Shown here: positions 1-64,000 of the stretch, in pieces
How positions within the stretch are numbered: the first letter of the stretch is position 1
Layout: each line of letters starts with the position of its first letter
Source of the DNA: Bacteroides intestinalis
GTDB lineage: Bacteria; Bacteroidota; Bacteroidia; Bacteroidales; Bacteroidaceae
Direction: 5' to 3'
Assembly: GCF_902364365.1 (NCBI RefSeq)
Contig: NZ_CABJDN010000003.1
Coordinates: 496,001-560,000 of the forward strand
DNA: 64,000 nucleotides
Program-made: the position numbers and the translations under genes
The notes under the pieces: model-generated
What the model was told of the DNA's origin: nothing
Seen by the model: the letters and a program-made list of their open reading frames with translations, nothing else
The model's database searches: none

Positions 1-1
1 G

Positions 2-2044
2 ACTTCCTATCAATATATGTTGCAATATATGAAACTGGGTATGAAAGACCCGGAACGGCAGAAACTGTATCGTCAGCTATTGGCTGATACATGGGAGATT
101 GCCGACCAGACACGTATTGCATTATTAGATGAAATATCCACCCACTATTACCACTCCCTGCGCAGGAATCCCAACCAACTTCCGAAAGCTTATGACCTTT
201 CCGGCCAGCAAAAGATCCTGGAAGGCTTTGCAGATGAAATGGCTGTATCACAGTTAGCAAACTACCAAGGTTTGGACGCTATCCTGAGACGACATGAAGA
301 AACACATCAGGTGATGTTTCTTACTACCTGGAGCAACAGTGGTTGGACTTTGGAAGAATTTGCCCAGGCAGAAGATATGCTTCGTTCGGAGACATTGCCA
401 ACCAATGACTTATGCCTGTTTGTCAGTGCTGTCACACTCAGTTTAATGGAGTGTTTCGATGAGCGCAAAGTAAACTGGTTACTCGACGGGCTTCGCCATA
501 CCAATCCGCAAATCAATCAGAGAGCATTGGTAGGACTTGTTATTATCTTGCATCTCTATCCTTCACGCATTGCACTTTATCCGGAATTGGAAGCACGTAT
601 TTCTCTTTTCAGAGAAGACCCTAACTTCAGCAAACAGGTGAACCGTATTTATATCCAGCTACTTCGTAGCCAGGAAACGGAAAAGATCGACAGAAAGATG
701 CGGGAAGAAATCATTCCCGAAATGATGAAGAACGTGAATATCATGCGCAACATGAAGTTCGGTTTTGAAGAAACAGATGAAAACGACCGCAATCCCGACT
801 GGGAACAAGCTTTCGAGCAATCGGGTTTGGGAGATAAAATACGCGAGATGAACGATCTGCAACTGGAAGGAGCAGATGTCTATATGAGCACATTCGCACA
901 ACTCAAAGGGTATCCTTTCTTCCGCGAACCACATAACTGGTTCTACCCTTTCGACCGGATGCATTCCAGCATTATCCATCAGGTGGGTTTGAACCAAAGT
1001 GGTGAGAGTTCTGTCCTCTCTATCATCCTGCAATCAGGATTCTTCTGCAACAGTGATAAGTATTCATTTTGCTTCACCATTGCACAACTTCCGCAGGGAC
1101 AACGTGACATGATGCTAAACCAGATGACCCCTCAGGATCAAAGCGACTTTATGGAAGAAAAGAATAGTGCCAGTCTGAAACAATATGCTGAACGGCCTGA
1201 TGTTATCAGTAACCAGTACATTCACGATTTATACCGTTTCTTCAAACTTAGCCAACGCAGATTCGAGTTTCATAATATCTTCCAGCAAGAGATTGCTTTG
1301 CACAGCAACCCTCTACTGAAGGAATTGCTGAGTGCTCCCGAACTACTAATGGCCGTTGCCGACTTCCACTTCCGCAAAGAGCACCCTGCCGAAGCATTGG
1401 AACTCTACCGGATATTGATAGACCGGAAACAGGCCAATGCGGACGTCTTCCAGAAAACAGGCTTCTGCCTACAAAAGGTGAAATGCTATAAAGAAGCCAT
1501 AGATGCTTATCTGAAAGCCGATATGCTGAAGCCCGATCACCTGTGGACACTTCGCCACCTGGCTACCTGTTACCGCCAGATGAAGAATTTCGATGCAGCT
1601 TTGGAATACTATCACCGCGTAGAAGCCATTCAACCGGAAAATCGCAATGTATTGTTCTATACCGGTAGTTGCCTGGCAGAACAAAAAAGGTATGACGATG
1701 CCCTGCAATATTTCTTCAAGTTAGACTTCCTGGAAAACGACTGTATGAAGGCATGGCGCGGCATTGGCTGGTGTTCATTTGTCAGTGGTAAGCATGAACA
1801 GGCTATGAAGTATTATGATAAACTCCTTGCAGCCAAGCCACTTGCTACGGATTATCTCAATGCCGGACACGTGGCCTGGGTACTGGGAAACATAGAAAAA
1901 GCAGTCGGGCTATATGGCAAGGCCATGGCAGAAAGCGGAAGTAAAGATGCTTTCCTTGAAATATTCGACAGAGACCGGAGCAGTCTTCTCAAACAAGGTA
2001 TTGCAGGAGAAGAAATTCCATTAATGCTGGATATGATTGAATAA
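2..2044 (+). CDS. TPR-repeat protein (5' end outside window)
   Basis: Host gene. The frame is open to the first complete codon of the window (codons T-S-Y-Q-Y precede the first ATG at 17), so the true start is upstream. The first ~420 residues are helical without clear repeats. From about residue 430 to 650 there are consecutive 34-residue tetratricopeptide repeats with typical A-x-x-x-Y and P-x-x-x-x-A positions, a fold used for protein-protein contacts. No signal peptide can be judged because the N-terminus is missing. The stop lies 19 bp before the M28 peptidase gene on the same strand, so the two may be cotranscribed. Specific role unknown. Confidence 0.85.
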   Translation, partial: TSYQYMLQYMKLGMKDPERQKLYRQLLADTWEIADQTRIALLDEISTHYYHSLRRNPNQLPKAYDLSGQQKILEGFADEMAVSQLANYQGLDAILRRHEETHQVMFLTTWSNSGWTLEEFAQAEDMLRSETLPTNDLCLFVSAVTLSLMECFDERKVNWLLDGLRHTNPQINQRALVGLVIILHLYPSRIALYPELEARISLFREDPNFSKQVNRIYIQLLRSQETEKIDRKMREEIIPEMMKNVNIMRNMKFGFEETDENDRNPDWEQAFEQSGLGDKIREMNDLQLEGADVYMSTFAQLKGYPFFREPHNWFYPFDRMHSSIIHQVGLNQSGESSVLSIILQSGFFCNSDKYSFCFTIAQLPQGQRDMMLNQMTPQDQSDFMEEKNSASLKQYAERPDVISNQYIHDLYRFFKLSQRRFEFHNIFQQEIALHSNPLLKELLSAPELLMAVADFHFRKEHPAEALELYRILIDRKQANADVFQKTGFCLQKVKCYKEAIDAYLKADMLKPDHLWTLRHLATCYRQMKNFDAALEYYHRVEAIQPENRNVLFYTGSCLAEQKRYDDALQYFFKLDFLENDCMKAWRGIGWCSFVSGKHEQAMKYYDKLLAAKPLATDYLNAGHVAWVLGNIEKAVGLYGKAMAESGSKDAFLEIFDRDRSSLLKQGIAGEEIPLMLDMIE

Positions 2045-2063
2045 AGACATAAATAAGTAGCTA

Positions 2064-3062
2064 ATGAAGAAATACTGTATCTTGGCTGTATTCTGTTGCC
2101 TTAGCTATCTGGCTACAGCGCAAAGTCCTGTAGAGAAAGGACTGAAAAGCATAAACCGGACATCTGCCGAAGCATATATCGGTTTTCTGGCTCACGATGA
2201 ATTACAAGGGCGGGAAGCCGGATACCATGGTTCAAAGGTAGCTGCCCAATATATTGCTTCATTGCTTCAGGCTATGGGAATACAACCGTTGGGAGATAGC
2301 TATTTTCAACCTTTTGAAGCATACAGAAGAGAACGCCAGAAAAGGGGAAGGTTGGAAGTACACCCCGATTCAATAACCATATTCAAAAGAGAAGTACATC
2401 AGAAGCTCTCTATGGCAAATGTACTGGGAATGATCCCCGGTAAAAACACCAGTGAGTACGCTATTGTCGGTGCGCACTTTGATCATTTGGGAATAGATCC
2501 TGCTCTTGAAGGTGATCAGATTTATAATGGTGCTGATGATAATGCTTCCGGTGTATCAGCCGTTCTGCAAATAGCCAGAGCGTTCATTGTCAGCGGCAAG
2601 CAACCGGAACGAAATATTATTTTTGCCTTCTGGGACGGTGAGGAGAAAGGATTGCTGGGTTCCAGATACTTTGTACAAACCTGTCCGTTCATTTCGCAGA
2701 TCAAAGGATATCTGAACTTCGACATGATAGGCCGTAATAATAAGCCGCAACAACCCATGCATGTAGTTTATTTCTATACGGAGGCCAATCCGACTTTTGG
2801 AAAATGGCTAAAAGAAGATATAAAGAAATACAACCTCCAACTGGACCCCGACTATCGTCCATGGGATAATCCCATAGGCGGTAGTGATAACGGTTCTTTT
2901 GCCAAAGCGGGAGTTCCTATTATCTGGTATCATACAGATGGGCACCCGGATTACCATCAACCCTCCGATCATACAGACAAACTGAATTGGGAGAAGATAG
3001 TGGAGATAACCAAAGCATCCTTTCTGAATGCCTGGAATCTGGCAAACGAGAAGGAGTATTGA
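2064..3062 (+). CDS. Secreted M28-family zinc metallopeptidase
   Basis: 332 aa with an N-terminal signal peptide (hydrophobic core to ~residue 18, cleavage likely before Gln20), so exported to the periplasm or cell surface. The M28 aminopeptidase fold is clear. Zinc ligands are His138 in GAHFDH, Asp158 in GADDN, Glu194 after the catalytic Glu193 in DGEEKGLLGS, Asp220 in NFDMIGR, and His298 in DYHQPSD. Related proteins remove N-terminal residues from peptides; glutaminyl cyclases share the fold, so aminopeptidase activity is inferred. Last host gene before the prophage. Its stop codon is one base from the relic of the original maf 3' end, so M28 and maf were tightly convergent before integration. 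Confidence 0.93.
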   Translation: MKKYCILAVFCCLSYLATAQSPVEKGLKSINRTSAEAYIGFLAHDELQGREAGYHGSKVAAQYIASLLQAMGIQPLGDSYFQPFEAYRRERQKRGRLEVHPDSITIFKREVHQKLSMANVLGMIPGKNTSEYAIVGAHFDHLGIDPALEGDQIYNGADDNASGVSAVLQIARAFIVSGKQPERNIIFAFWDGEEKGLLGSRYFVQTCPFISQIKGYLNFDMIGRNNKPQQPMHVVYFYTEANPTFGKWLKEDIKKYNLQLDPDYRPWDNPIGGSDNGSFAKAGVPIIWYHTDGHPDYHQPSDHTDKLNWEKIVEITKASFLNAWNLANEKEY

Positions 3063-3063
3063 A

Positions 3064-3119
3064 CTATACTTTCAGTAATTCCCTGTACAATTTCTGTACA
3101 GGAAGCCCCATGATATTAT
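3064..3119 (-). pseudogene. Relic of the original chromosomal maf 3' end
   Basis: Read on the minus strand in maf frame this encodes NIMGLPVQ followed by KLYRELLKV and a stop. The present maf gene at the right junction encodes NIMGLPVQ followed by RIYNELKRL and a stop. The first part is the shared att core; the remainder is the displaced chromosomal C-terminus, left behind when the phage integrated. Both versions end after the same number of codons, which identifies the host attB as the 3' coding end of maf. Confidence 0.9.
3095..3119. other. attL core (25 bp)
   Basis: Identical over 25 bp to 61909-61933; the bases immediately outside differ. It is the left crossover region of the prophage, within codons for NIMGLPVQ of maf. 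Confidence 0.93.
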
Positions 3120-3184
3120 TATGAGACACATAACATTATAACAAGCTATAAAACAAAGATATACATCACAATAAAAACATCTTA

Positions 3185-3203
3185 GTAAAACAGTTGTAAA
3201 ACA
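3185..3203. repeat. Putative integrase arm-type site, left arm
   Basis: The 19-bp sequence matches 61779-61797 at 18 positions (two GTAAAACA units per copy, one base different between copies). One copy lies on each phage arm of the attachment region, the arrangement expected for arm-type binding sites of a tyrosine integrase. Confidence 0.5.
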
Positions 3204-3266
3204 AACATTATAATTAGAGATTTTACGCTATTTTCATCATGATTGTATTCCATATTGTTTTGGGAG

Positions 3267-3274
3267 CAAAGATA
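3267..3274 (-). promoter_or_regulatory. Promoter -7 element (TATCTTTG), reading towards attL
   Basis: TATCTTTG on the minus strand matches the Bacteroidetes TAnnTTTG element exactly. In the prophage it points into the maf relic and antisense to M28. In the excised circle it would read across attP towards the integrase. The 3063-3402 gap (340 bp) holds only the relic, attL, the arm-site copy, this element and a terminator. Confidence 0.4.
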
Positions 3275-3329
3275 AATCATAGAAAGGAAAAGGTAGCCTA
3301 TTCTGCTTCATTTTTAACACTTGAACAAG

Positions 3330-3358
3330 AAAAAGCCCCGACCGTCACCAGCCGAGGC
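3330..3358 (-). terminator. Intrinsic terminator of the late/lysis operon
   Basis: On the minus strand a 7-bp GC-rich stem (GCCTCGG paired with TCGGGGC, two G-U pairs) is followed by TTTTT. It lies 45 bp beyond the stop of the last lysis gene and would end the leftward late transcript before attL. Confidence 0.75.
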
Positions 3359-3402
3359 CCAAATTCATCAATGACGAATTACTTCTACTTCTTTATAACA
3401 TG

Positions 3403-3855
3403 TTACCACAGAAAAAGGTTGTAGCTAACACCTACACCGGCATATATTCCAGATGGATAGCCATAGCCGACTTGCATCCCCAATCCCCAGCGTTTCTTTC
3501 TAGGTGTGATAGTATGGTAAATATCATTCGTCACCGTCTGATATACAGTCTTTGGAAATATCTGCAAACTATCAAGCCTCGGACGATAACCACTCACCCA
3601 TGCCCGGTAAAGACTATCCTCATAATAAGCCTGCTCACGATGAACAACAGTGTCACCAATACGAATAGTATCTGTTAGCTGGAAAACTAACAGAGGTGCC
3701 ATAGGTGCAGAGATAAGCAAAGTATCAACCTTGACTACTGTATTTACCTTCGTTTCGGTACGTATTTCTGCCGGCAAAGGCTCGTGCGGACGGAACCAAA
3801 CAGCCACACAAGCCACAGCCAGCAATATTACTAATATCCAAGGTAGCTTTTTCAT
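3403..3855 (-). CDS. Lysis-cassette envelope protein (DUF6808-like, possible spanin-like)
   Basis: 150 aa. Residues 5-22 form one N-terminal membrane segment. Residues ~28-110 are a polar periplasmic stretch rich in short strand-like T-V repeats. The C-terminus is a Gly/Tyr-rich amphipathic stretch ending in Leu-Trp, which resembles the last strands of an outer-membrane barrel. It overlaps the endolysin stop by 4 bp and is the last gene of the leftward late operon. Similar proteins are common beside M15 lysins in Bacteroides prophages (DUF6808 is my best family guess). A role in outer-membrane disruption is inference from position and topology only. Confidence 0.6.
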   Translation of the reverse strand: MKKLPWILVILLAVACVAVWFRPHEPLPAEIRTETKVNTVVKVDTLLISAPMAPLLVFQLTDTIRIGDTVVHREQAYYEDSLYRAWVSGYRPRLDSLQIFPKTVYQTVTNDIYHTITPRKKRWGLGMQVGYGYPSGIYAGVGVSYNLFLW

Positions 3856-4250
3856 AGAGCAAGCACTTGTTTACGGTTTGCCCCTTCACGATAGCTCACG
3901 TGTACCCAAGCAAAGTTCTTCTCGTCAATGAGCTGGTCAAAAGGGAGCCCCAGCGATTGAATCAGATAAAACAGCCTTTTGTTTTCCTTCGGACTTCCAC
4001 CGGTTATATCTGCCGCCCGTCCAGTCATGTGGTCGCTCGTAGCTGAACCTTTCACGGCTTTATTGAGTGCCGGGCAACGGAAACCACTGTTCACAGTGAT
4101 TGGCTTACTGTATGCCTCCCGTAATGGGTCCAGTACGTTATCTACTAATGCAGTCATATTGACTACATGTTCCTTCTTACACCGGTTATCAATACCTAAC
4201 CGGTCGGCTGTATCTGACTTGCAGAGTTCAGCAATTGTAAAGTAGTTCAT
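3852..4250 (-). CDS. M15-family endolysin (D-Ala-D-Ala carboxypeptidase-type)
   Basis: 132 aa single-domain peptidase M15A, about the usual size for such phage lysins. The zinc site is visible as His74-x6-Asp81 in SDHMTGRAAD and His117 in WVHVSY, with Glu110 a likely catalytic acid. It hydrolyses peptide bonds of the peptidoglycan stem or cross-bridge to release virions. There is no signal peptide, so it depends on the holin encoded just upstream. The start overlaps the holin stop by 4 bp, which implies translational coupling. Confidence 0.9.
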   Translation of the reverse strand: MNYFTIAELCKSDTADRLGIDNRCKKEHVVNMTALVDNVLDPLREAYSKPITVNSGFRCPALNKAVKGSATSDHMTGRAADITGGSPKENKRLFYLIQSLGLPFDQLIDEKNFAWVHVSYREGANRKQVLAL

Positions 4251-4741
4251 TTTTCTTCCTCCTTATCAATTTCGTTTTCAATTCTTTCAATAACCCCCTG
4301 GACATGTGAGGGCATCGCACGTTTGAATTCAAATCTAATCAAGTGATAGATTATCCGGAATGCTTTATTCTTTGGGTATGCCATAATCAGGTTCTTGAAT
4401 GCATTCTGTAAATACACGTATGAGAAGACGTACGTAATAGTCTTTATCACAATGAAAGCACTCTCCCCATCCCCTATCGAGTTCATAAAGATAAATACCA
4501 CTTCAATAATAACCAAGTACAAAAGCAGCTCTGCCAATGCATTTTTAAACTTCCCCCAAGAGAAATTTTTGCACCGAACAATACTCACGCCATCGGCACG
4601 CATACCGCACCAGATATTAAAGGCAAACATCACTGCCAAAGCTATAAGGAAGCCTTTGGTGGGTGTCAGATACGCTAACATCGAACTAAATAACGACACG
4701 CATATCACCCGAATTTGGTCTAATGTCAATAATCTATCCAT
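4247..4741 (-). CDS. Phage holin, three membrane segments
   Basis: 164 aa from the ATG at 4741; a TTG two codons upstream is a less likely start. Hydrophobic segments lie at about residues 12-27, 31-47 and 71-90, followed by a weaker amphipathic one and a charged Lys/Glu-rich C-terminus. This is the topology of the Bacteroides phage-holin families. It would permeabilise the inner membrane to release the M15 lysin encoded directly downstream with a 4-bp overlap. Confidence 0.8.
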   Translation of the reverse strand: MDRLLTLDQIRVICVSLFSSMLAYLTPTKGFLIALAVMFAFNIWCGMRADGVSIVRCKNFSWGKFKNALAELLLYLVIIEVVFIFMNSIGDGESAFIVIKTITYVFSYVYLQNAFKNLIMAYPKNKAFRIIYHLIRFEFKRAMPSHVQGVIERIENEIDKEEEK

Positions 4742-4768
4742 TCTCAAATATTATCTAATTATTAATAT

Positions 4769-4853
4769 TATCTTTGCAACATGACCGTTAAGGTCACATA
4801 GTAGTTTTGTTCATCCCGCCCAGCTTGAGAAAGTAGGACGGGAATTTTTATAT
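4769..4853 (+). ncRNA. Candidate small RNA opposite the lysis operon
   Basis: On the plus strand a perfect -7 element (TATCTTTG, 4769-4776) is followed by a short hairpin (TGACC-GTTAA-GGTCA), then a terminator-like stem (4813-4845, 8 bp with two single-A bulges) ending in ATTTTTA. The predicted RNA starts near 4783 and ends near 4851, about 70 nt. It lies between the holin gene and its upstream neighbour, both on the other strand, and contains only a six-codon ORF. It could be an antisense or regulatory RNA, or the hairpins could instead act on the leftward message. Confidence 0.4.
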
Positions 4854-5330
4854 CAGGACAATCAACACCCCTGCATACGCACATACGAATGCCGCCATCT
4901 CCACCCAGAACAACCACTTGCGGTATTTGAGCATGACAATCCCGGCAACTGGAAAAGTAGTAGCAGGCAGCCACCACATTTCTGACAGACAGAGCCAGAG
5001 GATAGCCGCAATGCCGCTGATGGCGGTTCCGGTATAGTGCACCCTGCCTTGGAACTCCTCCTTAAACAACGGTGCAGAACCTACGAACATGAGTCCTCCA
5101 CATGAGAGGAATGCGAGGAACTGCAAGTTCCCGGAAGAGCACTCCAGCCACACCGGCATCAAGAGCATGGCAGGAATAATCATAGCCATTTGGAACAACC
5201 ATGCCGGACGGTTCCGCTTTTTCAACTGATAATAAGTATCAGAGAGTGACCAAGGCACTCCACACACTCTCACCGCATACACTATGTACATAGTGAGGAA
5301 TATCAACGATATAAGGTATAAGTAAATCAT
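4848..5330 (-). CDS. Multi-pass membrane protein of the lysis region
   Basis: 160 aa with about five hydrophobic segments (residues 2-22, 45-62, 70-88, 100-118, 135-159) separated by short basic loops. It lies directly after the DUF4376 gene (4-bp gap) and before the holin. Size, topology and position would suit a second holin, an antiholin or an envelope-modifying protein. I do not recognise the family. Confidence 0.65.
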   Translation of the reverse strand: MIYLYLISLIFLTMYIVYAVRVCGVPWSLSDTYYQLKKRNRPAWLFQMAMIIPAMLLMPVWLECSSGNLQFLAFLSCGGLMFVGSAPLFKEEFQGRVHYTGTAISGIAAILWLCLSEMWWLPATTFPVAGIVMLKYRKWLFWVEMAAFVCAYAGVLIVLI

Positions 5331-5334
5331 ATCA

Positions 5335-5925
5335 TTATTGATTAAGGTTAAACACTAATTTATCAGGATAGCCGGAAGTATAGTCGTAGGCTTCTACCTC
5401 TTCTTTCGTGGCAAGTGCTTTGACAGCAGCTATGTGCTCCTGCGTAGCATTGTAGGAATCCAGAGCATAGAGTTCCAAAGCAGCAAGCATCTGCAAGGCA
5501 AGAGGAATAGGTATCACGTACTTCATCGCATCATGCCATAACACAGTCGTTTCTTTCCCTGCTGTCTGCTCGATAGTGATTGAATTTACAAGACCGACAC
5601 GCGTATCTTTATCAAGCCACATCCGCTTTCCGCCCAACAAGAACTGATTAACAGCATCCGATTGGTCATACTCGGTTATCTGAGAGATTTTCAGGCTTTT
5701 CACTTCTTCGATTGTAGGTTCATAGGGAGACCTTAGCACACAATCAAACACTTCTTTTATAGAAGCTGACGAATTAGCATTATAGAACGCTTCTTGTTCC
5801 TCGTTTAGTTTAACCCACTTACCATCAAGGTAATCTTCATAGGTTGTACCTACTTCATAGTTATCATCAAGCTCAAAATCGAGGTTAATAACTTTACTTA
5901 CTGAATCGATATTTACATATAACAT
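5335..5925 (-). CDS. DUF4376-like tail-fibre-associated protein
   Basis: 196 aa. The first ~60 residues are acidic and variable. From ~80 to 190 the sequence follows the DUF4376 pattern: MWLDKDTRVGLVNSI, then LALQMLAALELYALDSYN, then an acidic YDYTSGYPDKL end. Proteins with this domain sit beside tail-fibre genes and may be chaperones or fibre-cap proteins; that function is not proven. It follows the propeller protein gene closely. Confidence 0.7.
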   Translation of the reverse strand: MLYVNIDSVSKVINLDFELDDNYEVGTTYEDYLDGKWVKLNEEQEAFYNANSSASIKEVFDCVLRSPYEPTIEEVKSLKISQITEYDQSDAVNQFLLGGKRMWLDKDTRVGLVNSITIEQTAGKETTVLWHDAMKYVIPIPLALQMLAALELYALDSYNATQEHIAAVKALATKEEVEAYDYTSGYPDKLVFNLNQ

Positions 5926-5941
5926 AATCTCTGTTTTTAAA

Positions 5942-6904
5942 TTACTTACTTATTGCAATCATATAAGAACTATTAATCCCAGATAGTGCCAATGAAAAAG
6001 TGTTCCCATAATCAGCAGACCTATATAATGCAGAACCATTTATACAATAAATATATTTACCATTGGAGGACATTACAAACTGGGTTGCATCATCCATACC
6101 AACCAGTCTGGTAAAACTCCTACCAAAATCGCGGGATATCCAATTTCCTTGACTACTACCATATATCAGTATAATATACTTTCCTGTATGGGACACACAT
6201 ATCTGAGTGGGTATATAGTAGTTATTAATCTCAGCTACAGAAATCCGGTCTACTGTATCCCAATCATCACAATGTACCCTAAAGATGCCATTATAATCAA
6301 GAGAAGCACTTTTAAAAGAATAGAAGATATACTTACCATCACCACTCATCACCATATCATTTAATTTATTACTAGTTGAATATGGGTACTCTATTTGTTT
6401 TGACAGTTTCAAAGTCAAACTATAATCATTAGAACCATGCATAAATGAATCCCCGGCAATTACTATATATCTGCCATTCCTTGATACAGCTAATTTATGC
6501 ATTTTATAATCAACATTTAACCAGTTTCCCTCAATGATAGTGTTCGTTTGAATATCAATTTTACGTAAATATTGATATTCACCTAATACAAACAGGGTGT
6601 TTCCGTCTTTAGTAATATCCATCCCTGTTATATCTTCAAATAAAGTATTGGGTTTAATGAGATTAGTGGTAACCAAACCATCTCTCGAAACATATATATT
6701 ATTTATACTACCGCGAGTAGCTACAAATACATCACCTGTATCCTCTAATATAGCAACTGATGCAGACAGATAGATAAAATTACATTTCTTCTCAGTAAAG
6801 CTCAGACCATAATCTGTAGAAAAGAATTGTTTACCCATATATATGGCTGCTACATATTTCCCACTTTTAACGCCTGAATCCGCTCTTCTTTGTATAATAC
6901 TCAT
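5942..6904 (-). CDS. Beta-propeller (BNR-like repeat) tail protein
   Basis: 320 aa from the ATG at 6904, chosen because the upstream extension overlaps the fibre gene. At least six repeats of the form S-x-x-GKYI followed by S-x-D-xG-x-(S/T)F occur, for example GKYVAAI...STDYG near the start and GKYIYCI...SADYGNTF near residue 290. These resemble BNR/Asp-box blades of a propeller. No sialidase catalytic set (Arg triad, Tyr) is evident, so a carbohydrate-binding role at the tail tip is more likely than hydrolysis. The start is 5 bp after the collagen-like fibre stop, so it is probably part of the same adsorption apparatus. It is more AT-rich than its neighbours. Confidence 0.7.
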   Translation of the reverse strand: MSIIQRRADSGVKSGKYVAAIYMGKQFFSTDYGLSFTEKKCNFIYLSASVAILEDTGDVFVATRGSINNIYVSRDGLVTTNLIKPNTLFEDITGMDITKDGNTLFVLGEYQYLRKIDIQTNTIIEGNWLNVDYKMHKLAVSRNGRYIVIAGDSFMHGSNDYSLTLKLSKQIEYPYSTSNKLNDMVMSGDGKYIFYSFKSASLDYNGIFRVHCDDWDTVDRISVAEINNYYIPTQICVSHTGKYIILIYGSSQGNWISRDFGRSFTRLVGMDDATQFVMSSNGKYIYCINGSALYRSADYGNTFSLALSGINSSYMIAISK

Positions 6905-6909
6905 AATCG

Positions 6910-9174
6910 TTATTCTTTCATTTTTACGGATATAGAGTACGCACCTGCTGCATAGCACCAAATGCTAATCTCAAAAACATCTCCCGAAGCAACACTTAGC
7001 GATGAGCCTGACATCGAAGTGTACGCACCACTATTAGGTATAGGCTGAATAAAAGTTGCCATTGCTTTACATCTAATATATAAGTCTTGCCCTACTGACA
7101 TACCACTTGCGACAGACAGATTTGTAGCAGAAGCAAGGGTAGCAACGATACTTCTCTTTGATACAGGCAAAGAAGCAAGGGTTGTAACCGTATTGACACC
7201 CGTGACGGTCGGGTCTCCAACACCCTGAGGACCTTGTGCACCCGTAGCACCCTTCGCACCAGCAGGACCGGTAGCCCCCTGTGGTCCGGTTGCACCCTTC
7301 AGATTCTTGAAAGCAAAAGCAAAGGTTCTTGCAGATGCCGTTCCACCTGCAGTGACCGTTACAGAGGGAGTACCGATATTCGCATCAACTGTAGCAGTCG
7401 CTCCCGTAATAGTGGCATTGACCCCAGCAGGTCCAGTTGCACCTTGTGGACCAGTCGCACCGGTAGCTCCTTTAGCTCCGGCAGGACCTGTCGCGCCTTG
7501 AGGACCGGTTGCACCAGTGGCACCTTTCAAGTTTTTGAAGGCAAAGGCAAAGGTTCTTGCAGAAGCAGTACCACCAAGAGAAACTGTTACTGCAGGAGTA
7601 CCGACATTGGCATCCACTGTAGCGGATGCACCGGTAATGGTTGCGTTTGTTCCAGCAGGACCAGTGGCACCGATTGCGCCTTTTGCACCAGTATCACCCT
7701 TGTCTCCTTTATCGCCCTTTGGACCTTGTATTCCCTGTGCACCAGTGGCACCGGTTGCCCCAGTAGCTCCTGTTGCACCTCTTGAAGGTTTACCTGTATC
7801 GGTAGTCCCAAGATACCAATTACCATTCGAACCAATCGTAGGTGTCGTTCCGGCAGGACCTGTCGCACCAGTTGCACCTTTTGCACCAATAGGACCGGTA
7901 GCCCCTTGCGGACCAGTATCCCCTTTGGGACCTTGAAGACCGGTTGCTCCTGTATCCCCCTTAGGGCCAGTAGCACCAGTATCGCCCTTTACTCCTTGCG
8001 GTCCTGTTGCACCAGTATCACCTTTTATCCCCTGTGGACCTTGTACACCTTGAGGACCTCGTGCTCCTGTATCCCCTTTCTCTCCCTTATCGCCTTTCTC
8101 TCCTTGTAATCGCCCCTGACTTTGCCAGTCACCGTTATACCATGCGTAATATGTGTAGGGTAAAGCTGCACCCACAGCATAGAAACCGCTACTACCGGAA
8201 CCATCAGGAACAGCAGCTTTCAAGGCGGCAAGTGTATCATATTGTCCAAGAGGAGTGAACGTATCTCCCGGCTTACCTTTAACATAAATATCCGTCTTTA
8301 CGTACTTTTTAGTGGACTTCTCCCATTGGTATACATAGTGGTCCGTCCCGATATAGGTAGGATGTTCTGCCGTGTCAGTAGCGTTTGCAGTGGCCGTTTC
8401 CGAATTCTTCTTGAGGGTAGCAAATTCAGTAACACGGTTACCTTCTGCAGTTACACGGCCGCTTTCAGCATTGACGCGTACACTCTCGGCTATCTGACGG
8501 CTTGTTTCTGCACTCTTACGCACATCCTCAGCTGTAACGCGGGCATTCTCTACAGTAACACGCCCGTTTTCAGCCGTCACACGGGAACCTTCTGCAGTAA
8601 CGCGGTTCTTTTCAGCATTGACACGGCCTGTTTCATTTGTCTGCCGGATAGACTCAGCACCAGCCCGCGTAGTCTCAGCATTTTTACGTTCATCTTCGGC
8701 ACTGATACGTTTGGATTCAGCATCAGCACGTCCGAACTCAGCAGTAGCTCGGGCAGTCTCGGAAGCCTGTCTGGTAGTTTCAGCCTTGCCCCGTTCTGTC
8801 TCGGCTGTTTTCCGGGTACCTTCGGCCGTCACACGATCTTTCTCCGAATTGATACGCGTAGCTTCAGCAGATGCGCGGGTACCTTCAGCAGAAACACGCT
8901 TTGTTTCCGCATCCTTACGCAGGTTCTCCGCTGAGACACGTCCTTCTTCGGCTTTACGCAGTTCTTCGGCAGCTTCCTTGGCAGGAGCAGACAACAGTTC
9001 CAAAGGAGCTTCAACAACCGACTCGTCCATACCAGAAAGACGAAGTGCGGGCAAGCTCACTATGTCATCCAGTGAATCGACTACCTCGACATCACCAACA
9101 CCTTGGGAACCCGTAAGGAGAGCTTTCTTTACCTCTTCTACAAGCTGGTTAAACTGATTTGAATCTAATACCAT
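6910..9174 (-). CDS. Tail fibre: coiled-coil heptads, collagen-like triplets, C-terminal head
   Basis: 754 aa. Residues ~65-255 are a long run of near-identical 7-residue units (R-x-x-AE-x-x) predicted to form a parallel coiled coil. Residues ~370-650 contain four collagen-like Gly-X-Y tracts ([12 protein letters not shown] and similar) interrupted by two copies of a ~42-residue beta-rich insert ending in [11 protein letters not shown]. The last ~90 residues are a compact Ser/Gly-rich C-terminal domain likely to trimerise or bind receptor. No catalytic motif is seen. This is the main candidate receptor-contact fibre, in operon with the propeller protein and DUF4376 protein. The repeats make it prone to length variation. 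Confidence 0.88.
7292..7647. repeat. Duplicated ~128-bp insert module in the fibre gene
   Basis: Copies at 7292-7419 and 7519-7647 encode the same insert (ITGA-x-ATVDAN to KNLKG) with scattered mainly synonymous changes, separated by collagen codons. This is a recent internal duplication, a likely substrate for recombination that lengthens or shortens the fibre. Confidence 0.8.
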
Positions 9175-9198
9175 ATGGTTTGAATTGATTTTAAACGG

Positions 9199-9474
9199 TT
9201 AATTACCACTCAGCAGGTTAATTATACTGCGCTTCACCGCAGCTATTAGCCGGGAGTTTTTGACTACAAGTTCTAAAGCCCTGCAATACTGGTCCGGAAT
9301 CTCCACCGCATCAGTCGAATAGTAGATTTTCTTTGCCAAATCTTCAAAGCCGATATCCAGAAGAATACTTCCGTTATACATCATCTCGTTACCGACTGTC
9401 TCGGCTGCATCGAAGGTTTGTTTTCCACCTTCAAAAGAGGTCTGTGCCTCGATCTGTCTAAAATTGATTTTCAT
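9199..9474 (-). CDS. Small conserved tail-module protein, unknown function
   Basis: 91 aa, soluble, mixed helix and strand; begins MKINFRQIEAQTSFEGG. It lies between the tail-hub gene and the fibre gene in the leftward late operon with short gaps on both sides, so a structural or fibre-assembly role is likely. No recognised motif. Confidence 0.6.
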   Translation of the reverse strand: MKINFRQIEAQTSFEGGKQTFDAAETVGNEMMYNGSILLDIGFEDLAKKIYYSTDAVEIPDQYCRALELVVKNSRLIAAVKRSIINLLSGN

Positions 9475-9495
9475 ATTCTATAAATTATAATTAAA

Positions 9496-12400
9496 CTATC
9501 CACAATAAAAGAAGAACCAGCTACTACCATCAGAAACCAACATCATGGAGTACGTTCCTGTAAGTTTGTAGGTATTATTCATCTCCCAACCGTTAGGAGC
9601 TACGAACGGTCCATTTGTAAAAGTGACACTACCGGCAGTCTGCTTGACATAATAAACCTTCCCGGGACAAGACGAAGGAGAAGGCATTGTCATGGTAACA
9701 TTCACATTGCTGGTAAAGCGCAGGAAGTCATCATGCACATTGACACTACCGGATGCTGTGATAAAGCGTGTATTGACACCACGTGTCGACACAGGCGCAT
9801 CTATCTCTAAAATACGGGAAGAAGGAGTAGTCAACTTTCCATAGATCATCATATCACCGGCAAAACTACATTTGTCACCAAAGTAGCACTCACCGGCAGA
9901 TACATGTATGGCTTTGTTGCGGCCTTCAATTGCAGCAGAGATACTGAGGACGGCAGGAGATGTGGAATACCCGGGTTCACCTTCCTTAAAGCAATAAGGC
10001 CTGATAGTGAGCATGTTCAAGTATTTATTCTCCATGACGCCATGCATATAATAAGGCTTGCTTAATGAGAACTGGCTGGTCTCATCGGTAAAATCAACTA
10101 ACTGGCTGTTCGGATTGGTAGATATACCGCTACTGTGCAAATACAAATCACTGCCTATCCGACCGCTGGAAGCGTTGATAGTGCCGTTAAAGGTTCCATT
10201 ATTAGCAGTCATGTTATTCACAACAACATCACCGGAAGCATCCCAGGTGATATTACTGTTGGCAAGGTATCCAGAGTTATTGTTGCCTAAATACCAAGAA
10301 CCGTTTTGGTTATATATTGAACCGTCAGCACCGAGCACAACATTATTTTTATGAATAGAATCAACGTCTATGATCCAACCTGCAAGATTGCCGTCAGTGG
10401 CGGTTATACTTCCACTGAATGTACCTCCTTTACCATGGAAAACACCATTACTATCAATGTAGAAAGGGTCAGTAGGCTTATTGACATTCTTGACTGAAAT
10501 GGTATTCAGGGTAAGGTTGCCATCTGTATCGACTATGAACTTCCCGTTGATGATGGTCTTTCCGGTAAAGTTTATCTTATCAGCCTGAATCGTAGCATTG
10601 GAAATCAGGTTACCAGCTTCATCCTCTGTGATGAACGCACTTATTTCAGCCCGTCTGACTATTTCGCCATACGGGTCAACCTTCTGGGCAAACACAGTAG
10701 CAATATTGCTTTCTGTCACTAAACCGGCTCTGTCGATGTTGGTGATATTACCTTTGGAATCGAAAGTAATCTTCTGTACAAACTGGTCAATCCGGTTACT
10801 TGTCTGGCTGATAGCGGATGAATGTTCTTCTACCGTACCTTTCAGACTGTTGGTTGCAGTAACCAGACTATCAATCTTTTCGGCCGTCACATGGAAGCTG
10901 CCTTCATGCTTGTCCAAGCCACCCTCTACGCTTGTTACCCTCTGTGTTATCTCCCTGATGGACTGCTGGAACTCACTGAAAGTTCCACCGGAACCATCCC
11001 CGACAATACCTCTGATAGAATCAACCTCTATCTTTAAAGTAGAATACTTACCGGTGATATCGGTTACGTTAGCAGAAATACCACTGACTGTCTGGGTGAG
11101 CTTTGAGTAGTTGGTCCCCTGTTCGGTTATGTCCGCAACTATACCCTCTATCTTCTGGGCAGTCACATGGAAAGAAGCTTCATGAGAAGTTAACCGGCCG
11201 TCAATAGCATTCACCGTAGAGATGGTAGCCCATAACTTGTTACCGTCAGCAGTAGTGATCCAACCAGCCGACTTGATGGTATTATTGATAGTATCGGTAG
11301 CAGATACCATTGCATCTATCTTTTCAGCAGTCACATGGAAGCTGGAAAGATGCTTTGTCAGCTTACCATCAAGGTCAGCTATAGATGATGAGAAATCTGC
11401 ACGTAATCCACGGGCGGATAAATCAATGGCTGAAGTATAAGCTTCCGTTATACGACCCTCGGTATTTGTCAGGTCTTCCGTAAACTTCGCTTCAAGATTA
11501 CGGGCAGTCAGAAGGAATTCACTGTGATACTCTTCAAGCTTGCCGGCCGTGCTTCTGATTTCGTCAAGGTTCGCCTGAATCTTCTTGTCTGTGAGTTCGA
11601 AACGCATGTTGAACTCCTCGCGCAAGTCGGCAAGAGCGTCATCGGTAAGAGTCAGTGAATAGACATAGATGTCACCGGTGAAAGACATGTAGAAATCACC
11701 GGTACCGTTCCACTTGCCGGTTATCTCCATCTGCTTGAATTCAGTACCGGGATACAGGTCCTTTGAGAAGGAAATCGGGGTATATTCTTCGAAGCCCGTC
11801 TCATTCTCATCATTGAAATGAACGGTAAGAATACCGGGACGCTTCACCAGATACTTGAAAGAGACGGTGAACTGCCGGGGGCGCTTGAGTTCGTCGAAAG
11901 TCTCAAAATCCGGATGGCGGTAAAAGTTTGAATTAACCTGCTCGATATAGCTGTTCTTTAAGCGCAAGACACTTTTTGCACCCTCGCTTACAATATCGGC
12001 GAAAGACTCCTTGTTCGCATAGAAGTTGCTATTGAAGTACAGCAATCGACCATCTACACGGAAGATACGTATGTTGCTGCTACCAGTCCAATACTGCATA
12101 TCTGCGGCAAAAGACGCATTGTTCAGGTAGTTGTCAAGGGCATTGATTTCATCGCGCACGGAAGAGATTTCAGACTTTATCAAACCTTCAATGACGGTAA
12201 ACATCGTTAGAATATCCTCACCGGCCATGGTAAGAAAACGCCCCTTAATTTCGACTCCACCTTCCGGGGTATATTTGATGTAAGTGCTTTCGTCACGGGC
12301 ACCGATATAAGAAGTGCCATACACCTTCATGTAGGCGTGACCGGTGGACTTGTCAAGCCCGAAGGAAATGATGTCCTTCTCTGTCAGGTTGAAATCATTG

Positions 12401-14655
12401 ATACCAGCGTAGAAGGTGATAGATGGGGATATCTCGTTAGTGGATGACAGAACAATCGCACTTTGAAGGTCCACATCTGTACGGTGTCCTAAACCGATAA
12501 TGTCATCACCTGCTTGGGGGATATCGCTTCCCCCGTCACAAATAGTCTTGGAAAGGTCAATATAATCACGCCCCACCTCCATGACCTCACGCCAGTAGTA
12601 GCGGTTGGATGCATTAAGGGTGGTACCGTCAACAATGTTGCATTCCTTGGCCTGCGCCAGCGAACCAACACTGAATTCGTTCGCAATTGCTTCCCCTTCC
12701 TGCTCGGCAAGAAAATAGCATCTGTAGACATCTTTCAGCTCTTCTACACGAATACACTTCATTCCAGCGTGGGTGATAATCTGTTCACCGCCGACATGCG
12801 TAGCTTTCTTAACTTGTAATTCTTCAAAGACTGCCTTTATCTTCACATACAGACGGTCAACAACAGCTTGGGAAGTGCCGTCTTCGCGTACTGTGATACC
12901 ACTGCCGTTCTTACCAATCAATAGTCCCTTGAGGAACGTGATAATCTCTTCCGCCACATCGGGGAAGTCCTTCCTCAGAAACATCCTGAGTGTACGCAAG
13001 GCAGAGAATACATTGAAGTTACTTGCGGCCGTAGCGTCGTTAGTTTTAATAACGTAGATATTACTCCCTCCAGAACCGGTGAAAGTCTGCCCTTTGAAAG
13101 TCAACTCTTCGACTTGCGTTTCAATATCGGAAAGGCGGGAATAGGCAGTACTTTCACCGATGGTATATTGTGGGGAGTCGTAAGGTAAATCCAGCTTGAT
13201 TTCAAAGCCGATGACACGGGACAAGCGCCCGTCCTTGAAGTAGGCGGGGTTGACAAGGTTAATTCTCTGACCGATATCAAAGCTATGATTGATTTGGTCA
13301 TCATGCACCCAAATGGAGTTGAGGGTAGCGGTATAAGTACCATCGTCAATGCAGGTCTTTGCTACATATTTCTTGGCGGCGGCAAGTAGTTCCTGTTCGG
13401 CGGTGGCAACTAAACCCAGTTCGGCTATCTTCTCGGCATTCCAACCACTAAGGACGTATTTATCACCTTCTGCAGGAAGAAGAATTTCATCCGGCAAGGG
13501 ACGGCCGTAGTCTTCGTTCTGTACAATCTCCCAAAGCTGAGCGTCCGGGTTGAATGTGCCGTCGTCGTTCTTTTCGGTCAAGCCAAGAGGATTGAAAGCA
13601 ACTCCGAATTCCATACCATTGAGCTTGCCGGATTCGAACCTGATTTTGAGTTCCTGACCTTCAAGGATGTATTCCTTTGAGAAGTTGATTCCGGTATCGG
13701 TAAAGCGGTAAAAGGTAGCTTTCGTCTTAGTACCGTCTTCATTGTCTACCTCGCTTTCGTAGGAGCTTACATCAGTGATTTCACCTACTCTTTTAGGGTA
13801 GATGTCGTCAAATACAACAACAGCTTCAATGGCTTCAAAGTCACTCATGCCCTCATAGGCATCCACGTATGGAGTGCCTGCCGGAAGCATAAGGCGCTTC
13901 TGAACGATACCATTAACAACAGTACTCTGGTCTACCGGGCGATAGTTGGTAGGGATATTTCTTGTTGAACCGAATGCGTAGATACGGGTGGCATAAGTAC
14001 CCTTGCTGTCACTCCGGCTCATGTCCTTGGCTTCCTTATCCAGTTCTATCTTAACAGCGTCGGAGAACTCACACCTACCAAAGTTAATGACATGGTCCGT
14101 TACCCAGCAGTCACAGCCCCATTGGTCAGCCATAGAGAACATGGCATCAATGAGGTTCATGTTCTCATAGGTCATCAGCTTGGAAGACCTCTCTACACTG
14201 CTGTCAATGGAAAACTCAAAGTCCTTTCCCTCGTACTTATAACCAAGAGCTTTCAAATTACGAAGAAATACACCCATCTGGATATCCAGTGAAGCGGTAA
14301 GGGACCAAGACGCTTCCTGCCCTCCACTCTCCGGGGTGTACTTGAATATCTTTGTTTTCCATTGCCAATAGTAAGCATCCAAACGAAGCTCGTAGTCATA
14401 CCCTCCGGTGGATGCGTTGTAGGTCGGATAGGACAAGTCTACTATCTGATAGATTTTAGCCAGTTTCCCACCCATAGAGGCATCGAAGACACCGCGCAGG
14501 TCTACGTAATCACCTACTTGGAAATCGATTGGATGCAAAGTATTAAAGGGAAGCACAACATAGTCCTCCTTCATCAAAGAGAACCTACCTTTTGCACCGG
14601 GATTGATACCGGTTGAAAAGCGAGTATTGCCTTGTATGTCCTTAATATCTATCAT
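9496..14655 (-). CDS. Large tail-hub / tail-tip protein (Tal-like with fibre C-terminus)
   Basis: 1719 aa. The N-terminal ~550 residues form the hub-type domain: an N-terminal strand-rich region, then a central fold with many Asp/Tyr-rich loops as in prophage minor structural proteins. The middle (~1050-1350) has repeated units of the type HE-x-SFHVTA-x-KI spaced ~70-90 residues, predicted to form trimeric stalk segments. The last ~350 residues have pentapeptide-like (N-x-T-x-N-G-T-F) and beta-rich segments ending in a Trp/Phe-rich tip (SSWFFFYCG). It follows the tape measure and Dit-like gene, the canonical position of the baseplate hub. No clear peptidase motif. An intrinsic terminator-like hairpin and a palindrome lie just before its start. 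Confidence 0.85.
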   Translation of the reverse strand: MIDIKDIQGNTRFSTGINPGAKGRFSLMKEDYVVLPFNTLHPIDFQVGDYVDLRGVFDASMGGKLAKIYQIVDLSYPTYNASTGGYDYELRLDAYYWQWKTKIFKYTPESGGQEASWSLTASLDIQMGVFLRNLKALGYKYEGKDFEFSIDSSVERSSKLMTYENMNLIDAMFSMADQWGCDCWVTDHVINFGRCEFSDAVKIELDKEAKDMSRSDSKGTYATRIYAFGSTRNIPTNYRPVDQSTVVNGIVQKRLMLPAGTPYVDAYEGMSDFEAIEAVVVFDDIYPKRVGEITDVSSYESEVDNEDGTKTKATFYRFTDTGINFSKEYILEGQELKIRFESGKLNGMEFGVAFNPLGLTEKNDDGTFNPDAQLWEIVQNEDYGRPLPDEILLPAEGDKYVLSGWNAEKIAELGLVATAEQELLAAAKKYVAKTCIDDGTYTATLNSIWVHDDQINHSFDIGQRINLVNPAYFKDGRLSRVIGFEIKLDLPYDSPQYTIGESTAYSRLSDIETQVEELTFKGQTFTGSGGSNIYVIKTNDATAASNFNVFSALRTLRMFLRKDFPDVAEEIITFLKGLLIGKNGSGITVREDGTSQAVVDRLYVKIKAVFEELQVKKATHVGGEQIITHAGMKCIRVEELKDVYRCYFLAEQEGEAIANEFSVGSLAQAKECNIVDGTTLNASNRYYWREVMEVGRDYIDLSKTICDGGSDIPQAGDDIIGLGHRTDVDLQSAIVLSSTNEISPSITFYAGINDFNLTEKDIISFGLDKSTGHAYMKVYGTSYIGARDESTYIKYTPEGGVEIKGRFLTMAGEDILTMFTVIEGLIKSEISSVRDEINALDNYLNNASFAADMQYWTGSSNIRIFRVDGRLLYFNSNFYANKESFADIVSEGAKSVLRLKNSYIEQVNSNFYRHPDFETFDELKRPRQFTVSFKYLVKRPGILTVHFNDENETGFEEYTPISFSKDLYPGTEFKQMEITGKWNGTGDFYMSFTGDIYVYSLTLTDDALADLREEFNMRFELTDKKIQANLDEIRSTAGKLEEYHSEFLLTARNLEAKFTEDLTNTEGRITEAYTSAIDLSARGLRADFSSSIADLDGKLTKHLSSFHVTAEKIDAMVSATDTINNTIKSAGWITTADGNKLWATISTVNAIDGRLTSHEASFHVTAQKIEGIVADITEQGTNYSKLTQTVSGISANVTDITGKYSTLKIEVDSIRGIVGDGSGGTFSEFQQSIREITQRVTSVEGGLDKHEGSFHVTAEKIDSLVTATNSLKGTVEEHSSAISQTSNRIDQFVQKITFDSKGNITNIDRAGLVTESNIATVFAQKVDPYGEIVRRAEISAFITEDEAGNLISNATIQADKINFTGKTIINGKFIVDTDGNLTLNTISVKNVNKPTDPFYIDSNGVFHGKGGTFSGSITATDGNLAGWIIDVDSIHKNNVVLGADGSIYNQNGSWYLGNNNSGYLANSNITWDASGDVVVNNMTANNGTFNGTINASSGRIGSDLYLHSSGISTNPNSQLVDFTDETSQFSLSKPYYMHGVMENKYLNMLTIRPYCFKEGEPGYSTSPAVLSISAAIEGRNKAIHVSAGECYFGDKCSFAGDMMIYGKLTTPSSRILEIDAPVSTRGVNTRFITASGSVNVHDDFLRFTSNVNVTMTMPSPSSCPGKVYYVKQTAGSVTFTNGPFVAPNGWEMNNTYKLTGTYSMMLVSDGSSWFFFYCG

Positions 14656-14674
14656 AACTACAAATGTCGGAGAT

Positions 14675-14705
14675 AAAAAAAAGAAGCCCTAAAATTTAGA
14701 GCTTC
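14675..14705 (-). terminator. Terminator-like hairpin inside the tail operon
   Basis: On the minus strand an 11-position stem (one mismatch) with GAAGC/GCTTC at its base is followed by eight T residues. It lies 20 bp before the start of the 1719-aa hub gene and after the Dit-like gene, so it could lower expression of hub and fibre relative to tube proteins. Confidence 0.65.
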
Positions 14706-14710
14706 CATAC

Positions 14711-14732
14711 ACGACAATGAATTTAATGTCGT
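14711..14732. promoter_or_regulatory. Inverted repeat site A (ACGACAAT-N6-AATGTCGT)
   Basis: One of three copies of the same 22-bp palindrome in the phage (others at 27430-27451 and 37945-37966). This copy has one mismatch in its right arm. It lies between the Dit-like gene stop and the hub gene. Its flank shares an extended segment (TTTAG-x-GCTTCC-x-AT) with site B. Confidence 0.65.
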
Positions 14733-14735
14733 AAA

Positions 14736-15152
14736 TTAGCCTCTAATGCTCGGATTCGGCTCGCAGAACTTACTTGTTATCTTACCGAACGTCCGGTCAA
14801 GACTTTGGGCATAAGATACGCTTTTCCCAAGATAGACTAGGTGATAGATATCACTGCTATTGTCCGGTACTTGGATATCAACCGCCCCTTTGTAGAGTTC
14901 CTCGGAAAAGGCCTTCTTCTTCCTTTGGTAATCCTCTGGAGAGCTACCTTGTATTGTAAACGTCAGAGCCAATTCGCGTTCATCCAGCTTGGGCGACTTT
15001 ACCACCACTTCTTTTCCATGTTCCAGTCGGGATTTATTTTCAATGAATTCCTTCAGAGAAACCGGTGCACCCAGTACATCAAAGAAACTATTACCCATTC
15101 TAACACCCCACTCTTTAAGAGCATCTTTGTTGTTAATTATCAACTCGGCCAT
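14736..15152 (-). CDS. Distal tail (Dit)-like protein
   Basis: 138 aa. Begins MAELIINNKDALKEWG and contains a central strand-rich block (ELALTFTIQGSS) typical of short Dit-type rings joining tail tube to hub. The call rests on size and on the invariant gene order tape measure, Dit, hub; no catalytic motif. The start is 12 bp downstream of the tape-measure stop. Confidence 0.65.
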   Translation of the reverse strand: MAELIINNKDALKEWGVRMGNSFFDVLGAPVSLKEFIENKSRLEHGKEVVVKSPKLDERELALTFTIQGSSPEDYQRKKKAFSEELYKGAVDIQVPDNSSDIYHLVYLGKSVSYAQSLDRTFGKITSKFCEPNPSIRG

Positions 15153-15164
15153 ATCTATAAGTTT

Positions 15165-18100
15165 TTAAAGGTTCTTTAAGTTCCGTTTAATCTCATCGGT
15201 GCCAGCAAGTATCTTGGGGCTGTTCTTCGCAAGTATAGCTGAGTTTTCCACTATATCCCTACGAGCAATATTACCCTCCACTTGGAATGTCCTCATCTCG
15301 TCTACAATCCTTTCCATACTGGAAACCTTTTCAGTCAATACCTTTATATCTTCTGTCGGAAATACAACATTTATCTGGGACTGATAGCTATTAGTGATGA
15401 TTCCTCTTGTCTTATCAACGAAATTGGGCGTACCAGACATTAAGGCAGGAATATCATCGTTTGTAATGTCTATCAATGACAGTCTTTTGTCGATGGATGA
15501 TAATAAGCCAGTTTGTTGAACAGCTTGATTCTTGATTTCTTCTCCGGCAACCTGCAAAGCCGTAAAACGCCCGTTAAGCTCTTCGCCGGTGTCTTGTGAC
15601 ATGGCTTCAAAGCCTTTGGAAGATGCCTGCTGTGAAAACATGGTTCCAAAGAACTGGTTGATAGCATCCACTTCCTTCTTCATGTCATCAACCATAGTCT
15701 GTTTCATGGAGTCAAGGAGCTGCTTTTCTTCGGAAGTCAGGTTGTCATCTCCCATGGCACGTTGCCATTCGTTGTACCACTTCTGCATCTGGGGTTTGAA
15801 GTTCTCCACATACATGGCTTTAATGAGAGCCTTACGCATGTACTCGCTCATGTCGTCGGAGATATCCTCGGCGGTGGCTTCAATATCATAGAGGGAGTTT
15901 AGTATGCCATCAGAGAATGACTCCCATTCCTGCTCTGCCTCATTCCTTGCATTCTCAGCCTCTTGTGCGGCTTCTTCGGCACGCTTTATTGCACCCGTAT
16001 CAAGAGATGGGAACAAAGCATTAGCAGCATCCACGATATCAACACCGGCTTTCTGAATCTCGGCTATCATTTCGTCCAAGGTCTTACGCTCGGCGGTATC
16101 TATGGCACCGTCCTTCATAAACTCGGTGTATTTGTCATACCAAGCCTGAATCTGAGGTTGGAGCTGAGCGGTAAACATAGAATCAACCAAGGCGTTACGC
16201 ATGTACTGATAAATATTGTTGGCTACATCCTCGGCAGTGGCTTCCGCATCATACAATACGTTCTTGATACTGTCAGAGAAAGATTCAAAGGCTTTCTTGA
16301 CTTCTTCGCCAGAATCCGTCCAAGCATCGCTGATTTCTTTTGCTGCATCTGATACTTCCTTGCTCAGCTCGTCAATGTCAGTCTTGATATTGGCACGCTC
16401 TTCATCAGTTACAAGTCCATCGGCGGAATACTCTTTCCATTTCTCCCAGATAGCTTTGATACGAGGTTCGTACTGTTCGATATACATTGCCTCGATAAGC
16501 TCTTTGCGCATGGATTCAGCAATGTCCTTGGCGACGGACTCGGCTGTCACTTCTGCATTGTACAAGGAGTTTAATATACCATCAGAGAAAGACTTGAATT
16601 CCTCTTCAAGCTCCTTCTTTAGGCTGCTCTCAGTGATACCGAGAGTATCGGATAGAATGTCTTTGGCGGTCGTAATGTCGTTAGCCAGTTTCTCAGCTTC
16701 ACTTCTCAGTGCGTTACGTTCAGCATCGGTTATATCACCGTCAAACATGGCTTCCTGAACCTTCTTATAGAATTCCTCTATCTGCGGTTGGAAGGTATCG
16801 GCAAACATCTTGTCAACCATCTGTTGACGGATGTATTCAAAGATATTATCTGTCACATCTTCGGCGGTAGCTTCGATGGAGGACATTGCAGACTTCACGT
16901 TATCAACGAATGACTGTAGGTCTTCGGCATCCTTCAGTTTGTCAGCGAAGATACTGTTCACGCTCTCAACGCCCTTCATCATCTGTTCAATGTACTGGTC
17001 TACTTGGGAGCCAAGTTGCGCCATATCACTCTCTGATAATCCGTCTGCTGAGAGGCCTTCAAAGGTCTTGTATAGTTCTTCCATCTTGCTCTTATACTCC
17101 TTTTCGTACAGAGCATTTATCATGGCTTGACGGAAGTAGTCATAGATATTATCGGAGACATCTTTAGCTGTCACGTCCAAAGAAGTTAGAGCACTTTGCA
17201 TATCACTGACAAATGATTCAAGAGCCTCTTTGGCAGAATCTGAAGTAGAATCAGACCATCCAAACATTTTCTGATAATTTTCCCATTCTGCCTTAGCTTC
17301 TTCAACGATGTCTAAATAATCTTGTTTGGAAGCCTCCATCTCTTCTGGTGTAAGCTTTTTATCGCTTTCTACGCTTTTGGCAAAATTAGTATACCACTCT
17401 TGGAGCTTCTTATCATATACACCGGTCATCATTATTTCAAGCAGAGCATTTTGCATCATCTCCTCAAAGTCCTCAGCAAACGCTTCTGCATTATCCTTCA
17501 TTTCAAGCAATGAGGTACGAAAGTTGTCTTTTACCGAATCAAAAGATGTAGAAGTAAGTTTTTCATAATAGGCATTCTGAAGTTCCTCAAGTTCTTTGTA
17601 GTATGATATATAAGAATCCATGTATTGAGCGGCATCTCTATATCCATCATCGGCTGAATTCTTAATTTTAGTATATAAGTCTGTGGCTTCTAATGCAACT
17701 TTCGCCATCTGCTCACTCGTTAAATTCCAGAAATCACTGGCATTATTAACTGTATGCCCGACAACACCACTAATGCGTGCCCAGTCGCTTGAAGACATGG
17801 CATTATTTATTTTCTTATTTGAAGAATGGCTACCTCCCATACCTAAGAAACCATTGCTATAAGCTTCTGCACTTCTTCGCATCATTTCTTGGGTATTACG
17901 CATCTGTTGCTCCAAATTGGACTTCTGTTGGTTATACACTTCTGTAGATTCCACAACAGAAGTAGATTCCATTTTATCAGCAAGATTGTCAATAGCCATT
18001 TCCAAGTCTTGATTGGATTGAGTAAGATTCTCAATATCTTTTTGTAATTGTGGGTCACTTTCACCACCAAAATCAAGTCCTGTCCACCCGAACACAGTAT

Positions 18101-21100
18101 CCCATGCGCCATAAGCCGCATTAAAAATAGAGTCAAATATATTTCCTAAAAAGCCGTCAAGGCCTTGCTCGCCAATGGAATCTAATGCAGAAAATACCGC
18201 ACCGATAATCCCTCCTATCTTCTTTCCAGATTCAGAGAAAGTATCAGCAAGCGTTCCCGCCAATTGTCCAACCTGTGACAGAGACATTTGGGAATTGCTG
18301 CCAAGGTCTGTTATTACATTGGCTAAAGTAGCAACGTTACTTGTCGCTTTCTCGGCTGATTGACTTACATTTGTTTGTGCATTCTGAACACCTTTTTCTG
18401 CATTGTTTTTTTTGATTAAAGCAGCCTCTTGTTCGCTCTCTGTACCGTTTTTGAGGGCATCATTATATTCTTCCTGAGCCTTAATCAGTTCTTCTTGTGC
18501 AATACGGAGCGCATTAAGTTGCTCCGGCAAACCTCCCAATAACCCTCCTTTATCAATTAAGGTCGTTTGTATCTTATTTAACGATTCATCAATGATTTTC
18601 TTTTGGTCGATATCCATTGATTGGTATTCCTGACTTTCCCTAAACTCTTTGAGTTGTTTTTTAATCTTATCAAGACTTTCCTTGGAGGCATTGCTTAAGT
18701 CTCCGAATACCATCTCCCAATTAATCTCTTGCTTCAATTCATCTACTTTGAGAGAAGATATAGCTTCATTCCATTGCTTTTGAAGAGCATTCTTCGCCCC
18801 AAGCGAAGTCTCCTTGTTGATATCGTCTTGAAACTTCTTATCAATTGCAGCCTTTTTCTGGGAAAATGTTCCATACTCCATTAGATATTTATTCATCGCA
18901 TCCTCACGCTCTTGCCATTCATCTAATCCTTGTTTAGTTTCTGTATGAGCTACAATCTTATCCCATGCTGCAATGATTTCGTCTACGTTAACAGTAGAAG
19001 CATCAAATATCTTTTTTACATAACCTTTGGACTGCTTGGATTTTAAATCTTCTTTGGCATCGAAGATTTCTTTTTGAGCTTGTATTTCAGCACGAATATA
19101 GTCTTCTTTCTGACGCTTAACATTCTGAATCTCTATCTTGTTATTCAAATCACGCTGAGCCTTTTCTTTTTCATAGCCGTCAGTCATCGCATTAATTTTA
19201 GCTTGAGCTGCTTGGTTTTCCAAATCCTGCTGTTGACGCTGACGTTCAAGGGACTGCTTAGATTCGAGTTGAAGAACTTTTTCATTTTGGGAGCGGAGCA
19301 TCTCTTGTTCTTTGCGGAGTTTTTCAGCTTGGTTTTCTTGTTTGGAGGTATCAGTAACACTGCCTAAATCCTTGTAGGATTTCTCCTTAGTCTGCATTTT
19401 ATCGCGAGCTTCCTTTACCTGCTCGGATGTGGCTTTTTGATCTTTCAAAAGTGCTTCGTATCCTTTCTTTGCTTTCTCCCAATCTTCTTTTGCTTTGGCA
19501 AGGTCTTCTTGATAAGTTGTTTTATTCTTCTCGGAATCAATGCGTGCTTGTTTTGTTGACTTTGTGGTATCTATGAGATTTTTAATTTCCTTAACCTCAT
19601 AGATGGCTTTATCGGATAAAGAGCCTTTCTCGTCAATTGGCAAGCGAATTTTTATCATACCATTTTCGCCCTTGCCTCTAATTTGGTTCTCCAATTTTGA
19701 TATATAGTTGTCAAACTCACTTATATCAATGTTTTTAAGATTTGAGATGAATTGCTCAGAAATGGAACTACCTCTGTCAACAAGGAACTGGTCTCTATCG
19801 AAGCGAAGTTCTTTTAGCTTATTTATTTCTTGCTGAGTTAATTTACCTCCATTAATCTGTTTGGCTGTCAGAGTATTTTCATAGTCGGATACGGCTTTAT
19901 TCGCAGCCTCAAAGTCTCTTGCGACTCTTTCACCTGCACGCTTTGCATCTTCTTCAGCGATTTGCTGTTTTAGTTCAAGAATATCTGCAAGTTTTATTGT
20001 TTCGATGTCATATTGAGCAAAGATTTTAGGGTATTCCTTACGTAGTTCGGCCAAGCTCTGCCCCCTCTGCAAATCAGACAAGGCAATGTTACGAGAACTT
20101 TGTACAAGAGAGTCTATTTTCTGTTTATGCTCTTGCTCTTGTTTAGTGGCTTCTTTCTGCCGCTTATTAAAGCGTTCTTGCGCTTTCTCTGCCTCTGTAG
20201 TACTATCAGACATCGCCCACATAGCAGTCGTTAATCCGATTACTACCGTAGCTAATGCTACATAGGGATTAGTGAGCATTGCAGCATTCAAAGCCAATTG
20301 AGCCTTTCTCGCCAATATCCGGACATTAGTCAAACCTATCTCTACAAGTGTATGTTTGCTTTCAGCAGCAGCAACAAGCATCACAGCAGTACGATATGTT
20401 CCATAAGTAACCACCAATCCGGTCAATACTTTACCCACCGTTTCATAGTTCTCAATCAGTGAAGTCGTCATCTGAATACCGTCCATGATAACACCTTCCG
20501 ACTTAGTTCCCAATTCGTTAAACACAGAATCCCAAGCATCCTGCATCATGGACATTTGGCCATTGATAGTTTGGGATGCGTTCTCGGACATATTGTAGAA
20601 CTTGCCACCTGCCGAAGTTGCATCAATAAAGGCCTGCTGTACCATTTCTGCGGAGATTGCACCTTTTGACATTTCATCTTTGAGTGTGGCAATGGATTTA
20701 CCTGTCTTTTCAGAAATAGTTTGTAACGGATTAAACCCAGCATTAATCATTTGATTCAGGTCTTGTCCCATGAGTTTTCCAGTAGCTGACATCTGGGAGA
20801 ATGCCAGAGTCAAGGAATTGAATTTACCTGATTCTCCCATTGAAATATCGCTCAAAGCTTTCAAATACTTAATAGTATCTTCCGCCTGGATATTGAAGCC
20901 AAGCATCATCTTTTCAGCCCCAACCATATCGGTCATGGCGAGAGGTGATATCTTTGCCAATTCTTTGATTTGTGGCATCAGTTTCCCTGCTACATCTTTG
21001 CCTACCATCGTCTCAATGGTGGTTTGCATGGATTGAAATTCTCCACGCACACGAATGATTTCAGAACCTAACGCTTTCAGAACACCGGCACCACCGATAA

Positions 21101-21671
21101 CCGCTAATGCTTTCTTCCATGAAATGGCAATCCCATTGTTTACTTCAACGACCTGCTTCCCATCGTTTTTATACAGTGCATATTCATCGCGGAGTTTCTT
21201 TACAGATAGCCGAGCATTTGCTTGCTCTTGGGTAAGTCCAAATAAAGCATCCCGTTCTTTACCGAGCGCTCTTTCTTGTTCTCTGATGTGATTGAGTAGT
21301 TCTTTATCTTCGTTGCCTCTTGAAACAATATTCTTATATAACTCCTTATTTTTACGAATAGTTGTTTGAAGAGAACCTATGGCATTCTTTTGGGCGATAA
21401 TCTTCTCCGTAAAGCTGTTTACTGATTGGGAGGCATCAAAGATTTTTTTCTTAAAATCACCTTCCATTGCAACTCCGGCTTTGGCGGCTTCATTCACCAA
21501 TTCATTCATCCGTTGAGTGGATGCCGCAAGTTGGGTATTGAGCGTTTTGAAAGCGGCAGGTGACTGCGTACCATCCATACCCTTTAACTCTTGCTTCAAT
21601 TTTGCTATTTCATTACGAAGTCTTACAACTTCCTCCCAGTCACTTCCTACCTTGAAATACAGTTTCGACAT
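15165..21671 (-). CDS. Tape measure protein, 2168 aa
   Basis: Residues 1-190 are coiled coil. Residues ~205-440 are the conserved tape-measure domain, with motif SQMSATGKLMGQDLNQMINAG and then helices ending at a hydrophobic membrane-like segment (~410-500). A long charged coiled coil spans ~520-1150, then a Gln/Ser-rich region. From ~1420 to 2030 about six repeats of ~100-120 residues occur, each SF-x-x-x-x-x-x-x-L-x-x-x-EATAEDV-x-(D/N), then a Trp/Tyr-rich helix and an EF-hand-like DGxIxxxE loop. Length would set a tail of roughly 300 nm if each residue spans ~0.15 nm. No muramidase or peptidase motif is obvious. Confidence 0.93.
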   Translation of the reverse strand: MSKLYFKVGSDWEEVVRLRNEIAKLKQELKGMDGTQSPAAFKTLNTQLAASTQRMNELVNEAAKAGVAMEGDFKKKIFDASQSVNSFTEKIIAQKNAIGSLQTTIRKNKELYKNIVSRGNEDKELLNHIREQERALGKERDALFGLTQEQANARLSVKKLRDEYALYKNDGKQVVEVNNGIAISWKKALAVIGGAGVLKALGSEIIRVRGEFQSMQTTIETMVGKDVAGKLMPQIKELAKISPLAMTDMVGAEKMMLGFNIQAEDTIKYLKALSDISMGESGKFNSLTLAFSQMSATGKLMGQDLNQMINAGFNPLQTISEKTGKSIATLKDEMSKGAISAEMVQQAFIDATSAGGKFYNMSENASQTINGQMSMMQDAWDSVFNELGTKSEGVIMDGIQMTTSLIENYETVGKVLTGLVVTYGTYRTAVMLVAAAESKHTLVEIGLTNVRILARKAQLALNAAMLTNPYVALATVVIGLTTAMWAMSDSTTEAEKAQERFNKRQKEATKQEQEHKQKIDSLVQSSRNIALSDLQRGQSLAELRKEYPKIFAQYDIETIKLADILELKQQIAEEDAKRAGERVARDFEAANKAVSDYENTLTAKQINGGKLTQQEINKLKELRFDRDQFLVDRGSSISEQFISNLKNIDISEFDNYISKLENQIRGKGENGMIKIRLPIDEKGSLSDKAIYEVKEIKNLIDTTKSTKQARIDSEKNKTTYQEDLAKAKEDWEKAKKGYEALLKDQKATSEQVKEARDKMQTKEKSYKDLGSVTDTSKQENQAEKLRKEQEMLRSQNEKVLQLESKQSLERQRQQQDLENQAAQAKINAMTDGYEKEKAQRDLNNKIEIQNVKRQKEDYIRAEIQAQKEIFDAKEDLKSKQSKGYVKKIFDASTVNVDEIIAAWDKIVAHTETKQGLDEWQEREDAMNKYLMEYGTFSQKKAAIDKKFQDDINKETSLGAKNALQKQWNEAISSLKVDELKQEINWEMVFGDLSNASKESLDKIKKQLKEFRESQEYQSMDIDQKKIIDESLNKIQTTLIDKGGLLGGLPEQLNALRIAQEELIKAQEEYNDALKNGTESEQEAALIKKNNAEKGVQNAQTNVSQSAEKATSNVATLANVITDLGSNSQMSLSQVGQLAGTLADTFSESGKKIGGIIGAVFSALDSIGEQGLDGFLGNIFDSIFNAAYGAWDTVFGWTGLDFGGESDPQLQKDIENLTQSNQDLEMAIDNLADKMESTSVVESTEVYNQQKSNLEQQMRNTQEMMRRSAEAYSNGFLGMGGSHSSNKKINNAMSSSDWARISGVVGHTVNNASDFWNLTSEQMAKVALEATDLYTKIKNSADDGYRDAAQYMDSYISYYKELEELQNAYYEKLTSTSFDSVKDNFRTSLLEMKDNAEAFAEDFEEMMQNALLEIMMTGVYDKKLQEWYTNFAKSVESDKKLTPEEMEASKQDYLDIVEEAKAEWENYQKMFGWSDSTSDSAKEALESFVSDMQSALTSLDVTAKDVSDNIYDYFRQAMINALYEKEYKSKMEELYKTFEGLSADGLSESDMAQLGSQVDQYIEQMMKGVESVNSIFADKLKDAEDLQSFVDNVKSAMSSIEATAEDVTDNIFEYIRQQMVDKMFADTFQPQIEEFYKKVQEAMFDGDITDAERNALRSEAEKLANDITTAKDILSDTLGITESSLKKELEEEFKSFSDGILNSLYNAEVTAESVAKDIAESMRKELIEAMYIEQYEPRIKAIWEKWKEYSADGLVTDEERANIKTDIDELSKEVSDAAKEISDAWTDSGEEVKKAFESFSDSIKNVLYDAEATAEDVANNIYQYMRNALVDSMFTAQLQPQIQAWYDKYTEFMKDGAIDTAERKTLDEMIAEIQKAGVDIVDAANALFPSLDTGAIKRAEEAAQEAENARNEAEQEWESFSDGILNSLYDIEATAEDISDDMSEYMRKALIKAMYVENFKPQMQKWYNEWQRAMGDDNLTSEEKQLLDSMKQTMVDDMKKEVDAINQFFGTMFSQQASSKGFEAMSQDTGEELNGRFTALQVAGEEIKNQAVQQTGLLSSIDKRLSLIDITNDDIPALMSGTPNFVDKTRGIITNSYQSQINVVFPTEDIKVLTEKVSSMERIVDEMRTFQVEGNIARRDIVENSAILAKNSPKILAGTDEIKRNLKNL

Positions 21672-21676
21672 ATCTC

Positions 21677-21841
21677 TTATTTAAATGGGTTCTTACCTTT
21701 AGCTTTAAAAAACTCTTCTTCTGATACTTCTTCCAGGACTTCACCATAAACTGTATGGAGTTTGTCCTTTTGCATAATAAGTAAATTCCTATATGGTATC
21801 TTGTATACTACTTCATCATAAGACAGATGCAGAGACTCCAT
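21677..21841 (-). CDS. Short ORF in -1 frame to the tail chaperone (GT-like extension)
   Basis: 54 aa if started at the ATG at 21841 (MESLHLSYDEVVYKIPYRNL onwards). The frame stays open further upstream into the end of the preceding chaperone gene, in the -1 phase. This is the layout of lambda-type G/GT tail chaperones, where a fraction of ribosomes slip. The only A-run near the junction is AAAA in GCA-AAA-CAG, a weak slip site, so separate initiation at 21841 is also possible. It ends just before the tape-measure start. Confidence 0.65.
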   Translation of the reverse strand: MESLHLSYDEVVYKIPYRNLLIMQKDKLHTVYGEVLEEVSEEEFFKAKGKNPFK

Positions 21842-21876
21842 GAACGATGCTATCTGTCCCAGTAGGCAATTGTTTC

Positions 21877-22263
21877 CTACTGTTTCTGTTTTGCTGTCAG
21901 GATTGCTACGTTCTTGGCTAAAGCTAACAGCTTGTAAAAATTTTCAGCAGAAATCATCGAAAGCCCAGTTGCTAAAGCTTCCACTACTTCATCGAATGTA
22001 CCACACGACAATTCTTCATGGAGGTTCTCATCGCCCTGAATAAGCCACGATAGCGCACGAGAAGCCATTTCTACATCTTTCAATGAACGAAGCATATCCA
22101 TGACCGTTACAGCTTCTTTTAGGTCAGAGAGGTAATATCCCGCTCCTGCTATTTTATGAATCGTAAGAGGATGAATCATATAGGCATTGCCATTTACGAA
22201 TACCGTTTCAAAGTCTTTCCCTAAAACGGCTGCATTTACTATTTTTGATGCGTTCTTTTCCAT
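21877..22263 (-). CDS. Tail assembly chaperone (gpG-like)
   Basis: 128 aa, small helical protein without membrane segments, lying exactly between major tail protein and tape measure where tail chaperones sit. It ends in TAKQKQ, over an A-rich stretch where the -1-frame partner ORF begins. It should coat or guide the tape measure during tail assembly. The assignment is by position and the overlapping-frame arrangement, not by sequence motif. Confidence 0.7.
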   Translation of the reverse strand: MEKNASKIVNAAVLGKDFETVFVNGNAYMIHPLTIHKIAGAGYYLSDLKEAVTVMDMLRSLKDVEMASRALSWLIQGDENLHEELSCGTFDEVVEALATGLSMISAENFYKLLALAKNVAILTAKQKQ

Positions 22264-22268
22264 AAGCT

Positions 22269-22297
22269 AAAAAGGCGGTGAGCAATCACCCACCGCC
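22269..22297 (-). terminator. Terminator after the major tail protein gene
   Basis: A perfect 7-bp stem GGCGGTG/CACCGCC with a 10-nt loop, followed on the minus strand by TTTTTAG. It lies 28 bp after the major tail protein stop, which suits partial termination giving excess tube protein over chaperone and tape measure. Confidence 0.8.
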
Positions 22298-22324
22298 ATC
22301 CTAAAACATTACTTTTTACCTCGA

Positions 22325-22864
22325 TTATGCCGTAGGCGCATCTACCTTTTCACCATCAAGCCAGTACTCGCCTGCTACGCTATCGGTAGGATTTTCCATT
22401 GCAACAGCTGAAACACCTAAACCGATGTTCTTCTCTACGAAATTGCCCTTGCCGATTACGGAAGCATTGGTAAACACAATGTAGTTACCTGTTTTGGTCA
22501 TACCGACAACAGCCTTGTTGATAACTTCTGCGACATCCGGCTCATGCCAGCCGACAACAGTCTGGCCGTCTTTCACAAGTTCACCGCCTTGCAATTCCTT
22601 CTTGTCTTCAAATGAATATTCACCCATAGTAAACGCCATGGTGCTTGCACCTTTGGCGGTAACATCCTTATAGTAGACCTTTCCGGTCAACTCATTAACA
22701 TAATCCGTTGTAGTCGGATCATCTTCTGTATATCCCCAAGTGTCATTATGGGAGTTTTTCACTTCTGTAGCAGAAGCCAGCCATGTTTTTAAAGAGGCAG
22801 GTGTAACAGCAGTATTAATAACCGCACCGTACCAAATCTTTTTAATTCCGATAAATGGTTTCAT
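22325..22864 (-). CDS. Major tail (tube) protein
   Basis: 179 aa, beta-rich, begins MKPFIGIKKIWYG. Moderately acidic with conserved Gly-rich turns. Usual size for a siphoviral tube subunit, located between the tail terminator gene and the chaperone. The strong terminator immediately downstream fits the high expression expected of this gene. No Ig-like extension. Confidence 0.8.
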   Translation of the reverse strand: MKPFIGIKKIWYGAVINTAVTPASLKTWLASATEVKNSHNDTWGYTEDDPTTTDYVNELTGKVYYKDVTAKGASTMAFTMGEYSFEDKKELQGGELVKDGQTVVGWHEPDVAEVINKAVVGMTKTGNYIVFTNASVIGKGNFVEKNIGLGVSAVAMENPTDSVAGEYWLDGEKVDAPTA

Positions 22865-22870
22865 ATTTTT

Positions 22871-23263
22871 CTAATTTACATTTAACACTTCAAATAAAAT
22901 TCTCACATTCACATAATGACACTTCAAAGCTGTGTCCGCTTCCGTACCGATTGATTCGATTGAGTAACGATAGGCTGTGTCGTCATAGGTGCTTACCACA
23001 TCGTCGAATAACTTGTTGGCTTGCCTTTCAAGCTCATTCAGACGGATAGAGTTCGCTTCATTCTCACTCAAATTAGGCACACAGATATTTACCTCGGCAA
23101 AGGACTTCTTCCAATATGTTTCCGGTTGTTGTTTCTTCGTGTGAATGACAATTCTTTCAGACTTCAATTCGCCCGTCAGGGTTTCCCCTACTGGTACTAT
23201 ATCTATCCTGAAAGCCTTGCAATCCCGATAGAGAATGTTTCCTATGTCGGTAGTTACTATCAT
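22871..23263 (-). CDS. Tail terminator / completion protein
   Basis: 130 aa alpha/beta protein (MIVTTDIGNILYRD at the start, a long helix around residues 65-90, strands at the end). It lies between the HK97-gp10-like gene and the tube protein, the standard place for the tail terminator that caps the tube and joins the connector. Overlaps the upstream gene by 4 bp. Confidence 0.6.
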   Translation of the reverse strand: MIVTTDIGNILYRDCKAFRIDIVPVGETLTGELKSERIVIHTKKQQPETYWKKSFAEVNICVPNLSENEANSIRLNELERQANKLFDDVVSTYDDTAYRYSIESIGTEADTALKCHYVNVRILFEVLNVN

Positions 23264-23556
23264 TCAAATTCTTCTTTTAATCGTTTCTCTGCATATAAAG
23301 CGGCACCACTCAAAACATCAAACCCCTTGGATTCCACGAATGAAGCATATTCCGCTTCGTTTTTCAGAGTTAAACCGCTTTCATCAACATCGTAATCATT
23401 GGACGTTCTCAAAATCAGTGTGCGATCTTGATAATCGCCGTGTTCCTCTGCGTACTTCACGGCTTCATCGCCCACATCAATCATCTTCTTTTCGACTTCC
23501 CATTCGCCTTCATCGAAAAAGGAATCGACATCGGAAAAATCGAAATCTACATCCAT
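23260..23556 (-). CDS. HK97 gp10-like neck/tail component
   Basis: 98 aa, strongly acidic N-terminus (DVDFDFSDVDSFFDEGEWE), then a helix with K-x-x-x-x-x-x-DVGDEAVKYAEEHG, which resembles the gp10/gpZ-like helix followed by L-R-x-S-x-D strands. It links connector and tail. Overlaps both neighbours (4 and 10 bp), showing tight coupling in the connector module. Confidence 0.6.
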   Translation of the reverse strand: MDVDFDFSDVDSFFDEGEWEVEKKMIDVGDEAVKYAEEHGDYQDRTLILRTSNDYDVDESGLTLKNEAEYASFVESKGFDVLSGAALYAEKRLKEEFE

Positions 23557-23870
23557 AATTCCGAGTAGTTAAAGTAGTTCGTACTCTTCACCGTATAAAC
23601 CTCGCCTTGCCCTCTCAAATTATCGCCATCCATGCAACGGACTTCATCCCCTGCCTTGACAGTGATTCTCTTCTCGCACACCACATGGTAGTTAGGACGA
23701 TACACAGAACCGTTATCAGACGTAAACTCTTTAGTTGTGTTATCATCACAACGGCACTTGCATACATCTTGCCAGCTTTCACCACCAGTATCAGGGATGG
23801 GTCTTCCGAACTCATCCTTATCCATCGGAGTGATAACCTTTACCTGTAATATGTGTGGAGCGAATATCAT
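23547..23870 (-). CDS. Head closure (stopper) protein
   Basis: 107 aa beta-barrel-like protein beginning MIFAPHILQVKV, with a VKAGDEVRCMDGDNLRGQG turn and a final YTVKS strand as in small head-closure proteins. Lies between the head-tail adaptor and the gp10-like gene. Called from size, strand pattern and order; four Cys residues are unusual for this role. Confidence 0.6.
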   Translation of the reverse strand: MIFAPHILQVKVITPMDKDEFGRPIPDTGGESWQDVCKCRCDDNTTKEFTSDNGSVYRPNYHVVCEKRITVKAGDEVRCMDGDNLRGQGEVYTVKSTNYFNYSELWM

Positions 23871-24181
23871 AAAAAGGTCACTTTAGGTTTGTTACTTAAT
23901 TCATCTTTCAATCCGTACATCCTGCAGATAAAAGAGTAGTACTGCTTTATCCCTTCAAGATTCCAAGACATAGAAAAACCGCTTTCACTGATAGAAGTGG
24001 CACGAAGCAATAGAGAGGGGATAAACTTCGCAATTGCCACCGACACCCGCGTTTGGCAATCCTCGTTCATCTCATCCTCTCCGCTTATCTTCGAGGTAAG
24101 ACACATATCCAAAAGGTCAGCTTCCGACAGGTTAATGCCGAATGTCTGAAACTTCTGTTGTATGTAGTCGTTTACCGTCAT
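23867..24181 (-). CDS. Head-tail adaptor (DUF6706-like)
   Basis: 104 aa, all-helical, begins MTVNDYIQQKFQTFGINLSE. Helical proteins of this size and start are the head-tail adaptors of Bacteroides prophages (I recall DUF6706, from memory only). It would bind the portal ring. Overlaps the head-closure start by 4 bp. Confidence 0.65.
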   Translation of the reverse strand: MTVNDYIQQKFQTFGINLSEADLLDMCLTSKISGEDEMNEDCQTRVSVAIAKFIPSLLLRATSISESGFSMSWNLEGIKQYYSFICRMYGLKDELSNKPKVTFL

Positions 24182-24182
24182 C

Positions 24183-24542
24183 TTAATATGGTGTAATCAG
24201 TTTACTATATGCTATATGGCTATAATGTGTGCAATACTTCGGCTTATAGACGTACCGGAACGGGCATTTAGGAACTGAAATCTGTTTCCTTTGCATTGCC
24301 GTAATAGTTACTGTTTGCTTCACCGGACTATCCACAACCTTAAATATTGGCTGCGGAGTGATCAGCACAACACAATCAACAGAAGATGCTTCAAAAGTGA
24401 TACACTGAATGTCTGACAAACCAACATCAACAGATGGATTCACATACTCACACTTGGGAGATTCCACACTTGAGGCCTGCACGCCCAACGAGACCAAAGA
24501 CATCATCAAAAAGCCACACATGGCAAAAATAAAATTCTTCAT
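24183..24542 (-). CDS. Small secreted cysteine-containing protein within the connector module
   Basis: 119 aa with a clear signal peptide (MKNFIFAMCGFLMMSLVSLG, cleavage near QASS at ~23-25). The mature part has five Cys residues, Thr/Val-rich strands and a Tyr-rich C-terminus. An exported protein is out of place between the adaptor and capsid genes, so this is probably a moron. A role in envelope modification or exclusion is conceivable but nothing in the sequence proves it. It is one base pair from the adaptor start, so it is expressed late with the structural genes. Confidence 0.65.
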   Translation of the reverse strand: MKNFIFAMCGFLMMSLVSLGVQASSVESPKCEYVNPSVDVGLSDIQCITFEASSVDCVVLITPQPIFKVVDSPVKQTVTITAMQRKQISVPKCPFRYVYKPKYCTHYSHIAYSKLITPY

Positions 24543-24599
24543 TTCTTTTCTGATTTATAAAATTAGACAATGGAAGGGTAGAAGCACTACCCTATCCTT

Positions 24600-24950
24600 T
24601 TACTCGATACCTAATGCTTCTTTCAGTTTGGCTGTTGATTCTTCATCCAGTTCTGAAACCTTAGACAAAAGAGTTTCCTCTTTCATATTGCCGGAAGCCT
24701 GCGCACCGATAGACTTCAAAGCATCAATCAAAGCCTTCTTCTCAAACTCCTTTTCAAAGAGGGAAATTTTCACCTCTTTCTTTTCTTCAGGGGCTTTCAC
24801 TTCGGGATTTTTTACCTCAATCCGTTCAGCAAGTCTGCGGCTTTCCATATCCAGCACACGGGCTTCCTCACCGACTTCAATCACTTCACCGGGAGCATAA
24901 TACTTTCCGGTGAACTTGTCGCGGAAAACTGATATAACCTTTACTTTCAT
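24600..24950 (-). CDS. Head-associated protein with HeH/LEM-like C-terminus
   Basis: 116 aa. N-terminal strands (VKVISVFRDKFTGKYYAPGE) form an SH3-like start found in several phage head proteins. There is then a Lys/Glu-rich linker and a C-terminal helix-extended-loop-helix (ALIDALKSIGAQ...KVSEL). It lies immediately downstream of the capsid gene. The position equals that of lambda FI-type or head-completion genes; exact role unknown. Confidence 0.55.
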   Translation of the reverse strand: MKVKVISVFRDKFTGKYYAPGEVIEVGEEARVLDMESRRLAERIEVKNPEVKAPEEKKEVKISLFEKEFEKKALIDALKSIGAQASGNMKEETLLSKVSELDEESTAKLKEALGIE

Positions 24951-24961
24951 ATCCTACCCCC

Positions 24962-26083
24962 TTATGCTGATTGGATGGATGCAATTTCGCTCAAATCGAA
25001 ATTGGTTATCAAATCTGGATTGGAAATCTGCGGAATCCACTCTGCCGTATATTCCATGTAGCGACCGTTTTTGTCACGGTAGTTAGAGATAAGCATCTGC
25101 CCCTCTGACGGGATATAAGTACGTCCCTGTACCGGGTCTGTCGCTTCATACGGGGTATGATGGCGCATATAACCAATGTTGTCAGAAGGTAACAGAGTAA
25201 TACGGTTATCCGCGTAAATCTGCACATTCTTTCCCGTCTGGTCTTTCACGTAGTCCTCCTTGATTTCAATACGCGGCAAACCGATGCCGGTGAACACTTC
25301 GGAAGCCAAAGAAGAGGAAACCAATCCCGTACTCAACTTCATTTCGTTGCTGCCGAGAATCATCTTGTACTGCTCACCAAATTCAGATGAACCAAGAATA
25401 AGCTTGTTGAAAGATGCACGAGTCATAACCATCTTGGCATAAACGCCATAGTCCGGTGCCAAGGAATGAAGTTTCTCTCTCAAATAAGAGATAAACATAT
25501 TCTTTCCGTCCACAACCACATCTCCACTTGTCGGCTTGATAAAGTTGAACGGAAGGGCAATCTCCAGCAGTTTATTATTGGTCTGACCGGAAGTGATTGC
25601 GGCATCCTTGTTGTAAACGGTGGCTTCACCAAGCATTAACAGCGCACCGACAATAATATCCATACGCTTGTGGGCTGCAAGGGTAATCTGACGGTAGTCG
25701 TCTGCCAGGAAGTTTACAATCTCTTCCATTGCAGCCTTTTGGTCGGCTGGCTTAGCTGCATTGAACTTGTCAATCAAATCCTGCAATTCGGAAAGACGGT
25801 CAATAGACATCTGATAAGCATCACCCAAATAGGCAATCTCACCATAGCCAGAACCGATATTCCTACGTTCACGAATAGGTTTCTCTCCAAAACGTGAGTT
25901 GATAGAACCAGCCATTACCCCAGTTACAGAACCGATATAATCTTTGAACACACGAGTAGTTACTCTACGGAAAGTAAGATACTGCTGCCAATAGATTGTG
26001 TCCTTACGTGTCTGGTTCACACGTCGGATGATAGCGGAAACAATGTTCGCGTCATCGAATAATGTTTGAATCGTTAAAAACAT
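24962..26083 (-). CDS. Major capsid protein
   Basis: 373 aa, HK97-fold capsid of the lambda gpE-like type. Features: a central helix (PADQKAAMEEIVNFLADDYR), the NRITLLPSDNIGYM strand, and the late VQGRTYIPSEGQ and WIPQISNPDLI segments often seen near the C-terminus of gpE-type capsids. Preceded by scaffold and decoration genes in the order expected. No protease domain is fused, and no separate head protease gene was found. Confidence 0.85.
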   Translation of the reverse strand: MFLTIQTLFDDANIVSAIIRRVNQTRKDTIYWQQYLTFRRVTTRVFKDYIGSVTGVMAGSINSRFGEKPIRERRNIGSGYGEIAYLGDAYQMSIDRLSELQDLIDKFNAAKPADQKAAMEEIVNFLADDYRQITLAAHKRMDIIVGALLMLGEATVYNKDAAITSGQTNNKLLEIALPFNFIKPTSGDVVVDGKNMFISYLREKLHSLAPDYGVYAKMVMTRASFNKLILGSSEFGEQYKMILGSNEMKLSTGLVSSSLASEVFTGIGLPRIEIKEDYVKDQTGKNVQIYADNRITLLPSDNIGYMRHHTPYEATDPVQGRTYIPSEGQMLISNYRDKNGRYMEYTAEWIPQISNPDLITNFDLSEIASIQSA

Positions 26084-26094
26084 ATCTTACCTCC

Positions 26095-26691
26095 TTACTC
26101 GTTAAATTCAAACCATCCCTTCATGTTGGCTTTATCGTTCTCAGAGAACGGCATAACCAATTTTGAAGGCTCAATCTCTGCGGCTGTACGAAGCAATGAA
26201 ACCAGTGTGATTCCGTCCTCAACCTTTGTACGGTTAAACAGAGCCGAATTTGCCACGTGCTTCTGCTTCAAACCATCAACCGCAACCGCCTCAAAGAGTA
26301 CCGCATCTCTGGCTATGTCCTCACCAAAAGCAGCCTTGATAGTCAATACATCATACACTTTGTTGGTCTTGTCAATAGCCGTTACTTCCGCACCTTTCGT
26401 ACCGCTTCCGATGAACATACCCGTGTATGCCAAAGAGTTCTTGGCTACCTTAATGGACAATGCAGTATCACCGGTTGCGTATGCTTCCACTACTTCCACA
26501 TTGATTACCGCATAAGCGAACTTGTTTTTCAAGTCCGCACAAATCGGTGTAAATCCAGGAAGAAAACTTCCCACTACAAGGTTCTGCGTGTCGAGCTTGA
26601 ACGGGCCACGTCTACGGATGCCTGTCTGGACATCGTAACGTTCCTCTTGCTCAACAGGCGGAACCAAGTCATACTTAAATCCTGCTGACAT
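26095..26691 (-). CDS. Head decoration / head fibre protein
   Basis: 198 aa, beta-rich, lying between scaffold and capsid genes. The N-terminal 60 residues are basic and proline-rich, followed by a compact domain with VVEAYATGDTALSIKVAKNS and a Gly-rich turn, comparable to capsid-decorating proteins. No enzymatic motif. Assignment by position and composition. Confidence 0.6.
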   Translation of the reverse strand: MSAGFKYDLVPPVEQEERYDVQTGIRRRGPFKLDTQNLVVGSFLPGFTPICADLKNKFAYAVINVEVVEAYATGDTALSIKVAKNSLAYTGMFIGSGTKGAEVTAIDKTNKVYDVLTIKAAFGEDIARDAVLFEAVAVDGLKQKHVANSALFNRTKVEDGITLVSLLRTAAEIEPSKLVMPFSENDKANMKGWFEFNE

Positions 26692-26693
26692 AA

Positions 26694-27341
26694 TTAATTC
26701 TTGTTTTGTTCAACAATAGCATTCGTTCCCTCGTCAATCATCTTGGCGATAGATTCAGCTTCTTTCTCAATCTTCGCTTCCGCTGATTCGGGAGGGGTTA
26801 CGCCTTTGAAGCCGTCATTTGCGAACTCCTGTTTCAAGTCCTTGAAATAAGTATCCAAGTCCTCATCGTCTTTGATGGCGCATCGCTTGGCGTAGTTTTC
26901 GGGAATACCATACTCCTTTGCCTTTGCCATAATCTGCTCCTGCCGGGTTGCTTGCGACTTTTCCGTTTCAAACTGAGCGAGCTTGTCAGAAAGCGGTTTA
27001 ACGGCTGCACTCACTGCATTGGCAATGATGGTAGCCATATCATCCGGCTTGTCTTCCGCTTTGATGGTTGTGGTAGTAGTGGTAGTCTCGACTGGCTTAC
27101 CGTCTTTAAGGTTATGCTTCTTCTCGTAGTTAGTCACTGCCGTTTTTGAAGCATCCCCGGCACGGAAATCACCATAGGAATTAAGCACGTCCGAAAAACT
27201 GATACCCTCAACGATGGAGTTTACCTTTGTCTCGTCCGTTACACCCTCTGCCTTTTTGGTGGCAATTCGGGTTAAGATAGCAGTGTCTACCCCAGTGAAT
27301 TTCTGGTGTAGTCCTGCCAAAATTTGTTCTAAAATTGTCAT
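26694..27341 (-). CDS. Scaffolding protein
   Basis: 215 aa, highly charged, helical and low in aromatic residues, with a Thr-run linker (~86-92) and a central coiled coil followed by a Lys/Glu-rich C-terminal helix. This composition and the position directly upstream of decoration and capsid genes are typical of scaffolds. First gene of the capsid block after the accessory island. Inverted repeat B lies 86-113 bp upstream of its start. Confidence 0.7.
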   Translation of the reverse strand: MTILEQILAGLHQKFTGVDTAILTRIATKKAEGVTDETKVNSIVEGISFSDVLNSYGDFRAGDASKTAVTNYEKKHNLKDGKPVETTTTTTTIKAEDKPDDMATIIANAVSAAVKPLSDKLAQFETEKSQATRQEQIMAKAKEYGIPENYAKRCAIKDDEDLDTYFKDLKQEFANDGFKGVTPPESAEAKIEKEAESIAKMIDEGTNAIVEQNKN

Positions 27342-27426
27342 ACCGTATGAATTAAAATTTGAGATTCAATTTGCGGAAGTAAAAATACCACCAATACAGA
27401 TGATTGATAAATATTTAGGCTTCCCA

Positions 27427-27454
27427 TTTACGACAATGGATTGATTGTCGTAAA
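27427..27454. promoter_or_regulatory. Inverted repeat site B (11-bp arms)
   Basis: TTTACGACAAT, six-base spacer, ATTGTCGTAAA: a perfect inverted repeat in the gap upstream of the scaffold gene. The core is the same as at 37945-37966 and near-identical to 14711-14732. On the minus strand no T-run follows, so it is not a terminator; an operator or activator site is more likely. The same gap also holds a second short palindrome, CCACAATC-AGGC-GATTGTGG (27513-27532). Confidence 0.7.
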
Positions 27455-27544
27455 TACGGTATATAAAGTAGTCAGTAAGTGGATGAAAGGGAAATAATTA
27501 GAGTGGTAGAAAACCACAATCAGGCGATTGTGGGAAATGAGTAT

Positions 27545-27577
27545 AAAAAAGGCGTGAAACCAAATGGAATCACGCCT
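27545..27577 (-). terminator. Terminator after the HigBA-membrane protein operon
   Basis: Perfect 8-bp stem AGGCGTGA/TCACGCCT followed on the minus strand by a run of T. It separates the accessory TA operon from the scaffold-capsid genes. Confidence 0.8.
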
Positions 27578-27595
27578 GCAAAATCGTTAATATAC

Positions 27596-28267
27596 TTATT
27601 TCTTTTTACTTTTTATAGCAAACAAAACCATTGGAACTAAGTTTACAGCAAGTTGTATTATATAATTAATATACGCTCTTCCTAATATAACAGGAATAAG
27701 TCCAAATAACCATTGGGTCACCCATATAAGTAAAGTAATCACCCCTATTCCTATTATCATTCCAAACATTAAATTCAATCTATTATCACCGGGTGAAAAA
27801 GGTATATAAAGTAGCATAATCGATAAAAGCACTAACCAAAGTATCCAAAACAAAGATGCAGTTGCAGTATGCCACAACTGGTTTCTTTCGCATAATGGAA
27901 AAATACGTTCTATTTCAAAAGAGTCGCTATTATCATTTTTATCCAAAATCTCAGGAACATGAGACACATCTTCATTCTCAAACAGCATAGCAAATTGCTG
28001 AAATATATTTTTCCTATTTACAGCATCATATAGCATTTCATCCAAATAAGAAACAATTATAGTATCAGAAGAACATCTTTCTTTTGCTTCCTCTATTTTT
28101 GATAGATATTCTACCTTTTCACTATTTGCATAATAATAAAAAAAGCCATAATAGTCTACAAAAAGAAACACTATTATGATAAGAAATAAAGGAATAGTAA
28201 TTTTCGGAGTCAATGAAATTCTTTCATTTGAAAAGAAATCCCATATTTTACTAAGAAAATCCCCCAT
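27596..28267 (-). CDS. Membrane protein coupled to HigA
   Basis: 223 aa with hydrophobic segments near residues 24-45, 135-157, 163-180 and 188-214 and a soluble loop (~50-130) rich in acidic residues. The start codon overlaps the HigA stop (TAATG), so it is translated with the toxin-antitoxin pair and ends at its own terminator. Such linkage suggests a third component or an exclusion protein expressed in the lysogen. I do not recognise the family. Much more AT-rich than the surrounding structural genes, consistent with acquired cargo. Confidence 0.7.
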   Translation of the reverse strand: MGDFLSKIWDFFSNERISLTPKITIPLFLIIIVFLFVDYYGFFYYYANSEKVEYLSKIEEAKERCSSDTIIVSYLDEMLYDAVNRKNIFQQFAMLFENEDVSHVPEILDKNDNSDSFEIERIFPLCERNQLWHTATASLFWILWLVLLSIMLLYIPFSPGDNRLNLMFGMIIGIGVITLLIWVTQWLFGLIPVILGRAYINYIIQLAVNLVPMVLFAIKSKKK

Positions 28268-28632
28268 TATACCCCTAATACTATATTTGCATCAATATTC
28301 AACTTCCGACTTATTTCCCTGGCTACCTTCAAAGTGGGCTCACATTTACCAGAGATATAATCGCTAAGACGTGAGGGGCTAATACCCACCAACTTTGCAA
28401 GTGATTTTTGATTAAGCCCCATTTCGTACATACGAAGTTTAAGGACATCCACAAGTGAAGGTTCTCCCAAAGCAAAATGTTCTTCGGAATAATCAGCAAC
28501 CAAATTAGAAAGAAGCTCCAATTCTATGCTATTTGGGTCATTCAAAGGAGTATCATCTTTCACCAATGGAAGAAGCTCCTCTACTCTTTTCACCGCCCAT
28601 TCATACTGGGCTTGATTTTCTATCTTTGTCAT
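28267..28632 (-). CDS. higA: HigA-type antitoxin, XRE helix-turn-helix
   Basis: 121 aa. The N-terminal ~65 residues are acidic and helical; residues ~66-117 are a classic HTH (LNQKSLAKLVGISPSRLSDY, then SGKCEPTLKVAREI). Antitoxins of this type bind the toxin and repress their own promoter. Four bases separate it from the toxin gene upstream; toxin-first order is typical of HigBA. Confidence 0.88.
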   Translation of the reverse strand: MTKIENQAQYEWAVKRVEELLPLVKDDTPLNDPNSIELELLSNLVADYSEEHFALGEPSLVDVLKLRMYEMGLNQKSLAKLVGISPSRLSDYISGKCEPTLKVAREISRKLNIDANIVLGV

Positions 28633-28636
28633 AATC

Positions 28637-28930
28637 CTAAATATTAGCGCAATCTATTTTATCATATTCTTTATGAGTACCAATAAAGCGAATATACACA
28701 AACTGAATGGTGAATTTAATCACTACTACCAAACGATAGTTGTTACCTTTGATGTTGAAAACATAGTGCTGATTACCTACATTATCAACGCTATTAAATG
28801 TTTTCTTAATATCGGCAAAGCAAGTCCACTTGCTTTGCTTTACAATGGTGGTCCATTCTTGCAAAGCGACCTTCGAGTCGGGATGGTTCTCTGCATATTC
28901 TTTTAATGCTTGTTCAGTAAATATTCTCAT
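28637..28930 (-). CDS. higB: HigB-type mRNA interferase toxin
   Basis: 97 aa RelE/HigB fold, begins MRIFTEQALKEYAENHPDS. Contains the W-x-x-F-A-D-I-K-x-x-F-N-S-V-D motif and the strand block YVFNIKGNNYRLVVVIKF typical of the HigB_toxin family. Ribosome-dependent mRNA cleavage is the family activity. It stabilises the prophage or blocks growth on infection; which of these applies here is not known. It has its own promoter element 23 bp upstream. Confidence 0.88.
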   Translation of the reverse strand: MRIFTEQALKEYAENHPDSKVALQEWTTIVKQSKWTCFADIKKTFNSVDNVGNQHYVFNIKGNNYRLVVVIKFTIQFVYIRFIGTHKEYDKIDCANI

Positions 28931-28952
28931 TGGTTACTCAATTATCGTTTGA

Positions 28953-28960
28953 CAAAGATA
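28953..28960 (-). promoter_or_regulatory. Promoter -7 element of the higBA operon
   Basis: TATCTTTG on the minus strand, 22 bp before the higB start codon, an exact TAnnTTTG match. It gives the TA operon expression independent of late transcription. Confidence 0.65.
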
Positions 28961-29024
28961 TGTATATAATTCTATAATTCAAAATAATATTCTAATATTT
29001 ATAACCAATGCACATAAAAATTAG

Positions 29025-29123
29025 TGGCAACTCTTTGCATCACCGGATGAGGTTGGAGGGAATAGCTTTATCTGCCCCAAATACGGAGCAAAGTTGAAGT
29101 TAATAGAAGATACAGGTGTATAA
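29025..29123 (+). pseudogene. C-terminal remnant of an XRE regulator with zinc ribbon
   Basis: The plus frame reads WQLFASPDEVGG, then SFICPKYGAKLKLIEDTGV and stop. The ending closely resembles the zinc-ribbon tail ICPHCGKKIKIEKGE of the XRE gene at 40015-40260, except that the second Cys of the first CxxC is Tyr. No start or HTH part precedes it; a stop lies just upstream. It is probably what remains of a regulator cassette replaced by the TA modules. Confidence 0.4.
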
Positions 29124-29127
29124 AACC

Positions 29128-29160
29128 AAAAAGGCGTGAATAGCCGGAGCCTCACGCCTT
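29128..29160 (-). terminator. Terminator behind hicAB
   Basis: 9-bp stem AAGGCGTGA/TCACGCCTT with a 12-nt loop, followed on the minus strand by TTTTT. It ends the hicAB transcript and is nearly the same sequence as the terminator at 27545, which suggests both modules arrived with similar ends or duplicated. Confidence 0.75.
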
Positions 29161-29185
29161 AATTTTGAATTTAAAAGCTTTGAAT

Positions 29186-29593
29186 TTATAAAGTAGCAGA
29201 TTGTAATTCTGCTCCGATATTCTTTATAGTATCGAGAATCTTCTTTGTGGTTGATTCTCCAGCGAATGCCAATCCGTTTTTGTACTGTCGCATCTTTGAT
29301 TCATTTATTCCTACCTTCTTGGCAAACTGGCTAACATTTATCCAATCAAAATAATTAAAGAATGATTGAAGGTCGTATTTAAACACTACATCAATAGCAT
29401 CCGCTCCATCAGGAAGAACTTTACCTTCCTCTATAATCATTTCCTTTGCTTCTTTAATACTTTCAAAGAAGTCAGCCTTCGCCTCTTCCACGCTTGAACC
29501 ATATCCACCCAATCCATGATTAAGTAACATATCATCCGAATAGATGGAGTATAAACCATCTGCTCCCTTTTCAATAATAGCAAGTATCTTCAT
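29186..29593 (-). CDS. hicB: HicB-type antitoxin with C-terminal HTH
   Basis: 135 aa. The N-terminal half is the HicB partial RNase-H-like fold (MKILAIIEKGADGLYSIYS to SVEEAKADFFESIKEA). The C-terminal half has an HTH (SQFAKKVGINESKMRQYKNG), which would bind the operator upstream of hicA. It neutralises the HicA toxin encoded upstream with a 74-bp gap. Confidence 0.88.
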   Translation of the reverse strand: MKILAIIEKGADGLYSIYSDDMLLNHGLGGYGSSVEEAKADFFESIKEAKEMIIEEGKVLPDGADAIDVVFKYDLQSFFNYFDWINVSQFAKKVGINESKMRQYKNGLAFAGESTTKKILDTIKNIGAELQSATL

Positions 29594-29667
29594 AACTCTT
29601 TGTTTTTGATTTGAAATTTAAAAGCCATTGAAATATGCTTCTCAATTCAGTAAGTAAGTGGCAGGGA

Positions 29668-29850
29668 TTAAATCCCCGCCATCTTCTTAATGCTCTTTAA
29701 TGTGCCGTCTCTCATTTCTTGGCTCTCATGTCTTGGTACTGGAAAAGTCTGTTTGGTTATTGGACTATACCAAATATCATGATTAGAACCATGACGATGA
29801 ATAAAACAACCAGCTTTCGTAAGCATTCTTACTAATTCTGATACTTTCAT
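29668..29850 (-). CDS. hicA: HicA-type mRNA interferase toxin
   Basis: 60 aa, complete double-stranded-RBD-like HicA: MKVSELVRMLTKAGC, the catalytic His in RHGSNHDIW, then VPRHESQEMRDGTLKSI. Cleaves mRNA independently of the ribosome. Toxin-first order with HicB next. Second TA module within 1 kb of higBA. Confidence 0.9.
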   Translation of the reverse strand: MKVSELVRMLTKAGCFIHRHGSNHDIWYSPITKQTFPVPRHESQEMRDGTLKSIKKMAGI

Positions 29851-29877
29851 AATTTCAATGAGCTTTTAAATTCAACA

Positions 29878-29943
29878 CAAAGATAACGTTTTTGTTACTA
29901 CCAAACAAGTATGCCCCATAAGATTAGTAACATTTTTGTTACT
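29878..29943 (-). promoter_or_regulatory. hicAB promoter and operators
   Basis: A -7 element TATCTTTG lies at 29878-29885 on the minus strand. The perfect inverted repeat AGTAAC-ATTTTT-GTTACT lies at 29926-29943, and a degenerate copy (AGATAAC-GTTTTT-GTTACT) at 29881-29899 overlaps the -7 box. These fit HicB autorepression. Confidence 0.6.
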
Positions 29944-30056
29944 TTTAACAATAGATCCAATAAAATAGCAGCAACTCCGTAAGAATCACTGCTAAATATT
30001 CTATTTTTCTTATACTAAAATTATAAACCACGCAATTTTTCTGACTAAGGAGCAGA

Positions 30057-30596
30057 TTACAAATTGGTTATTAGCCATTGTTTGTCTCGATATACAATCT
30101 TAAATAATTTCCCTTGCTTGTTTTGATATATATCTTTATCTACTCTCTTAAACTTACCAAGAGATATATCTAAAACTCTTTCATTACTACCATACCACGT
30201 TTCTTTTTTCTTTTTAGAGATTATTTGAGGCTGTTCAATAGTTTCATATTCACTCTCGATTACAGCATCCATACTTTTAGAATTACGGTTCGTATAATCA
30301 ACAAGAAGACTTTTTATACAATTTACAGCATCTTCCCATTTTATATTAAACCATTCGCCTATGTATCTATCTTCATTAAATCTTTCGTGGGCTTGCTTCT
30401 CTATATCACAAGCACCAATTATTCTTTCTGTGTAATACATAAGTTTCAATCTACATCCCGATGCAGAAACCAAACTTGAAAACCTTGTTTTTACGCAATA
30501 TGCTATCCCGATTTTAACGCGCTTAGTTTCTTCATTTAAAACAACATAAATACTTTGGGCGTGCTCTCTTTGATTATATTTATAATTTTCATTCAT
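30057..30596 (-). CDS. GIY-YIG / T5orf172-type domain protein
   Basis: 179 aa. Residues ~14-100 match the T5orf172/Mug113 branch of the GIY-YIG superfamily: YVVLNEETKRVKIGIA (in place of the GIY...YIG strands), R-F-x-x-L, a Cys/Glu helix (DIEKQAHERF) and GEWFNI. The C-terminal ~70 residues are Lys-rich. Members are probably nucleases or DNA-binding proteins. It stands alone on the minus strand upstream of the TA modules; its role in the phage is unknown. Confidence 0.7.
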   Translation of the reverse strand: MNENYKYNQREHAQSIYVVLNEETKRVKIGIAYCVKTRFSSLVSASGCRLKLMYYTERIIGACDIEKQAHERFNEDRYIGEWFNIKWEDAVNCIKSLLVDYTNRNSKSMDAVIESEYETIEQPQIISKKKKETWYGSNERVLDISLGKFKRVDKDIYQNKQGKLFKIVYRDKQWLITNL

Positions 30597-30617
30597 ACTT
30601 TTTGCTCTATTAATAAT

Positions 30618-30652
30618 AAAGGCAGCCTTTAAAGTCGTGCAAGACTGCCTTT
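30618..30652 (-). terminator. Weak hairpin terminator
   Basis: 8-bp stem AAAGGCAG/CTGCCTTT between the 64-aa gene and the GIY-YIG gene; the following minus-strand tract is ATTATTA, not pure T, so termination may be inefficient. Confidence 0.45.
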
Positions 30653-30668
30653 TAATAATCGTGTTGAT

Positions 30669-30863
30669 TTAATTGTTGTAGTTGATCGCCATACAAATTC
30701 TCTTATAAACCTGAGTTTTCTCAAATCTATTCAGAACTGATACTTTCTTTGACCCGAACACCAATTCGCCATTTCTGAACTGATATACGTTAATCCAACC
30801 GCCTACTGTTTTATGACGGTATATTTTTACTTCTTGATTTTCAGCTATTAGTGTCATAATCAT
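30669..30863 (-). CDS. Small hypothetical protein
   Basis: 64 aa, strand-rich and basic (EVKIYRHKTVGGWINVYQF). Its ATG overlaps the stop of the WYL_2-like gene upstream (ATGA), so it is translationally coupled. No recognised family. Confidence 0.6.
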   Translation of the reverse strand: MIMTLIAENQEVKIYRHKTVGGWINVYQFRNGELVFGSKKVSVLNRFEKTQVYKRICMAINYNN

Positions 30864-31189
30864 GCGATTTTAATTAGGTTACACTTCTTGAAGCAACGCC
30901 AATCACCGACCTCTGTATCAAAATAGGTCTGTAAGTTATCATTTGGCTTTCTACTTGTACCTTTTGTTTCGGGTACTCTGCTTTCTAAGAGAGTGCCAAA
31001 GGCTTGACGTAACGAACCATCGGTTTTCTTGAAGTAGAACTCTACTACTTTTACTTTCAAAGCTGCTTTGAGCTTCAAATTAGCCCATGCGCATTTTAAT
31101 GCTTCACTCATTGAATAACCGTTCTTGCGAACAAAAGACCATGCCATTGACATAACCTCTTTCATCTGACTTCTAAATTTTGTGCTCAT
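30860..31189 (-). CDS. WYL_2-like SH3-fold small protein
   Basis: 109 aa. The N-terminal ~40 residues form helices (MAWSFVRKNGYSMSEALKCAWAN) shared in style with the early protein at 57911-58192. The rest is a small barrel with VEFYFKKTDGSLRQAFGTL and a Trp-rich end, as in WYL_2 / Sm-like SH3 proteins common on Bacteroides mobile elements. Function unknown, possibly nucleic-acid binding. Confidence 0.65.
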   Translation of the reverse strand: MSTKFRSQMKEVMSMAWSFVRKNGYSMSEALKCAWANLKLKAALKVKVVEFYFKKTDGSLRQAFGTLLESRVPETKGTSRKPNDNLQTYFDTEVGDWRCFKKCNLIKIA

Positions 31190-31242
31190 ACTCTTATATG
31201 TTTTTAATTATACTACTTCGTTTAATTTGATATTGCAAAGTA

Positions 31243-31378
31243 AAACTAATTAGTTTAATTCTACAATATCTAAAGCAATAAATAATGTTAAAAATAAAAC
31301 TAAGTAGATTTATTTTAGTCATATAATTGTATTATGTGGTATAAATATCTATTTTTGCCGAATAAAACTATATAGTAT
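31243..31378. promoter_or_regulatory. Three palindromic operators of the XRE cassette
   Basis: AAACTAATTAGTTT (31243-31256, perfect palindrome), a near copy AAACTAAGTAGATT (31297-31310) and AAACTATATAGTAT (31365-31378) share ACTA-N2-TAG spacing. The third touches the start codon of the HTH gene at 31380; the set is the likely autoregulatory operator. Confidence 0.65.
31350..31357 (+). promoter_or_regulatory. Promoter -7 element of the XRE cassette
   Basis: TATTTTTG, an exact TAnnTTTG match 22 bp before the HTH start, with a TTGT about 20 bp upstream in the -33 position. It sits between the second and third operator palindromes. Confidence 0.6.
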
Positions 31379-31379
31379 T

Positions 31380-31667
31380 ATGGACTTTAGAACAAGGATA
31401 AAAGAACTTTGTCAAGGGCAAGGTATAACTCAAAAAGAGTTAGCAGAAAAAATGGGAATATCTGATATAAGTCTGAATAAGACTTTACGAGGGGAATATC
31501 CGCAGTTGCAAACATTAGAAAAGATTGCAAATACATTAAATATTCCTCTTGCCGAACTATTTGAAAAGCCTAATGCCAGTAATGTTATCGGCTTCGTAAA
31601 GGTCGGAGATATAGTGCATGAAGTTAAATCAGCGGAAGATGTGAAGAATTTGGCTGGTAAATTATAA
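31380..31667 (+). CDS. XRE-family transcriptional regulator
   Basis: 95 aa. HTH at residues ~5-58 (GITQKELAEKMGISDISLNK, then LQTLEKIANTLNIPLAELF) and a short C-terminal domain with VKVGDIVHEVKSAEDVKNLAGKL. First gene of a rightward cassette facing against the phage late operon, with its own promoter and triple operator. It probably controls this cassette, not the lytic switch, which has a separate S24 repressor. Confidence 0.85.
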   Translation: MDFRTRIKELCQGQGITQKELAEKMGISDISLNKTLRGEYPQLQTLEKIANTLNIPLAELFEKPNASNVIGFVKVGDIVHEVKSAEDVKNLAGKL

Positions 31668-31692
31668 ACCAATAAAAAAAGGAGGTAATATT

Positions 31693-31893
31693 ATGAAAAC
31701 GATTTATTTTCACCCCAACGGGTACACACAAGTTCCTGTAACTTCATTAAATGATATCATTGAATACTGTGCAAGCATAGGACATCGAATATCTAATATT
31801 GAGATCGACTTTAGAGATGGCAAATACTTAGTGCTTACATCTTTCCAAGGTTCCTATGCTTGTATTGGATATGTTGATGATATAATATATTAA
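31693..31893 (+). CDS. Small hypothetical protein of the XRE cassette
   Basis: 66 aa, soluble, strand-rich (IEIDFRDGKYLVLTSFQGSY). A strong ribosome-binding site (AAAGGAGGTAATATT) precedes its ATG, unusual for this phage. It lies 25 bp after the XRE gene. Unknown function. Confidence 0.65.
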   Translation: MKTIYFHPNGYTQVPVTSLNDIIEYCASIGHRISNIEIDFRDGKYLVLTSFQGSYACIGYVDDIIY

Positions 31894-31903
31894 GAAATTG
31901 GAT

Positions 31904-32506
31904 ATGGACTTTTCAGCATTGACACCGATAGCCGCTTTTGGTGGTTTTGCTCTTGGTATTATAAATTTAGGGATTATAGTATATAAAGATTTTATACGTA
32001 AACCTCACTTAAGAGCTGAACTTGTATCGTTTAGTACACGGTATGTGCATGCAGGAGAATATCAGATGCAGTTAAATATTCGCCTTTTTGCAAAAGATGG
32101 ACTCATCACTATTAAGGAAGTGAAGTTAAAAAATGAATTTGATTTTGTGGGAGATATTTTTAGTGGAAGAAATGAGATAACTTTTTTTAGAGGTATTCCC
32201 TTGAACAAGTTGGATATAAAACAAATAGAAGAACAGAGTTTTCTCAAACAAGTTAAAGACACTTTTAGTACTATATCTTTCCCCATGACCGATTTGAAAG
32301 TCCAGAAGGATGAGATTAAGTCTATTACCTTTATGGATAATATAATAACTGTACGACAATCCGATGGTTATGATGAACTTCCATTATATAGATGGAGACT
32401 TGAAATTGCTTATAATGATGATGTACTAGAAATACCACTGCAACTTGTACCTATAGGTGAAATTAGAGGTGCTTATTCACATATTGGAGAGCCTTCGGTA
32501 TCATAA
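31904..32506 (+). CDS. Membrane-anchored hypothetical protein of the XRE cassette
   Basis: 200 aa from the ATG at 31904; an in-frame TTG at 31898 is a weaker start. Residues ~4-27 form one membrane segment (PIAAFGGFALGIINLGIIVY). The remaining cytoplasmic domain is strand-rich, with repeated I-K-E-V-K-L/LEIAYNDD patterns suggesting a beta sandwich. Last gene of the rightward cassette; candidate lysogenic-conversion or exclusion factor by context only. Confidence 0.65.
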   Translation: MDFSALTPIAAFGGFALGIINLGIIVYKDFIRKPHLRAELVSFSTRYVHAGEYQMQLNIRLFAKDGLITIKEVKLKNEFDFVGDIFSGRNEITFFRGIPLNKLDIKQIEEQSFLKQVKDTFSTISFPMTDLKVQKDEIKSITFMDNIITVRQSDGYDELPLYRWRLEIAYNDDVLEIPLQLVPIGEIRGAYSHIGEPSVS

Positions 32507-32538
32507 TCTTCCGATCGGAAAAATAGAAAAAGAAATAT

Positions 32539-32563
32539 AAAGAGGGGATTTACTCCCCTCTTT
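32539..32563. terminator. Bidirectional terminator between convergent genes
   Basis: Perfect 10-bp stem AAAGAGGGGA/TCCCCTCTTT with a 5-nt loop between the rightward XRE cassette and the leftward portal gene, with T-rich tracts on both strands (TTTCTT on the plus strand). Confidence 0.85.
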
Positions 32564-32570
32564 CTTAAAA

Positions 32571-34052
32571 TTATGTTTCCTTATTTCCGATTTGCTCATT
32601 CTTTGCTGCTTGCTCCTCTTTGATTTCTGCAAGTTCCTCTTCTACCCTATCAGCATTCCCGGCAAACATAATCCCCTCACGTGTTGACCAAATGCCACCA
32701 CTGACAGCGGAGACGGCAGTAGCCACCTTATCGTTCAAGTCATCAATCATATATGGAGCAAGTTCCGTTTCTATGTCGATGGTCTGTGATGCCTTGCTAA
32801 ACTCGGTTGGATTGATAGAGCCTAAAGCAGAAACAAGGAAATTAACCCTTCGCTGTAAAAACTCACCTATCACTTCCGCATGATTACTTACGCTCATATG
32901 GGCACCCATGAACATGAAACGGAAAGCGGTTCCTGATGCTTTGCCTACACCCTTCAATGTCTCAAAGGATATTCTTGGAGTATTGGACATATCATAAGCG
33001 TTGTTCGTAAGTGTTTCGGCTTCAAAACGTATTGTTTCTGGGACTTGGTTCCACGTCAAATATTGAGCATCTGCACCCTGCCCGGTAAGCTTCACGATTT
33101 TGTCTTTATTCTTCCCGACAAAGCCTTCCACATCACCGACTAATTTTAGCAATGGGAAGAAATGGTAGTCTATACAGTCTGCGTAATTAGATAACAGTTT
33201 TTCCAACCGGACCCGGAAGGTCTTTATCTTCTTGCAATAAGGTTCAGGACGATAAGCGTAGAGAACCGGTAACTTAGAGAAGCCATGAGCAAATGAAGTT
33301 CTTTCCTCATACCCCTTAGCCAAATCCCACTGATAGACCATCTTATCAGTGATAGTCATAAAGCAAGTTATCTCCGAATCATCCATGAGCTTCTTCTTGT
33401 ACTCACGTGAGAAAGCAATCATCTTACCTTCATCATTGAAGAACGGATAAAGCTTATCCCCACGGAACGGAGACCATAATACGCTTTTCAGCTTCTTGGT
33501 AGGTTTTACCTTTCCTCCGAAGGTAGTCTTTACCTTTTTCCAGAACTTAGCCCAAAACGAATCATCATCGGTAACATACCAATATTCTGCAACTTCCAGT
33601 TCGGAAAGCCAAGAACGGACAATCTTTTTGTTCTGGTACTTGATTTTGTTGGATTTGAATACAGCTTTGACCGCATCCAACAGTTTCTTTTCGTCATCAT
33701 CTGTTGGAGTGCAATCCATTGACGGCTCGGTGCCGACAGTAAAAGCCGTTTGAATGTTCACTATATCCTGCTCCAAAGGAATGGAGATACGGTTCACTGG
33801 TTCGGTCTTGTATTTCGCTTCGATTTCGTAGGTCTTTCCTGTCTTTTCATCGAAGACCTTTTCCGCTTCCTTTTCAAGAACTTTTCTATCCGGGTACTTC
33901 TCTTTGTCAACCATGATTTCATGGCGTTCAGGATTCCAATCATCCCAAAGTTTACAACGGTCTGGAAGTTCGGTTTTCCGCCCCTTCTTTAAATAGCTTA
34001 TTTTCTGTCCGATATCGGGTAATGCTAATATTTCTTCTAAACTTAATGGCAT
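32571..34052 (-). CDS. Portal protein, SPP1 gp6-type
   Basis: 493 aa, usual length. N-terminal clip/wing segments with NRISIPLEQDIVNIQTAFTVG, a central stem (YADCIDYHFFPLLKL), the Trp-rich WNQVPETIRFEAETL segment, and a C-terminal helical crown with an acidic tail. Forms the dodecameric vertex through which DNA enters. It lies 11 bp after the terminase large-subunit stop. The next head gene (scaffold) is displaced 5 kb by accessory modules. Confidence 0.9.
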   Translation of the reverse strand: MPLSLEEILALPDIGQKISYLKKGRKTELPDRCKLWDDWNPERHEIMVDKEKYPDRKVLEKEAEKVFDEKTGKTYEIEAKYKTEPVNRISIPLEQDIVNIQTAFTVGTEPSMDCTPTDDDEKKLLDAVKAVFKSNKIKYQNKKIVRSWLSELEVAEYWYVTDDDSFWAKFWKKVKTTFGGKVKPTKKLKSVLWSPFRGDKLYPFFNDEGKMIAFSREYKKKLMDDSEITCFMTITDKMVYQWDLAKGYEERTSFAHGFSKLPVLYAYRPEPYCKKIKTFRVRLEKLLSNYADCIDYHFFPLLKLVGDVEGFVGKNKDKIVKLTGQGADAQYLTWNQVPETIRFEAETLTNNAYDMSNTPRISFETLKGVGKASGTAFRFMFMGAHMSVSNHAEVIGEFLQRRVNFLVSALGSINPTEFSKASQTIDIETELAPYMIDDLNDKVATAVSAVSGGIWSTREGIMFAGNADRVEEELAEIKEEQAAKNEQIGNKET

Positions 34053-34063
34053 AGCTTACATTT

Positions 34064-35332
34064 TTAGTGTGTGAATATTCCTGTTAAATCTTTCGGTTTC
34101 AAAATGCGTCCAAGCAAACAACCCAATACATAATATCTAATGGCATCCATCAAATGATTATATTCATCTACTGGCTCATTGATGTAGTTTCCATCCTTAT
34201 CTTTGTCCCAAACATATTTCCGAAGTTCAGTAATAAGATTGTAAGAGCGTTCTGTTACAAAGAACTCCATGTCTTTAATCTTATCAATACCCGCTTTAAT
34301 TGAGCCGGGAAACTTATCTACCGGATAGATATTCACGCCTCTGTTCTTTATCTCTTGAATCAATCGAGGGTCTTGCGAATCGGCAAAAACTTTCATAGAG
34401 AAAGGCTTTAACCTGTTGGCAATAGCCGACGAAAGCATATCCGTTTCATAGAAAAGTTCATCAACATACAAACGGTTATCAATGATGCCACATCTTACAG
34501 CAGCGGAAGGATCATTAGTAAATCCGAAATCCTGCCCTATTCCTACCTTTTTGCATTCCTGTGGGAACTCTTTCACAATACCCCACTTCTTGAATACGGC
34601 ACCTTCCGCCACATCAGCCCAACGACCGATAACCACATGAGCATATTTCTCCGGGTTATTCTCCTTCATGTCCTCTACCTCTTTAAGGAACTCAGGAGAA
34701 AGGTTCTCCAAGTTATCAAGATATGTCGTATGGATATGAAGTACATTAGGATGAGTGGAGATTTGAACCTGAACTCCGTCAATCTCTACCAGCTTGTGAG
34801 TATTCTCAATATACTTTTTGTAAATGAAGTGATTGGAATCACAAGGATTCATTATGATGATAATCCGGTTCTGAATCCCTTTCTTACGAATGGAGAGCAT
34901 TATCTTGTCGAACTCTTCCTCATTCGTCCACTCTTCCGCTTCATCACAGACAAAAGTAGTGATACCTTGAATAGACTTCAATTTTGCCGTCTGATTACCA
35001 GATGAAGTCTTGATACCTCGGAACATGATACGGCTCTTAGTCATTTTATTGACTATATCCGTCTTGGTAGTCTTGAAATACTTAGTAGTTCCATCGAGGT
35101 CTATCTTCTCCATCATTTCGGGGATGATAGACATACCAGCGGAAACCATCGTATAGCGAGTATAGAGAATCTGGTGGACTATCTTCTCAGTTTCTGTGAG
35201 TTCAAAGGTCAATCGCTCGATGAAAGTGGAAGCATTGAAAGACTTTCCCGATCCACGTCCACCGGTGATAAGGATAATGAATTTCTCGTTATCGGTGTAT
35301 AAGGGGTGATATATTGTTTGGGGAGTTATCAT
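34064..35332 (-). CDS. terL: Terminase large subunit
   Basis: 422 aa. ATPase: Walker A GGRGSGKS at residues 24-31, Walker B VCDEAEE at 128-134, coupling motif IIIMNPCDSN. Nuclease: GQDFGFTNDPSA near 265 (first Asp), FADSQDP near 325, MDAIRYY near 395. PBSX-type/Terminase_3 family. Cuts and translocates phage DNA into the prohead together with the small subunit encoded upstream (4-bp overlap). Confidence 0.95.
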   Translation of the reverse strand: MITPQTIYHPLYTDNEKFIILITGGRGSGKSFNASTFIERLTFELTETEKIVHQILYTRYTMVSAGMSIIPEMMEKIDLDGTTKYFKTTKTDIVNKMTKSRIMFRGIKTSSGNQTAKLKSIQGITTFVCDEAEEWTNEEEFDKIMLSIRKKGIQNRIIIIMNPCDSNHFIYKKYIENTHKLVEIDGVQVQISTHPNVLHIHTTYLDNLENLSPEFLKEVEDMKENNPEKYAHVVIGRWADVAEGAVFKKWGIVKEFPQECKKVGIGQDFGFTNDPSAAVRCGIIDNRLYVDELFYETDMLSSAIANRLKPFSMKVFADSQDPRLIQEIKNRGVNIYPVDKFPGSIKAGIDKIKDMEFFVTERSYNLITELRKYVWDKDKDGNYINEPVDEYNHLMDAIRYYVLGCLLGRILKPKDLTGIFTH

Positions 35333-35844
35333 TTCAGTTTGTCTTTAATCCAGGAATCAATACTGATACCGTGGTTTATGTCAGTAGGAATGTCAGCTTC
35401 TTCATCCTGCTTACGTTCAACTTTTCTCCAATCTTCATCGTAATGATATAACCAAACAGACTGCGCTTGTAAACTTGGAGCCAGTTCACCTTCTACGATT
35501 TGAACTTCTTCCTCGCCCGTCAGGTTGCCCTCTCTGTCCTTAATTTTTCTGATAGTGGTGTTCTTAGTCTTAATACCACCAAGAGCCATAGCAAGGAACT
35601 TAGCACGTACAAGAGCGTTTATAGCACAACGCGCACGCGATAATACTTCGTTCAATTCGGGGTACTCACCTTTCTTCTCACAAAAAGTTTGAGGACATAA
35701 CCCAACGGCATGAGCAATTTCCTTATCAGTGAATCCCTTTTTGGCATACGACTCTACAAGAGAAAGAAAGTCCTCGCTTGTATAGTCAAACTTAGGCTTT
35801 CTTCCTCCACGACCTTTTTGGTTTTGAGATTCACTATTGCTCAT
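35329..35844 (-). CDS. terS: Terminase small subunit
   Basis: 171 aa. N-terminal HTH-like part (GFTDKEIAHAVGLCPQTFCEK) for DNA recognition, central oligomerisation helices and an acidic C-terminal tail. Directly upstream of and overlapping terL by 4 bp, the usual pairing. Confidence 0.88.
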   Translation of the reverse strand: MSNSESQNQKGRGGRKPKFDYTSEDFLSLVESYAKKGFTDKEIAHAVGLCPQTFCEKKGEYPELNEVLSRARCAINALVRAKFLAMALGGIKTKNTTIRKIKDREGNLTGEEEVQIVEGELAPSLQAQSVWLYHYDEDWRKVERKQDEEADIPTDINHGISIDSWIKDKLK

Positions 35845-35845
35845 A

Positions 35846-36592
35846 TCAATCTACCCGTTCTACTTGTTCATCAAACACTTCTCCTTTTATGAATTTCATA
35901 TCCGGATCATAACCGAATCTCTCACAGAAAACGGCTTTAGCTTCATAGGTATCAAAGGATAACATCACATAAGCATCCATATCCTCGGCTTGCTTCTGCG
36001 CATTCTCCTTTACTTGTTGCTTAACTTCCTTATTATGTGCAATTTTGGCTTCTCTTGATAATTCAGCAATTTTCTTTTCTCTGTCCTTATCTTCATTATA
36101 AGAGCTGGACATATCTTCTATTCCTGCCCGTATATCTTCTAAAACAGGCATATCAAAGTCTATACCAATGATTGATAAATCCTGTTCTGTTAATCCTGCA
36201 CTCTTAAAATCAATCTCAGGTAATAAATTGCGCAAGGCTTCTATATCAAATTCTCCTTGAACAGATTGATTGTTCATAAAGATATTCTGTTCTTTTTCCT
36301 CTTTTTCTGATAGGTTTACCTTGTCAACACGAAGTATATAATCCGTTTCAGTTGTACCGTCATATCCATTGAGTTGATCCAAAACGGTTACACGTTGATG
36401 ACCAGAAACCAAATTATTTGTCCGCTCATTCCATATAATACCTCCAAGCATTCCAACACGTTTAATATTCTGCTTTAACTTTTTCAACGCAGAATCCGTT
36501 ATCTTCCTTGGATTATAATTGGCAAAACGAATGCTACTGCGAGCGATTTCTACCGGCTCCGATTTAAAGTATCTGTTTAGTTCTTTGCTCAT
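35846..36592 (-). CDS. ParB/Srx-fold protein (IbrB-like partner)
   Basis: 248 aa. Residues ~20-105 are the ParB N-terminal nuclease/CTPase-like domain with the characteristic LVSGHQRVTVL (61-71). The rest is helical, with a Lys/Glu-rich coiled coil and a C-terminal AKAVFCERFGYDPD segment. It overlaps the PAPS-reductase-like gene by 29 bp. Such ParB-like plus PP-loop pairs include E. coli IbrB/IbrA. Here it sits directly before terS, so a role in DNA modification or packaging control is possible; neither is shown. Confidence 0.8.
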   Translation of the reverse strand: MSKELNRYFKSEPVEIARSSIRFANYNPRKITDSALKKLKQNIKRVGMLGGIIWNERTNNLVSGHQRVTVLDQLNGYDGTTETDYILRVDKVNLSEKEEKEQNIFMNNQSVQGEFDIEALRNLLPEIDFKSAGLTEQDLSIIGIDFDMPVLEDIRAGIEDMSSSYNEDKDREKKIAELSREAKIAHNKEVKQQVKENAQKQAEDMDAYVMLSFDTYEAKAVFCERFGYDPDMKFIKGEVFDEQVERVD

Positions 36593-37253
36593 AATCGAAT
36601 AATATTTTTTCTGATAATGGAAATGCCTTTAATATTTTCTGTAAGTCCTCCGGCTCATTTTTCTTTAACCATAAGAATACTTTTATATCAAACCAAAGCC
36701 CATTACCGGCTTCTTTAGAGTATTCAACAGGAGTTGGAAGATTATGGAATTTAATATATGCAAGCACTTCTTTTTTTTTCCACAATGATAAAGGATAGGC
36801 TATTTTTGACTTTATGTTTATCGCTTCATCTTCGTATGTCCTAAGCATTAACCTGCGATTCAGACTATCTGATTGTTTCATACCAAGAAAGCACCAGTCA
36901 ATGCCTATATGCGCTCTGACACGTTCTATCACATCTGCTAATTTCAGTATTTTGATGTCTTTCTGTGGTTGGCAAAATAATCCAATTTTCAATACCCTTG
37001 ACAAATTCCAATGTGGCACTTCAAGAAATGTCACGTTACTGTATTTTGATTTTGAGTAATTTATGAATCTATTTATATGATTCAATCCTTTGACAAAATA
37101 CATAAATACGCATACCACTTCTTTAAAAAGTGGCGCAACCATATCGAGCATTGCGATAGAATCTTTGCCACATGAATAAAACAATAGCACACGGTCAGTC
37201 TGACTTCTGACCGTGGCTATAACTTTTGATGAATGTTGCTGTATATTCATCAT
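36564..37253 (-). CDS. PAPS-reductase-family PP-loop protein (IbrA-like)
   Basis: 229 aa. PP-loop ATP-binding motif SCGKDSIAM at 27-35, followed by the CysH-like fold; Cys96 in DWCFLGMK-like context and KIAYPLSLWKKKEVLAYI late in the protein. Lacks the ECGLH-type redox Cys of assimilatory PAPS reductase, so it is probably an adenylating enzyme or a regulator. Paired with the ParB-like gene (29-bp overlap). Confidence 0.8.
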   Translation of the reverse strand: MMNIQQHSSKVIATVRSQTDRVLLFYSCGKDSIAMLDMVAPLFKEVVCVFMYFVKGLNHINRFINYSKSKYSNVTFLEVPHWNLSRVLKIGLFCQPQKDIKILKLADVIERVRAHIGIDWCFLGMKQSDSLNRRLMLRTYEDEAINIKSKIAYPLSLWKKKEVLAYIKFHNLPTPVEYSKEAGNGLWFDIKVFLWLKKNEPEDLQKILKAFPLSEKILFDYEQRTKQIL

Positions 37254-37384
37254 TTCGCACCAAACAAACGGTTATAGTCCCTCTGTTGCTGCTCTCTGTT
37301 TTGAATACGACCTGACACACCTCTTCGTGCGCCAATATTGTCACCTCTTTGATAATTATAGACTCGGCAATTAATTTTTATGGT

Positions 37385-37780
37385 TTAACAATTGAATTTT
37401 TCTAAAACTTTGCCCAACTTATAAACTATTTGAGCCATAGCATACATCATACCGTCTTTCTCATACGTTATAACATTATCGTTTTTGTCTGTTATGACTT
37501 CTATTTGTGCTGATTTTACCTCAACAATCAAATAAGGGCGTGTACCTTTTTGTTCACCTGTTATTAGCTTTAGCGCATCATATTTTACTATTTCAGGCTT
37601 ACAGTCAACACCTTTAGGTACGAGTGATGCCATTTTGTAGATTTTACCATCATCGCCACGATAAACAACATATCTTGAACAATACATGGTAGGTCTTAAT
37701 TCTCTAAATTCTTCAGTTTTCTCGCCAGTCAAAATTTCGTTGAAAGGCTGTTGTTTAATAGTTAATGCAAGTACCTTCAT
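37385..37780 (-). CDS. ASCH-domain protein
   Basis: 131 aa. N-terminal LALTIKQQPFNEILTGEKTEEFRELRP carries the ASCH signature (GxKxxExR), and strands with TRPYLIVEVKSAQIE follow. ASCH domains bind RNA or modified nucleosides. First protein gene of the late segment after the tRNA. Role unknown; binding of a modified base or tRNA would fit its neighbours, as inference only. Confidence 0.75.
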   Translation of the reverse strand: MKVLALTIKQQPFNEILTGEKTEEFRELRPTMYCSRYVVYRGDDGKIYKMASLVPKGVDCKPEIVKYDALKLITGEQKGTRPYLIVEVKSAQIEVITDKNDNVITYEKDGMMYAMAQIVYKLGKVLEKFNC

Positions 37781-37812
37781 AATCGTGTCATTTTTTTAAT
37801 TAATATTCATAG

Positions 37813-37885
37813 TTGCGGGACAGGGATTCGAACCCCGGACCTCTACCAAGTCAAAGTAGCGAGCTGACCACTGCTCTACCCCGCG
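37813..37885 (-). tRNA. tRNA with anticodon GAC (Val), phage-encoded
   Basis: 73-nt cloverleaf on the minus strand. The acceptor is 6 of 7 paired, with a C1 x A72 mismatch and G7-U66. U8 A9 are present; D arm GAGC/GCTC with an AGTGGTCA loop; anticodon arm CTACT-TTGACTT-GGTAG (one G-U pair); variable AGGTC; T arm CGGGG-TTCGAAT-CCCTG. CCA is not encoded. Anticodon 34-36 is GAC (Val), with U at position 37 where a purine is usual. The GAC loop resembles that of bacterial Val-GAC tRNAs. It lies 28 bp behind a strong -7 element. The two odd positions leave open a degenerate or specialised tRNA. Confidence 0.75.
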
Positions 37886-37912
37886 ATAGTACCCCAAAGG
37901 TACTACCACAAC

Positions 37913-37920
37913 CAAAGATA
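37913..37920 (-). promoter_or_regulatory. Promoter -7 element before the tRNA and late genes
   Basis: TATCTTTG on the minus strand, 27 bp before the tRNA 5' end. Inverted repeat C lies 23 bp upstream, over the -33 position, so this looks like a regulated promoter for tRNA, ASCH, the IbrAB-like pair, terminase and portal. Confidence 0.6.
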
Positions 37921-37943
37921 ACGAAATATCTTCAATCGTTATA

Positions 37944-37967
37944 CACGACAATCGGTTTATTGTCGTG
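37944..37967. promoter_or_regulatory. Inverted repeat site C (9-bp arms)
   Basis: CACGACAAT-CGGTTT-ATTGTCGTG, perfect. Shares ACGACAAT-N6-ATTGTCGT with site B and, with one mismatch, site A. It overlaps the 3' end of the DUF3873-like gene and covers the -33 region of the promoter at 37913, a position fit for an activator or repressor. Confidence 0.7.
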
Positions 37968-38163
37968 AACTAAGCCAAATATCACGTCTTTCTCTGCATG
38001 CCTCTAAGGTAGGCGCACAACAAGAGAATAGCTCACCACTTTCAGTACGATAGTCGTACTGGTACATTCTCACTCTCTTTCTGCCTAACTTCGTTGTGTA
38101 GGTAGTGTAATTCTCTTTACCGGGCTGGCATACGCTGCAACCGTTTTCGTTTATTGAGTTCAT
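37957..38163 (-). CDS. DUF3873-like small protein
   Basis: 68 aa: MNSINENGCSVCQPGKENY, then QYDYRTESGELFSCC, then PTLEACRERRDIWL. The pattern Cys-Gln-Pro-Gly, YDYR, ELF and PTLE-x-CR matches the DUF3873 family spread on Bacteroides mobile elements. Function unknown. Overlaps the upstream gene by 4 bp. Confidence 0.7.
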   Translation of the reverse strand: MNSINENGCSVCQPGKENYTTYTTKLGRKRVRMYQYDYRTESGELFSCCAPTLEACRERRDIWLSSRQ

Positions 38164-38489
38164 AAGCTATATTTTACTGTATTATCTTCAATCCAAACCT
38201 CAGACGCATTTCGTCTTTGCATCACACTATCATGGTAAACTTGATTTTCTTTGGATATTCTCGCAAATTCAGTTTTAACTTGGCTTAATTCACGCTCTAA
38301 CCTTAATACTTTTTGAGAATCCGATTCACCGTTATCTTTCATAAATGGTGTCATTTCCATATCTCGCATTGCATCCAAATGGTCTATAAAATCACTTGCA
38401 ACTTTCTCGATTACATCGGTTGATGCAGAAATATCATATTCTTGAAATATATCTGCCATTGCTTCTATATCTTCATTTCTCATAATCAT
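38160..38489 (-). CDS. Hypothetical protein with coiled coil
   Basis: 109 aa, acidic helical N-terminus (AMADIFQEYDISASTDVIEK) and a coiled-coil segment at ~60-90 (VLRLERELSQVKTEFARISK). The start ATGATTATG offers two Met choices two codons apart. 4-bp overlaps on both sides. No recognised family. Confidence 0.6.
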   Translation of the reverse strand: MIMRNEDIEAMADIFQEYDISASTDVIEKVASDFIDHLDAMRDMEMTPFMKDNGESDSQKVLRLERELSQVKTEFARISKENQVYHDSVMQRRNASEVWIEDNTVKYSL

Positions 38490-38686
38490 TCAGTTCTATA
38501 AGTTTTACCACCAAATTTCTCATCGCCATCTACCAATATATGATAGCTGATATAAGGCTTGTTCTCTTTATCGTTATGCTCTTTGCATTTAACCCTTGCT
38601 TCTTCAATTGTATCGCATTTGCACATGGTGTATTCGGGATAGCCATCGAAGTATCTTACAACTCTATATTCTTTGCTCATAATCAT
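38486..38686 (-). CDS. Small hypothetical protein
   Basis: 66 aa, strand-rich N-terminus (EYRVVRYFDGYPEYTMCKC) and a helix with IEEARVKCKEHN. The ATG overlaps the stop of the 57-aa membrane protein gene upstream (ATGA). Unknown function. Confidence 0.6.
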   Translation of the reverse strand: MIMSKEYRVVRYFDGYPEYTMCKCDTIEEARVKCKEHNDKENKPYISYHILVDGDEKFGGKTYRTE

Positions 38687-38856
38687 TTACGTTTTTCAAT
38701 ATTGCTTTTAATTCTACACAACACAAGTAATATATATATCAATGTCATACAGATAATATACAATAAGCAATCTGTTTTGCTAATTGATTTTGTAACATGA
38801 GAGGCTGAAATGAAAACAAACATTACAAAATACGTGATTACATCTGCTCTATTCAT
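38683..38856 (-). CDS. Small two-pass membrane protein
   Basis: 57 aa found by translating the gap: begins MNRADVITYFVMFVFIS and ends RIKSNIEKRK. Two hydrophobic segments (residues ~6-20 and ~30-47) and a basic C-terminus. The stop overlaps the next start (ATGA), and the upstream neighbour ends 10 bp before, so it fits the operon. Unknown function. Confidence 0.6.
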   Translation of the reverse strand: MNRADVITYFVMFVFISASHVTKSISKTDCLLYIICMTLIYILLVLCRIKSNIEKRK

Positions 38857-38866
38857 ACGCTTTTAT

Positions 38867-39079
38867 TTATTTTATTGGTTTCCAATGTGTAATATATCCA
38901 TCATCTAAATTGCTATAATACTCTTCTTCGTCACTTAAACCTAAACACACCCAAACTTCACCATCTTTATCTACAGTGCCAGTATATTCATAGTCACCGG
39001 TATGTAATTTCACCTTTTCGTTAACGGGAGGAATGCAATCAGCAATCCTTATCCACCCTTCATTATCCAATGTTTCCAT
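38867..39079 (-). CDS. DUF551-like small protein
   Basis: 70 aa: GWIRIADCIPPVNEKVKL at the start and ITHWKPIK at the end match the W-I-x-(V/I)-x-D-x-x-P-P and THW-x-P ends of DUF551 proteins common in phages. Function unknown. Confidence 0.65.
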   Translation of the reverse strand: METLDNEGWIRIADCIPPVNEKVKLHTGDYEYTGTVDKDGEVWVCLGLSDEEEYYSNLDDGYITHWKPIK

Positions 39080-39092
39080 AATAATCCAACAT

Positions 39093-39290
39093 TTAAAATT
39101 TCACATTCAATCTCTCTTCACTCGTATAAGCCACAACAAGACCAGTTTCATCATGCTGTATGGTGATGTACTTTTCACCCCTCTCTATAGTAGAGAAGTC
39201 GTACGGCGTACATAGCTTACCCAACACTTTGCCCAGTTGCTTCATCAATGGGGCTTCGGGGCTGATAACTAAAACTAAATCCGCTTTCAT
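39093..39290 (-). CDS. Small hypothetical protein
   Basis: 65 aa, hydrophobic strand at the start (DLVLVISPEAPL), mixed after. Start context CACACGATTATG is the recurrent pre-start motif of this phage. No family recognised. Confidence 0.55.
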   Translation of the reverse strand: MKADLVLVISPEAPLMKQLGKVLGKLCTPYDFSTIERGEKYITIQHDETGLVVAYTSEERLNVKF

Positions 39291-39305
39291 AATCGTGTGT
39301 ATTGT

Positions 39306-39323
39306 GGTAGCCCGAAGGCTACC
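39306..39323 (-). other. Stable intergenic hairpin with UUCG loop
   Basis: On the minus strand GGTAGCC-TTCG-GGCTACC forms a perfect 7-bp stem closed by a C(UUCG)G tetraloop, without a following T-run. A similar hairpin (GCAGGGC-TTTT-GCCCTGC) lies at 39549-39566. They may protect mRNA ends or separate expression of adjacent small genes. Confidence 0.5.
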
Positions 39324-39333
39324 GGATTAAAAC

Positions 39334-39534
39334 TTAGAACTTCTCTATTTTGAGATTGTCGTTAATGATAAACATACGTCCACACTCTAAAATCACATGA
39401 GTATCCGTGACTCTCTTTATCACTCTTACTACATCATCGTGCGATATGCGTGGTGTGCCATCTGCATAGTGACCATTAGCTAAATCACCTGAAATTCTGT
39501 ATCTCAAACCAATTTCTATTTCTTTTATATTCAT
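39334..39534 (-). CDS. Small hypothetical protein
   Basis: 66 aa, strand-rich (IEIGLRYRISGDLANG, VIKRVTDTHVILECG). Flanked by two stable hairpins. Looks like a small barrel; family not recognised. Confidence 0.55.
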   Translation of the reverse strand: MNIKEIEIGLRYRISGDLANGHYADGTPRISHDDVVRVIKRVTDTHVILECGRMFIINDNLKIEKF

Positions 39535-39576
39535 AATCTTCTATATTGCGCAGGGCAAAAGCCCTGCCGGTTAAAC

Positions 39577-39825
39577 TTATAATATTGTAATCTCTTTGCT
39601 ACCTATTTCTGTATCTACATTCAGAACCTCATACTTTTGAGCCTTGTAGTTGTAAACGATCTCACAAGTATTGAAACCTCTACCATCTTCTCTTTGGTCA
39701 TAAACAGTATTTATATGCTGATACATTTTATTGCCTAACATGAAGTTTACCTTACCTGACGTGCAGAAGTAAAATGCTACTGCATATTTCAATGTCTTCT
39801 CTTCATCAATCTTCTTTGTTGCCAT
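39577..39825 (-). CDS. Small hypothetical protein
   Basis: 82 aa, begins MATKKIDEEKTLKYAVAFYF; strand-rich C-terminal half. Divergent from the XRE gene at 40015 across an AT-rich regulatory region, so it may be the first gene of a leftward unit controlled by that regulator. Confidence 0.6.
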   Translation of the reverse strand: MATKKIDEEKTLKYAVAFYFCTSGKVNFMLGNKMYQHINTVYDQREDGRGFNTCEIVYNYKAQKYEVLNVDTEIGSKEITIL

Positions 39826-39983
39826 ATCTTATATATTTTAATTGTTATTCAAACTATGTTTTTATTATCACGATGCAAATATCAAATTTTATTTTGAATA
39901 AAACAAATTTTGATAGAAAATTTTTCAAATTATTTTTTGATACTATTCTTTATATATTCTATGTATAATTTGAAAACTATTCC

Positions 39984-40009
39984 TATCTTTGCATCAAATT
40001 ATAATTTGA
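39984..40009 (+). promoter_or_regulatory. Promoter -7 element and palindromic operator of the second XRE cassette
   Basis: TATCTTTG (39984-39991) is an exact -7 match. TCAAATTATAATTTGA (39994-40009) is a perfect 16-bp palindrome placed at the transcription start, just before the ATG at 40015; further CAAATTT/TTTG repeats lie upstream (39880-39960). This fits autorepression by the XRE protein. Confidence 0.65.
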
Positions 40010-40014
40010 ATATC

Positions 40015-40260
40015 ATGCTAAGAGTACAAGAAATCTGCAAACAGCAGGGCATTACCATGCAAGACCTTGCTAAAAGAATGGGAGTGACATATCAGGCCTT
40101 GTATGCCGCAGTGTCCGGCAACCCTACCATTGGGAAGTTAGGTGAAATAGCAAAGGCATTAGATGTAGGAATAATTGACTTACTGAATGAGGATAAAGAA
40201 GAAAACGCTATTATTTGCCCCCATTGTGGAAAAAAGATAAAAATAGAGAAAGGAGAATGA
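40015..40260 (+). CDS. XRE regulator with C-terminal zinc ribbon
   Basis: 81 aa from the ATG at 40015; a longer upstream frame would cover the promoter and is rejected. HTH at ~3-55 (QGITMQDLAKRMGVTYQALY, then LGEIAKALDVGIIDLL) and a short C-terminal ICPHCGKKIKIEKGE, half of a zinc ribbon. Opposite in direction to the surrounding early/late genes and coupled to the membrane protein gene one base downstream. Confidence 0.85.
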   Translation: MLRVQEICKQQGITMQDLAKRMGVTYQALYAAVSGNPTIGKLGEIAKALDVGIIDLLNEDKEENAIICPHCGKKIKIEKGE

Positions 40261-40261
40261 T

Positions 40262-40867
40262 ATGGATGTCAATACAATTATCAATATTATTGCTGTCATT
40301 TTAGCCATAGGGAACTTTATATTCTTGTGCAGTATATCTCGAAAGAAAGCATATAACGAAGAAAAAGGGAAGAATCTTGCTACCAAAGAAGACATAGAAA
40401 GCATTACTAATATCATTAAATCAGTAGAATCCCAATACAATAATTCATTAGAATTGTTCAAAATGGAATTACTCAATGAATATGAGTTTTCAAAATCACT
40501 TTTTGAAATATGCAATAATTTAGACAAAGAGTTAATAAATCATCTAATTGAATGTAAAAAAGACATTGAAATGGATGAAAGTTATGAGTCACAAGGACAA
40601 TTAGGACAAGCTATTAAATCTATCAATGATTTAGGAGATTTCTTACACTGTTACGAATCTAGATATTCAAATTTAAAGAACTTCAACAAATTAATACAAG
40701 AATGCGATAAAATGTATGGTGTCTATATTGATTTAGATAGCGGAAGAGATATTCAATTTACAAATTATCGTCCCATAACAAAGAAGGTTCAGAAGTATAT
40801 AAAAGACATACTTAAAATAATAATTCCACCAATTAAAGTAGGTAACGCAGAAAAGCCGGAGCACTAA
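40262..40867 (+). CDS. Membrane-anchored protein with KGKNLATKEDI motif
   Basis: 201 aa. Residues ~5-26 are one membrane segment, followed by basic SRKKAYNEEKGKNLATKEDI and then a long helical cytoplasmic domain. The KGKNLATKEDIE stretch after a TM helix recurs in many small membrane proteins of bacterial accessory loci (from memory). In operon with the XRE gene. Likely a lysogen-expressed cargo protein, possibly exclusion; unproven. Confidence 0.65.
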   Translation: MDVNTIINIIAVILAIGNFIFLCSISRKKAYNEEKGKNLATKEDIESITNIIKSVESQYNNSLELFKMELLNEYEFSKSLFEICNNLDKELINHLIECKKDIEMDESYESQGQLGQAIKSINDLGDFLHCYESRYSNLKNFNKLIQECDKMYGVYIDLDSGRDIQFTNYRPITKKVQKYIKDILKIIIPPIKVGNAEKPEH

Positions 40868-40876
40868 ACTCCGGCT
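40851..40876 (-). terminator. Hairpin terminator between convergent units
   Basis: 8-bp stem AGCCGGAG/CTCCGGCT whose loop contains the stop codon of the membrane protein gene. On the minus strand it is followed by TTTTCT, so it ends the leftward gene at 40879; it may also slow rightward transcription. Confidence 0.7.
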
Positions 40877-40878
40877 CA

Positions 40879-41316
40879 TTAATTGATTAGCCCTTTGAAT
40901 TTTAACCGATTTACGATTTCGGTGTAAAGATACTCTATATCCCCACTGAAATCCCCATAGTTCTGATACAGAAACACGACATCCGCACAGTTGTCGGAAA
41001 TGGTACATTCTGATTGAACTCCAAGAACCTTTGCTATTTCTGGACGTAACCCTGATGCCATTTTCCCACCGGCAAGCGAGCTTGGAGAAAACAGGTACAG
41101 GATAATGAAAATGAACTTCTTTCGTTGTGTTACACTATCAATACAAGGGGGAAGACTTCGGCTATTCAATAACTCAACGAAGATTTTATAGATATCCCTA
41201 ATAAGGCTTTTATCTCTCAAAATCGGTGAAGCTAAGGTATTTTCTTCTTCTGAAAGTTCTGATTTCTCAATTCTGATTTTTTTAAGACGAATTATTTTGT
41301 TAAAATCCAGTTCCAT
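40879..41316 (-). CDS. Conserved phage protein of unknown function
   Basis: 145 aa, helical and basic at the N-terminus (FNKIIRLKKIRIEKSELSEEE), with a SLIRDIYKIFVELLN helix and a Cys-containing C-terminal half. It lies at the end of the leftward early operon with its own terminator. The late position in the operon and helical content would suit a regulator of late genes, but no HTH motif is certain. Confidence 0.6.
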   Translation of the reverse strand: MELDFNKIIRLKKIRIEKSELSEEENTLASPILRDKSLIRDIYKIFVELLNSRSLPPCIDSVTQRKKFIFIILYLFSPSSLAGGKMASGLRPEIAKVLGVQSECTISDNCADVVFLYQNYGDFSGDIEYLYTEIVNRLKFKGLIN

Positions 41317-41403
41317 AACACAATTATTTTAAAAGTAAATAGTATATTTGCATCATAATCGTGTGAGGGAGGATTGAGTGGTCGTGCGCTTGGTTCTCCT
41401 TTC

Positions 41404-41583
41404 TTATTTTACATATTTATTCTTTTTCAGAATAACCCTATTCTTTTCATTCACTTCCCTACTCCACATCATAGCAGAATACAAAGCGCCTGCATATAAA
41501 AAGAGTTCTTCACGATTGGTGAGGAACTCTACTTTCAAAGCTTTATCAAAAGCTTTGCTATATAAGTATTTATTTATTTCCAT
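41404..41583 (-). CDS. Small hypothetical protein
   Basis: 59 aa found by translation: MEINKYLYSKAFDKALKVEF, then an AGALYSAMMWSREV helix and a Lys-rich end. The start overlaps the upstream HTH gene by 14 bp and is preceded by GGAAGAAGAA. Unknown function. Confidence 0.6.
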   Translation of the reverse strand: MEINKYLYSKAFDKALKVEFLTNREELFLYAGALYSAMMWSREVNEKNRVILKKNKYVK

Positions 41584-41977
41584 TTCTTCTTAAATCATAT
41601 TTCTGTATGTATTTACTAACCGTAGTTCGGCTTACTCCAAGTGTACGGGCTATGTCTTTAAGATGCATCCCTTCCTGTACAAGTTTGTTTACCTCTTCAA
41701 CTTCAATATGCACGCGAGGATTTCCTCCTTTCCTTTCTGGAGAGGGTTCAATCCCAAACTGACGCCGCCTCTTTTGGGCATATTCCTTGGTGCACTTATC
41801 TTTGGTCACATAGATAACAGTACGCTGGTCGATGCGTAGAGGATATAACCTTTTCTCAATCTCCCTGTGCTCTTCCACGAGGCGTTCGGCATCTGCGTTG
41901 ACCGTTGTATCAACTTTCTTGTATCTGTCTGAAATAACTTGTTTATTACGTTTTCTGATATTGGAATTTACATTCAT
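41570..41977 (-). CDS. Helix-turn-helix DNA-binding protein (resolvase-type HTH)
   Basis: 135 aa. Basic N-terminus, central KRRRQFG segment and a C-terminal HTH (VQEGMHLKDIARTLGVSRTTV, SKYIQKYDLRRN) like the HTH of Hin-type resolvases and homeodomain-like regulators. It stands just downstream of the recombinase gene and could be a recombination directionality factor or a late-gene regulator. Confidence 0.75.
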   Translation of the reverse strand: MNVNSNIRKRNKQVISDRYKKVDTTVNADAERLVEEHREIEKRLYPLRIDQRTVIYVTKDKCTKEYAQKRRRQFGIEPSPERKGGNPRVHIEVEEVNKLVQEGMHLKDIARTLGVSRTTVSKYIQKYDLRRNGNK

Positions 41978-42002
41978 AGCTATATTTACTGTTTATTGGT
42001 TA

Positions 42003-43012
42003 TTACTTTCTGAAAAACATATCCCCGGAAATTGATCGGGCTGTATCGTCACCTGTCAACCGGATATACCGGAAGAAGTTCTGTTCAGTCCGGTGTCCGG
42101 TAAGTTTCATGATTTCAAAGGTTTTCATCCGGCCAGTGAGGTACATGTTGGTAGCTGCACTTCTGCGGGCTGTATGACTACTAATAAGTTCCCATTTCTC
42201 ACGGGTGACAGTTTGCAACTTCCCGCCTTTGGTAAATGAGTAGGTAATCTTATCATTCAGCCCGATCTCCTTCATGATGACTTTTAGGTACTTGTTAAAA
42301 TACTGGATGCACAGGCCGCAAGGTATGTTACCGTTATACTTCGCAAAGATTTCTTTTACATAATCATGCGCTGGTACCTTAACATCAACATTGGTTTTCT
42401 TTGTCCGTTTTACAATGTATCCGTTCTGGAGATTGTCTTTAGCCAACGTAGAATAGTCAGAATAACGAAGAGCAGTGAGGCAACCTATAACAAACAGGTC
42501 TCTGATACGTTCTTTTGCCTTTCTTTTGTCTTGATTGAGAAACTTGTAGTAATAGATACGAGTAATCTCATTCATGCTGAGGAATACGGCTGAGGTTTCC
42601 TCCAGCCGCATGCCAATCTCGTCATAAGTCGAGTCGACTGCATAATTGTATTGGCTTGCTTTTCGTACCATAGACTGTATCTTTAAGATATACCCTACTA
42701 TTGTATTGTGCCTCAAGTTCTGGTTCTCCAAGTAGATTATGAAGTCGTCCAGAAACTCAGCGGTCACCGAATTGGTGAAGATGTCACAATCATACTCTTC
42801 CGAGAAGTTGTTTATGTGCTTAATGATTGCATCATAAACGGCGGGATATTGTGCAGACTTGCGTCTGGATTTCTTTTCGACTACCTCACGGATAAAGTCC
42901 GCGAAGTAAACGCCTTCGAGCGGTTTGCTCTGCCTAAAGTGATTGATGTAGTCCTTCCTCGTCTGACGGGGTTGAACAGGGGAAAATACTTGTAATGTTG
43001 CGGCTGTATCAT
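42003..43012 (-). pseudogene. Tyrosine recombinase (SAM-like N-terminus) with lost start codon
   Basis: The reading frame is open from 43010 to the stop at 42003 (~336 codons) and encodes an N-terminal SAM-like domain (DTAATLQVFSPVQPRQTRKD onwards) and a catalytic domain: Arg in TALRYSDYSTL, His and Arg in SSHTARRSAA, GHRTEQNFFRYIR with the nucleophile Tyr. No ATG, GTG or TTG occurs in this frame before GTG at 42767, which would give a 254-aa protein lacking the N-terminal domain. The ATG at 43012 is one base out of frame: AAAATGATACA; a single extra G (ATGGATACA) would restore it. Either a recent one-base deletion has inactivated the gene, or a truncated or unusually initiated protein is made. 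Confidence 0.7.
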
Positions 43013-43171
43013 TTTAAAGGTTAATCACTATTTAGTTTACCTGTTTCTTAAGAAAATAAATAATTCTTTTGTTTCTATGGGTGTCAGCCCACGTCGATTA
43101 TTAATCGCTATAGTCAGTTTATTAAGAGCTTCATTAAGATTGCCAACAATGAGACCACTAATTTATATTTG

Positions 43172-43732
43172 TTATACGCTATTCCATCTGGTAACTGTTG
43201 AAAAGCAAACAGGTGAATTGCGTTCATTTGTTAATATATATACTGCTTTATATTCCCCCTTTAAAGTGTCTCCATGAAAAACCATTCCGGAAATACCTCT
43301 AATGGATAAATTAAAAAGTAAGAATGGAATTGTTTTATCAGACATCTCACCGGCTACAATCAGATGTTTGTTAGGTTCGTAATCAAACGGATGAATATTA
43401 TACCGTTGACGATGCCAATTTGTAATTAACATGCCTCCCGTACCGGCTGCCGGCTCGTAAGTTACCCCGGCATCACTCCCCATCAATTTAGCGACTAATG
43501 AAGACAGGCATTTTGGCGTAAAATCTTGCTTCTGATTTTTGCGATCAGCATGTTCGTCTTCAAAATACTCATGAAACCAGTCATAACTAACATCACATTT
43601 AAAATAATCGAGAAAAGCCCGATATATTTTGATCCGGTCTTCTTCATCCCCCATGAGAATATTCATTAATCGACCAGGCGCCTGATAACTATCTGTTATG
43701 TCAAGCATCCTATTAATGTCATTCATTATCAT
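43172..43732 (-). CDS. N6-methylase-family protein lacking catalytic motif IV
   Basis: 186 aa. HsdM/N6-MTase-like: QDFTPKCLSSLVAKLMG, then SAM motif I YEPAAGTGGMLITNW, then GDTLKGEYKAVYILTNE. The usual (N/D)PP(Y/F) motif IV never appears and the protein ends ~35 residues after GDTL, so it can perhaps bind SAM but should not methylate. Short dead relatives occur in other phages (from memory). It overlaps the tyrosine recombinase start by 4 bp. Suggested roles, unproven: anti-restriction or regulatory subunit. Confidence 0.7.
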   Translation of the reverse strand: MIMNDINRMLDITDSYQAPGRLMNILMGDEEDRIKIYRAFLDYFKCDVSYDWFHEYFEDEHADRKNQKQDFTPKCLSSLVAKLMGSDAGVTYEPAAGTGGMLITNWHRQRYNIHPFDYEPNKHLIVAGEMSDKTIPFLLFNLSIRGISGMVFHGDTLKGEYKAVYILTNERNSPVCFSTVTRWNSV

Positions 43733-44745
43733 ACTATAAATTTTTCATGATTCAACTTCACTTCGTCATTCGTTGACTGAGCATAAATAGTCGTAGTCTG
43801 TATGCTTTCATGACCCAACATACGCTGTACTTGTTCAATGGGCATTCCTCGTTTCAAAGCCGTTGTTGCAGCAGTCCTTCTAAACTTATGCGGATGAACA
43901 TTCGATATACCGACACGTTCACCAAGATTCCTCAACATAATCTCAACAGCAGATTTAGACATTCTTACCGGAGTGCCGCCAATGCCACCCTTCATTCCTT
44001 CCCAAGTTGATATAAAAAGAGCTTCAAGATTATCGGTTCGGGTAGAAAGATATTCTTGAACAGCCAATTTGCAACGGGAAGAAAGATACACCGTACGGAA
44101 TTTACGTCCCTTTCCCAATACATCAACCTGACCGTTAGCCATATCAAGATCACCTCGATTTACATTTGTCATTTCAGACACACGGCAACCGGTCGAGAAT
44201 AGAAACTCAATTATAGCCTTATCTCGCTTGGTTCTGGCTGAATATCTTAGCTTCTCCATCTCATCCTCAGTAAGAGATTTACGAATCTTCTTCACCTGTC
44301 TAACACCCTTTATCCTAAGCATCGGATTTCGAACTACATAGTTCTCTTCTATGCACCAAGAGAAAAAGCTACTAAGAACCCGGCGTATGTTATTAAGAGT
44401 ATTATCACTTACTTTTTCCAACTTCTTACACGCAAGATAGATGCGCACATCATCTGTTGATATTTCCTTTATATGCTTCCCAACCTTTACTAAGAAGTTG
44501 GATATTATTGTGTTATAATAACTCAATGAGTTTTTAGACAGCCCTTCAACAGCTTTAGCTACAAAGAATTTGTGAAATATTTGTTTATCGCTATCATCAT
44601 AAAGAACCAATGAGGTATCCTTGTATCGCAACTCAAAATCCTTTAAAGCAACTGATACAAGGTCTATGACCGTGCTGATATTGGGAATATGGCTATTGTA
44701 TAATATTTCCCGAAGGTCGCTAACAAATTTCTCTTTTGTTTCCAT
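43729..44745 (-). CDS. XerC/D-like tyrosine recombinase
   Basis: 338 aa, complete. N-terminal core-binding SAM-like domain (~55-140), catalytic domain ~155-338 with all active residues: Arg188 (GCRVSE), Lys213, His286-x-x-Arg289 (HPHKFRR), His312 (GHES) and Tyr321 (TTTIYAQ). Resembles Xer and phase-variation invertases and is distinct from the attachment integrase at 60498. One-base overlap with the NUMOD1 gene stop region. May resolve phage multimers or invert DNA; no invertible segment was recognised. Confidence 0.85.
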   Translation of the reverse strand: METKEKFVSDLREILYNSHIPNISTVIDLVSVALKDFELRYKDTSLVLYDDSDKQIFHKFFVAKAVEGLSKNSLSYYNTIISNFLVKVGKHIKEISTDDVRIYLACKKLEKVSDNTLNNIRRVLSSFFSWCIEENYVVRNPMLRIKGVRQVKKIRKSLTEDEMEKLRYSARTKRDKAIIEFLFSTGCRVSEMTNVNRGDLDMANGQVDVLGKGRKFRTVYLSSRCKLAVQEYLSTRTDNLEALFISTWEGMKGGIGGTPVRMSKSAVEIMLRNLGERVGISNVHPHKFRRTAATTALKRGMPIEQVQRMLGHESIQTTTIYAQSTNDEVKLNHEKFIV

Positions 44746-45125
44746 TATTCATTTACTATGTTTAACCACTGATTGTCACTTTCAAAGAACCATTCGTAAC
44801 CGCCTGCGTGTTTCCGTTTACCAGAGCAACAGCTTCGTATATTACGACTACAAATTCCAGTTTTTCTTTCGGCAGCATTAGAAGATGGGAAAACAGCTAT
44901 TAATCGTCTGTCTTTGATTGCTACGATTGGCCTGGCATTATTCCCAGCTATAGAAGGATTGCCCTTTCTTCCAAGAGATAGATTTTTGAGCATCTTTCTC
45001 TTCTTCCTACTATCTAAGTAATCACTCCACTTTCTTCCCTTGTTAAAGGGAGTATGCCCTTTCAAAAATCTACCATTTACAAGGTTTCTTGTAGGGCGTT
45101 CTGGTGGTATATATAATTCACTCAT
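44745..45125 (-). CDS. NUMOD1-type DNA-binding protein
   Basis: 126 aa from the ATG at 45125, chosen because the upstream extension overlaps the MazG-like gene. Basic N-terminal half with GRFLKGHTPFNKGRKWSD. The C-terminal NUMOD1 helix-loop (FPSSNAAERKTGICSRNI, then HAGGYEWFF) is a specificity module of homing endonucleases. No HNH or GIY-YIG catalytic domain is attached, so it is probably a DNA-binding remnant or adaptor. Confidence 0.65.
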   Translation of the reverse strand: MSELYIPPERPTRNLVNGRFLKGHTPFNKGRKWSDYLDSRKKRKMLKNLSLGRKGNPSIAGNNARPIVAIKDRRLIAVFPSSNAAERKTGICSRNIRSCCSGKRKHAGGYEWFFESDNQWLNIVNE

Positions 45126-45144
45126 TTCTATTCTTGTATTGAGG

Positions 45145-45738
45145 TTAATACTTCTTCCCGTGCATCTTTTCGCGTAGTTCATTATACTTCATCTTCTGCT
45201 CAACGTGCCACATGAGGTCAATACTAAGATATTTAGCAAGTCCGAAGATTTCAAGCAGAAGCATTTCTGGTACGATACAAGAACGCACAAAGACTTCATT
45301 ATTTGAAGCAATAAACTTTATGATATGGAATATTGATTCTGTAAATGATTTATTACGATAGGTCACAGAATATTCTGATATTGTTTCCTCATCGAATGCG
45401 TCTTCGTTTAAGTCAATTCCTCGAAGTCCATATAAGTCAAGCAAACGAATAATAGCATCGGCAAGCTCGTCCCCCACTGTATCTTTGATATGGTACAGGA
45501 AAGATACTTCATTGAAATATTCAGGATTTCTAGTTCTTTCAATGCTTGCTTGAGAGAGCAACTTGTAACTTTCTATACATGCGCGTTTACCTTTTCGGTC
45601 TGCTTCCATAGCTTTCATTAACTCGCTAATGACAAGACAAATGAAATGTTCGTTACTCAATTCTACATCGTGAAAGCCATGCTCACAAGCGGTTTTATAT
45701 ACCCCATCACGAAGGGCGTTTAAATCTATTTTACTCAT
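45145..45738 (-). CDS. MazG-like NTP pyrophosphohydrolase
   Basis: 197 aa. Acidic metal-site helices: ISELMKAMEADRKGK and GDELADAIIRLLDLYG, and a VEQKMKYNELREKMHGKKY ending typical of MazG-type house-cleaning NTPases. Would hydrolyse non-canonical or regulatory nucleotides during infection. The ~60-residue insertion between the two motif parts is longer than in minimal MazG domains. Confidence 0.8.
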   Translation of the reverse strand: MSKIDLNALRDGVYKTACEHGFHDVELSNEHFICLVISELMKAMEADRKGKRACIESYKLLSQASIERTRNPEYFNEVSFLYHIKDTVGDELADAIIRLLDLYGLRGIDLNEDAFDEETISEYSVTYRNKSFTESIFHIIKFIASNNEVFVRSCIVPEMLLLEIFGLAKYLSIDLMWHVEQKMKYNELREKMHGKKY

Positions 45739-45755
45739 ATCTTTTAAGTTTTACG

Positions 45756-46418
45756 TTAATAGTCTTGTTCGTTAAGCATAGCCATCACCAATACCTTTAT
45801 ATTGCCGAAGTAAGATACATTTTTCCCATACTCGTGTTTTTTATAGAATATTTCTATCTCCTTATAACCTTTGAGTATGGCTACCATAAATAACCTGTAA
45901 ATCTGAAATGGATGAAAATATAAGTCTCCAATTTTGATCTGAAAGATTGTATCTACGTCTTTCTCAAAGGATAACAGACGGATTCTTGCAAAAGGATGAT
46001 TCTTTTCATCAGTTCCGGCTCCATCACACAGGGGACAATCATGTTGCGCATAATGAGTTTCTAGGTTATTATCTTTATATTCCCATTCTACATTTCCAGA
46101 CCCATTACATTCTTTGCATTTTAACAGAAGCTTATCAACCTCTAACCTACATTTGGTTAGTTCCTTAGCTAAAGTTTCAACATTCACTTTTATGCTGCTA
46201 AGAGGCTCTGTCTCAAAATCAGAAAAGAGTTTAGCACTGTTAGGATATTGTTCGTTGGTGTTGTACTTCAATGTCAATTCATTTTCAGGAATACAGATTA
46301 ATACATAACCATCGGAAGCGCTCACTATGCCATCCCTTAAATTCGGGAACATCATGTTAGGGCGGAGCTCGTCATTGCCTGTAAAAAGGTTTAATAGAAA
46401 ATCATTTATTGCATTCAT
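45756..46418 (-). CDS. Hypothetical protein with DnaJ-type zinc-finger pair
   Basis: 220 aa. CxxCxGxG pairs: CKECNGSG (~100) and CPLCDGAG (~128) would form one DnaJ-like zinc site in the middle of an otherwise alpha/beta protein. The N-terminus has a short strand series (SASDGYVLICIPEN), and the C-terminus hydrophobic helices and strands (IYRLFMVAILKGYKEIEIFY). No overall family recognised. Confidence 0.65.
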   Translation of the reverse strand: MNAINDFLLNLFTGNDELRPNMMFPNLRDGIVSASDGYVLICIPENELTLKYNTNEQYPNSAKLFSDFETEPLSSIKVNVETLAKELTKCRLEVDKLLLKCKECNGSGNVEWEYKDNNLETHYAQHDCPLCDGAGTDEKNHPFARIRLLSFEKDVDTIFQIKIGDLYFHPFQIYRLFMVAILKGYKEIEIFYKKHEYGKNVSYFGNIKVLVMAMLNEQDY

Positions 46419-46428
46419 TTTTAATTCG

Positions 46429-46665
46429 TTATTCGTTTATATTAGGAACCTGGCCCACTTTCATATAGTAGTCAATGCTTTCAGGTGCAGAGGGTATCTT
46501 TCCTTTTATCATATCAACTACATGATTCCATGAACGCATTACATTTCGATCTAAACATGATTCTCTTTTAGGAGAATCAAGCGCATTTGCTACCATCCGA
46601 AGTGTATCAGCTATTTCTTTTAGCTCCCAAAGAGGAACTTTTATCATTTTAGTTAATTCGCTCAT
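46429..46665 (-). CDS. Small helical hypothetical protein
   Basis: 78 aa, helix (LKEIADTLRMVANALDS) followed by a basic Arg/Cys segment. Ten bases upstream of the zinc-finger gene. No family recognised. Confidence 0.6.
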   Translation of the reverse strand: MSELTKMIKVPLWELKEIADTLRMVANALDSPKRESCLDRNVMRSWNHVVDMIKGKIPSAPESIDYYMKVGQVPNINE

Positions 46666-46671
46666 ATTTAT

Positions 46672-46818
46672 TCAATTAGCAATGATTACTATTGTCTTAT
46701 CATCATCAATATAGACTTCGTTGGCATTCCATAGATTTATATCTCCTGAATCAAGGAAAACATCAACGTCTTTATCCTCAATGCCGTTTAATTTATCAAT
46801 CAATTCTTGTACTGTCAT
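46672..46818 (-). CDS. Small acidic phage protein
   Basis: 48 aa: MTVQELIDKLNGIEDKDVDV onwards, ending DDDKTIVIIAN. A strong SD (AAAAAGGAGG, 6 bases before ATG) supports the call. The layout (helix plus two strands) is common in small phage proteins of unknown role. The next gene starts 6 bp downstream. Confidence 0.7.
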   Translation of the reverse strand: MTVQELIDKLNGIEDKDVDVFLDSGDINLWNANEVYIDDDKTIVIIAN

Positions 46819-46843
46819 AATTTGCCTCCTTTTTAAATTTGTT

Positions 46844-48109
46844 TTACCCTAATTGTTCTACTTCTTCTATTGCTTTAAATATCTCAAAAATCACCTGCGG
46901 AACTATGGCGTTTCCATATCCCTTGACTGATTCCTGTCTCCACTTTGTGAAAGGAATGGTAAGGTCGCCCACATCAAAGGGAAGCCCATCATTTCCTCGA
47001 CAAACAGGGGATTGAGTTGGGAAGTTGCGCCATTTCTCTTCGGAGTACTCTCCTCCCCAGATGTTATAATGGCTTTCGCTACCGATTCCTCCAAGTTTCC
47101 CTTGTTCCTGAATGCTATATTCGGATTGTCTAAATCGCATCCGTTCACTTTGTTGGCTCGTGGAGTGGGGAGTAAGTTGTTCATTGCCATTGCAGTCAAC
47201 GCAGTCCCCATCTGGCTCTTCGGATTGTACTTCTTCATGTATTTGTCTGCTTCCCGGGCATTGGGAGTTGGAAGTAGTTGAACCATTCTTGCAAGCCCTA
47301 TACTTCCGTTCGTCCCGTTCTGGTTTATCTTCCTCTGAGTCCCGTTTTTGGTCGTTATAAAGGTGTCGTTCTCTCCAATTATCGCACCCGTCGTAGCATC
47401 GCTTGCCATTGGTGTTGGTAGCAACCCGAATTTCGCTCCGGACGAAAGATTGTTCAGTTTCGTCCCAGTTCTGTCTTTTGTTCTCTCGGCAGCTTTCATG
47501 GGATGTTCCACCACTTCCATGGCACGCGGTGTCGGTAGTAAGTCGTGCGACAAACCATACCCTGTCTCTTCTGTGGGGTGCTCCGACGGCACAAGCCGGA
47601 ATAAGCATCGGCTGGACGGAATATCCTTCTCGCTCAAGGTCTTTACAGATGGTTTCGACAACGTATTCCTGTTGTAGCAATATTCTTTTTCGGTTATCTT
47701 CTCCGAAAAGAGAGGTCTGGCTTCCCATTTCAGTCTCCTCGCCGGGCTGAACCATCGTGAGGATTCCAGCAACGTTTTCACCAATAACCCAAGTGGGTCG
47801 GATTTCCCGTATAGCACGGAACATGTGTGGCCAGAGGTAACGGTTATCATCCGCTCCCTTTCTTTGACCTGCGACGGAGAAAGGCTGGCAAGGAAACCCT
47901 CCTGTAAGGATGTCAATCCGTCCTCTCCATTGACTAAAGTCTGTTTTGGTAATGTCTTCATAATGTTCTGAATTAGGAAACCAATATTTCAATATCTCGT
48001 TGCAAAAATCGTTTATCTCACAGTGAAAGGCATTTTCCCAACCCATCCAGGAAGCTGCTACACTTGGGGCATCAAAACCGCTAAATAAACTGCCATGAAC
48101 TAATTTCAT
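46844..48109 (-). CDS. DNA cytosine-5 methyltransferase
   Basis: 421 aa. SAM motif I (GSLFSGFDAPS), catalytic GGFPCQPFS with Cys74, ENV at 111-113, RRDRVW at ~180, and the C-terminal GNAIVPQV motif near 401. Residues ~195-345 are the target-recognition region, unusually hydrophilic with repeated (A/T)(D/N)T-x-G-like units. Modifies phage DNA, probably against host restriction; the target sequence cannot be read from the protein. Nearly the whole recognition region and motif VIII are overlaid by a second 352-codon frame (46903-47961). Confidence 0.93.
   Translation of the reverse strand: MKLVHGSLFSGFDAPSVAASWMGWENAFHCEINDFCNEILKYWFPNSEHYEDITKTDFSQWRGRIDILTGGFPCQPFSVAGQRKGADDNRYLWPHMFRAIREIRPTWVIGENVAGILTMVQPGEETEMGSQTSLFGEDNRKRILLQQEYVVETICKDLEREGYSVQPMLIPACAVGAPHRRDRVWFVARLTTDTACHGSGGTSHESCRENKRQNWDETEQSFVRSEIRVATNTNGKRCYDGCDNWRERHLYNDQKRDSEEDKPERDERKYRACKNGSTTSNSQCPGSRQIHEEVQSEEPDGDCVDCNGNEQLTPHSTSQQSERMRFRQSEYSIQEQGKLGGIGSESHYNIWGGEYSEEKWRNFPTQSPVCRGNDGLPFDVGDLTIPFTKWRQESVKGYGNAIVPQVIFEIFKAIEEVEQLG
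46903..47961 (-). CDS. Overprinted ORF nested in the C5-methyltransferase gene
   Basis: 352 codons, same strand, shifted frame, fully inside the methyltransferase gene (its residues ~50-402). Four LLPTP-x-A repeats (LLPTPRAMEV, LLPTPMASDA, LLPTPNAREA, LLPTPRANKV), a SEHPTEETGYGL segment and a C-terminal LNPLFVEEMMGFP motif. I recall similar phage proteins with (L/W)PTP-x-A-x-D repeats and an LNP-x-FVEWLMGFP end. Where the other frame encodes (T/N)T-D/N-T units, this frame encodes LLPTP. Whether it is translated is unknown; there is no obvious SD. If real, a DNA-mimic or recognition-related protein is conceivable. Confidence 0.55.
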   Translation of the reverse strand: MKTLPKQTLVNGEDGLTSLQEGFLASLSPSQVKERERMITVTSGHTCSVLYGKSDPLGLLVKTLLESSRWFSPARRLKWEARPLFSEKITEKEYCYNRNTLSKPSVKTLSEKDIPSSRCLFRLVPSEHPTEETGYGLSHDLLPTPRAMEVVEHPMKAAERTKDRTGTKLNNLSSGAKFGLLPTPMASDATTGAIIGENDTFITTKNGTQRKINQNGTNGSIGLARMVQLLPTPNAREADKYMKKYNPKSQMGTALTAMAMNNLLPTPRANKVNGCDLDNPNIAFRNKGNLEESVAKAIITSGEESTPKRNGATSQLNPLFVEEMMGFPLMWATLPFLSQSGDRNQSRDMETP

Positions 48110-48141
48110 TTCATTTCATTTGATTCCTTTCTTTATTATTT

Positions 48142-48519
48142 TTAATCAAATTTTGATGGCATATTTTCGGCAAAGACGAACGCTTTAGCATCATTATTCC
48201 ATCTAATTTCTTTGTTTCCTTCAAAATCACGGAAGAAATGGTTGTATTCATCTACTAAAGCGCATAAACCTATTTGAGTCGTTTCGAAAGAGACAAAGTA
48301 TTCATTATTGTAAGCCTTATATGATTCCAAGTCTGATATGACAGAAGAGAGGATATTCTTGACTTCTTTGTTTTCGCAAACTTCCATATACAGGAACTCC
48401 CCGCCTTCGTACATATCCTGAGCTGCAACGTGTTTTCCCTCAACTAACCAATTTAATGCTTCTAACGTCAGTTCAGGTTTCTCGTAAAAATCTACTGTAA
48501 AAAGTTTTTTTGTTTCCAT
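48142..48519 (-). CDS. Hypothetical protein
   Basis: 125 aa, acidic alpha/beta (LTLEALNWLVEGKHVAAQDM, SVISDLESYKAYNNEYFVSF). The ATG overlaps the stop of the 44-aa gene upstream (TAATG), showing coupling. Unknown function. Confidence 0.6.
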   Translation of the reverse strand: METKKLFTVDFYEKPELTLEALNWLVEGKHVAAQDMYEGGEFLYMEVCENKEVKNILSSVISDLESYKAYNNEYFVSFETTQIGLCALVDEYNHFFRDFEGNKEIRWNNDAKAFVFAENMPSKFD

Positions 48520-48653
48520 TATTTCCGTTTTTTAGATGGTATATAAATTGGGGATGCTTTCCCTTTATTGCCTTTATTTATGCCGTTCATTTGCTCAACC
48601 GTCTTTTGGTTAAAGGTGGTAGAACTGGCAAGACCTTTGATATTTTTTCCCAT
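48519..48653 (-). CDS. Small basic protein
   Basis: 44 aa: MGKNIKGLASSTTFNQKTVE onwards, ending PIYIPSKKRK. Found in the gap between the D12 MTase and its downstream gene; its stop overlaps the next start (TAATG). Lys-rich, perhaps nucleic-acid binding. Confidence 0.6.
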   Translation of the reverse strand: MGKNIKGLASSTTFNQKTVEQMNGINKGNKGKASPIYIPSKKRK

Positions 48654-48682
48654 AATAGTTCATATTTATTCTGGTTTTGAAC

Positions 48683-49519
48683 CTACTCAAAAATACTTTG
48701 AATGGATCTCGGTTTATAATTTATCCAAATCACTTCTTGTACTTCGTTGGATCGAATATTGTTCTTCTTTGATGGAAACTTTATCATAGTCCAGTCTCCG
48801 TACAGTTCTTGCATAAGAGGGCAATCATAACTACTTATCATTGCTTTTCCTTCAATAGAGTGTAATCGTTTGGCCAGTTCACAATGTTGATCGTTTGAAA
48901 ACTCAAATTTGTAATCGTTTGATGATGCCCGACATTCAAGCGGATAAGGCGGATCAACATAGAAGAATGCTTCTGGGAAATCTATTTTATCAATACAGGC
49001 AGAATAATCCAAATTAAGAATTTGAAAATTAGATCTGATTACTTCCGCTACTTCATGTAGCTTCTCTATTGCATTGTTCCAACGAGATACTGTTTCACCC
49101 CCTTGAGCATTAACATGTTTCTTTGCCATGTGCCAGCCTTTATTTTTCCGTTGTGCTCCTAATCCAAAGAAAGACTGACGGACTCGAACGTAAAATCTTC
49201 GGGCCTGCTCTATTTTATCTGCAGATGGTTCCCATGAATTATTATATTCTAATTCAGAACATGGGGTTAAAAGCAATAATCGAATCAATTCCGGTTCGTG
49301 ATCTCGTAACACTGCAAAGAAATTTGTGATATCCGCATTTATCTCGTTGGCTGTCTTAATCACTTTACCGTTGTAATTGAGAGATACAACCATACTTCCG
49401 GCGAAGAGATCCACTAAGTGAGTAAATCTATCAGGAAAATACTTGTATAAGTATTCAAGCCAAGTAAACTTGCCACCGAAGTAGTTAAAGGCTATTAGTT
49501 TATCTTTATTTCCACTCAT
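48683..49519 (-). CDS. D12-class adenine-N6 DNA methyltransferase (Dam-type)
   Basis: 278 aa, usual Dam length. N-terminal FNYFGGKF in place of YxGGK, SAM motif I VDLFAGSM (36-43), catalytic DPPY at 189-192 (FYVDPPYP), and a helical recognition insert between. Second DNA methyltransferase of the phage; with the C5 enzyme it would protect phage DNA from host restriction. No cognate nuclease gene lies nearby, so it is an orphan. Confidence 0.9.
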   Translation of the reverse strand: MSGNKDKLIAFNYFGGKFTWLEYLYKYFPDRFTHLVDLFAGSMVVSLNYNGKVIKTANEINADITNFFAVLRDHEPELIRLLLLTPCSELEYNNSWEPSADKIEQARRFYVRVRQSFFGLGAQRKNKGWHMAKKHVNAQGGETVSRWNNAIEKLHEVAEVIRSNFQILNLDYSACIDKIDFPEAFFYVDPPYPLECRASSNDYKFEFSNDQHCELAKRLHSIEGKAMISSYDCPLMQELYGDWTMIKFPSKKNNIRSNEVQEVIWINYKPRSIQSIFE

Positions 49520-49536
49520 TTCTAAAATTATTTACG

Positions 49537-49818
49537 TTAAATACTAATTGCTTTAAATTCTTGTGGTGAAATCATCTTCTTTGATTTCACATAAGAAAAG
49601 AATGAATCTGCTGGGCAAACACATTCGGGCATTCCACTCGTATTACAATCGCTGGGAACGGTTGCTAGGATGCATAAACCATCTGCCGGCAGATGCTCAC
49701 AACTTACTTTATCATCCCAATCAATATACTTTTGCGCTTCCTTTGCGATAGATTCGCACCTATGCCTATAGTTTATATAGGCATCATCCGCCTTTTTTAT
49801 CATTTGATTTATATTCAT
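49537..49818 (-). CDS. Cys-containing hypothetical protein
   Basis: 93 aa from the ATG at 49818, chosen to avoid overlap with the upstream gene. Helical N-terminus, then SCEHLPADGLCILATV and MPECVCPADSFF, with four or five Cys that might bind a metal. Unknown family. Confidence 0.55.
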   Translation of the reverse strand: MNINQMIKKADDAYINYRHRCESIAKEAQKYIDWDDKVSCEHLPADGLCILATVPSDCNTSGMPECVCPADSFFSYVKSKKMISPQEFKAISI

Positions 49819-49835
49819 TTCTTCTTTGATTTGAA

Positions 49836-50126
49836 TTATTTGTTTAGAATCTGCTTCATACACCTGCGGAACTCTTTTACAGAGCCGGGGTTCATGTTTT
49901 TACCAAGCATAATTTGCGCAATCTCCATCGGATTATACTTTCTGTATTCAACTGGGATTTTGCCAAATACTCCGTATTCTAACATCGTTTCTCTGATATC
50001 CATAGGAATTTTCAAGACTTTCAACGCTTTCTGCTGTTGTGGAACAGAATATGGCTGATAATTACTATCCCAATTTCCAAATATGGAAGTGACATAAAGA
50101 ATCTTTTCTGCTAATCTTATTTTCAT
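49836..50126 (-). CDS. Hypothetical protein
   Basis: 96 aa, basic, Gln/Pro/Tyr-rich middle (NYQPYSVPQQQKALKVLKIP) and a helical C-terminus ending in CMKQILNK. No motif recognised. In the early leftward operon. Confidence 0.55.
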   Translation of the reverse strand: MKIRLAEKILYVTSIFGNWDSNYQPYSVPQQQKALKVLKIPMDIRETMLEYGVFGKIPVEYRKYNPMEIAQIMLGKNMNPGSVKEFRRCMKQILNK

Positions 50127-50136
50127 ATCTATTCAG

Positions 50137-50466
50137 TTATTTTACATCAATTATATTCCTGTACATTCCGAGAAAAGGAACTTCTACTCCGCATACCATA
50201 ATGTCATATATAGAGTCTTTTTTCATCGTTCCTGCAAATTCAGGATGAGCTATAAACCCATCAATATTAATACGGAATGTGCCTCTATCGGTATAGAGTA
50301 GATAATATACTTCTGTGCAAAAACCATCCTTATCTCCCGATGTCTTTTGGATCCTATCTACTTTTCCGACTTTCACTCTAATATTCTGTTTATTAGAAAA
50401 ATTGATAAACCATATACATGCAATAAATGCCATAATGGATAGTACTATAGTTATTCTTTTCTTCAT
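50137..50466 (-). CDS. Membrane-anchored small protein
   Basis: 109 aa. Residues 5-24 are an N-terminal hydrophobic anchor or uncleaved signal, followed by a strand-rich extracytoplasmic domain (VKVGKVDRIQKTS, VYYLLYTDRGTFRINIDG). A periplasmic early protein could alter the envelope on infection; no evidence beyond topology. Confidence 0.6.
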   Translation of the reverse strand: MKKRITIVLSIMAFIACIWFINFSNKQNIRVKVGKVDRIQKTSGDKDGFCTEVYYLLYTDRGTFRINIDGFIAHPEFAGTMKKDSIYDIMVCGVEVPFLGMYRNIIDVK

Positions 50467-50476
50467 ATCTTATTGG

Positions 50477-50569
50477 TTATTCATCTTTTTTCATTTTCTT
50501 AATCTCATCCAAAGAATCGGCAATCCACCATAAGAATCCACCGATCATAATCAATGCTATTAGTTCCAT
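50477..50569 (-). CDS. Membrane mini-protein
   Basis: 30 aa: MELIALIMIGGFLWWIADSL then a Lys/Asp-rich tail. Short hydrophobic segment with a double Trp at the interface. Fits the gap between its neighbours with 10-bp spacing. Too short for a firm call. Confidence 0.45.
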   Translation of the reverse strand: MELIALIMIGGFLWWIADSLDEIKKMKKDE

Positions 50570-50580
50570 TTTATATTAAG

Positions 50581-50727
50581 TTATTCTAAATAGTTTCCTG
50601 TTAATCCCCTGAATAGCATAGCAGAAGAAAAAGCCTTTCTTCCATTTTCAGAGACATAAGATATAACCCCAAAGACATCTGCTGTAGAGTATATTTTCCA
50701 TACCAATAATTTTTCTATCATTTCCAT
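50581..50727 (-). CDS. Small hypothetical protein
   Basis: 48 aa: MEMIEKLLVWKIYSTADVFG, then VISYVSENGRKAFSSAML. Amphipathic with one hydrophobic strand. Found by translation of the gap; unknown. Confidence 0.5.
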   Translation of the reverse strand: MEMIEKLLVWKIYSTADVFGVISYVSENGRKAFSSAMLFRGLTGNYLE

Positions 50728-50743
50728 CTTAGTTAATAATCTT

Positions 50744-51301
50744 TCATTGCTTCAAATACCGGTTTATTTCAACCTGAATGTAATCAGGCGCAATATGACA
50801 TCGTTCAACTGCCGTTTGCTGTCCTTCTGTTTCTGGAAAGTTACGCTTCCTAATGATAACATCCACTTCCTCGCTACGTTCACGGAGGAACTTTCTAAAT
50901 GCTTCACCGACAGTTATAGTATCGAAATACCCGTAGAACTTACCATACCTCCCTAGCTTGAAACGGGCAACAAATAGAAGAAATTCTGTCAACTTGATGT
51001 AGTGATACTGCCCGACAAACAGCCGTGAAAATTCATTCAGAGCGTCTAAGTCAGCACTTTCTTTCGTCGAAGAGGCAAAATCGATAGTCAATAGTTGAGT
51101 TTTTACCCACAACGAAGAAGAATCACATCCGTACATCCGTTCTAAATCAGCCACTGTTGGAGATTTCTCACTATAAGCCTTTTCCAAATCTGAAAGAATA
51201 ATTGTTTGAAGTGAAGTGGAATAAGCAGATGAAAAGGCCTTAAAGGTCGGGTATCTCTGCTTGATGGTTGATAGCAGAATTTCCCTGCTCGATGGCTGCA
51301 T
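50744..51301 (-). CDS. DUF6633-like protein next to the replication gene
   Basis: 185 aa from the ATG at 51301 (a start at 51379 would overlap the upstream gene by 140 bp). MQPSSREILLSTIKQRYPTF opens the conserved part. Helical, with ITVGEAFRKFLRERSEEVDV late. Bacteroides phages often carry such a protein directly after the replication initiator (DUF6633 from memory); it may help load the helicase, by position only. Confidence 0.6.
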   Translation of the reverse strand: MQPSSREILLSTIKQRYPTFKAFSSAYSTSLQTIILSDLEKAYSEKSPTVADLERMYGCDSSSLWVKTQLLTIDFASSTKESADLDALNEFSRLFVGQYHYIKLTEFLLFVARFKLGRYGKFYGYFDTITVGEAFRKFLRERSEEVDVIIRKRNFPETEGQQTAVERCHIAPDYIQVEINRYLKQ

Positions 51302-52232
51302 ATTCGTCAAGGAGCATTCTTGCCTTTGCTGCTTTATCAGCATTCCGATTGTTTTGTCCTTGGATTCCTGTTTTTCCATACTTGATGTTTAACCATTCTT
51401 GATAATCACGTTCAGTTCCCGTAAATACAACCCCGGTCCATCCGGATTCAATTGCCCTCTCAATTTGCCTGATGGCAAACTCTTCTTCAAAATTAGAAAG
51501 CTTATTAAGTGAAAGCTGCAACGCATAATTAAGCTTGTTTTTCCATTTTGGAGTATTTCGCAAAGTTTCCCAAGCAGACATGAAAGCTATCGAAGAGAAA
51601 GGATAAACTAAAGGCTTTACATCTCCCTCTTTTTTTCTGGACTTCTTGGGCTTTTCGGGTGGGGGGTTCTCGTGCGTACGCGCGAGACTCTCTTCTTGTT
51701 TTATGTTTATATTATCTTTAATAGGTGTAATTTGCGTTTCATCCTCAAAATTTGCGGATGATGTTGCGGATGATGTTTTTTTATCATCCTCAAAATTTGC
51801 GGGTGATTCTGCGGATGATATTGCGGATGTTACGACTTTATCTGTTTTAACTAGAAATATCGATTCATTCGCATTATCATCCGCAATATCATCCGTACTT
51901 TCATCCTCAAAATTTGCGGATGATGTTGCGGATGATAACACCTCATCGCTTATCTTTTGAGAAAAAGAATAGTAACAGCCTATACGTTTATCCTTGCAAG
52001 TCCTATAAAAAAGAAGTCCAGCATCAGATAAACTATCTCTAGATTTACGCAATGTATTATCAGATATATCTAAATTACCACACAGAATATTACTACGAAT
52101 GAAGAATACTTCCTTCCATTTCATATCATTGCAGATAGCCACAAGTTCATGATAAAGAGCTTGTGCGGCAGTGGTTAGGTAGATTCTCCCCCTTACCTTT
52201 CGAAGTTTGGATATTAGTTGATAGCTATTCAT
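51240..52232 (-). CDS. Winged-helix replication initiator-like protein
   Basis: 330 aa. N-terminal ~100 residues are a winged-helix (AQALYHELVAICNDMKW, then ISDNTLRKSRDSLSDAGLLF). Residues ~105-195 are a low-complexity acidic linker with repeated SSATSSANFEDE units. The C-terminal ~110 residues are a DnaD/DnaB2-like helical domain with WGTV-type contact replaced by ESGWTGVVF. Lambda O and DnaD-type initiators share this order, and their origins lie inside the gene; the linker repeats here are iteron-like at DNA level. Confidence 0.75.
   Translation of the reverse strand: MNSYQLISKLRKVRGRIYLTTAAQALYHELVAICNDMKWKEVFFIRSNILCGNLDISDNTLRKSRDSLSDAGLLFYRTCKDKRIGCYYSFSQKISDEVLSSATSSANFEDESTDDIADDNANESIFLVKTDKVVTSAISSAESPANFEDDKKTSSATSSANFEDETQITPIKDNINIKQEESLARTHENPPPEKPKKSRKKEGDVKPLVYPFSSIAFMSAWETLRNTPKWKNKLNYALQLSLNKLSNFEEEFAIRQIERAIESGWTGVVFTGTERDYQEWLNIKYGKTGIQGQNNRNADKAAKARMLLDEYAAIEQGNSAINHQAEIPDL
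51739..51936. repeat. Iteron-like repeats, putative phage replication origin
   Basis: Three direct copies of a 36-bp unit beginning TCATCCTCAAAATTTGCGG start at 51739, 51784 and 51901; an inverted stretch of two related 9-mers lies at 51877-51896. In all about nine GCGGATGAT-type 9-mers cluster in 200 bp, inside the linker of the initiator-like gene, beside AT-rich DNA (51700-51735, 51835-51870). Confidence 0.6.
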
Positions 52233-52522
52233 AAACGAAAATATCTATTTGCTGCACATTCATCAAAAGACTTCACACGCTCTATAAGCCGCTTCTGCCT
52301 CTGCCTGAAAGCTAAATTATCGTCATACTTATTGTGACATTCCCGGCACAATCCAACGATATTAAGAGGATTGGTATAATGTTCAGGATATTCCGACTTT
52401 GGAACTAAATGTGCTGCGTCCGACATTGGTTTACCACAGATAGCGCAATAAGGTGGCAATGCTTTCTTTATTCTTGCAACTTCTCTGTTGCGCTGGGCTT
52501 GTTTGGTGCTAATCTGTTTCAT
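52229..52522 (-). CDS. HNH-family protein
   Basis: 97 aa from the ATG at 52522. CAICGKPMSDAAHLVPKSEY and GLCRECHNKYDD supply two CxxC pairs and the HNH-type His. The first catalytic His is His in AHLVPK. Compact size as in phage HNH nucleases that act with terminase or in replication. The stop overlaps the initiator start by 4 bp. Confidence 0.8.
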   Translation of the reverse strand: MKQISTKQAQRNREVARIKKALPPYCAICGKPMSDAAHLVPKSEYPEHYTNPLNIVGLCRECHNKYDDNLAFRQRQKRLIERVKSFDECAANRYFRL

Positions 52523-52579
52523 ACGAATAGTGTTTAAATAATAGCTCCCGGATACCGAACCAACGGACACCGGGATAAT

Positions 52580-52843
52580 TTACTTACCATGTTTCATTCG
52601 ATGGCAATCCTCACATAAAGTCTCAAGACAATACAGGAACTCTAATTCATGCCCAACTATGGAATATCCTGCAATGTCATATACTTTGTGATGGACTTCC
52701 AAATTGTATGTCTTACCACACACTTGGCATCTATGCCCATCACGAATTCTAACCTTACGCTTCACCTCTTCCCAATAAGGATTATTCCTCAGGCTCTGCC
52801 GATACTTCGTCGGTCGCCCCTTCTTGTGATTCAGTCTGTTCAT
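52580..52843 (-). CDS. HNH endonuclease
   Basis: 87 aa from the ATG at 52843 (overlaps the upstream stop by 62 bp; a shorter GTG start is possible). CQVCGKTYNLEVHHKVYDIAG and LCEDCHRMKHGK form a canonical HNH with both zinc CxxC pairs and catalytic His-His. Adjacent to a second HNH gene, probably a diverged tandem pair. Confidence 0.82.
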   Translation of the reverse strand: MNRLNHKKGRPTKYRQSLRNNPYWEEVKRKVRIRDGHRCQVCGKTYNLEVHHKVYDIAGYSIVGHELEFLYCLETLCEDCHRMKHGK

Positions 52844-53606
52844 CTTCTTTCCTCCATGGGCTTTCTTCAATTGCTACTCTATGCCATTCATGGCGTTGGA
52901 TAGGAACAACCTCGCCATTATCTTCATCCAAGAAGTCTTCGGTCCAGTGTTCTAACCAAACATCCTGACCGTCTTCTTCCCAGACTTCAACAATATTCTC
53001 ATCCTTACCAAATTTGCGAAGGTTCTTTCTGGTATCCTTCACATCTATATCAGGTAATTCATAACCAAGTGTTTTAAATGCTTCCTGATTCATTTCACCT
53101 GAATTGAAAAGGTCATTGTATTCATGCTTTGGTATTTCCTGAACCAACGCCAGACGAAACGCATCATTCACCCATGAATAATACAGGTAATGCCCCATCA
53201 CAGGAATACGGAAGGTATCAATCATCTTTAAAGGATAATCCTTAATGCCTTTCTTCGCCAAGTTCACAAGGTCTTTGAACTGGGTATGTAAGGCAGAAAT
53301 CTTTGCCTCAAAGTCTTTCTTCTCAGCATTAAACTTGGCTTTTAAAGCTTCGAACTGTGCTTCAAGTTCCGGAATCTGTTCCTCGGCAATCTCGCCATAG
53401 TTCGCACGGATAGTTGAAATCTCATAATCATCCATAACCCGGTTAGCGATTACATCCTTTTCTTGGATGGTTACAAAATGCTCTGATAACTTCTTTTTAA
53501 CGTCGTCCATACAAACGCAATCAGAGAAAATAACTTCGGGGAATTTTACTGTAGTAGGAAGCTTGAATTTAAGTTCCTCTGGTACATAGTCTTTTAAATC
53601 AATCAT
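52782..53606 (-). CDS. Conserved phage protein with coiled coil (recombination region)
   Basis: 274 aa. Coiled coil at ~75-115 (EAQFEALKAKFNAEKKDFEAKI). A C-terminal part is acidic and Trp-rich (VWEEDGQDVWLEHWTEDFLD) and ends in a very acidic tail. It lies between ExoVIII-like and replication genes. Coupled to the 51-aa gene upstream by a 4-bp ATGA overlap. Possibly a recombination accessory; family unknown to me. Confidence 0.6.
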   Translation of the reverse strand: MIDLKDYVPEELKFKLPTTVKFPEVIFSDCVCMDDVKKKLSEHFVTIQEKDVIANRVMDDYEISTIRANYGEIAEEQIPELEAQFEALKAKFNAEKKDFEAKISALHTQFKDLVNLAKKGIKDYPLKMIDTFRIPVMGHYLYYSWVNDAFRLALVQEIPKHEYNDLFNSGEMNQEAFKTLGYELPDIDVKDTRKNLRKFGKDENIVEVWEEDGQDVWLEHWTEDFLDEDNGEVVPIQRHEWHRVAIEESPWRKEDEQTESQEGATDEVSAEPEE

Positions 53607-53758
53607 TGTTTCTTAGTATTTAATTTCTTAAGCATTTTCTTGCACCTTCTACATAAATCCTGATCGGGAGATGCTTTAGGCGCGTATTTCTTTATTTTAT
53701 CAGAGCATTGCATAAGTAGGCGCTCTATTGTTTGAATATCTGTTTTGCATAATTCCAT
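53603..53758 (-). CDS. Small Lys/Cys-rich protein
   Basis: 51 aa: MELCKTDIQTIERLLMQCSD, then a Lys-rich end with CRRCKKML. Two Cys pairs may bind zinc. The start overlaps the ExoVIII-like stop (TAATG) and the stop overlaps the next start (ATGA), strong evidence of a real gene. Confidence 0.7.
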   Translation of the reverse strand: MELCKTDIQTIERLLMQCSDKIKKYAPKASPDQDLCRRCKKMLKKLNTKKQ

Positions 53759-54903
53759 TATTCAAAATCATCTATAGCCACCGGATGAAGAAGTTTCTTA
53801 CTCCAATCAGGAAGCTGCATGTCAATTATACCACGAGCACCCTCTTCCGCTTTAGCATCATAGCCGGGAAACCACTTCTTATCAAAGCAGTCTTTGACGA
53901 TAGAAAGAGCATAGTGATATTTATACTTACCATTAGCCAGATCATCAGGAGACCAAAAAAGAACAGCCACATCATAGGGTTCGACTGTCTGCAACATAAT
54001 CATTATGGTTACATTAAAGTTTCGTCCAGTAACGCCGCTCATTACTTCTTGGTACATACCTTCTGACAACTCATATTTGAGTTTGGCACAATCATAATAG
54101 AACTTGCCGAGATCATCGGCCCGTGTGGTTTTGAAGGAAATTACAGCATTAACGCCGATATTTTCTTCTACGTTAAAATAATCCGGTCGAACTCTCACAT
54201 TAAGTCCGGTTTCTTCATCCTTTCCATAGAAAGAGACTTCTGAGTATGCACCTTTTAGAATATTAGGAATAATACCGCCACCATACCAATAATAGTTTCT
54301 TTTCAAGGCGGTTATAATCATATTCATTTCTTCACTGATGAAAGAATAGCCGAAATCAATAAGCTTTTGTTTCAGATCGTCCCGGTACTCTTTGAGTGCA
54401 TTGAAATTCCATTTTTCAGAAGGAGATTCACTTTCAGCATCCCTTGCATAATTTTCCTCATTTGCAAGAAGTTCTTCATAGAACTTAATCATTTGAATCA
54501 CACCATCTTTTGATGCCTGATTGCATGCTGGTTCTACCTTTACCAATTCAAACAAACGAGGTTCCAGAAAAGCCATGTGAGCAAATGTACCCAATTGAAA
54601 ACAGGGCTTCGGTTTCTCTTCAAAGACTCTCTCCCAGTCATAATAAAACGAACGCGGAGTTTTAAGAGCACTCTTTAGATTTGAAGAAGAAATATGTCTG
54701 CTTTCAAGATATGTTTCCATTGGATCACGCTTGACTACTCCATTCACACTCAAAGATTTCAAGTCGATATTGACAGGTTTCTTATTGCAGTTTAGCGCTA
54801 TGAAATCCAGAACCGTTTCTTTCGTTGGATAATCATCCGGATTATAGGCAGAAGGATTGAGTTCCTCCCCTTCTGCACAATTATTCAAATCAAAATCTAT
54901 CAT
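53758..54903 (-). CDS. ExoVIII/RecE-like PD-(D/E)XK exonuclease
   Basis: 381 aa from the ATG at 54903 (ATGA overlap with the upstream stop). RecB-like nuclease core: GTFAHMAFLEP (His), YSEVSF, NVRVRPDYFNVEE (catalytic Asp), NAVISFKTTRADD (the ISFKTT carries the Lys). Matches exodeoxyribonuclease VIII-like PDDEXK proteins of phage recombination systems. The partner would be a ssDNA-annealing protein; the 153-aa upstream gene is the best local candidate, but no clear RecT/ERF was seen. Confidence 0.85.
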   Translation of the reverse strand: MIDFDLNNCAEGEELNPSAYNPDDYPTKETVLDFIALNCNKKPVNIDLKSLSVNGVVKRDPMETYLESRHISSSNLKSALKTPRSFYYDWERVFEEKPKPCFQLGTFAHMAFLEPRLFELVKVEPACNQASKDGVIQMIKFYEELLANEENYARDAESESPSEKWNFNALKEYRDDLKQKLIDFGYSFISEEMNMIITALKRNYYWYGGGIIPNILKGAYSEVSFYGKDEETGLNVRVRPDYFNVEENIGVNAVISFKTTRADDLGKFYYDCAKLKYELSEGMYQEVMSGVTGRNFNVTIMIMLQTVEPYDVAVLFWSPDDLANGKYKYHYALSIVKDCFDKKWFPGYDAKAEEGARGIIDMQLPDWSKKLLHPVAIDDFE

Positions 54904-55361
54904 CCGACTACGTGTAAGTTTATGCGTAGAGGTTTTATAGACCAATTATCGGACTGGAAATTATTGGTTTTATTCTTTCTCTTACCCATATAAGTGATTT
55001 TAAGAGGAACACCACTTTTAAGTGAACCATTCTCAATATATTGTTCAAGAATACCAACCAATCTACGAGAACCATTAGTCACAGTCTGTACTACTCCATC
55101 CTCTGATCTCTCAAGAAAAATAGCACAATCCAAATCAATCAGATCACCAGTTCCATTAGCACTTAAAACCTTTTGAGGCTTGATTTCTACAAAAAACATT
55201 TTCTTAAACTCACCAGCATGTTCCGGGGTCCAATAATTGCCACAAAGGTCAACTGGTAACTCCTGAGCATCCTCTAGAGAAGGGAGGTCACTTGTACTCA
55301 AATCTGCTGCTTGAATCTCAAATGAAGATTCTTGCTCTTTTAAGGTTAATTCTTTACTCAT
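54900..55361 (-). CDS. Possible ssDNA-binding / recombination partner protein
   Basis: 153 aa. Acidic N-terminal tail, then an OB-like strand series (FFVEIKPQKVLS, LIDLDCAIFLE, GVPLKITYMGKRK) and a basic end. Directly upstream of and coupled to the ExoVIII-like gene (4-bp overlap). Start context ATTACGATTATG is the common phage one. OB-fold is inferred from strand spacing, not from a match. Confidence 0.55.
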   Translation of the reverse strand: MSKELTLKEQESSFEIQAADLSTSDLPSLEDAQELPVDLCGNYWTPEHAGEFKKMFFVEIKPQKVLSANGTGDLIDLDCAIFLERSEDGVVQTVTNGSRRLVGILEQYIENGSLKSGVPLKITYMGKRKNKTNNFQSDNWSIKPLRINLHVVG

Positions 55362-55380
55362 AATCGTAATTTTTAAAGGG

Positions 55381-55731
55381 TTATTTACTTATAATTTCTT
55401 TCATTTCAGCTTTTGCAAGAGGGGATAATTCCTTCATATAATTACATTTAAAAGCGGCCGATTCAAGTTCTAAAATATCATATCTAACTCTAGAATGTAA
55501 TTTACCGTCAGCGTCTTTATATCGCTTTACCAAGCCAGCTTTTACCCATTTAGAAACATCCCCTTTCCCATATTTTTTATGAGCTTTATTTTGAGAAATA
55601 AACTGAGGCTCTTTAAAAGAGTTAATCCGTTCTTCCCTTTGTCCTATTCCTCTTGCATAGTCTATTAGTTTATATAAAACCTCTTCCGGCATCGATACCA
55701 TAATTACTCCTTGCTCTTTAAATCCTTTCAA
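55381..55731 (-). CDS. Small DNA-binding-like protein (excisionase/MerR-like)
   Basis: 116 aa. The middle part has a winged-helix look: QFISQNKAHKKYGKGDVSKW, then AGLVKRYKDADGKLHSRVRYD. Resembles excisionase-type or helix-turn-helix domains that follow a helical N-terminus. The start may be one of the later Met codons (residues 11 or 14). Confidence 0.55.
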   Translation of the reverse strand: MKGFKEQGVIMVSMPEEVLYKLIDYARGIGQREERINSFKEPQFISQNKAHKKYGKGDVSKWVKAGLVKRYKDADGKLHSRVRYDILELESAAFKCNYMKELSPLAKAEMKEIISK

Positions 55732-55818
55732 TTTTCATCTTTTGTCCTCTTCTCATATCGCTATGCTTGTGATAAAGCGATAAAAAACAAGACAAATTAC
55801 TTTTTAGTATACTGAGGT

Positions 55819-55995
55819 TTATATTCTAAAAGCCTTTTTCAAGACATTGTGATAAAACCATATTGAATATATTATACCAACAAGATTCATTGTATAATTC
55901 CAGTCTCCTGTTATCGGGTTCACATCGTTAAAAGTTAACATACACGGCAGTGCCAATATATTAAGCAACATCACCTTTAGTATTGTCTTTTTCAT
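55819..55995 (-). CDS. Small two-pass membrane protein
   Basis: 58 aa found by translation: MKKTILKVMLLNILALPCML, a short loop, then LVGIIYSIWFYHNVLKKAFR. Two hydrophobic helices with basic ends. The start is 5 bp after the LuxR-type gene stop. The next 87 bp (55732-55818) hold nothing I recognise. Confidence 0.6.
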   Translation of the reverse strand: MKKTILKVMLLNILALPCMLTFNDVNPITGDWNYTMNLVGIIYSIWFYHNVLKKAFRI

Positions 55996-55999
55996 TCTA

Positions 56000-56389
56000 T
56001 CATGCAGCTAAAAAATTAAAGCCATTATTATTCCTATTCCCTGCTCGTATGTATCGCATAGCTGTTCGAGCTCTCGATGGTGTTCTCATCCTTCGTAAAT
56101 CGGAACTATTGCAAGTAATCTGCATCATAATAAAAAGAACAGAGAACAAGAGTTCAAGCCCGTGTTTACGTATTTCCTTCAAGTCGAAATCACGTTTTAG
56201 CTTACCACAAATCATATATAAAAGCAATTCCGTATCTTTGGAGATACCCAGTTTCCGATATATCGTTCTTTTCTGGGTCTTGACAGTCCAAACCGATTTA
56301 TTTAAATTGTCTGCTACCTCTTTGTCGGCAAGTCCCTTGCAGTACTCATTTGCAACAAGCATTTCCGCCGGAGACAAAACAATCATCAC
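56000..56389 (-). CDS. LuxR-type HTH regulator
   Basis: 129 aa. N-terminal GerE/LuxR HTH (LSPAEMLVANEYCKGLADKE, then SVWTVKTQKRTIYRKLGI), followed by a helix, a hydrophobic segment (GLELLFSVLFIMMQIT) and a basic C-terminal tail. No receiver domain. An early-expressed DNA-binding protein; candidate activator of the operon, or of late genes through sites A-C. That link is speculative. Confidence 0.8.
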   Translation of the reverse strand: MMIVLSPAEMLVANEYCKGLADKEVADNLNKSVWTVKTQKRTIYRKLGISKDTELLLYMICGKLKRDFDLKEIRKHGLELLFSVLFIMMQITCNSSDLRRMRTPSRARTAMRYIRAGNRNNNGFNFLAA

Positions 56390-56598
56390 GCCTCTCTTTT
56401 AATTCTAAACGTTCCATTCACCATATCGTAATTCCCTTCCCTACTCCAATTCGATTTACTCTTCCACATTCGTTTTCTCAGTCTTGGAATAATAGAACCG
56501 ACAATAGATTCAGCCTTTTCAAGTGGAAATTCAACTACTTCACCTACTTTCATATTCAGCAAAGCCTCAGTCCATTTTTCTGTAATTCTCTTTACCAT
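56386..56598 (-). CDS. Small hypothetical protein
   Basis: 70 aa, basic: VGEVVEFPLEKAESIVGSII, then Arg/Lys-rich RLRKRMWKSKSNW. Overlaps the LuxR-type start by 4 bp. Family unknown, seen in Bacteroides phages from memory. Confidence 0.55.
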   Translation of the reverse strand: MVKRITEKWTEALLNMKVGEVVEFPLEKAESIVGSIIPRLRKRMWKSKSNWSREGNYDMVNGTFRIKREA

Positions 56599-56637
56599 GA
56601 TTGTTCTATTTTAAATTTATTCTTAATATATTTGAAA

Positions 56638-56796
56638 TCATAACACTGTCATTATCACCAATTCATCACTGTATAATTCGACAAAATCATGTTTGCCAAA
56701 TTGTACCATTATTTTATCACCGCTAACACTATATACCTTCCCGATTTTGTTTTCCCAACCGGGAGCTTTATATTTTACTAATGTTCCTTTTTTCAT
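56638..56796 (-). CDS. Small SH3-like protein
   Basis: 52 aa: MKKGTLVKYKAPGWENKIGK, then VQFGKHDFVELYSDEL. Barrel-like pattern with alternating hydrophobics. Start context CATACGATTATG. Found by translation of the gap. Confidence 0.6.
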   Translation of the reverse strand: MKKGTLVKYKAPGWENKIGKVYSVSGDKIMVQFGKHDFVELYSDELVIMTVL

Positions 56797-56814
56797 AATC
56801 GTATGATTTAAAAA

Positions 56815-57004
56815 TTAACCGCCTGTACAAGGGTAAAGGAAAACGGTGCGCACTTCGTTTCTCTCATGGCTTTTAGTACAGTATTAGCACTAACCTTTTC
56901 TGCGGGATAGTTCCCGTGGGCGTTCCGATGATTGCCTTACTACTTACACTAAGGATAGGTAAGCCACGGGATATGTTGATAAGCGTGGTATGGTCGCTTA
57001 CATA
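56815..57004 (-). other. GC-richer structured intergenic region (possible ncRNA)
   Basis: About 190 bp without a convincing ORF between the NUMOD4-HNH gene and the 52-aa gene. Several inverted repeats: TCCCGTGG (56912-56919) with CCACGGGA (56964-56971), CGGGA (56903-56907) with TCCCG (56912-56916), and CTGTAC with GTACAG (56823-56828, 56877-56882). The first two stems exclude one another. No T-run. Could be a structured leader or part of the HNH-bearing mobile element. Confidence 0.45.
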
Positions 57005-57565
57005 CTATATGTATTTCCAGATAAATCCATAAGCAGTTTTTCTCAAACCTTTGCAACACTTTCTAATGGTGCTGCAATCATAATTGTTTTCATCGCAAGC
57101 ATCAGCTATACAATTATATTCTGTGCGCGAGTTTAAATCAATAGATAACCTTATTATTGGACGATATTTTCTATTTTTTGTTTTATTCTTTTTCCTAGCT
57201 TCAATTGCTTTTATTTTAGTTATTTGATTATTTACATTTTCCTTCCGAGTTGCCCATTTTAAATTAGAAACTACATTGTTACTCTTATCAGTATCTATGT
57301 GGTCTACTTCTCTTTTGTTTAATGGGTTTCTTATAAAAGCGTTAGCAACCAACCTATGGATAGTTCTATAATATTTATGCCCATTTTTACTTAATAATAT
57401 ATATAAATATCCATTTCTGTTCCTTTGAGGTTTCAATACATTACCCTTATAAAAATTATATTTTGAACAATCAAAGGACTTCCTATCAATAGATTTAACT
57501 CTACCTAAGTTGGATACCATATATTCATTTTCAAAACCATCAATATTTTTCCAAATCTCTTCCAT
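57005..57565 (-). CDS. Homing-type HNH endonuclease (NUMOD4-HNH-NUMOD1)
   Basis: 186 aa from the ATG at 57565 (MEEIWKNIDGFENEYMVSNL); the upstream Met adds eight residues. NUMOD4 at ~1-45, HNH at ~85-115 (VDHIDTDKSNNVVSNLKWAT), NUMOD1 at ~140-186 (CIADACDENNYDCSTIRKCC). Free-standing homing nuclease or cargo of an inserted element; flanked on both sides by structured non-coding DNA. AT-rich relative to its flanks. Confidence 0.87.
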   Translation of the reverse strand: MEEIWKNIDGFENEYMVSNLGRVKSIDRKSFDCSKYNFYKGNVLKPQRNRNGYLYILLSKNGHKYYRTIHRLVANAFIRNPLNKREVDHIDTDKSNNVVSNLKWATRKENVNNQITKIKAIEARKKNKTKNRKYRPIIRLSIDLNSRTEYNCIADACDENNYDCSTIRKCCKGLRKTAYGFIWKYI

Positions 57566-57910
57566 ATATAATAATTTTATTGCGCTCATAGAGTAATTCG
57601 ATTACTTGCATCGCGCATAACTATGAGCTTTTATAATGAATAGCGTACGGACGCCTAACCCCGTTTTCTTACTGATGAAGACGATTTTTCGGACTAAACA
57701 TTTCCATAAAACACCATACAACCGTATAATGCCCACCGTAAAACGGTGTATTTTATATAATAAGACTACTTCAAGCCGTTTATCCAGTCTCCGCATTTCT
57801 GCTATGGATAATCCTTGTTTCGTATTTGTTTCTTCAAAAAGTCAAAGAGCTTATCACATGTTCCCTGAAAGCGTTTTGCTCGCTTCTTACATAGGTCTAC
57901 CTAACAGGAA
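57566..57910 (-). other. Non-coding stretch upstream of the HNH gene
   Basis: 345 bp. Contains a nested hairpin (GCTCATAG ... CTATGAGC around AGTAAT-CGA-ATTACT, 57580-57630) and only doubtful ORFs (a 64-codon one at 57602-57796 on the minus strand, and a plus-strand one over the same DNA). With the structured segment on the other side it might form a homing element; I could not identify intron core motifs. Confidence 0.4.
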
Positions 57911-58192
57911 TTATCTCCAGCTACTATCGTAGCATTTCAATGAAGGATTCAAATCAATCAAAGCTTGTCTAAAATTGTTGGCATGCTTCGGATAGTCAGT
58001 ATAAACCGGGCTTACCTGCGCCTTGTATTCATCCATTTTTAAGCCAGCATCAACCCAAGCATCTTTCAAAGCCTTAGCAAAAGAATACCACTTGAAAGCC
58101 TTGTTCTTCTTCATGTAAGCCCAAGCTCTTTGCATAATGGCACGTCTGTTATATTTGCCATCTACTACTAATCTGTAATCTCTTGCTTTCAT
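57911..58192 (-). CDS. Small early protein, WYL_2-like helical leader
   Basis: 93 aa from the ATG at 58192. AIMQRAWAYMKKNKAF and SFAKALKDAWVDAGLK form helices resembling the start of the protein at 30860-31189. C-terminus ends CYDSSWR. First gene of the leftward early operon, behind the operator region. Confidence 0.6.
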   Translation of the reverse strand: MKARDYRLVVDGKYNRRAIMQRAWAYMKKNKAFKWYSFAKALKDAWVDAGLKMDEYKAQVSPVYTDYPKHANNFRQALIDLNPSLKCYDSSWR

Positions 58193-58275
58193 AACTATCA
58201 TTTACTTCTTTTTAGGTATATCAATTATTTGGTTATCTCACTCAAACTTCGCATCTTTGCTGTTGTTTGATGATG

Positions 58276-58283
58276 CAAATATA
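58276..58283 (-). promoter_or_regulatory. Early leftward promoter, -7 element
   Basis: TATATTTG on the minus strand, an exact TAnnTTTG match. It abuts repressor palindrome 58282-58296, so repressor binding would block the early lytic operon. Confidence 0.65.
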
Positions 58284-58329
58284 GAAATTATTTCTAACTA
58301 TATTCTATATAAAATAGAAATTATTTCTA
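58282..58329. promoter_or_regulatory. Repressor operators (two TAGAAATTATTTCTA palindromes)
   Basis: Identical 15-bp near-palindromes at 58282-58296 and 58315-58329, 33 bp apart centre to centre (three helical turns). A half-site TTAGAAAT lies just before the repressor ATG. They sit between the divergent early operon and repressor gene, the expected lysis-lysogeny switch. Confidence 0.75.
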
Positions 58330-58351
58330 ATTTAACCTTTATTAATTAGAA

Positions 58352-59050
58352 ATGGATAGTATAAAAGACAGGATTAAGGAATTCATAAAATACAAAGGGC
58401 TTAACAATAAGCAATTTGAGGATAGATGCGGTTTAGGAAATGGTTTTGTTTCTAAAATAGGAGATTCCATTAGAACTCAAAAATTAGAATTAATTTCTAA
58501 ATCATTTCCCGAATTAAATATCGACTGGATAACTAGGAATGTTGGTGAAATGTTAAATACATCATCTCATAAACCTATTTATTATGAAGCTACGCCCATC
58601 CAACAAGACGTAGTTTATATCCCATTAGTCAATCAATATGCTTATGCGGGATATTTAGATGGATACACAGACATAACTTACATGGAACAACTACCTAAAA
58701 TCCCTTTCATAGTAGATAGAGAAGGGCTTGGAAATTATATAGCCTTTGAGGTCAAAGGCGACAGTATGAATAATGGAACCGAAGAAAGCTATCTGGAAGG
58801 TGATAGACTTTATTGCCGGGAAATACAACCACACTTGTGGGTCAATTCTAAGCTACATCTTCGAAAATGGGATTTTGTCATAGTGCATACTGATGGCATA
58901 ATAATTAAGCGTATCATAGATCATAATGTAGAGAATCATACAATCACGATTCATTCTTTAAATGATATGTATCCAGATCGAGTTATTGATTTATGTGAAG
59001 TGAAACAAATTTTTAATGTAATTGAATCAGTCAGACCCAGAAGGAGATAA
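58352..59050 (+). CDS. CI-like repressor with S24 peptidase domain
   Basis: 232 aa. N-terminal HTH (~6-60, GLNNKQFEDRCGLGNGFVSK) and C-terminal S24/LexA-like domain with catalytic Ser138 in VKGDSMN and Lys186 in IIIKRII. Self-cleavage after RecA activation would induce the prophage. It faces the early operon across its own operators and heads the rightward immunity cassette. The cleavage site (Ala/Cys-Gly in LexA) may be AG at 99-100. Confidence 0.92.
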   Translation: MDSIKDRIKEFIKYKGLNNKQFEDRCGLGNGFVSKIGDSIRTQKLELISKSFPELNIDWITRNVGEMLNTSSHKPIYYEATPIQQDVVYIPLVNQYAYAGYLDGYTDITYMEQLPKIPFIVDREGLGNYIAFEVKGDSMNNGTEESYLEGDRLYCREIQPHLWVNSKLHLRKWDFVIVHTDGIIIKRIIDHNVENHTITIHSLNDMYPDRVIDLCEVKQIFNVIESVRPRRR

Positions 59051-59054
59051 AATA

Positions 59055-59924
59055 ATGATGACGTTGTTAATATTATTAGCTTTATTAGTTTTTATAATAT
59101 GGCAAAGTTTCTATAACTATAATAGATATAGAAAGCTAAAACGTATATCTAATATACCCCCAAAACAAGTTAATAAAGTAGAAACTCCTAGCCATACATC
59201 ATTGCCTATTACATCTAATAAAAAAGATCTGATACCGATAATGTTCGACTGGATAGAAATTAATCAATATAAAAAAATATTAAGGTATAAATCGCTTAGA
59301 TCAAAAGATATTAACTATGCCCCATATATTATTTGGAGTTGTAAAGAAAGTGAATTTTATTATTATGGGCAAATCTCTTATGAAAATAGAATAAGTATTA
59401 TCAGTCAATTTCTTGGTGAGATAGTTATACACTACGAACCTCCCTGTGTAATTAAAATCATTGCTCCCCACTCCTCAAATATATTTGCACCTAAAATACA
59501 GATTCAAGACAACACTGATATTTTAGAAATTGATTACAGCCCGGAAGCAATAAAACGAGGACAGGATAAAATGAGAGAAGAATTCAGAAAGGAAAGGGAA
59601 AGAGAAGAAGCGATAAAATTAAATGAAATAAAAACCAAATTGTTAGAAAAGAAAAAGAAGAGAGAATTAGAGAAAAGAGCTCTCCAAGAGCTTATAGATG
59701 AGGGCGAGCTTTTTCCAGAAGCGAACAAACGTCCTCCAATACCAAAAGATGTTGTAGATGCTGTTTGGAATAGAGACGGAGGAAAATGCGTTTATTGTGG
59801 GTCGAATGAAAATCTACACTTAGATCATATTATTCCTTTCTCCAAAGGTGGAGATACAAGCGTTGAAAATTTACAATTACTTTGCCAAAAATGTAATCTT
59901 GAAAAATCAAATAAAATCGGATAA
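59055..59924 (+). CDS. Membrane-anchored HNH nuclease of the immunity operon
   Basis: 289 aa from the ATG at 59055 (AAGGAG six bases before). Residues ~3-22 are one N-terminal membrane helix, then a globular ~130-residue domain, a Lys/Glu-rich coiled coil (~175-225) and a C-terminal HNH (GKCVYCGSNENLHLDHIIPF, ENLQLLCQKCNLEKSNK). Expressed with the repressor in the lysogen. A nuclease at the membrane could attack incoming DNA of other phages; this is inference from topology and context. Confidence 0.8.
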   Translation: MMTLLILLALLVFIIWQSFYNYNRYRKLKRISNIPPKQVNKVETPSHTSLPITSNKKDLIPIMFDWIEINQYKKILRYKSLRSKDINYAPYIIWSCKESEFYYYGQISYENRISIISQFLGEIVIHYEPPCVIKIIAPHSSNIFAPKIQIQDNTDILEIDYSPEAIKRGQDKMREEFRKEREREEAIKLNEIKTKLLEKKKKRELEKRALQELIDEGELFPEANKRPPIPKDVVDAVWNRDGGKCVYCGSNENLHLDHIIPFSKGGDTSVENLQLLCQKCNLEKSNKIG

Positions 59925-59939
59925 TTAAAAAACTAGCTT

Positions 59940-60461
59940 ATGAAAAAGATTATTTTATTAATTTGTGCCATCACTGCACTTTGTTCATGTGGAGAATCGA
60001 GTAATCAAAACGAGAAAAAAGTAAGAGAAGTAGTTGAAGAAAAGCTAAAGACTGAAATGAACGATTGGTCTAGTTATGAGTTTGTTTCTCTAGAAGTATT
60101 AGACACAATAAAGTACATTGATAATATCAACTATAGAAAGAAATATTTCAAAGAAATAATTAAAATAAAAAAAGACTCACCTATAAATTCCTTCAATTCA
60201 ATAGAAAAAGATAGTCTTATTCTTATTGGAATAGATTCTATTCAAAATTTAATGGGTGATAAAGTTAATGAAGATGCTGCATATTTATATAAGTACAAGT
60301 TTAGAGGAAAGAATAAATTAGGTGCTGTTATTTTAGAAGAATATCTTATTTATATATCACCTAATTGGGAAATTATTCAGATGACAAATGACCGCAAGAA
60401 TCTATATGAAAATCCGGGTGGATTTCCCGGATATGTTGAACTTGTTAAAAAGAACATGTAA
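59940..60461 (+). CDS. Lipoprotein of the immunity operon
   Basis: 173 aa. Signal peptide with lipobox ALCSC (Cys at ~17), then Gly-Glu-Ser-Ser and an acidic/basic helical domain with no known motif. Cotranscribed with repressor and membrane HNH; ends at a strong terminator. Surface or periplasmic lipoproteins in immunity operons often block superinfection, so exclusion is a reasonable hypothesis. Confidence 0.75.
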   Translation: MKKIILLICAITALCSCGESSNQNEKKVREVVEEKLKTEMNDWSSYEFVSLEVLDTIKYIDNINYRKKYFKEIIKIKKDSPINSFNSIEKDSLILIGIDSIQNLMGDKVNEDAAYLYKYKFRGKNKLGAVILEEYLIYISPNWEIIQMTNDRKNLYENPGGFPGYVELVKKNM

Positions 60462-60468
60462 TACCAAC

Positions 60469-60498
60469 AAATAGCCCGTTTTTTTAGACGGGCTATTT
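60469..60498. terminator. Bidirectional terminator between lipoprotein and integrase genes
   Basis: 11-bp stem AAATAGCCCGT/ACGGGCTATTT with an eight-base T-rich loop; T-runs on both strands. Lies between convergent genes; the integrase stop begins at its end. Confidence 0.85.
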
Positions 60499-61742
60499 TA
60501 TTTGCCAAACACAAAATCTATGACCTTTCTATTTGCCTTATCGATAAGGCTCCAGTCCTTTTTAATATAGGTATCAGTTACATCATGCTTGGATTTATGA
60601 TTGAGTGCCATAGAAACATCGTCTATAGAAATCGCGCAATCATTTCTGGCTATAGTAGCCCAAGAATGGCGGGCTGCATAAAAAGTTAAATCCGGAATAC
60701 CCAAAGCTTCACCGATTTTTTTCAGATTTACATTTATCCTATGGACGAATTGTTTATGATCTGCGTATCTTATGAAGAAATTAAAAGCACGGTCATTCAA
60801 TGAGTCTTTATACCGATCCAAATAAGCCTCCAATTCAGGCTCTACCTTGATAGATATAAAGGCTTTATCGCTTCGCCTGGTTCTGGTTTTTCGACGTTCA
60901 TACTCTAACCGACCGTTAACAGGAGGCTTTAAATAGAACATGTCTACGGAGTTAATTCCAAGCATGAGAAACGACATAACAAAAACGTCCCTCGCTATCA
61001 TTGTCCCGATCATGTTTTCAGGCACATCGTAATATCTAATCGCTTTTATTTGATCTGCCGAAAGAGAACGTTTTTTAGTTAAAGGGGATTTGGGAATTTT
61101 ATATTTGGCAAAAGGGTTATTCCCGATCCTAATGATACCTAAATCCTCATCATTAAAATCAAATTTAGCCCTATTAAAAAGAGCTTGAATTTTTGACATA
61201 TATAATCTTACCCCTGAATCGGAAATATTACCTATACCACATTTTGAGGGTAATCCTTTAAGATACTCCTCGTATTTCATCAATAGAGAAGATGTAATAT
61301 CAGAAAAGCATAAATTTCTATTTCCAACAAATTCTTCAAACTTATGTACTGCTATTCGGTAATTTTCCCCAATCCTCCTACCTTCTTTCAATACTTTATC
61401 GGCATAGGCATATCCATAATCAAAGAAATTTATTCCATCCGTTTTACCTGACAGCTTTTCTTTCATTAATTCGCATAATCCTTTGGCGGAATACAATTCT
61501 ATGGAATGTCCCAGTTTTGAAAGTTCGCTCCTTATTTTCAGAATGTCCAGCATAACCCGGTCGTAAATTGGGTTATTTCGTTCTTTTAGTTCGAAGGTTT
61601 TCTTATTTATAAGTTCAGCTCCTACATAATGAGAAGTAGCCAAGTATGCGGATTGCCGATCATGTGTAATTCTGATCTTCACATTCCAAGTATTATCCTC
61701 CCGCTTTTGATGTTTGAGGATAACGATTTTAACGGTTGCCAT
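60498..61742 (-). CDS. int: Phage integrase, tyrosine recombinase
   Basis: 414 aa from the ATG at 61742 (upstream frame lacks similarity). N-terminal arm-binding segment (~1-45), SAM-like core-binding domain (~100-195), catalytic domain ~225-414. Arg358-His359 in FYAARHSW, His382 in LNHKS, Tyr392 in TDTYIKKDW. The place of the first catalytic Arg is GINSVD (262-267) with no Arg, a deviation also known in IntDOT-type Bacteroides integrases. Catalyses integration between phage attP and the maf 3' end; adjacent to attR. Confidence 0.93.
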   Translation of the reverse strand: MATVKIVILKHQKREDNTWNVKIRITHDRQSAYLATSHYVGAELINKKTFELKERNNPIYDRVMLDILKIRSELSKLGHSIELYSAKGLCELMKEKLSGKTDGINFFDYGYAYADKVLKEGRRIGENYRIAVHKFEEFVGNRNLCFSDITSSLLMKYEEYLKGLPSKCGIGNISDSGVRLYMSKIQALFNRAKFDFNDEDLGIIRIGNNPFAKYKIPKSPLTKKRSLSADQIKAIRYYDVPENMIGTMIARDVFVMSFLMLGINSVDMFYLKPPVNGRLEYERRKTRTRRSDKAFISIKVEPELEAYLDRYKDSLNDRAFNFFIRYADHKQFVHRINVNLKKIGEALGIPDLTFYAARHSWATIARNDCAISIDDVSMALNHKSKHDVTDTYIKKDWSLIDKANRKVIDFVFGK

Positions 61743-61778
61743 GATTGTAAAACAATTAATCGTGTGAGTTCTATTTCT

Positions 61779-61797
61779 GTAAAACAGTCGTAAAACA
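61779..61797. repeat. Putative integrase arm-type site, right arm
   Basis: Matches 3185-3203 at 18 of 19 positions. A further GTAAAACA unit lies at 61747-61754. Both are in the gap between integrase start and attR. Confidence 0.5.
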
Positions 61798-61798
61798 A

Positions 61799-61844
61799 TT
61801 GCGCAAATATAGCAAATTAAATTAGAAATGCTATACTTGCGCAA
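61799..61844 (-). promoter_or_regulatory. Integrase promoter within a 16-bp inverted repeat
   Basis: TTGCGCAAATATAGCA (61799-61814) and its complement (61829-61844, one mismatch) form an inverted repeat. On the minus strand the left arm contains TATATTTG (61804-61811), an exact -7 element 62 bp before the integrase ATG. The repeat is a likely site for autoregulation or for excisionase/integrase binding. Confidence 0.6.
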
Positions 61845-61877
61845 AACAATAAATAACAGGATATTAGAGGTAACAGC

Positions 61878-62459
61878 CTATAAACGTTTGAGTTCGTTGT
61901 AAATTCTTTGTACAGGAAGCCCCATGATATTATAGTAACTACCCGAGATATTTTCCACTCCGATAAAACCGATCCACTCCTGCACTCCGTAGGCACCGGC
62001 TTTATCCATCGGTTGGAAATTATCCACATAGTAGGCTATTTCCTCTTCACTTAAAGTGGCAAAACGCACCTCAGTTTGTGCAGTAAAACTACGCTGCCAG
62101 TCGGTAGTGGTTATGCATACACCAGTGAAAACTTCATGGGTACGTCCGGACATAGTGCGCAACATCTGCAAAGCATCTTCCCTATCCCGGGGTTTGCCCA
62201 ACACCTTGCCATCCAGCCATACAATTGTATCGGCAGTAATCATCAATTCACCGGGCTGCATCATGGCAACGTAAGCATCCGCCTTTTCTTTAGCGATATA
62301 CAAAGGTATATCCGCACCCTGCAAAGTATCAGGATAAGACTCATCCACATCGGGCAAAGTCCGCACTTCATAGTCCACACCTAACCCTGCAAGCAATTCC
62401 TTCCTTCGCGGAGAATTACTGGCAAGTATCACCTTATACTTTTTCAAATTGTCCAACAC
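61878..62459 (-). CDS. maf: Maf-type nucleotide pyrophosphatase, 3' end supplied by the phage
   Basis: 193 aa. SNSPRRKELL near the start, the VDE and ADTIV motifs (DADES-like DVDES and TADTIVWLDGK), GKP-R, Y-G-V-QEW and the final GSYYNIMGLPVQ are all Maf landmarks. Hydrolyses non-canonical or bulk nucleoside triphosphates; cytoplasmic. The last nine codons (RIYNELKRL) are encoded by phage DNA beyond attR; the original chromosomal ending (KLYRELLKV) lies at the left junction. The protein should remain functional. Confidence 0.93.
   Translation of the reverse strand: MLDNLKKYKVILASNSPRRKELLAGLGVDYEVRTLPDVDESYPDTLQGADIPLYIAKEKADAYVAMMQPGELMITADTIVWLDGKVLGKPRDREDALQMLRTMSGRTHEVFTGVCITTTDWQRSFTAQTEVRFATLSEEEIAYYVDNFQPMDKAGAYGVQEWIGFIGVENISGSYYNIMGLPVQRIYNELKRL
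61909..61933. other. attR core (25 bp)
   Basis: Identical to attL at 3095-3119; lies in the 3' coding end of maf, ~170 bp upstream of the integrase start. Confidence 0.93.
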
Positions 62460-62504
62460 TGCCTCTTTAATTTTTAATTATTAATTATTAATTTGCTCGT
62501 CATC

Positions 62505-63032
62505 CTACCATCCGAAGGCTTTATCATCCATCCAAAGTCCCTGAACTTTCAGGACTTGTTCCACGACATCCCGACCACAACCATAGCCACCATTGGCATA
62601 AGATATATAGCGGGAAACAGCCTTCACTTCCGCTGATGCATCTTTAGGACAACATGGCAATCCACATTCACGCATCACTTCGATATCGGGAATATCATCT
62701 CCTACATAAAGAATCTCTTCATTTTTAAGACTATGACGGTCACGGAAATCATGATAATCATGGATTTTCACGGAAGAAGACATATAAATATCCACAGAAG
62801 GAATTCCCAAAGCCACGAAACGTTTACGAACAGCCTCAGAGCGTCCACCGGTTATGATACCCAATAGCAGTCCCTGTTTACCGGCAAGGTGCAAGGCATA
62901 TCCATCCTTAATGTTCACGGTACGCATCGGTTCGCCATCCGGACTCATCGGGATAACGTTAGCACTTAAGACGCCATCGACATCAAAAACAAGGGCCTTT
63001 ATCTTCTTTAAATCGTAATTGATAGTACTCAC
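62505..63032 (-). CDS. KdsC-like KDO-8-phosphate phosphatase (HAD)
   Basis: 175 aa. HAD motif I FDVDGVLS, motif [13 protein letters not shown], Lys in SSSVKIHDY region, motif [13 protein letters not shown]. The small cap-less C1-type form and the GGYGCGRDV ending match KdsC-type phosphatases of LPS core synthesis. 45 bp upstream of maf on the same strand; probably cotranscribed. Confidence 0.9.
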
Positions 63033-63072
63033 TATATTCGGTTTTTAGTTGGGTTATTTATCAAAAACAACA

Positions 63073-63867
63073 TTACTTGTTATGCAAACGATGTATGCTC
63101 TCGCTAACCAATTGATATAATTCCTGCATCTCCGGTTCACCCGCAAGCATCTCCAGATGTTTATTGATCACATTCTCATCATAACGTACAGCTGGCCCCG
63201 TCTGCGCTTGCTTCGGTTCCAATTCGTGCACTTTACGAGCTGTCTCATCAATCAAAGGCAACATGGCATCAAACGGAAGATCATACTTTTTTAGCAATTC
63301 AGCCGCCAGGGCATACATGTGATTCGTGAAATTACAAGTAACCACAGCAGCCAGATGCAGACTTCTCCGTTGCTCGGAAGTTGCCTCGTATACTTTCTCC
63401 GAAAGAACAGAAGCAATTGCTTTTAGCAACTCTGTATCTTCAGACGAATTACTCTCTATAAAGAAAGGCACTACACGAAAATCAACTTCACGCTGCTTGC
63501 TGAAAGTCTGCATAGGATAAAACACTCCATAACGTGATGCTTTACCTTCCCAGATATTCATAGGAATACTTCCGGCTGTATGTACCAGTAAAGCATCTTC
63601 CTTTCCGGCAACAATTTCAGGTAATAATGTCACGAAAGCATCATCCTTTAAAGAGACAATATATAACCGGGCATCCTTAGACACTTCAGAAAGTTCGGTT
63701 GTATATCCAGCCTCCACCGCCTGCGCCAATGCACATGCAGCTTCTTTTGTACGGCTATATACCTGTACTATACGAAAGCCATTCTGATATAAAGCCTTAG
63801 CCAGATTAGTCGCGAGGTTTCCGGCACCGATAAAGACTATCGGCGTATCTTGTACACTCCTTTTCAT
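63073..63867 (-). CDS. DUF2520-type Rossmann-fold protein (ProC-like)
   Basis: 264 aa from the ATG at 63867, which overlaps the upstream stop (ATGA). N-terminal dinucleotide-binding GAGNLATNLAKAL (~13-25), central HTAGSIPM and GVFYPMQTFS, and a C-terminal helical DUF2520 domain (AVVTCNFTNHMYALAAELL). Possibly an NAD(P)-dependent dehydrogenase; the substrate is unknown. Conserved next to kdsC/maf in Bacteroides. Confidence 0.85.
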   Translation of the reverse strand: MKRSVQDTPIVFIGAGNLATNLAKALYQNGFRIVQVYSRTKEAACALAQAVEAGYTTELSEVSKDARLYIVSLKDDAFVTLLPEIVAGKEDALLVHTAGSIPMNIWEGKASRYGVFYPMQTFSKQREVDFRVVPFFIESNSSEDTELLKAIASVLSEKVYEATSEQRRSLHLAAVVTCNFTNHMYALAAELLKKYDLPFDAMLPLIDETARKVHELEPKQAQTGPAVRYDENVINKHLEMLAGEPEMQELYQLVSESIHRLHNK

Positions 63868-64000
63868 CTTGTAGCCAGCCAATATAAAATAATTCCGAGA
63901 ACTAACAGCGCTATAGGTAACAGATAAGCAGACATCGTACCGAGTAATGCTGTAATCAATCCGAAGTTCAGTATTAACCATAAACCGATCAACACCAGCC
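63864..64000 (-). CDS. Small membrane protein (5' end outside window)
   Basis: The C-terminal 44 residues are in the window: two hydrophobic segments (VLIGLWLILNFGLI, YLLPIALLVLGIILYWL) ending ATR. Stop overlaps the DUF2520 start (ATGA). No family recognised. Confidence 0.65.
   Translation of the reverse strand, partial: LVLIGLWLILNFGLITALLGTMSAYLLPIALLVLGIILYWLATR

What the first reader, a model, noticed from the sequence alone, without database searches (positions are those of the whole stretch)
46903..47961. 352-codon ORF fully nested in another frame of the phage C5-methyltransferase gene
A same-strand frame of 352 codons without a stop lies inside the 421-codon methyltransferase gene and overlays its motif VIII and recognition region. 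Its protein is not random: LLPTP-x-A occurs four times, each where the other frame encodes (T/N)-x-(T/S)-type repeat units, and it ends in LNPLFVEEMMGFP. I recall separate phage proteins with PTP-x-A-x-D repeats and an LNP-x-FVEWLMGFP end. This suggests true overprinting, or a shared origin in which one repeat DNA encodes both proteins.
Basis: partly seen in the sequence, partly recalled or inferred. Interest (0 to 1): 0.85.

Follow-up and report, generated by a model that had tools for sequence, protein, structure and literature searches.

The report
Methyltransferase split across two overlapping frames
A second protein appears to be encoded out of frame inside this phage DNA-methyltransferase gene, and it seems to carry the target-recognition region and one conserved enzyme motif that the main protein lacks, so one stretch of DNA probably makes both halves of the enzyme; the same arrangement was found in relatives from several bacterial phyla.

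Summary
In detail: 46903-47961(-) is a 352-codon +1-frame ORF inside the 421-codon C5-methyltransferase gene. Comparative evidence says it is a real gene. In 201 of 201 loci with a nested-protein hit, that hit lies +1 over a C5-MTase frame. Of 117 distinct MTases picked by the MTase frame, 100 have no +1 stop from motif IV to X; codon shuffles predict 2. Forty-eight canonical C5-MTases show no such effect. Between motifs VIII and IX substitutions follow the nested frame: homologous nested modules are 77% identical against 43% in the MTase frame. The nested C-terminus (LNPLFVEEMMGFP) matches C5-MTase motif IX, modestly but in all three clades; the MTase frame there does not. Best reading: a split C5-MTase, alpha (I-VIII, X) plus overlapping beta (recognition modules, motif IX), laid out like M.EcoHK31I. 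Beta's variable part is a row of exchangeable (L/M)LPTP cassettes (16 families, 44 orders in 107 proteins; window E-C-B-F), as expected of recognition modules, though their sequence matches none. Translation and activity are untested. No independent homologue was found.

The parts
46844..48109 (-). alpha frame: C5-cytosine MTase, 421 aa
   Evidence: PF00145 E 6.4e-37; PHROG 363 DNA methyltransferase
46903..47961 (-). beta frame: nested gene, 352 codons, +1 relative to alpha
   Evidence: PHROG 1008 E 2.3e-26; family-level selection
47959..47961 (-). probable beta start codon ATG
   Evidence: ATG at this place in 23 of 28 clade A loci, GTG or TTG in 2 more; the alpha codon that creates it is TAT in 26 of 30 genes, TAC in none, other residues in 4, against 153 TAT to 149 TAC elsewhere in the same genes; alpha synonymous variability dips in this bin (0.33 against 0.63-0.67 in the five bins before it) but is intermediate (0.44-0.56, one bin 0.34) just after
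47876..47902 (-). alpha motif IV GGFPCQPFS, inside the overlap
47546..47578 (-). alpha motif VIII PHRRDRVWFVA, inside the overlap
47425..47541 (-). beta module 1 (type E), LLPTPRAMEVV...
47278..47424 (-). beta module 2 (type C), LLPTPMASDATTG...
47176..47277 (-). beta module 3 (type B), LLPTPNAREADK...
47035..47175 (-). beta module 4 (type F), LLPTPRANKVNG...
46969..47022 (-). beta motif IX-like segment SQLNPLFVEEMMGFPLMW
   Evidence: clade profile matches canonical motif IX; 0 of 60 column-permuted controls reach the score in each clade
46892..46924 (-). alpha motif X KGYGNAIVPQV
   Evidence: clade A alpha profile aligns to the canonical motif X columns, 0 of 30 controls

Best explanation
The locus encodes a two-polypeptide DNA cytosine-C5 methyltransferase from overlapping genes. 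Alpha, the annotated MTase, carries motifs I-VIII (SAM binding, catalytic PCQ) and motif X, joined by a weakly constrained linker. Beta starts at its own ATG 49 codons into alpha, is read in +1, and carries an N-terminal part overprinted on alpha's motifs IV-VIII, then a row of exchangeable (L/M)LPTP cassettes, then motif IX. Beta would pair with alpha and supply target recognition and motif IX in trans; the exchangeable cassettes would set which sites the phage methylates to escape host restriction. Shown by comparison: both frames are under purifying selection; a motif IX-like segment sits in beta and motif X in alpha; cassettes recur in different orders. Inferred: translation of beta, the alpha-beta complex, DNA recognition by the cassettes.
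For: No +1 stop from motif IV to X in 100 of 117 MTase-selected loci against 2.0 expected; 0 of 48 canonical controls open. Disjoint-pair rates (A 10, B 29, C 54 pairs): NS/SN (changes silent only in beta over changes silent only in alpha) is 0.09-0.15 before the overlap, 0.44-0.57 over motifs IV-VIII, 1.23-1.43 between VIII and IX, and 4.98 (B) and 3.19 (C) at motif IX. Alpha's synonymous rate falls from 0.78-1.34 to 0.32-0.46 on entering the overlap; beta dNN/dNS over IV-VIII is 0.44, 0.37, 0.65 against 0.70, 0.70, 0.97 before it. Modules: substitution at alpha codon positions 1/2/3 is 0.488/0.171/0.153; beta identity exceeds alpha in 119 of 120 pairs, 1 tie. Motif IX profile: 0 of 60 permuted controls in each of A, B, C; alpha at that place is reached by 13, 18 and 21 of 30 controls, alpha motif X by 0, 1 and 4 of 30. 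Recurrence of cassettes in 44 orders. Published layout of M.EcoHK31I: large subunit I-VIII and X, small subunit motif IX (PMC3404938, passage).
Against: Motif IX homology is weak in absolute terms: an HMM of canonical motif IX gives beta a median of -1.3 bits, 16 of 179 at 0 bits or more (6 of those 16 not at MGxP) and no hit for most of clade C; decoys reach 0 bits in 4 (shuffled) and 2 (reversed) of 179, and alpha in 16 of 283. The profile windows were anchored on MGxP (186 of 201 loci). The cassettes do not match the recognition region of canonical enzymes. AlphaFold models of beta alone are poor (a relative 59.6, the window 52.3 mean pLDDT); Foldseek on the relative's model found nothing at E <= 0.001; no PDB relative by sequence, no Pfam match for the window's beta. 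In clade C no conserved start codon sits where constraint begins and motif X matched weakly. NS/SN between VIII and IX has intervals that include 1 in A and B; the dNN/dNS intervals overlap in A; and at motif IX NS/SN is 0.38 in A with the pair test's borders, although finer bins there give 2.2-15.8. The paper places EcoHK31I's recognition domain in the large subunit.
Confidence: 0.75

Rival explanations
1. Beta is a real overlapping gene but not an enzyme half: a regulator, partner or anti-defence protein tied to the MTase, which finds its targets some other way.
For: Selection on beta does not by itself tell the function; no fold or family match; the cassettes resemble no known recognition domain.
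Against: It leaves alpha without a recognisable motif IX or a well-conserved recognition region, and makes the motif IX match of beta in three clades a coincidence.
Confidence: 0.18
2. The functional product is a transframe protein: ribosomes shift into +1 for the recognition region and back for motif X; no separate beta is made.
For: Recognition region and motif IX lie in +1, motif X in frame 0; clade C has no conserved start where constraint begins.
Against: It does not predict constraint on the +1 frame over motifs IV-VIII, which is seen, nor a conserved ATG near where constraint begins in clade A. In clade C the third base of the codon just before the onset is free, so no fixed slippery site shows there.
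Confidence: 0.05
3. Shadow ORF: the +1 frame is open and similar only because the MTase DNA is conserved.
For: Some conserved beta residues follow from conserved alpha residues (alpha DGVP gives beta MGFP; alpha DD gives beta Met); no independent homologue.
Against: Codon-shuffle and canonical-MTase controls; beta better conserved than alpha in the modules.
Confidence: 0.02

Closest known systems
M.EcoHK31I (two-polypeptide C5-MTase, YGGCCR)
   Same: Large polypeptide with I-VIII and X, small polypeptide with motif IX (PMC3404938 passage). That the small gene lies inside the large one in another frame is recalled from Lee, Kam and Shaw 1995, which is not held.
   Different: There the predicted recognition domain is in the large subunit; here that region of alpha is weakly constrained and beta is the better conserved frame. 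Here phage-borne, in several phyla, with cassette rows. I had no EcoHK31I sequence, so homology is untested.
M.AquI
   Same: C5-MTase in two polypeptides (PMC3404938 passage).
   Different: There the larger subunit has I-VIII and the smaller has the distal variable region with IX and X; here X stays in alpha.
Multispecific C5-MTases of Bacillus temperate phages
   Same: Several target-recognition domains in a row protect against many restriction systems (PMC12707154 passage).
   Different: There in a single polypeptide; here the row would be in a second polypeptide encoded in another frame.
ShiLan out-of-frame HNH endonuclease in a mycobacteriophage methylase (PMC11855218; outline, abstract and passages)
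   Same: A hidden protein in another frame of a phage methylase gene.
   Different: That is a homing insertion with a nuclease domain and a disjunct distribution; this overlaps the catalytic motifs themselves, has no nuclease match and was seen only with its MTase or remnants of it.
PHROG 1008 (labelled DNA methyltransferase)
   Same: Beta of the window and of 6 of 6 other loci tested match it.
   Different: It matches the nested frame, not the MTase proper; the label does not say so.

Membership tests
C5-cytosine DNA methyltransferase (PF00145), alpha | PF00145 above the curated cut-off, PCQ motif IV, GNA motif X | tested here: met
   128.1 bits against cut-off 22; motifs by eye and pattern
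C5-cytosine DNA methyltransferase (PF00145), alpha | Motif IX in the same polypeptide | tested here: not met
   Alpha at that place does not match canonical motif IX: 13, 18 and 21 of 30 permuted controls reach its score in A, B, C
M.EcoHK31I-type split C5-MTase | Large polypeptide with motif X, small one with motif IX | tested here: met
   Profiles; short segments, modest scores, motif X weak in clade C
M.EcoHK31I-type split C5-MTase | Small gene inside the large gene in another frame | tested here: met
   for this family; that EcoHK31I has this layout is recalled
M.EcoHK31I-type split C5-MTase | Recognition domain in the large polypeptide | tested here: not met
   Between VIII and IX beta is the better conserved frame
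M.EcoHK31I-type split C5-MTase | Both polypeptides needed for methylation | not testable with these tools
   Needs biochemistry
M.EcoHK31I-type split C5-MTase | Sequence homology to EcoHK31I alpha and beta | not tested
   I had no sequence of it; the paper is not held
M.EcoHK31I-type split C5-MTase | Cognate restriction enzyme next door | tested here: inconclusive
   10 neighbouring ORFs scanned with Pfam: no restriction enzyme; one weak homing-endonuclease-like match below cut-off, 3 ORFs without any match
Multispecific phage C5-MTase | Tandem exchangeable recognition modules between VIII and IX | tested here: inconclusive
   Modules in different orders shown in beta; that they recognise DNA is inferred; no profile match to the canonical recognition region
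ShiLan-type hidden homing endonuclease | HNH domain in the alternate frame | tested here: not met
   No Pfam match for the window's beta; among 82 relatives only 6 weak single-member matches, none HNH

The most novel reading that the evidence does not exclude
A large class of phage and prophage C5-methyltransferases in several phyla is split between two overlapping frames, and the hidden frame is a specificity subunit in trans: each (L/M)LPTP cassette recognises one DNA target, and recombination in the hidden frame assembles multispecific anti-restriction enzymes while the visible MTase frame tolerates almost any linker.
Probability: 0.55. Interest if true: 0.92.

Novelty: new variant of a known kind. 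Interest (0 to 1): 0.83.

Why it matters
In 10 of the 12 annotated phage regions opened here only one of the two frames is annotated, so half of the likely enzyme stays hidden. If right, this explains MTases that seem to lack a conserved recognition domain and motif IX, gives a long same-strand gene overlap kept by selection across phyla, and makes phage methylation specificity directly testable by relating cassettes to methylated sites.

Tried and rejected
Independent copies of beta: none found in what I opened. Homology of the LPTP cassettes to the canonical recognition region, prompted by the 'TL' motif described in PMC2413257 (passages): no better than permuted controls (9, 6 and 13 of 40 reach the score). 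A sliding-clamp motif read by eye (QLTLF in some clade B proteins; consensus recalled): dropped, since that place shows no special constraint. Shine-Dalgarno signal: SD-like sequence upstream of some clade B and C ATG codons and of a later in-frame ATG in clade A, none at the clade A start; not decisive. Solved-structure and fold searches: nothing. Global hhalign settings gave nonsense and were redone locally (whole-protein scores weak, E 0.03-0.08, with the C-terminus in the motif IX register). One search was set one base off and so queried the alpha frame; not used.

Literature: 10 searches. In their listings and in the passages opened of 10 papers I saw no account of this nested gene; only openly licensed PMC papers are held, no preprints. 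PMC6070908 (passages) lists two DNA-cytosine methyltransferase entries, gp62 and gp63, without discussion in the passages seen; two Paenibacillus phage records annotate beta as 'internal gene'.

Limits: the codon-shuffle and pair tests ignore part of the relatedness of loci. One search used 117 distinct of 161 MTase-selected loci (131 with both motifs), 300 shuffles each; of the 17 with +1 stops, 15 have one (in some probably beta's own terminator just before motif X), one has 2 and one has 10. One search parsed 55 of 66 loci, 48 without and 7 with a beta match; 5 of the 7 gave identical figures, 2 of the 48 (L498, L508) seem one ORF, and 2 of the 11 unparsed (L496, L505) lie in genes that proved nested. 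The canonical alignment for motif IX holds 23 of 41 sequences, kept for a recognisable motif IX. One search aligned modules in beta space, which favours beta somewhat. In one search two of the 8 loci (L004, L202) are one contig.

Full report
OBSERVATION. The window holds a C5-methyltransferase gene on the minus strand (46844-48109, 421 aa, PF00145 E 6.4e-37) and, fully inside it, a 352-codon ORF in the +1 frame (46903-47961). The nested protein matches PHROG 1008 and, at the cut-offs used, no Pfam, NCBIfam or PADLOC family. A protein search gave 3291 relatives at E <= 0.001, of which the best 120 were listed.

IS IT ALWAYS NESTED? Loci were collected from phage records, viral contigs and bacterial genomes. 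They fall into three groups: A (Bacteroidota type, with the window), B (Lactobacillus and Paenibacillus phages and many viral contigs), C (the type of Salmonella SEN5, Burkholderia BcepC6B and Pseudomonas Haboob). Of 202 sequences, 201 gave a nested-protein hit (L031 missed the cut-off). In all 201 the nested hit overlaps an MTase tblastn hit (E <= 1e-8) in the +1 phase and the third frame has stops; the MTase frame is free of stops in 198 (30 of 31 A, 84 of 86 B, 84 of 84 C) and the nested hit in 197 (27, 86, 84). These loci were found by the nested frame, so this says nothing on how often it is broken. In 80 loci from bacterial genomes (best 80 of 345; record titles include Firmicutes, Alpha- and Deltaproteobacteria, Acidobacteria, Chlorobiota, Coriobacteriia and Bacteroidota) both frames are intact in 75 and one has a stop in 5. 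Two loci without an open overlapping MTase frame (L509, L513) show what reads as its decayed C-terminus in the expected phase.

IS THE FRAME SELECTED? Loci chosen by the MTase frame alone, as relatives of three MTases of this family: 161, of which 131 have both motifs IV and X and 117 are distinct. From motif IV to motif X, 100 of 117 have no +1 stop (A 4 of 9, B 30 of 41, C 66 of 67), where shuffling synonymous codons within each gene predicts 2.0; the +2 frame is open in none. Canonical C5-MTases from genomes: 48 without a nested match have 12.83 stops against 12.99 expected and none is open; 7 with a match have 0.43 against 2.80 and 5 are open (11 of 66 loci were not parsed).

WHICH FRAME IS CONSERVED WHERE? 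Changes were classed by their effect in each frame, in disjoint pairs (A 10, B 29, C 54). Before the overlap, changes silent in the MTase dominate (NS/SN 0.09-0.15), as in an ordinary gene. Over motifs IV-VIII both frames are constrained: the MTase synonymous rate falls from 0.98/0.78/1.34 to 0.37/0.32/0.46 (A/B/C), NS/SN rises to 0.44-0.57, and nested dNN/dNS is 0.44/0.37/0.65 against 0.70/0.70/0.97 before the overlap (intervals overlap in A). Between VIII and IX NS/SN is 1.43, 1.23 and 1.32 (intervals include 1 in A and B); at motif IX it is 0.38, 4.98 and 3.19. After motif X it is 0.15-0.27. For the +2 control frame dNN/dNS is 0.97-1.91 throughout, no sign of coding. For 120 pairs of homologous nested modules in group A, substitution at MTase codon positions 1, 2, 3 is 0.488, 0.171, 0.153, the pattern of a gene read in the nested frame; nested identity is 0.77 and MTase identity 0.43, nested higher in 119 with 1 tie. 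For the window against 8 group A loci (two of them one contig) codon position 1 changes most between VIII and IX (0.557 against 0.399 at position 3).

WHERE DOES IT START AND STOP? In group A MTase synonymous variability dips at an ATG 23 codons before motif IV, stays intermediate, and is lowest further in. The ATG is present in 23 of 28 loci; the MTase codon that makes it is TAT in 26 of 30 genes, TAC in none and another residue in 4, against 153 TAT to 149 TAC elsewhere in the same genes. In group B the drop lies roughly at codons -24 to -9, with start codons at varying places. In group C it comes abruptly at the PCQ cysteine without a conserved start codon, so the group C start is open. Constraint ends close to motif X.

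WHAT IS IT? The nested C-terminus, LNPxWVEWLMGYPxGWT in group B, sits where motif IX of a C5-MTase should be, just before motif X. Profiles of this segment (windows anchored on MGxP, present in 186 of 201 loci) align to motif IX of 23 canonical enzymes in the same register in A, B and C (scores 18.0, 18.6, 21.1; P 0.005, 0.004, 0.001; none of 60 column-permuted controls in any). The MTase frame at that place does not (13, 18 and 21 of 30 controls reach its score), whereas its motif X aligns to motif X (0, 1 and 4 of 30; weak in C). An HMM of canonical motif IX scores nested proteins only weakly (median -1.3 bits, 16 of 179 at 0 or more, against 4 shuffled and 2 reversed; alpha 16 of 283), so the match rests on position, register and three clades rather than on one strong score. 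Motif X is thus in one polypeptide and IX in the other, the layout published for M.EcoHK31I, whose large subunit has I-VIII and X (PMC3404938 passage).

THE CASSETTES. Between the N-terminal part and motif IX the group A nested protein is a row of units that each begin (L/M)LPTP. In 107 of 121 proteins parsed (the window and the 120 best hits, many close to it) there are 447 units, 16 families and 44 different orders; the window reads E-C-B-F. They behave as exchangeable modules, like the recognition arrays of Bacillus temperate phages (PMC12707154 passage). Their sequence does not match the canonical recognition region, so this role is inferred from place, exchange and constraint.

MODEL. Alpha gives SAM binding, catalysis and motif X; beta gives motif IX and, by inference, target recognition. 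A likely history, not tested, is that the region from the recognition domain to motif IX fell out of frame with the rest and was kept as a second polypeptide, extended upstream over alpha's catalytic motifs. AlphaFold models of beta alone are poor (relative 59.6, window 52.3 mean pLDDT), as might be expected of a protein that folds on a partner, but equally of a disordered one.

CONFIDENCE (judgement). That beta is a real gene: about 0.97. That it is the second half of the methyltransferase: about 0.75. That the cassettes are recognition modules: about 0.55.

Noticed in passing
L041 (MT835926.1) 336-2408: The MTase is interrupted right after GGFPC of motif IV by an intein-like insertion (Hint_2 and a below-cut-off Intein_splicing match); its frame has a stop between 809 and 846, while the nested frame runs on from inside the insertion.
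   Followed up: partly
L446-L450 (genome G003, the genome of L440): Five loci in one genome whose MTase/nested pairs gave identical figures, as if on a repeated mobile element or prophage.
   Followed up: no
L035-L038 (group C): By eye, these MTases have motif II/III-like sequence (YYNEID...) before the motif I-like FFAGI segment, as if permuted; motif names recalled.
   Followed up: no
P0005, P0037, P0046, P0067, P0088: Database proteins that pass from one frame into the other (MTase N-terminus into nested frame, or nested frame into MTase C-terminus): indels, sequencing errors or real frame switches.
   Followed up: no
window 43172-44745 and 48683-49519: Neighbouring genes: a short N6_Mtase match, a phage integrase and a D12-class adenine methyltransferase.
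   Followed up: no
phage records NC_041909.1 (L003) and KP296792.1 (L039): The nested gene is annotated there as an 'internal gene' of the MTase; the 10 other annotated regions opened call only one frame.
   Followed up: partly
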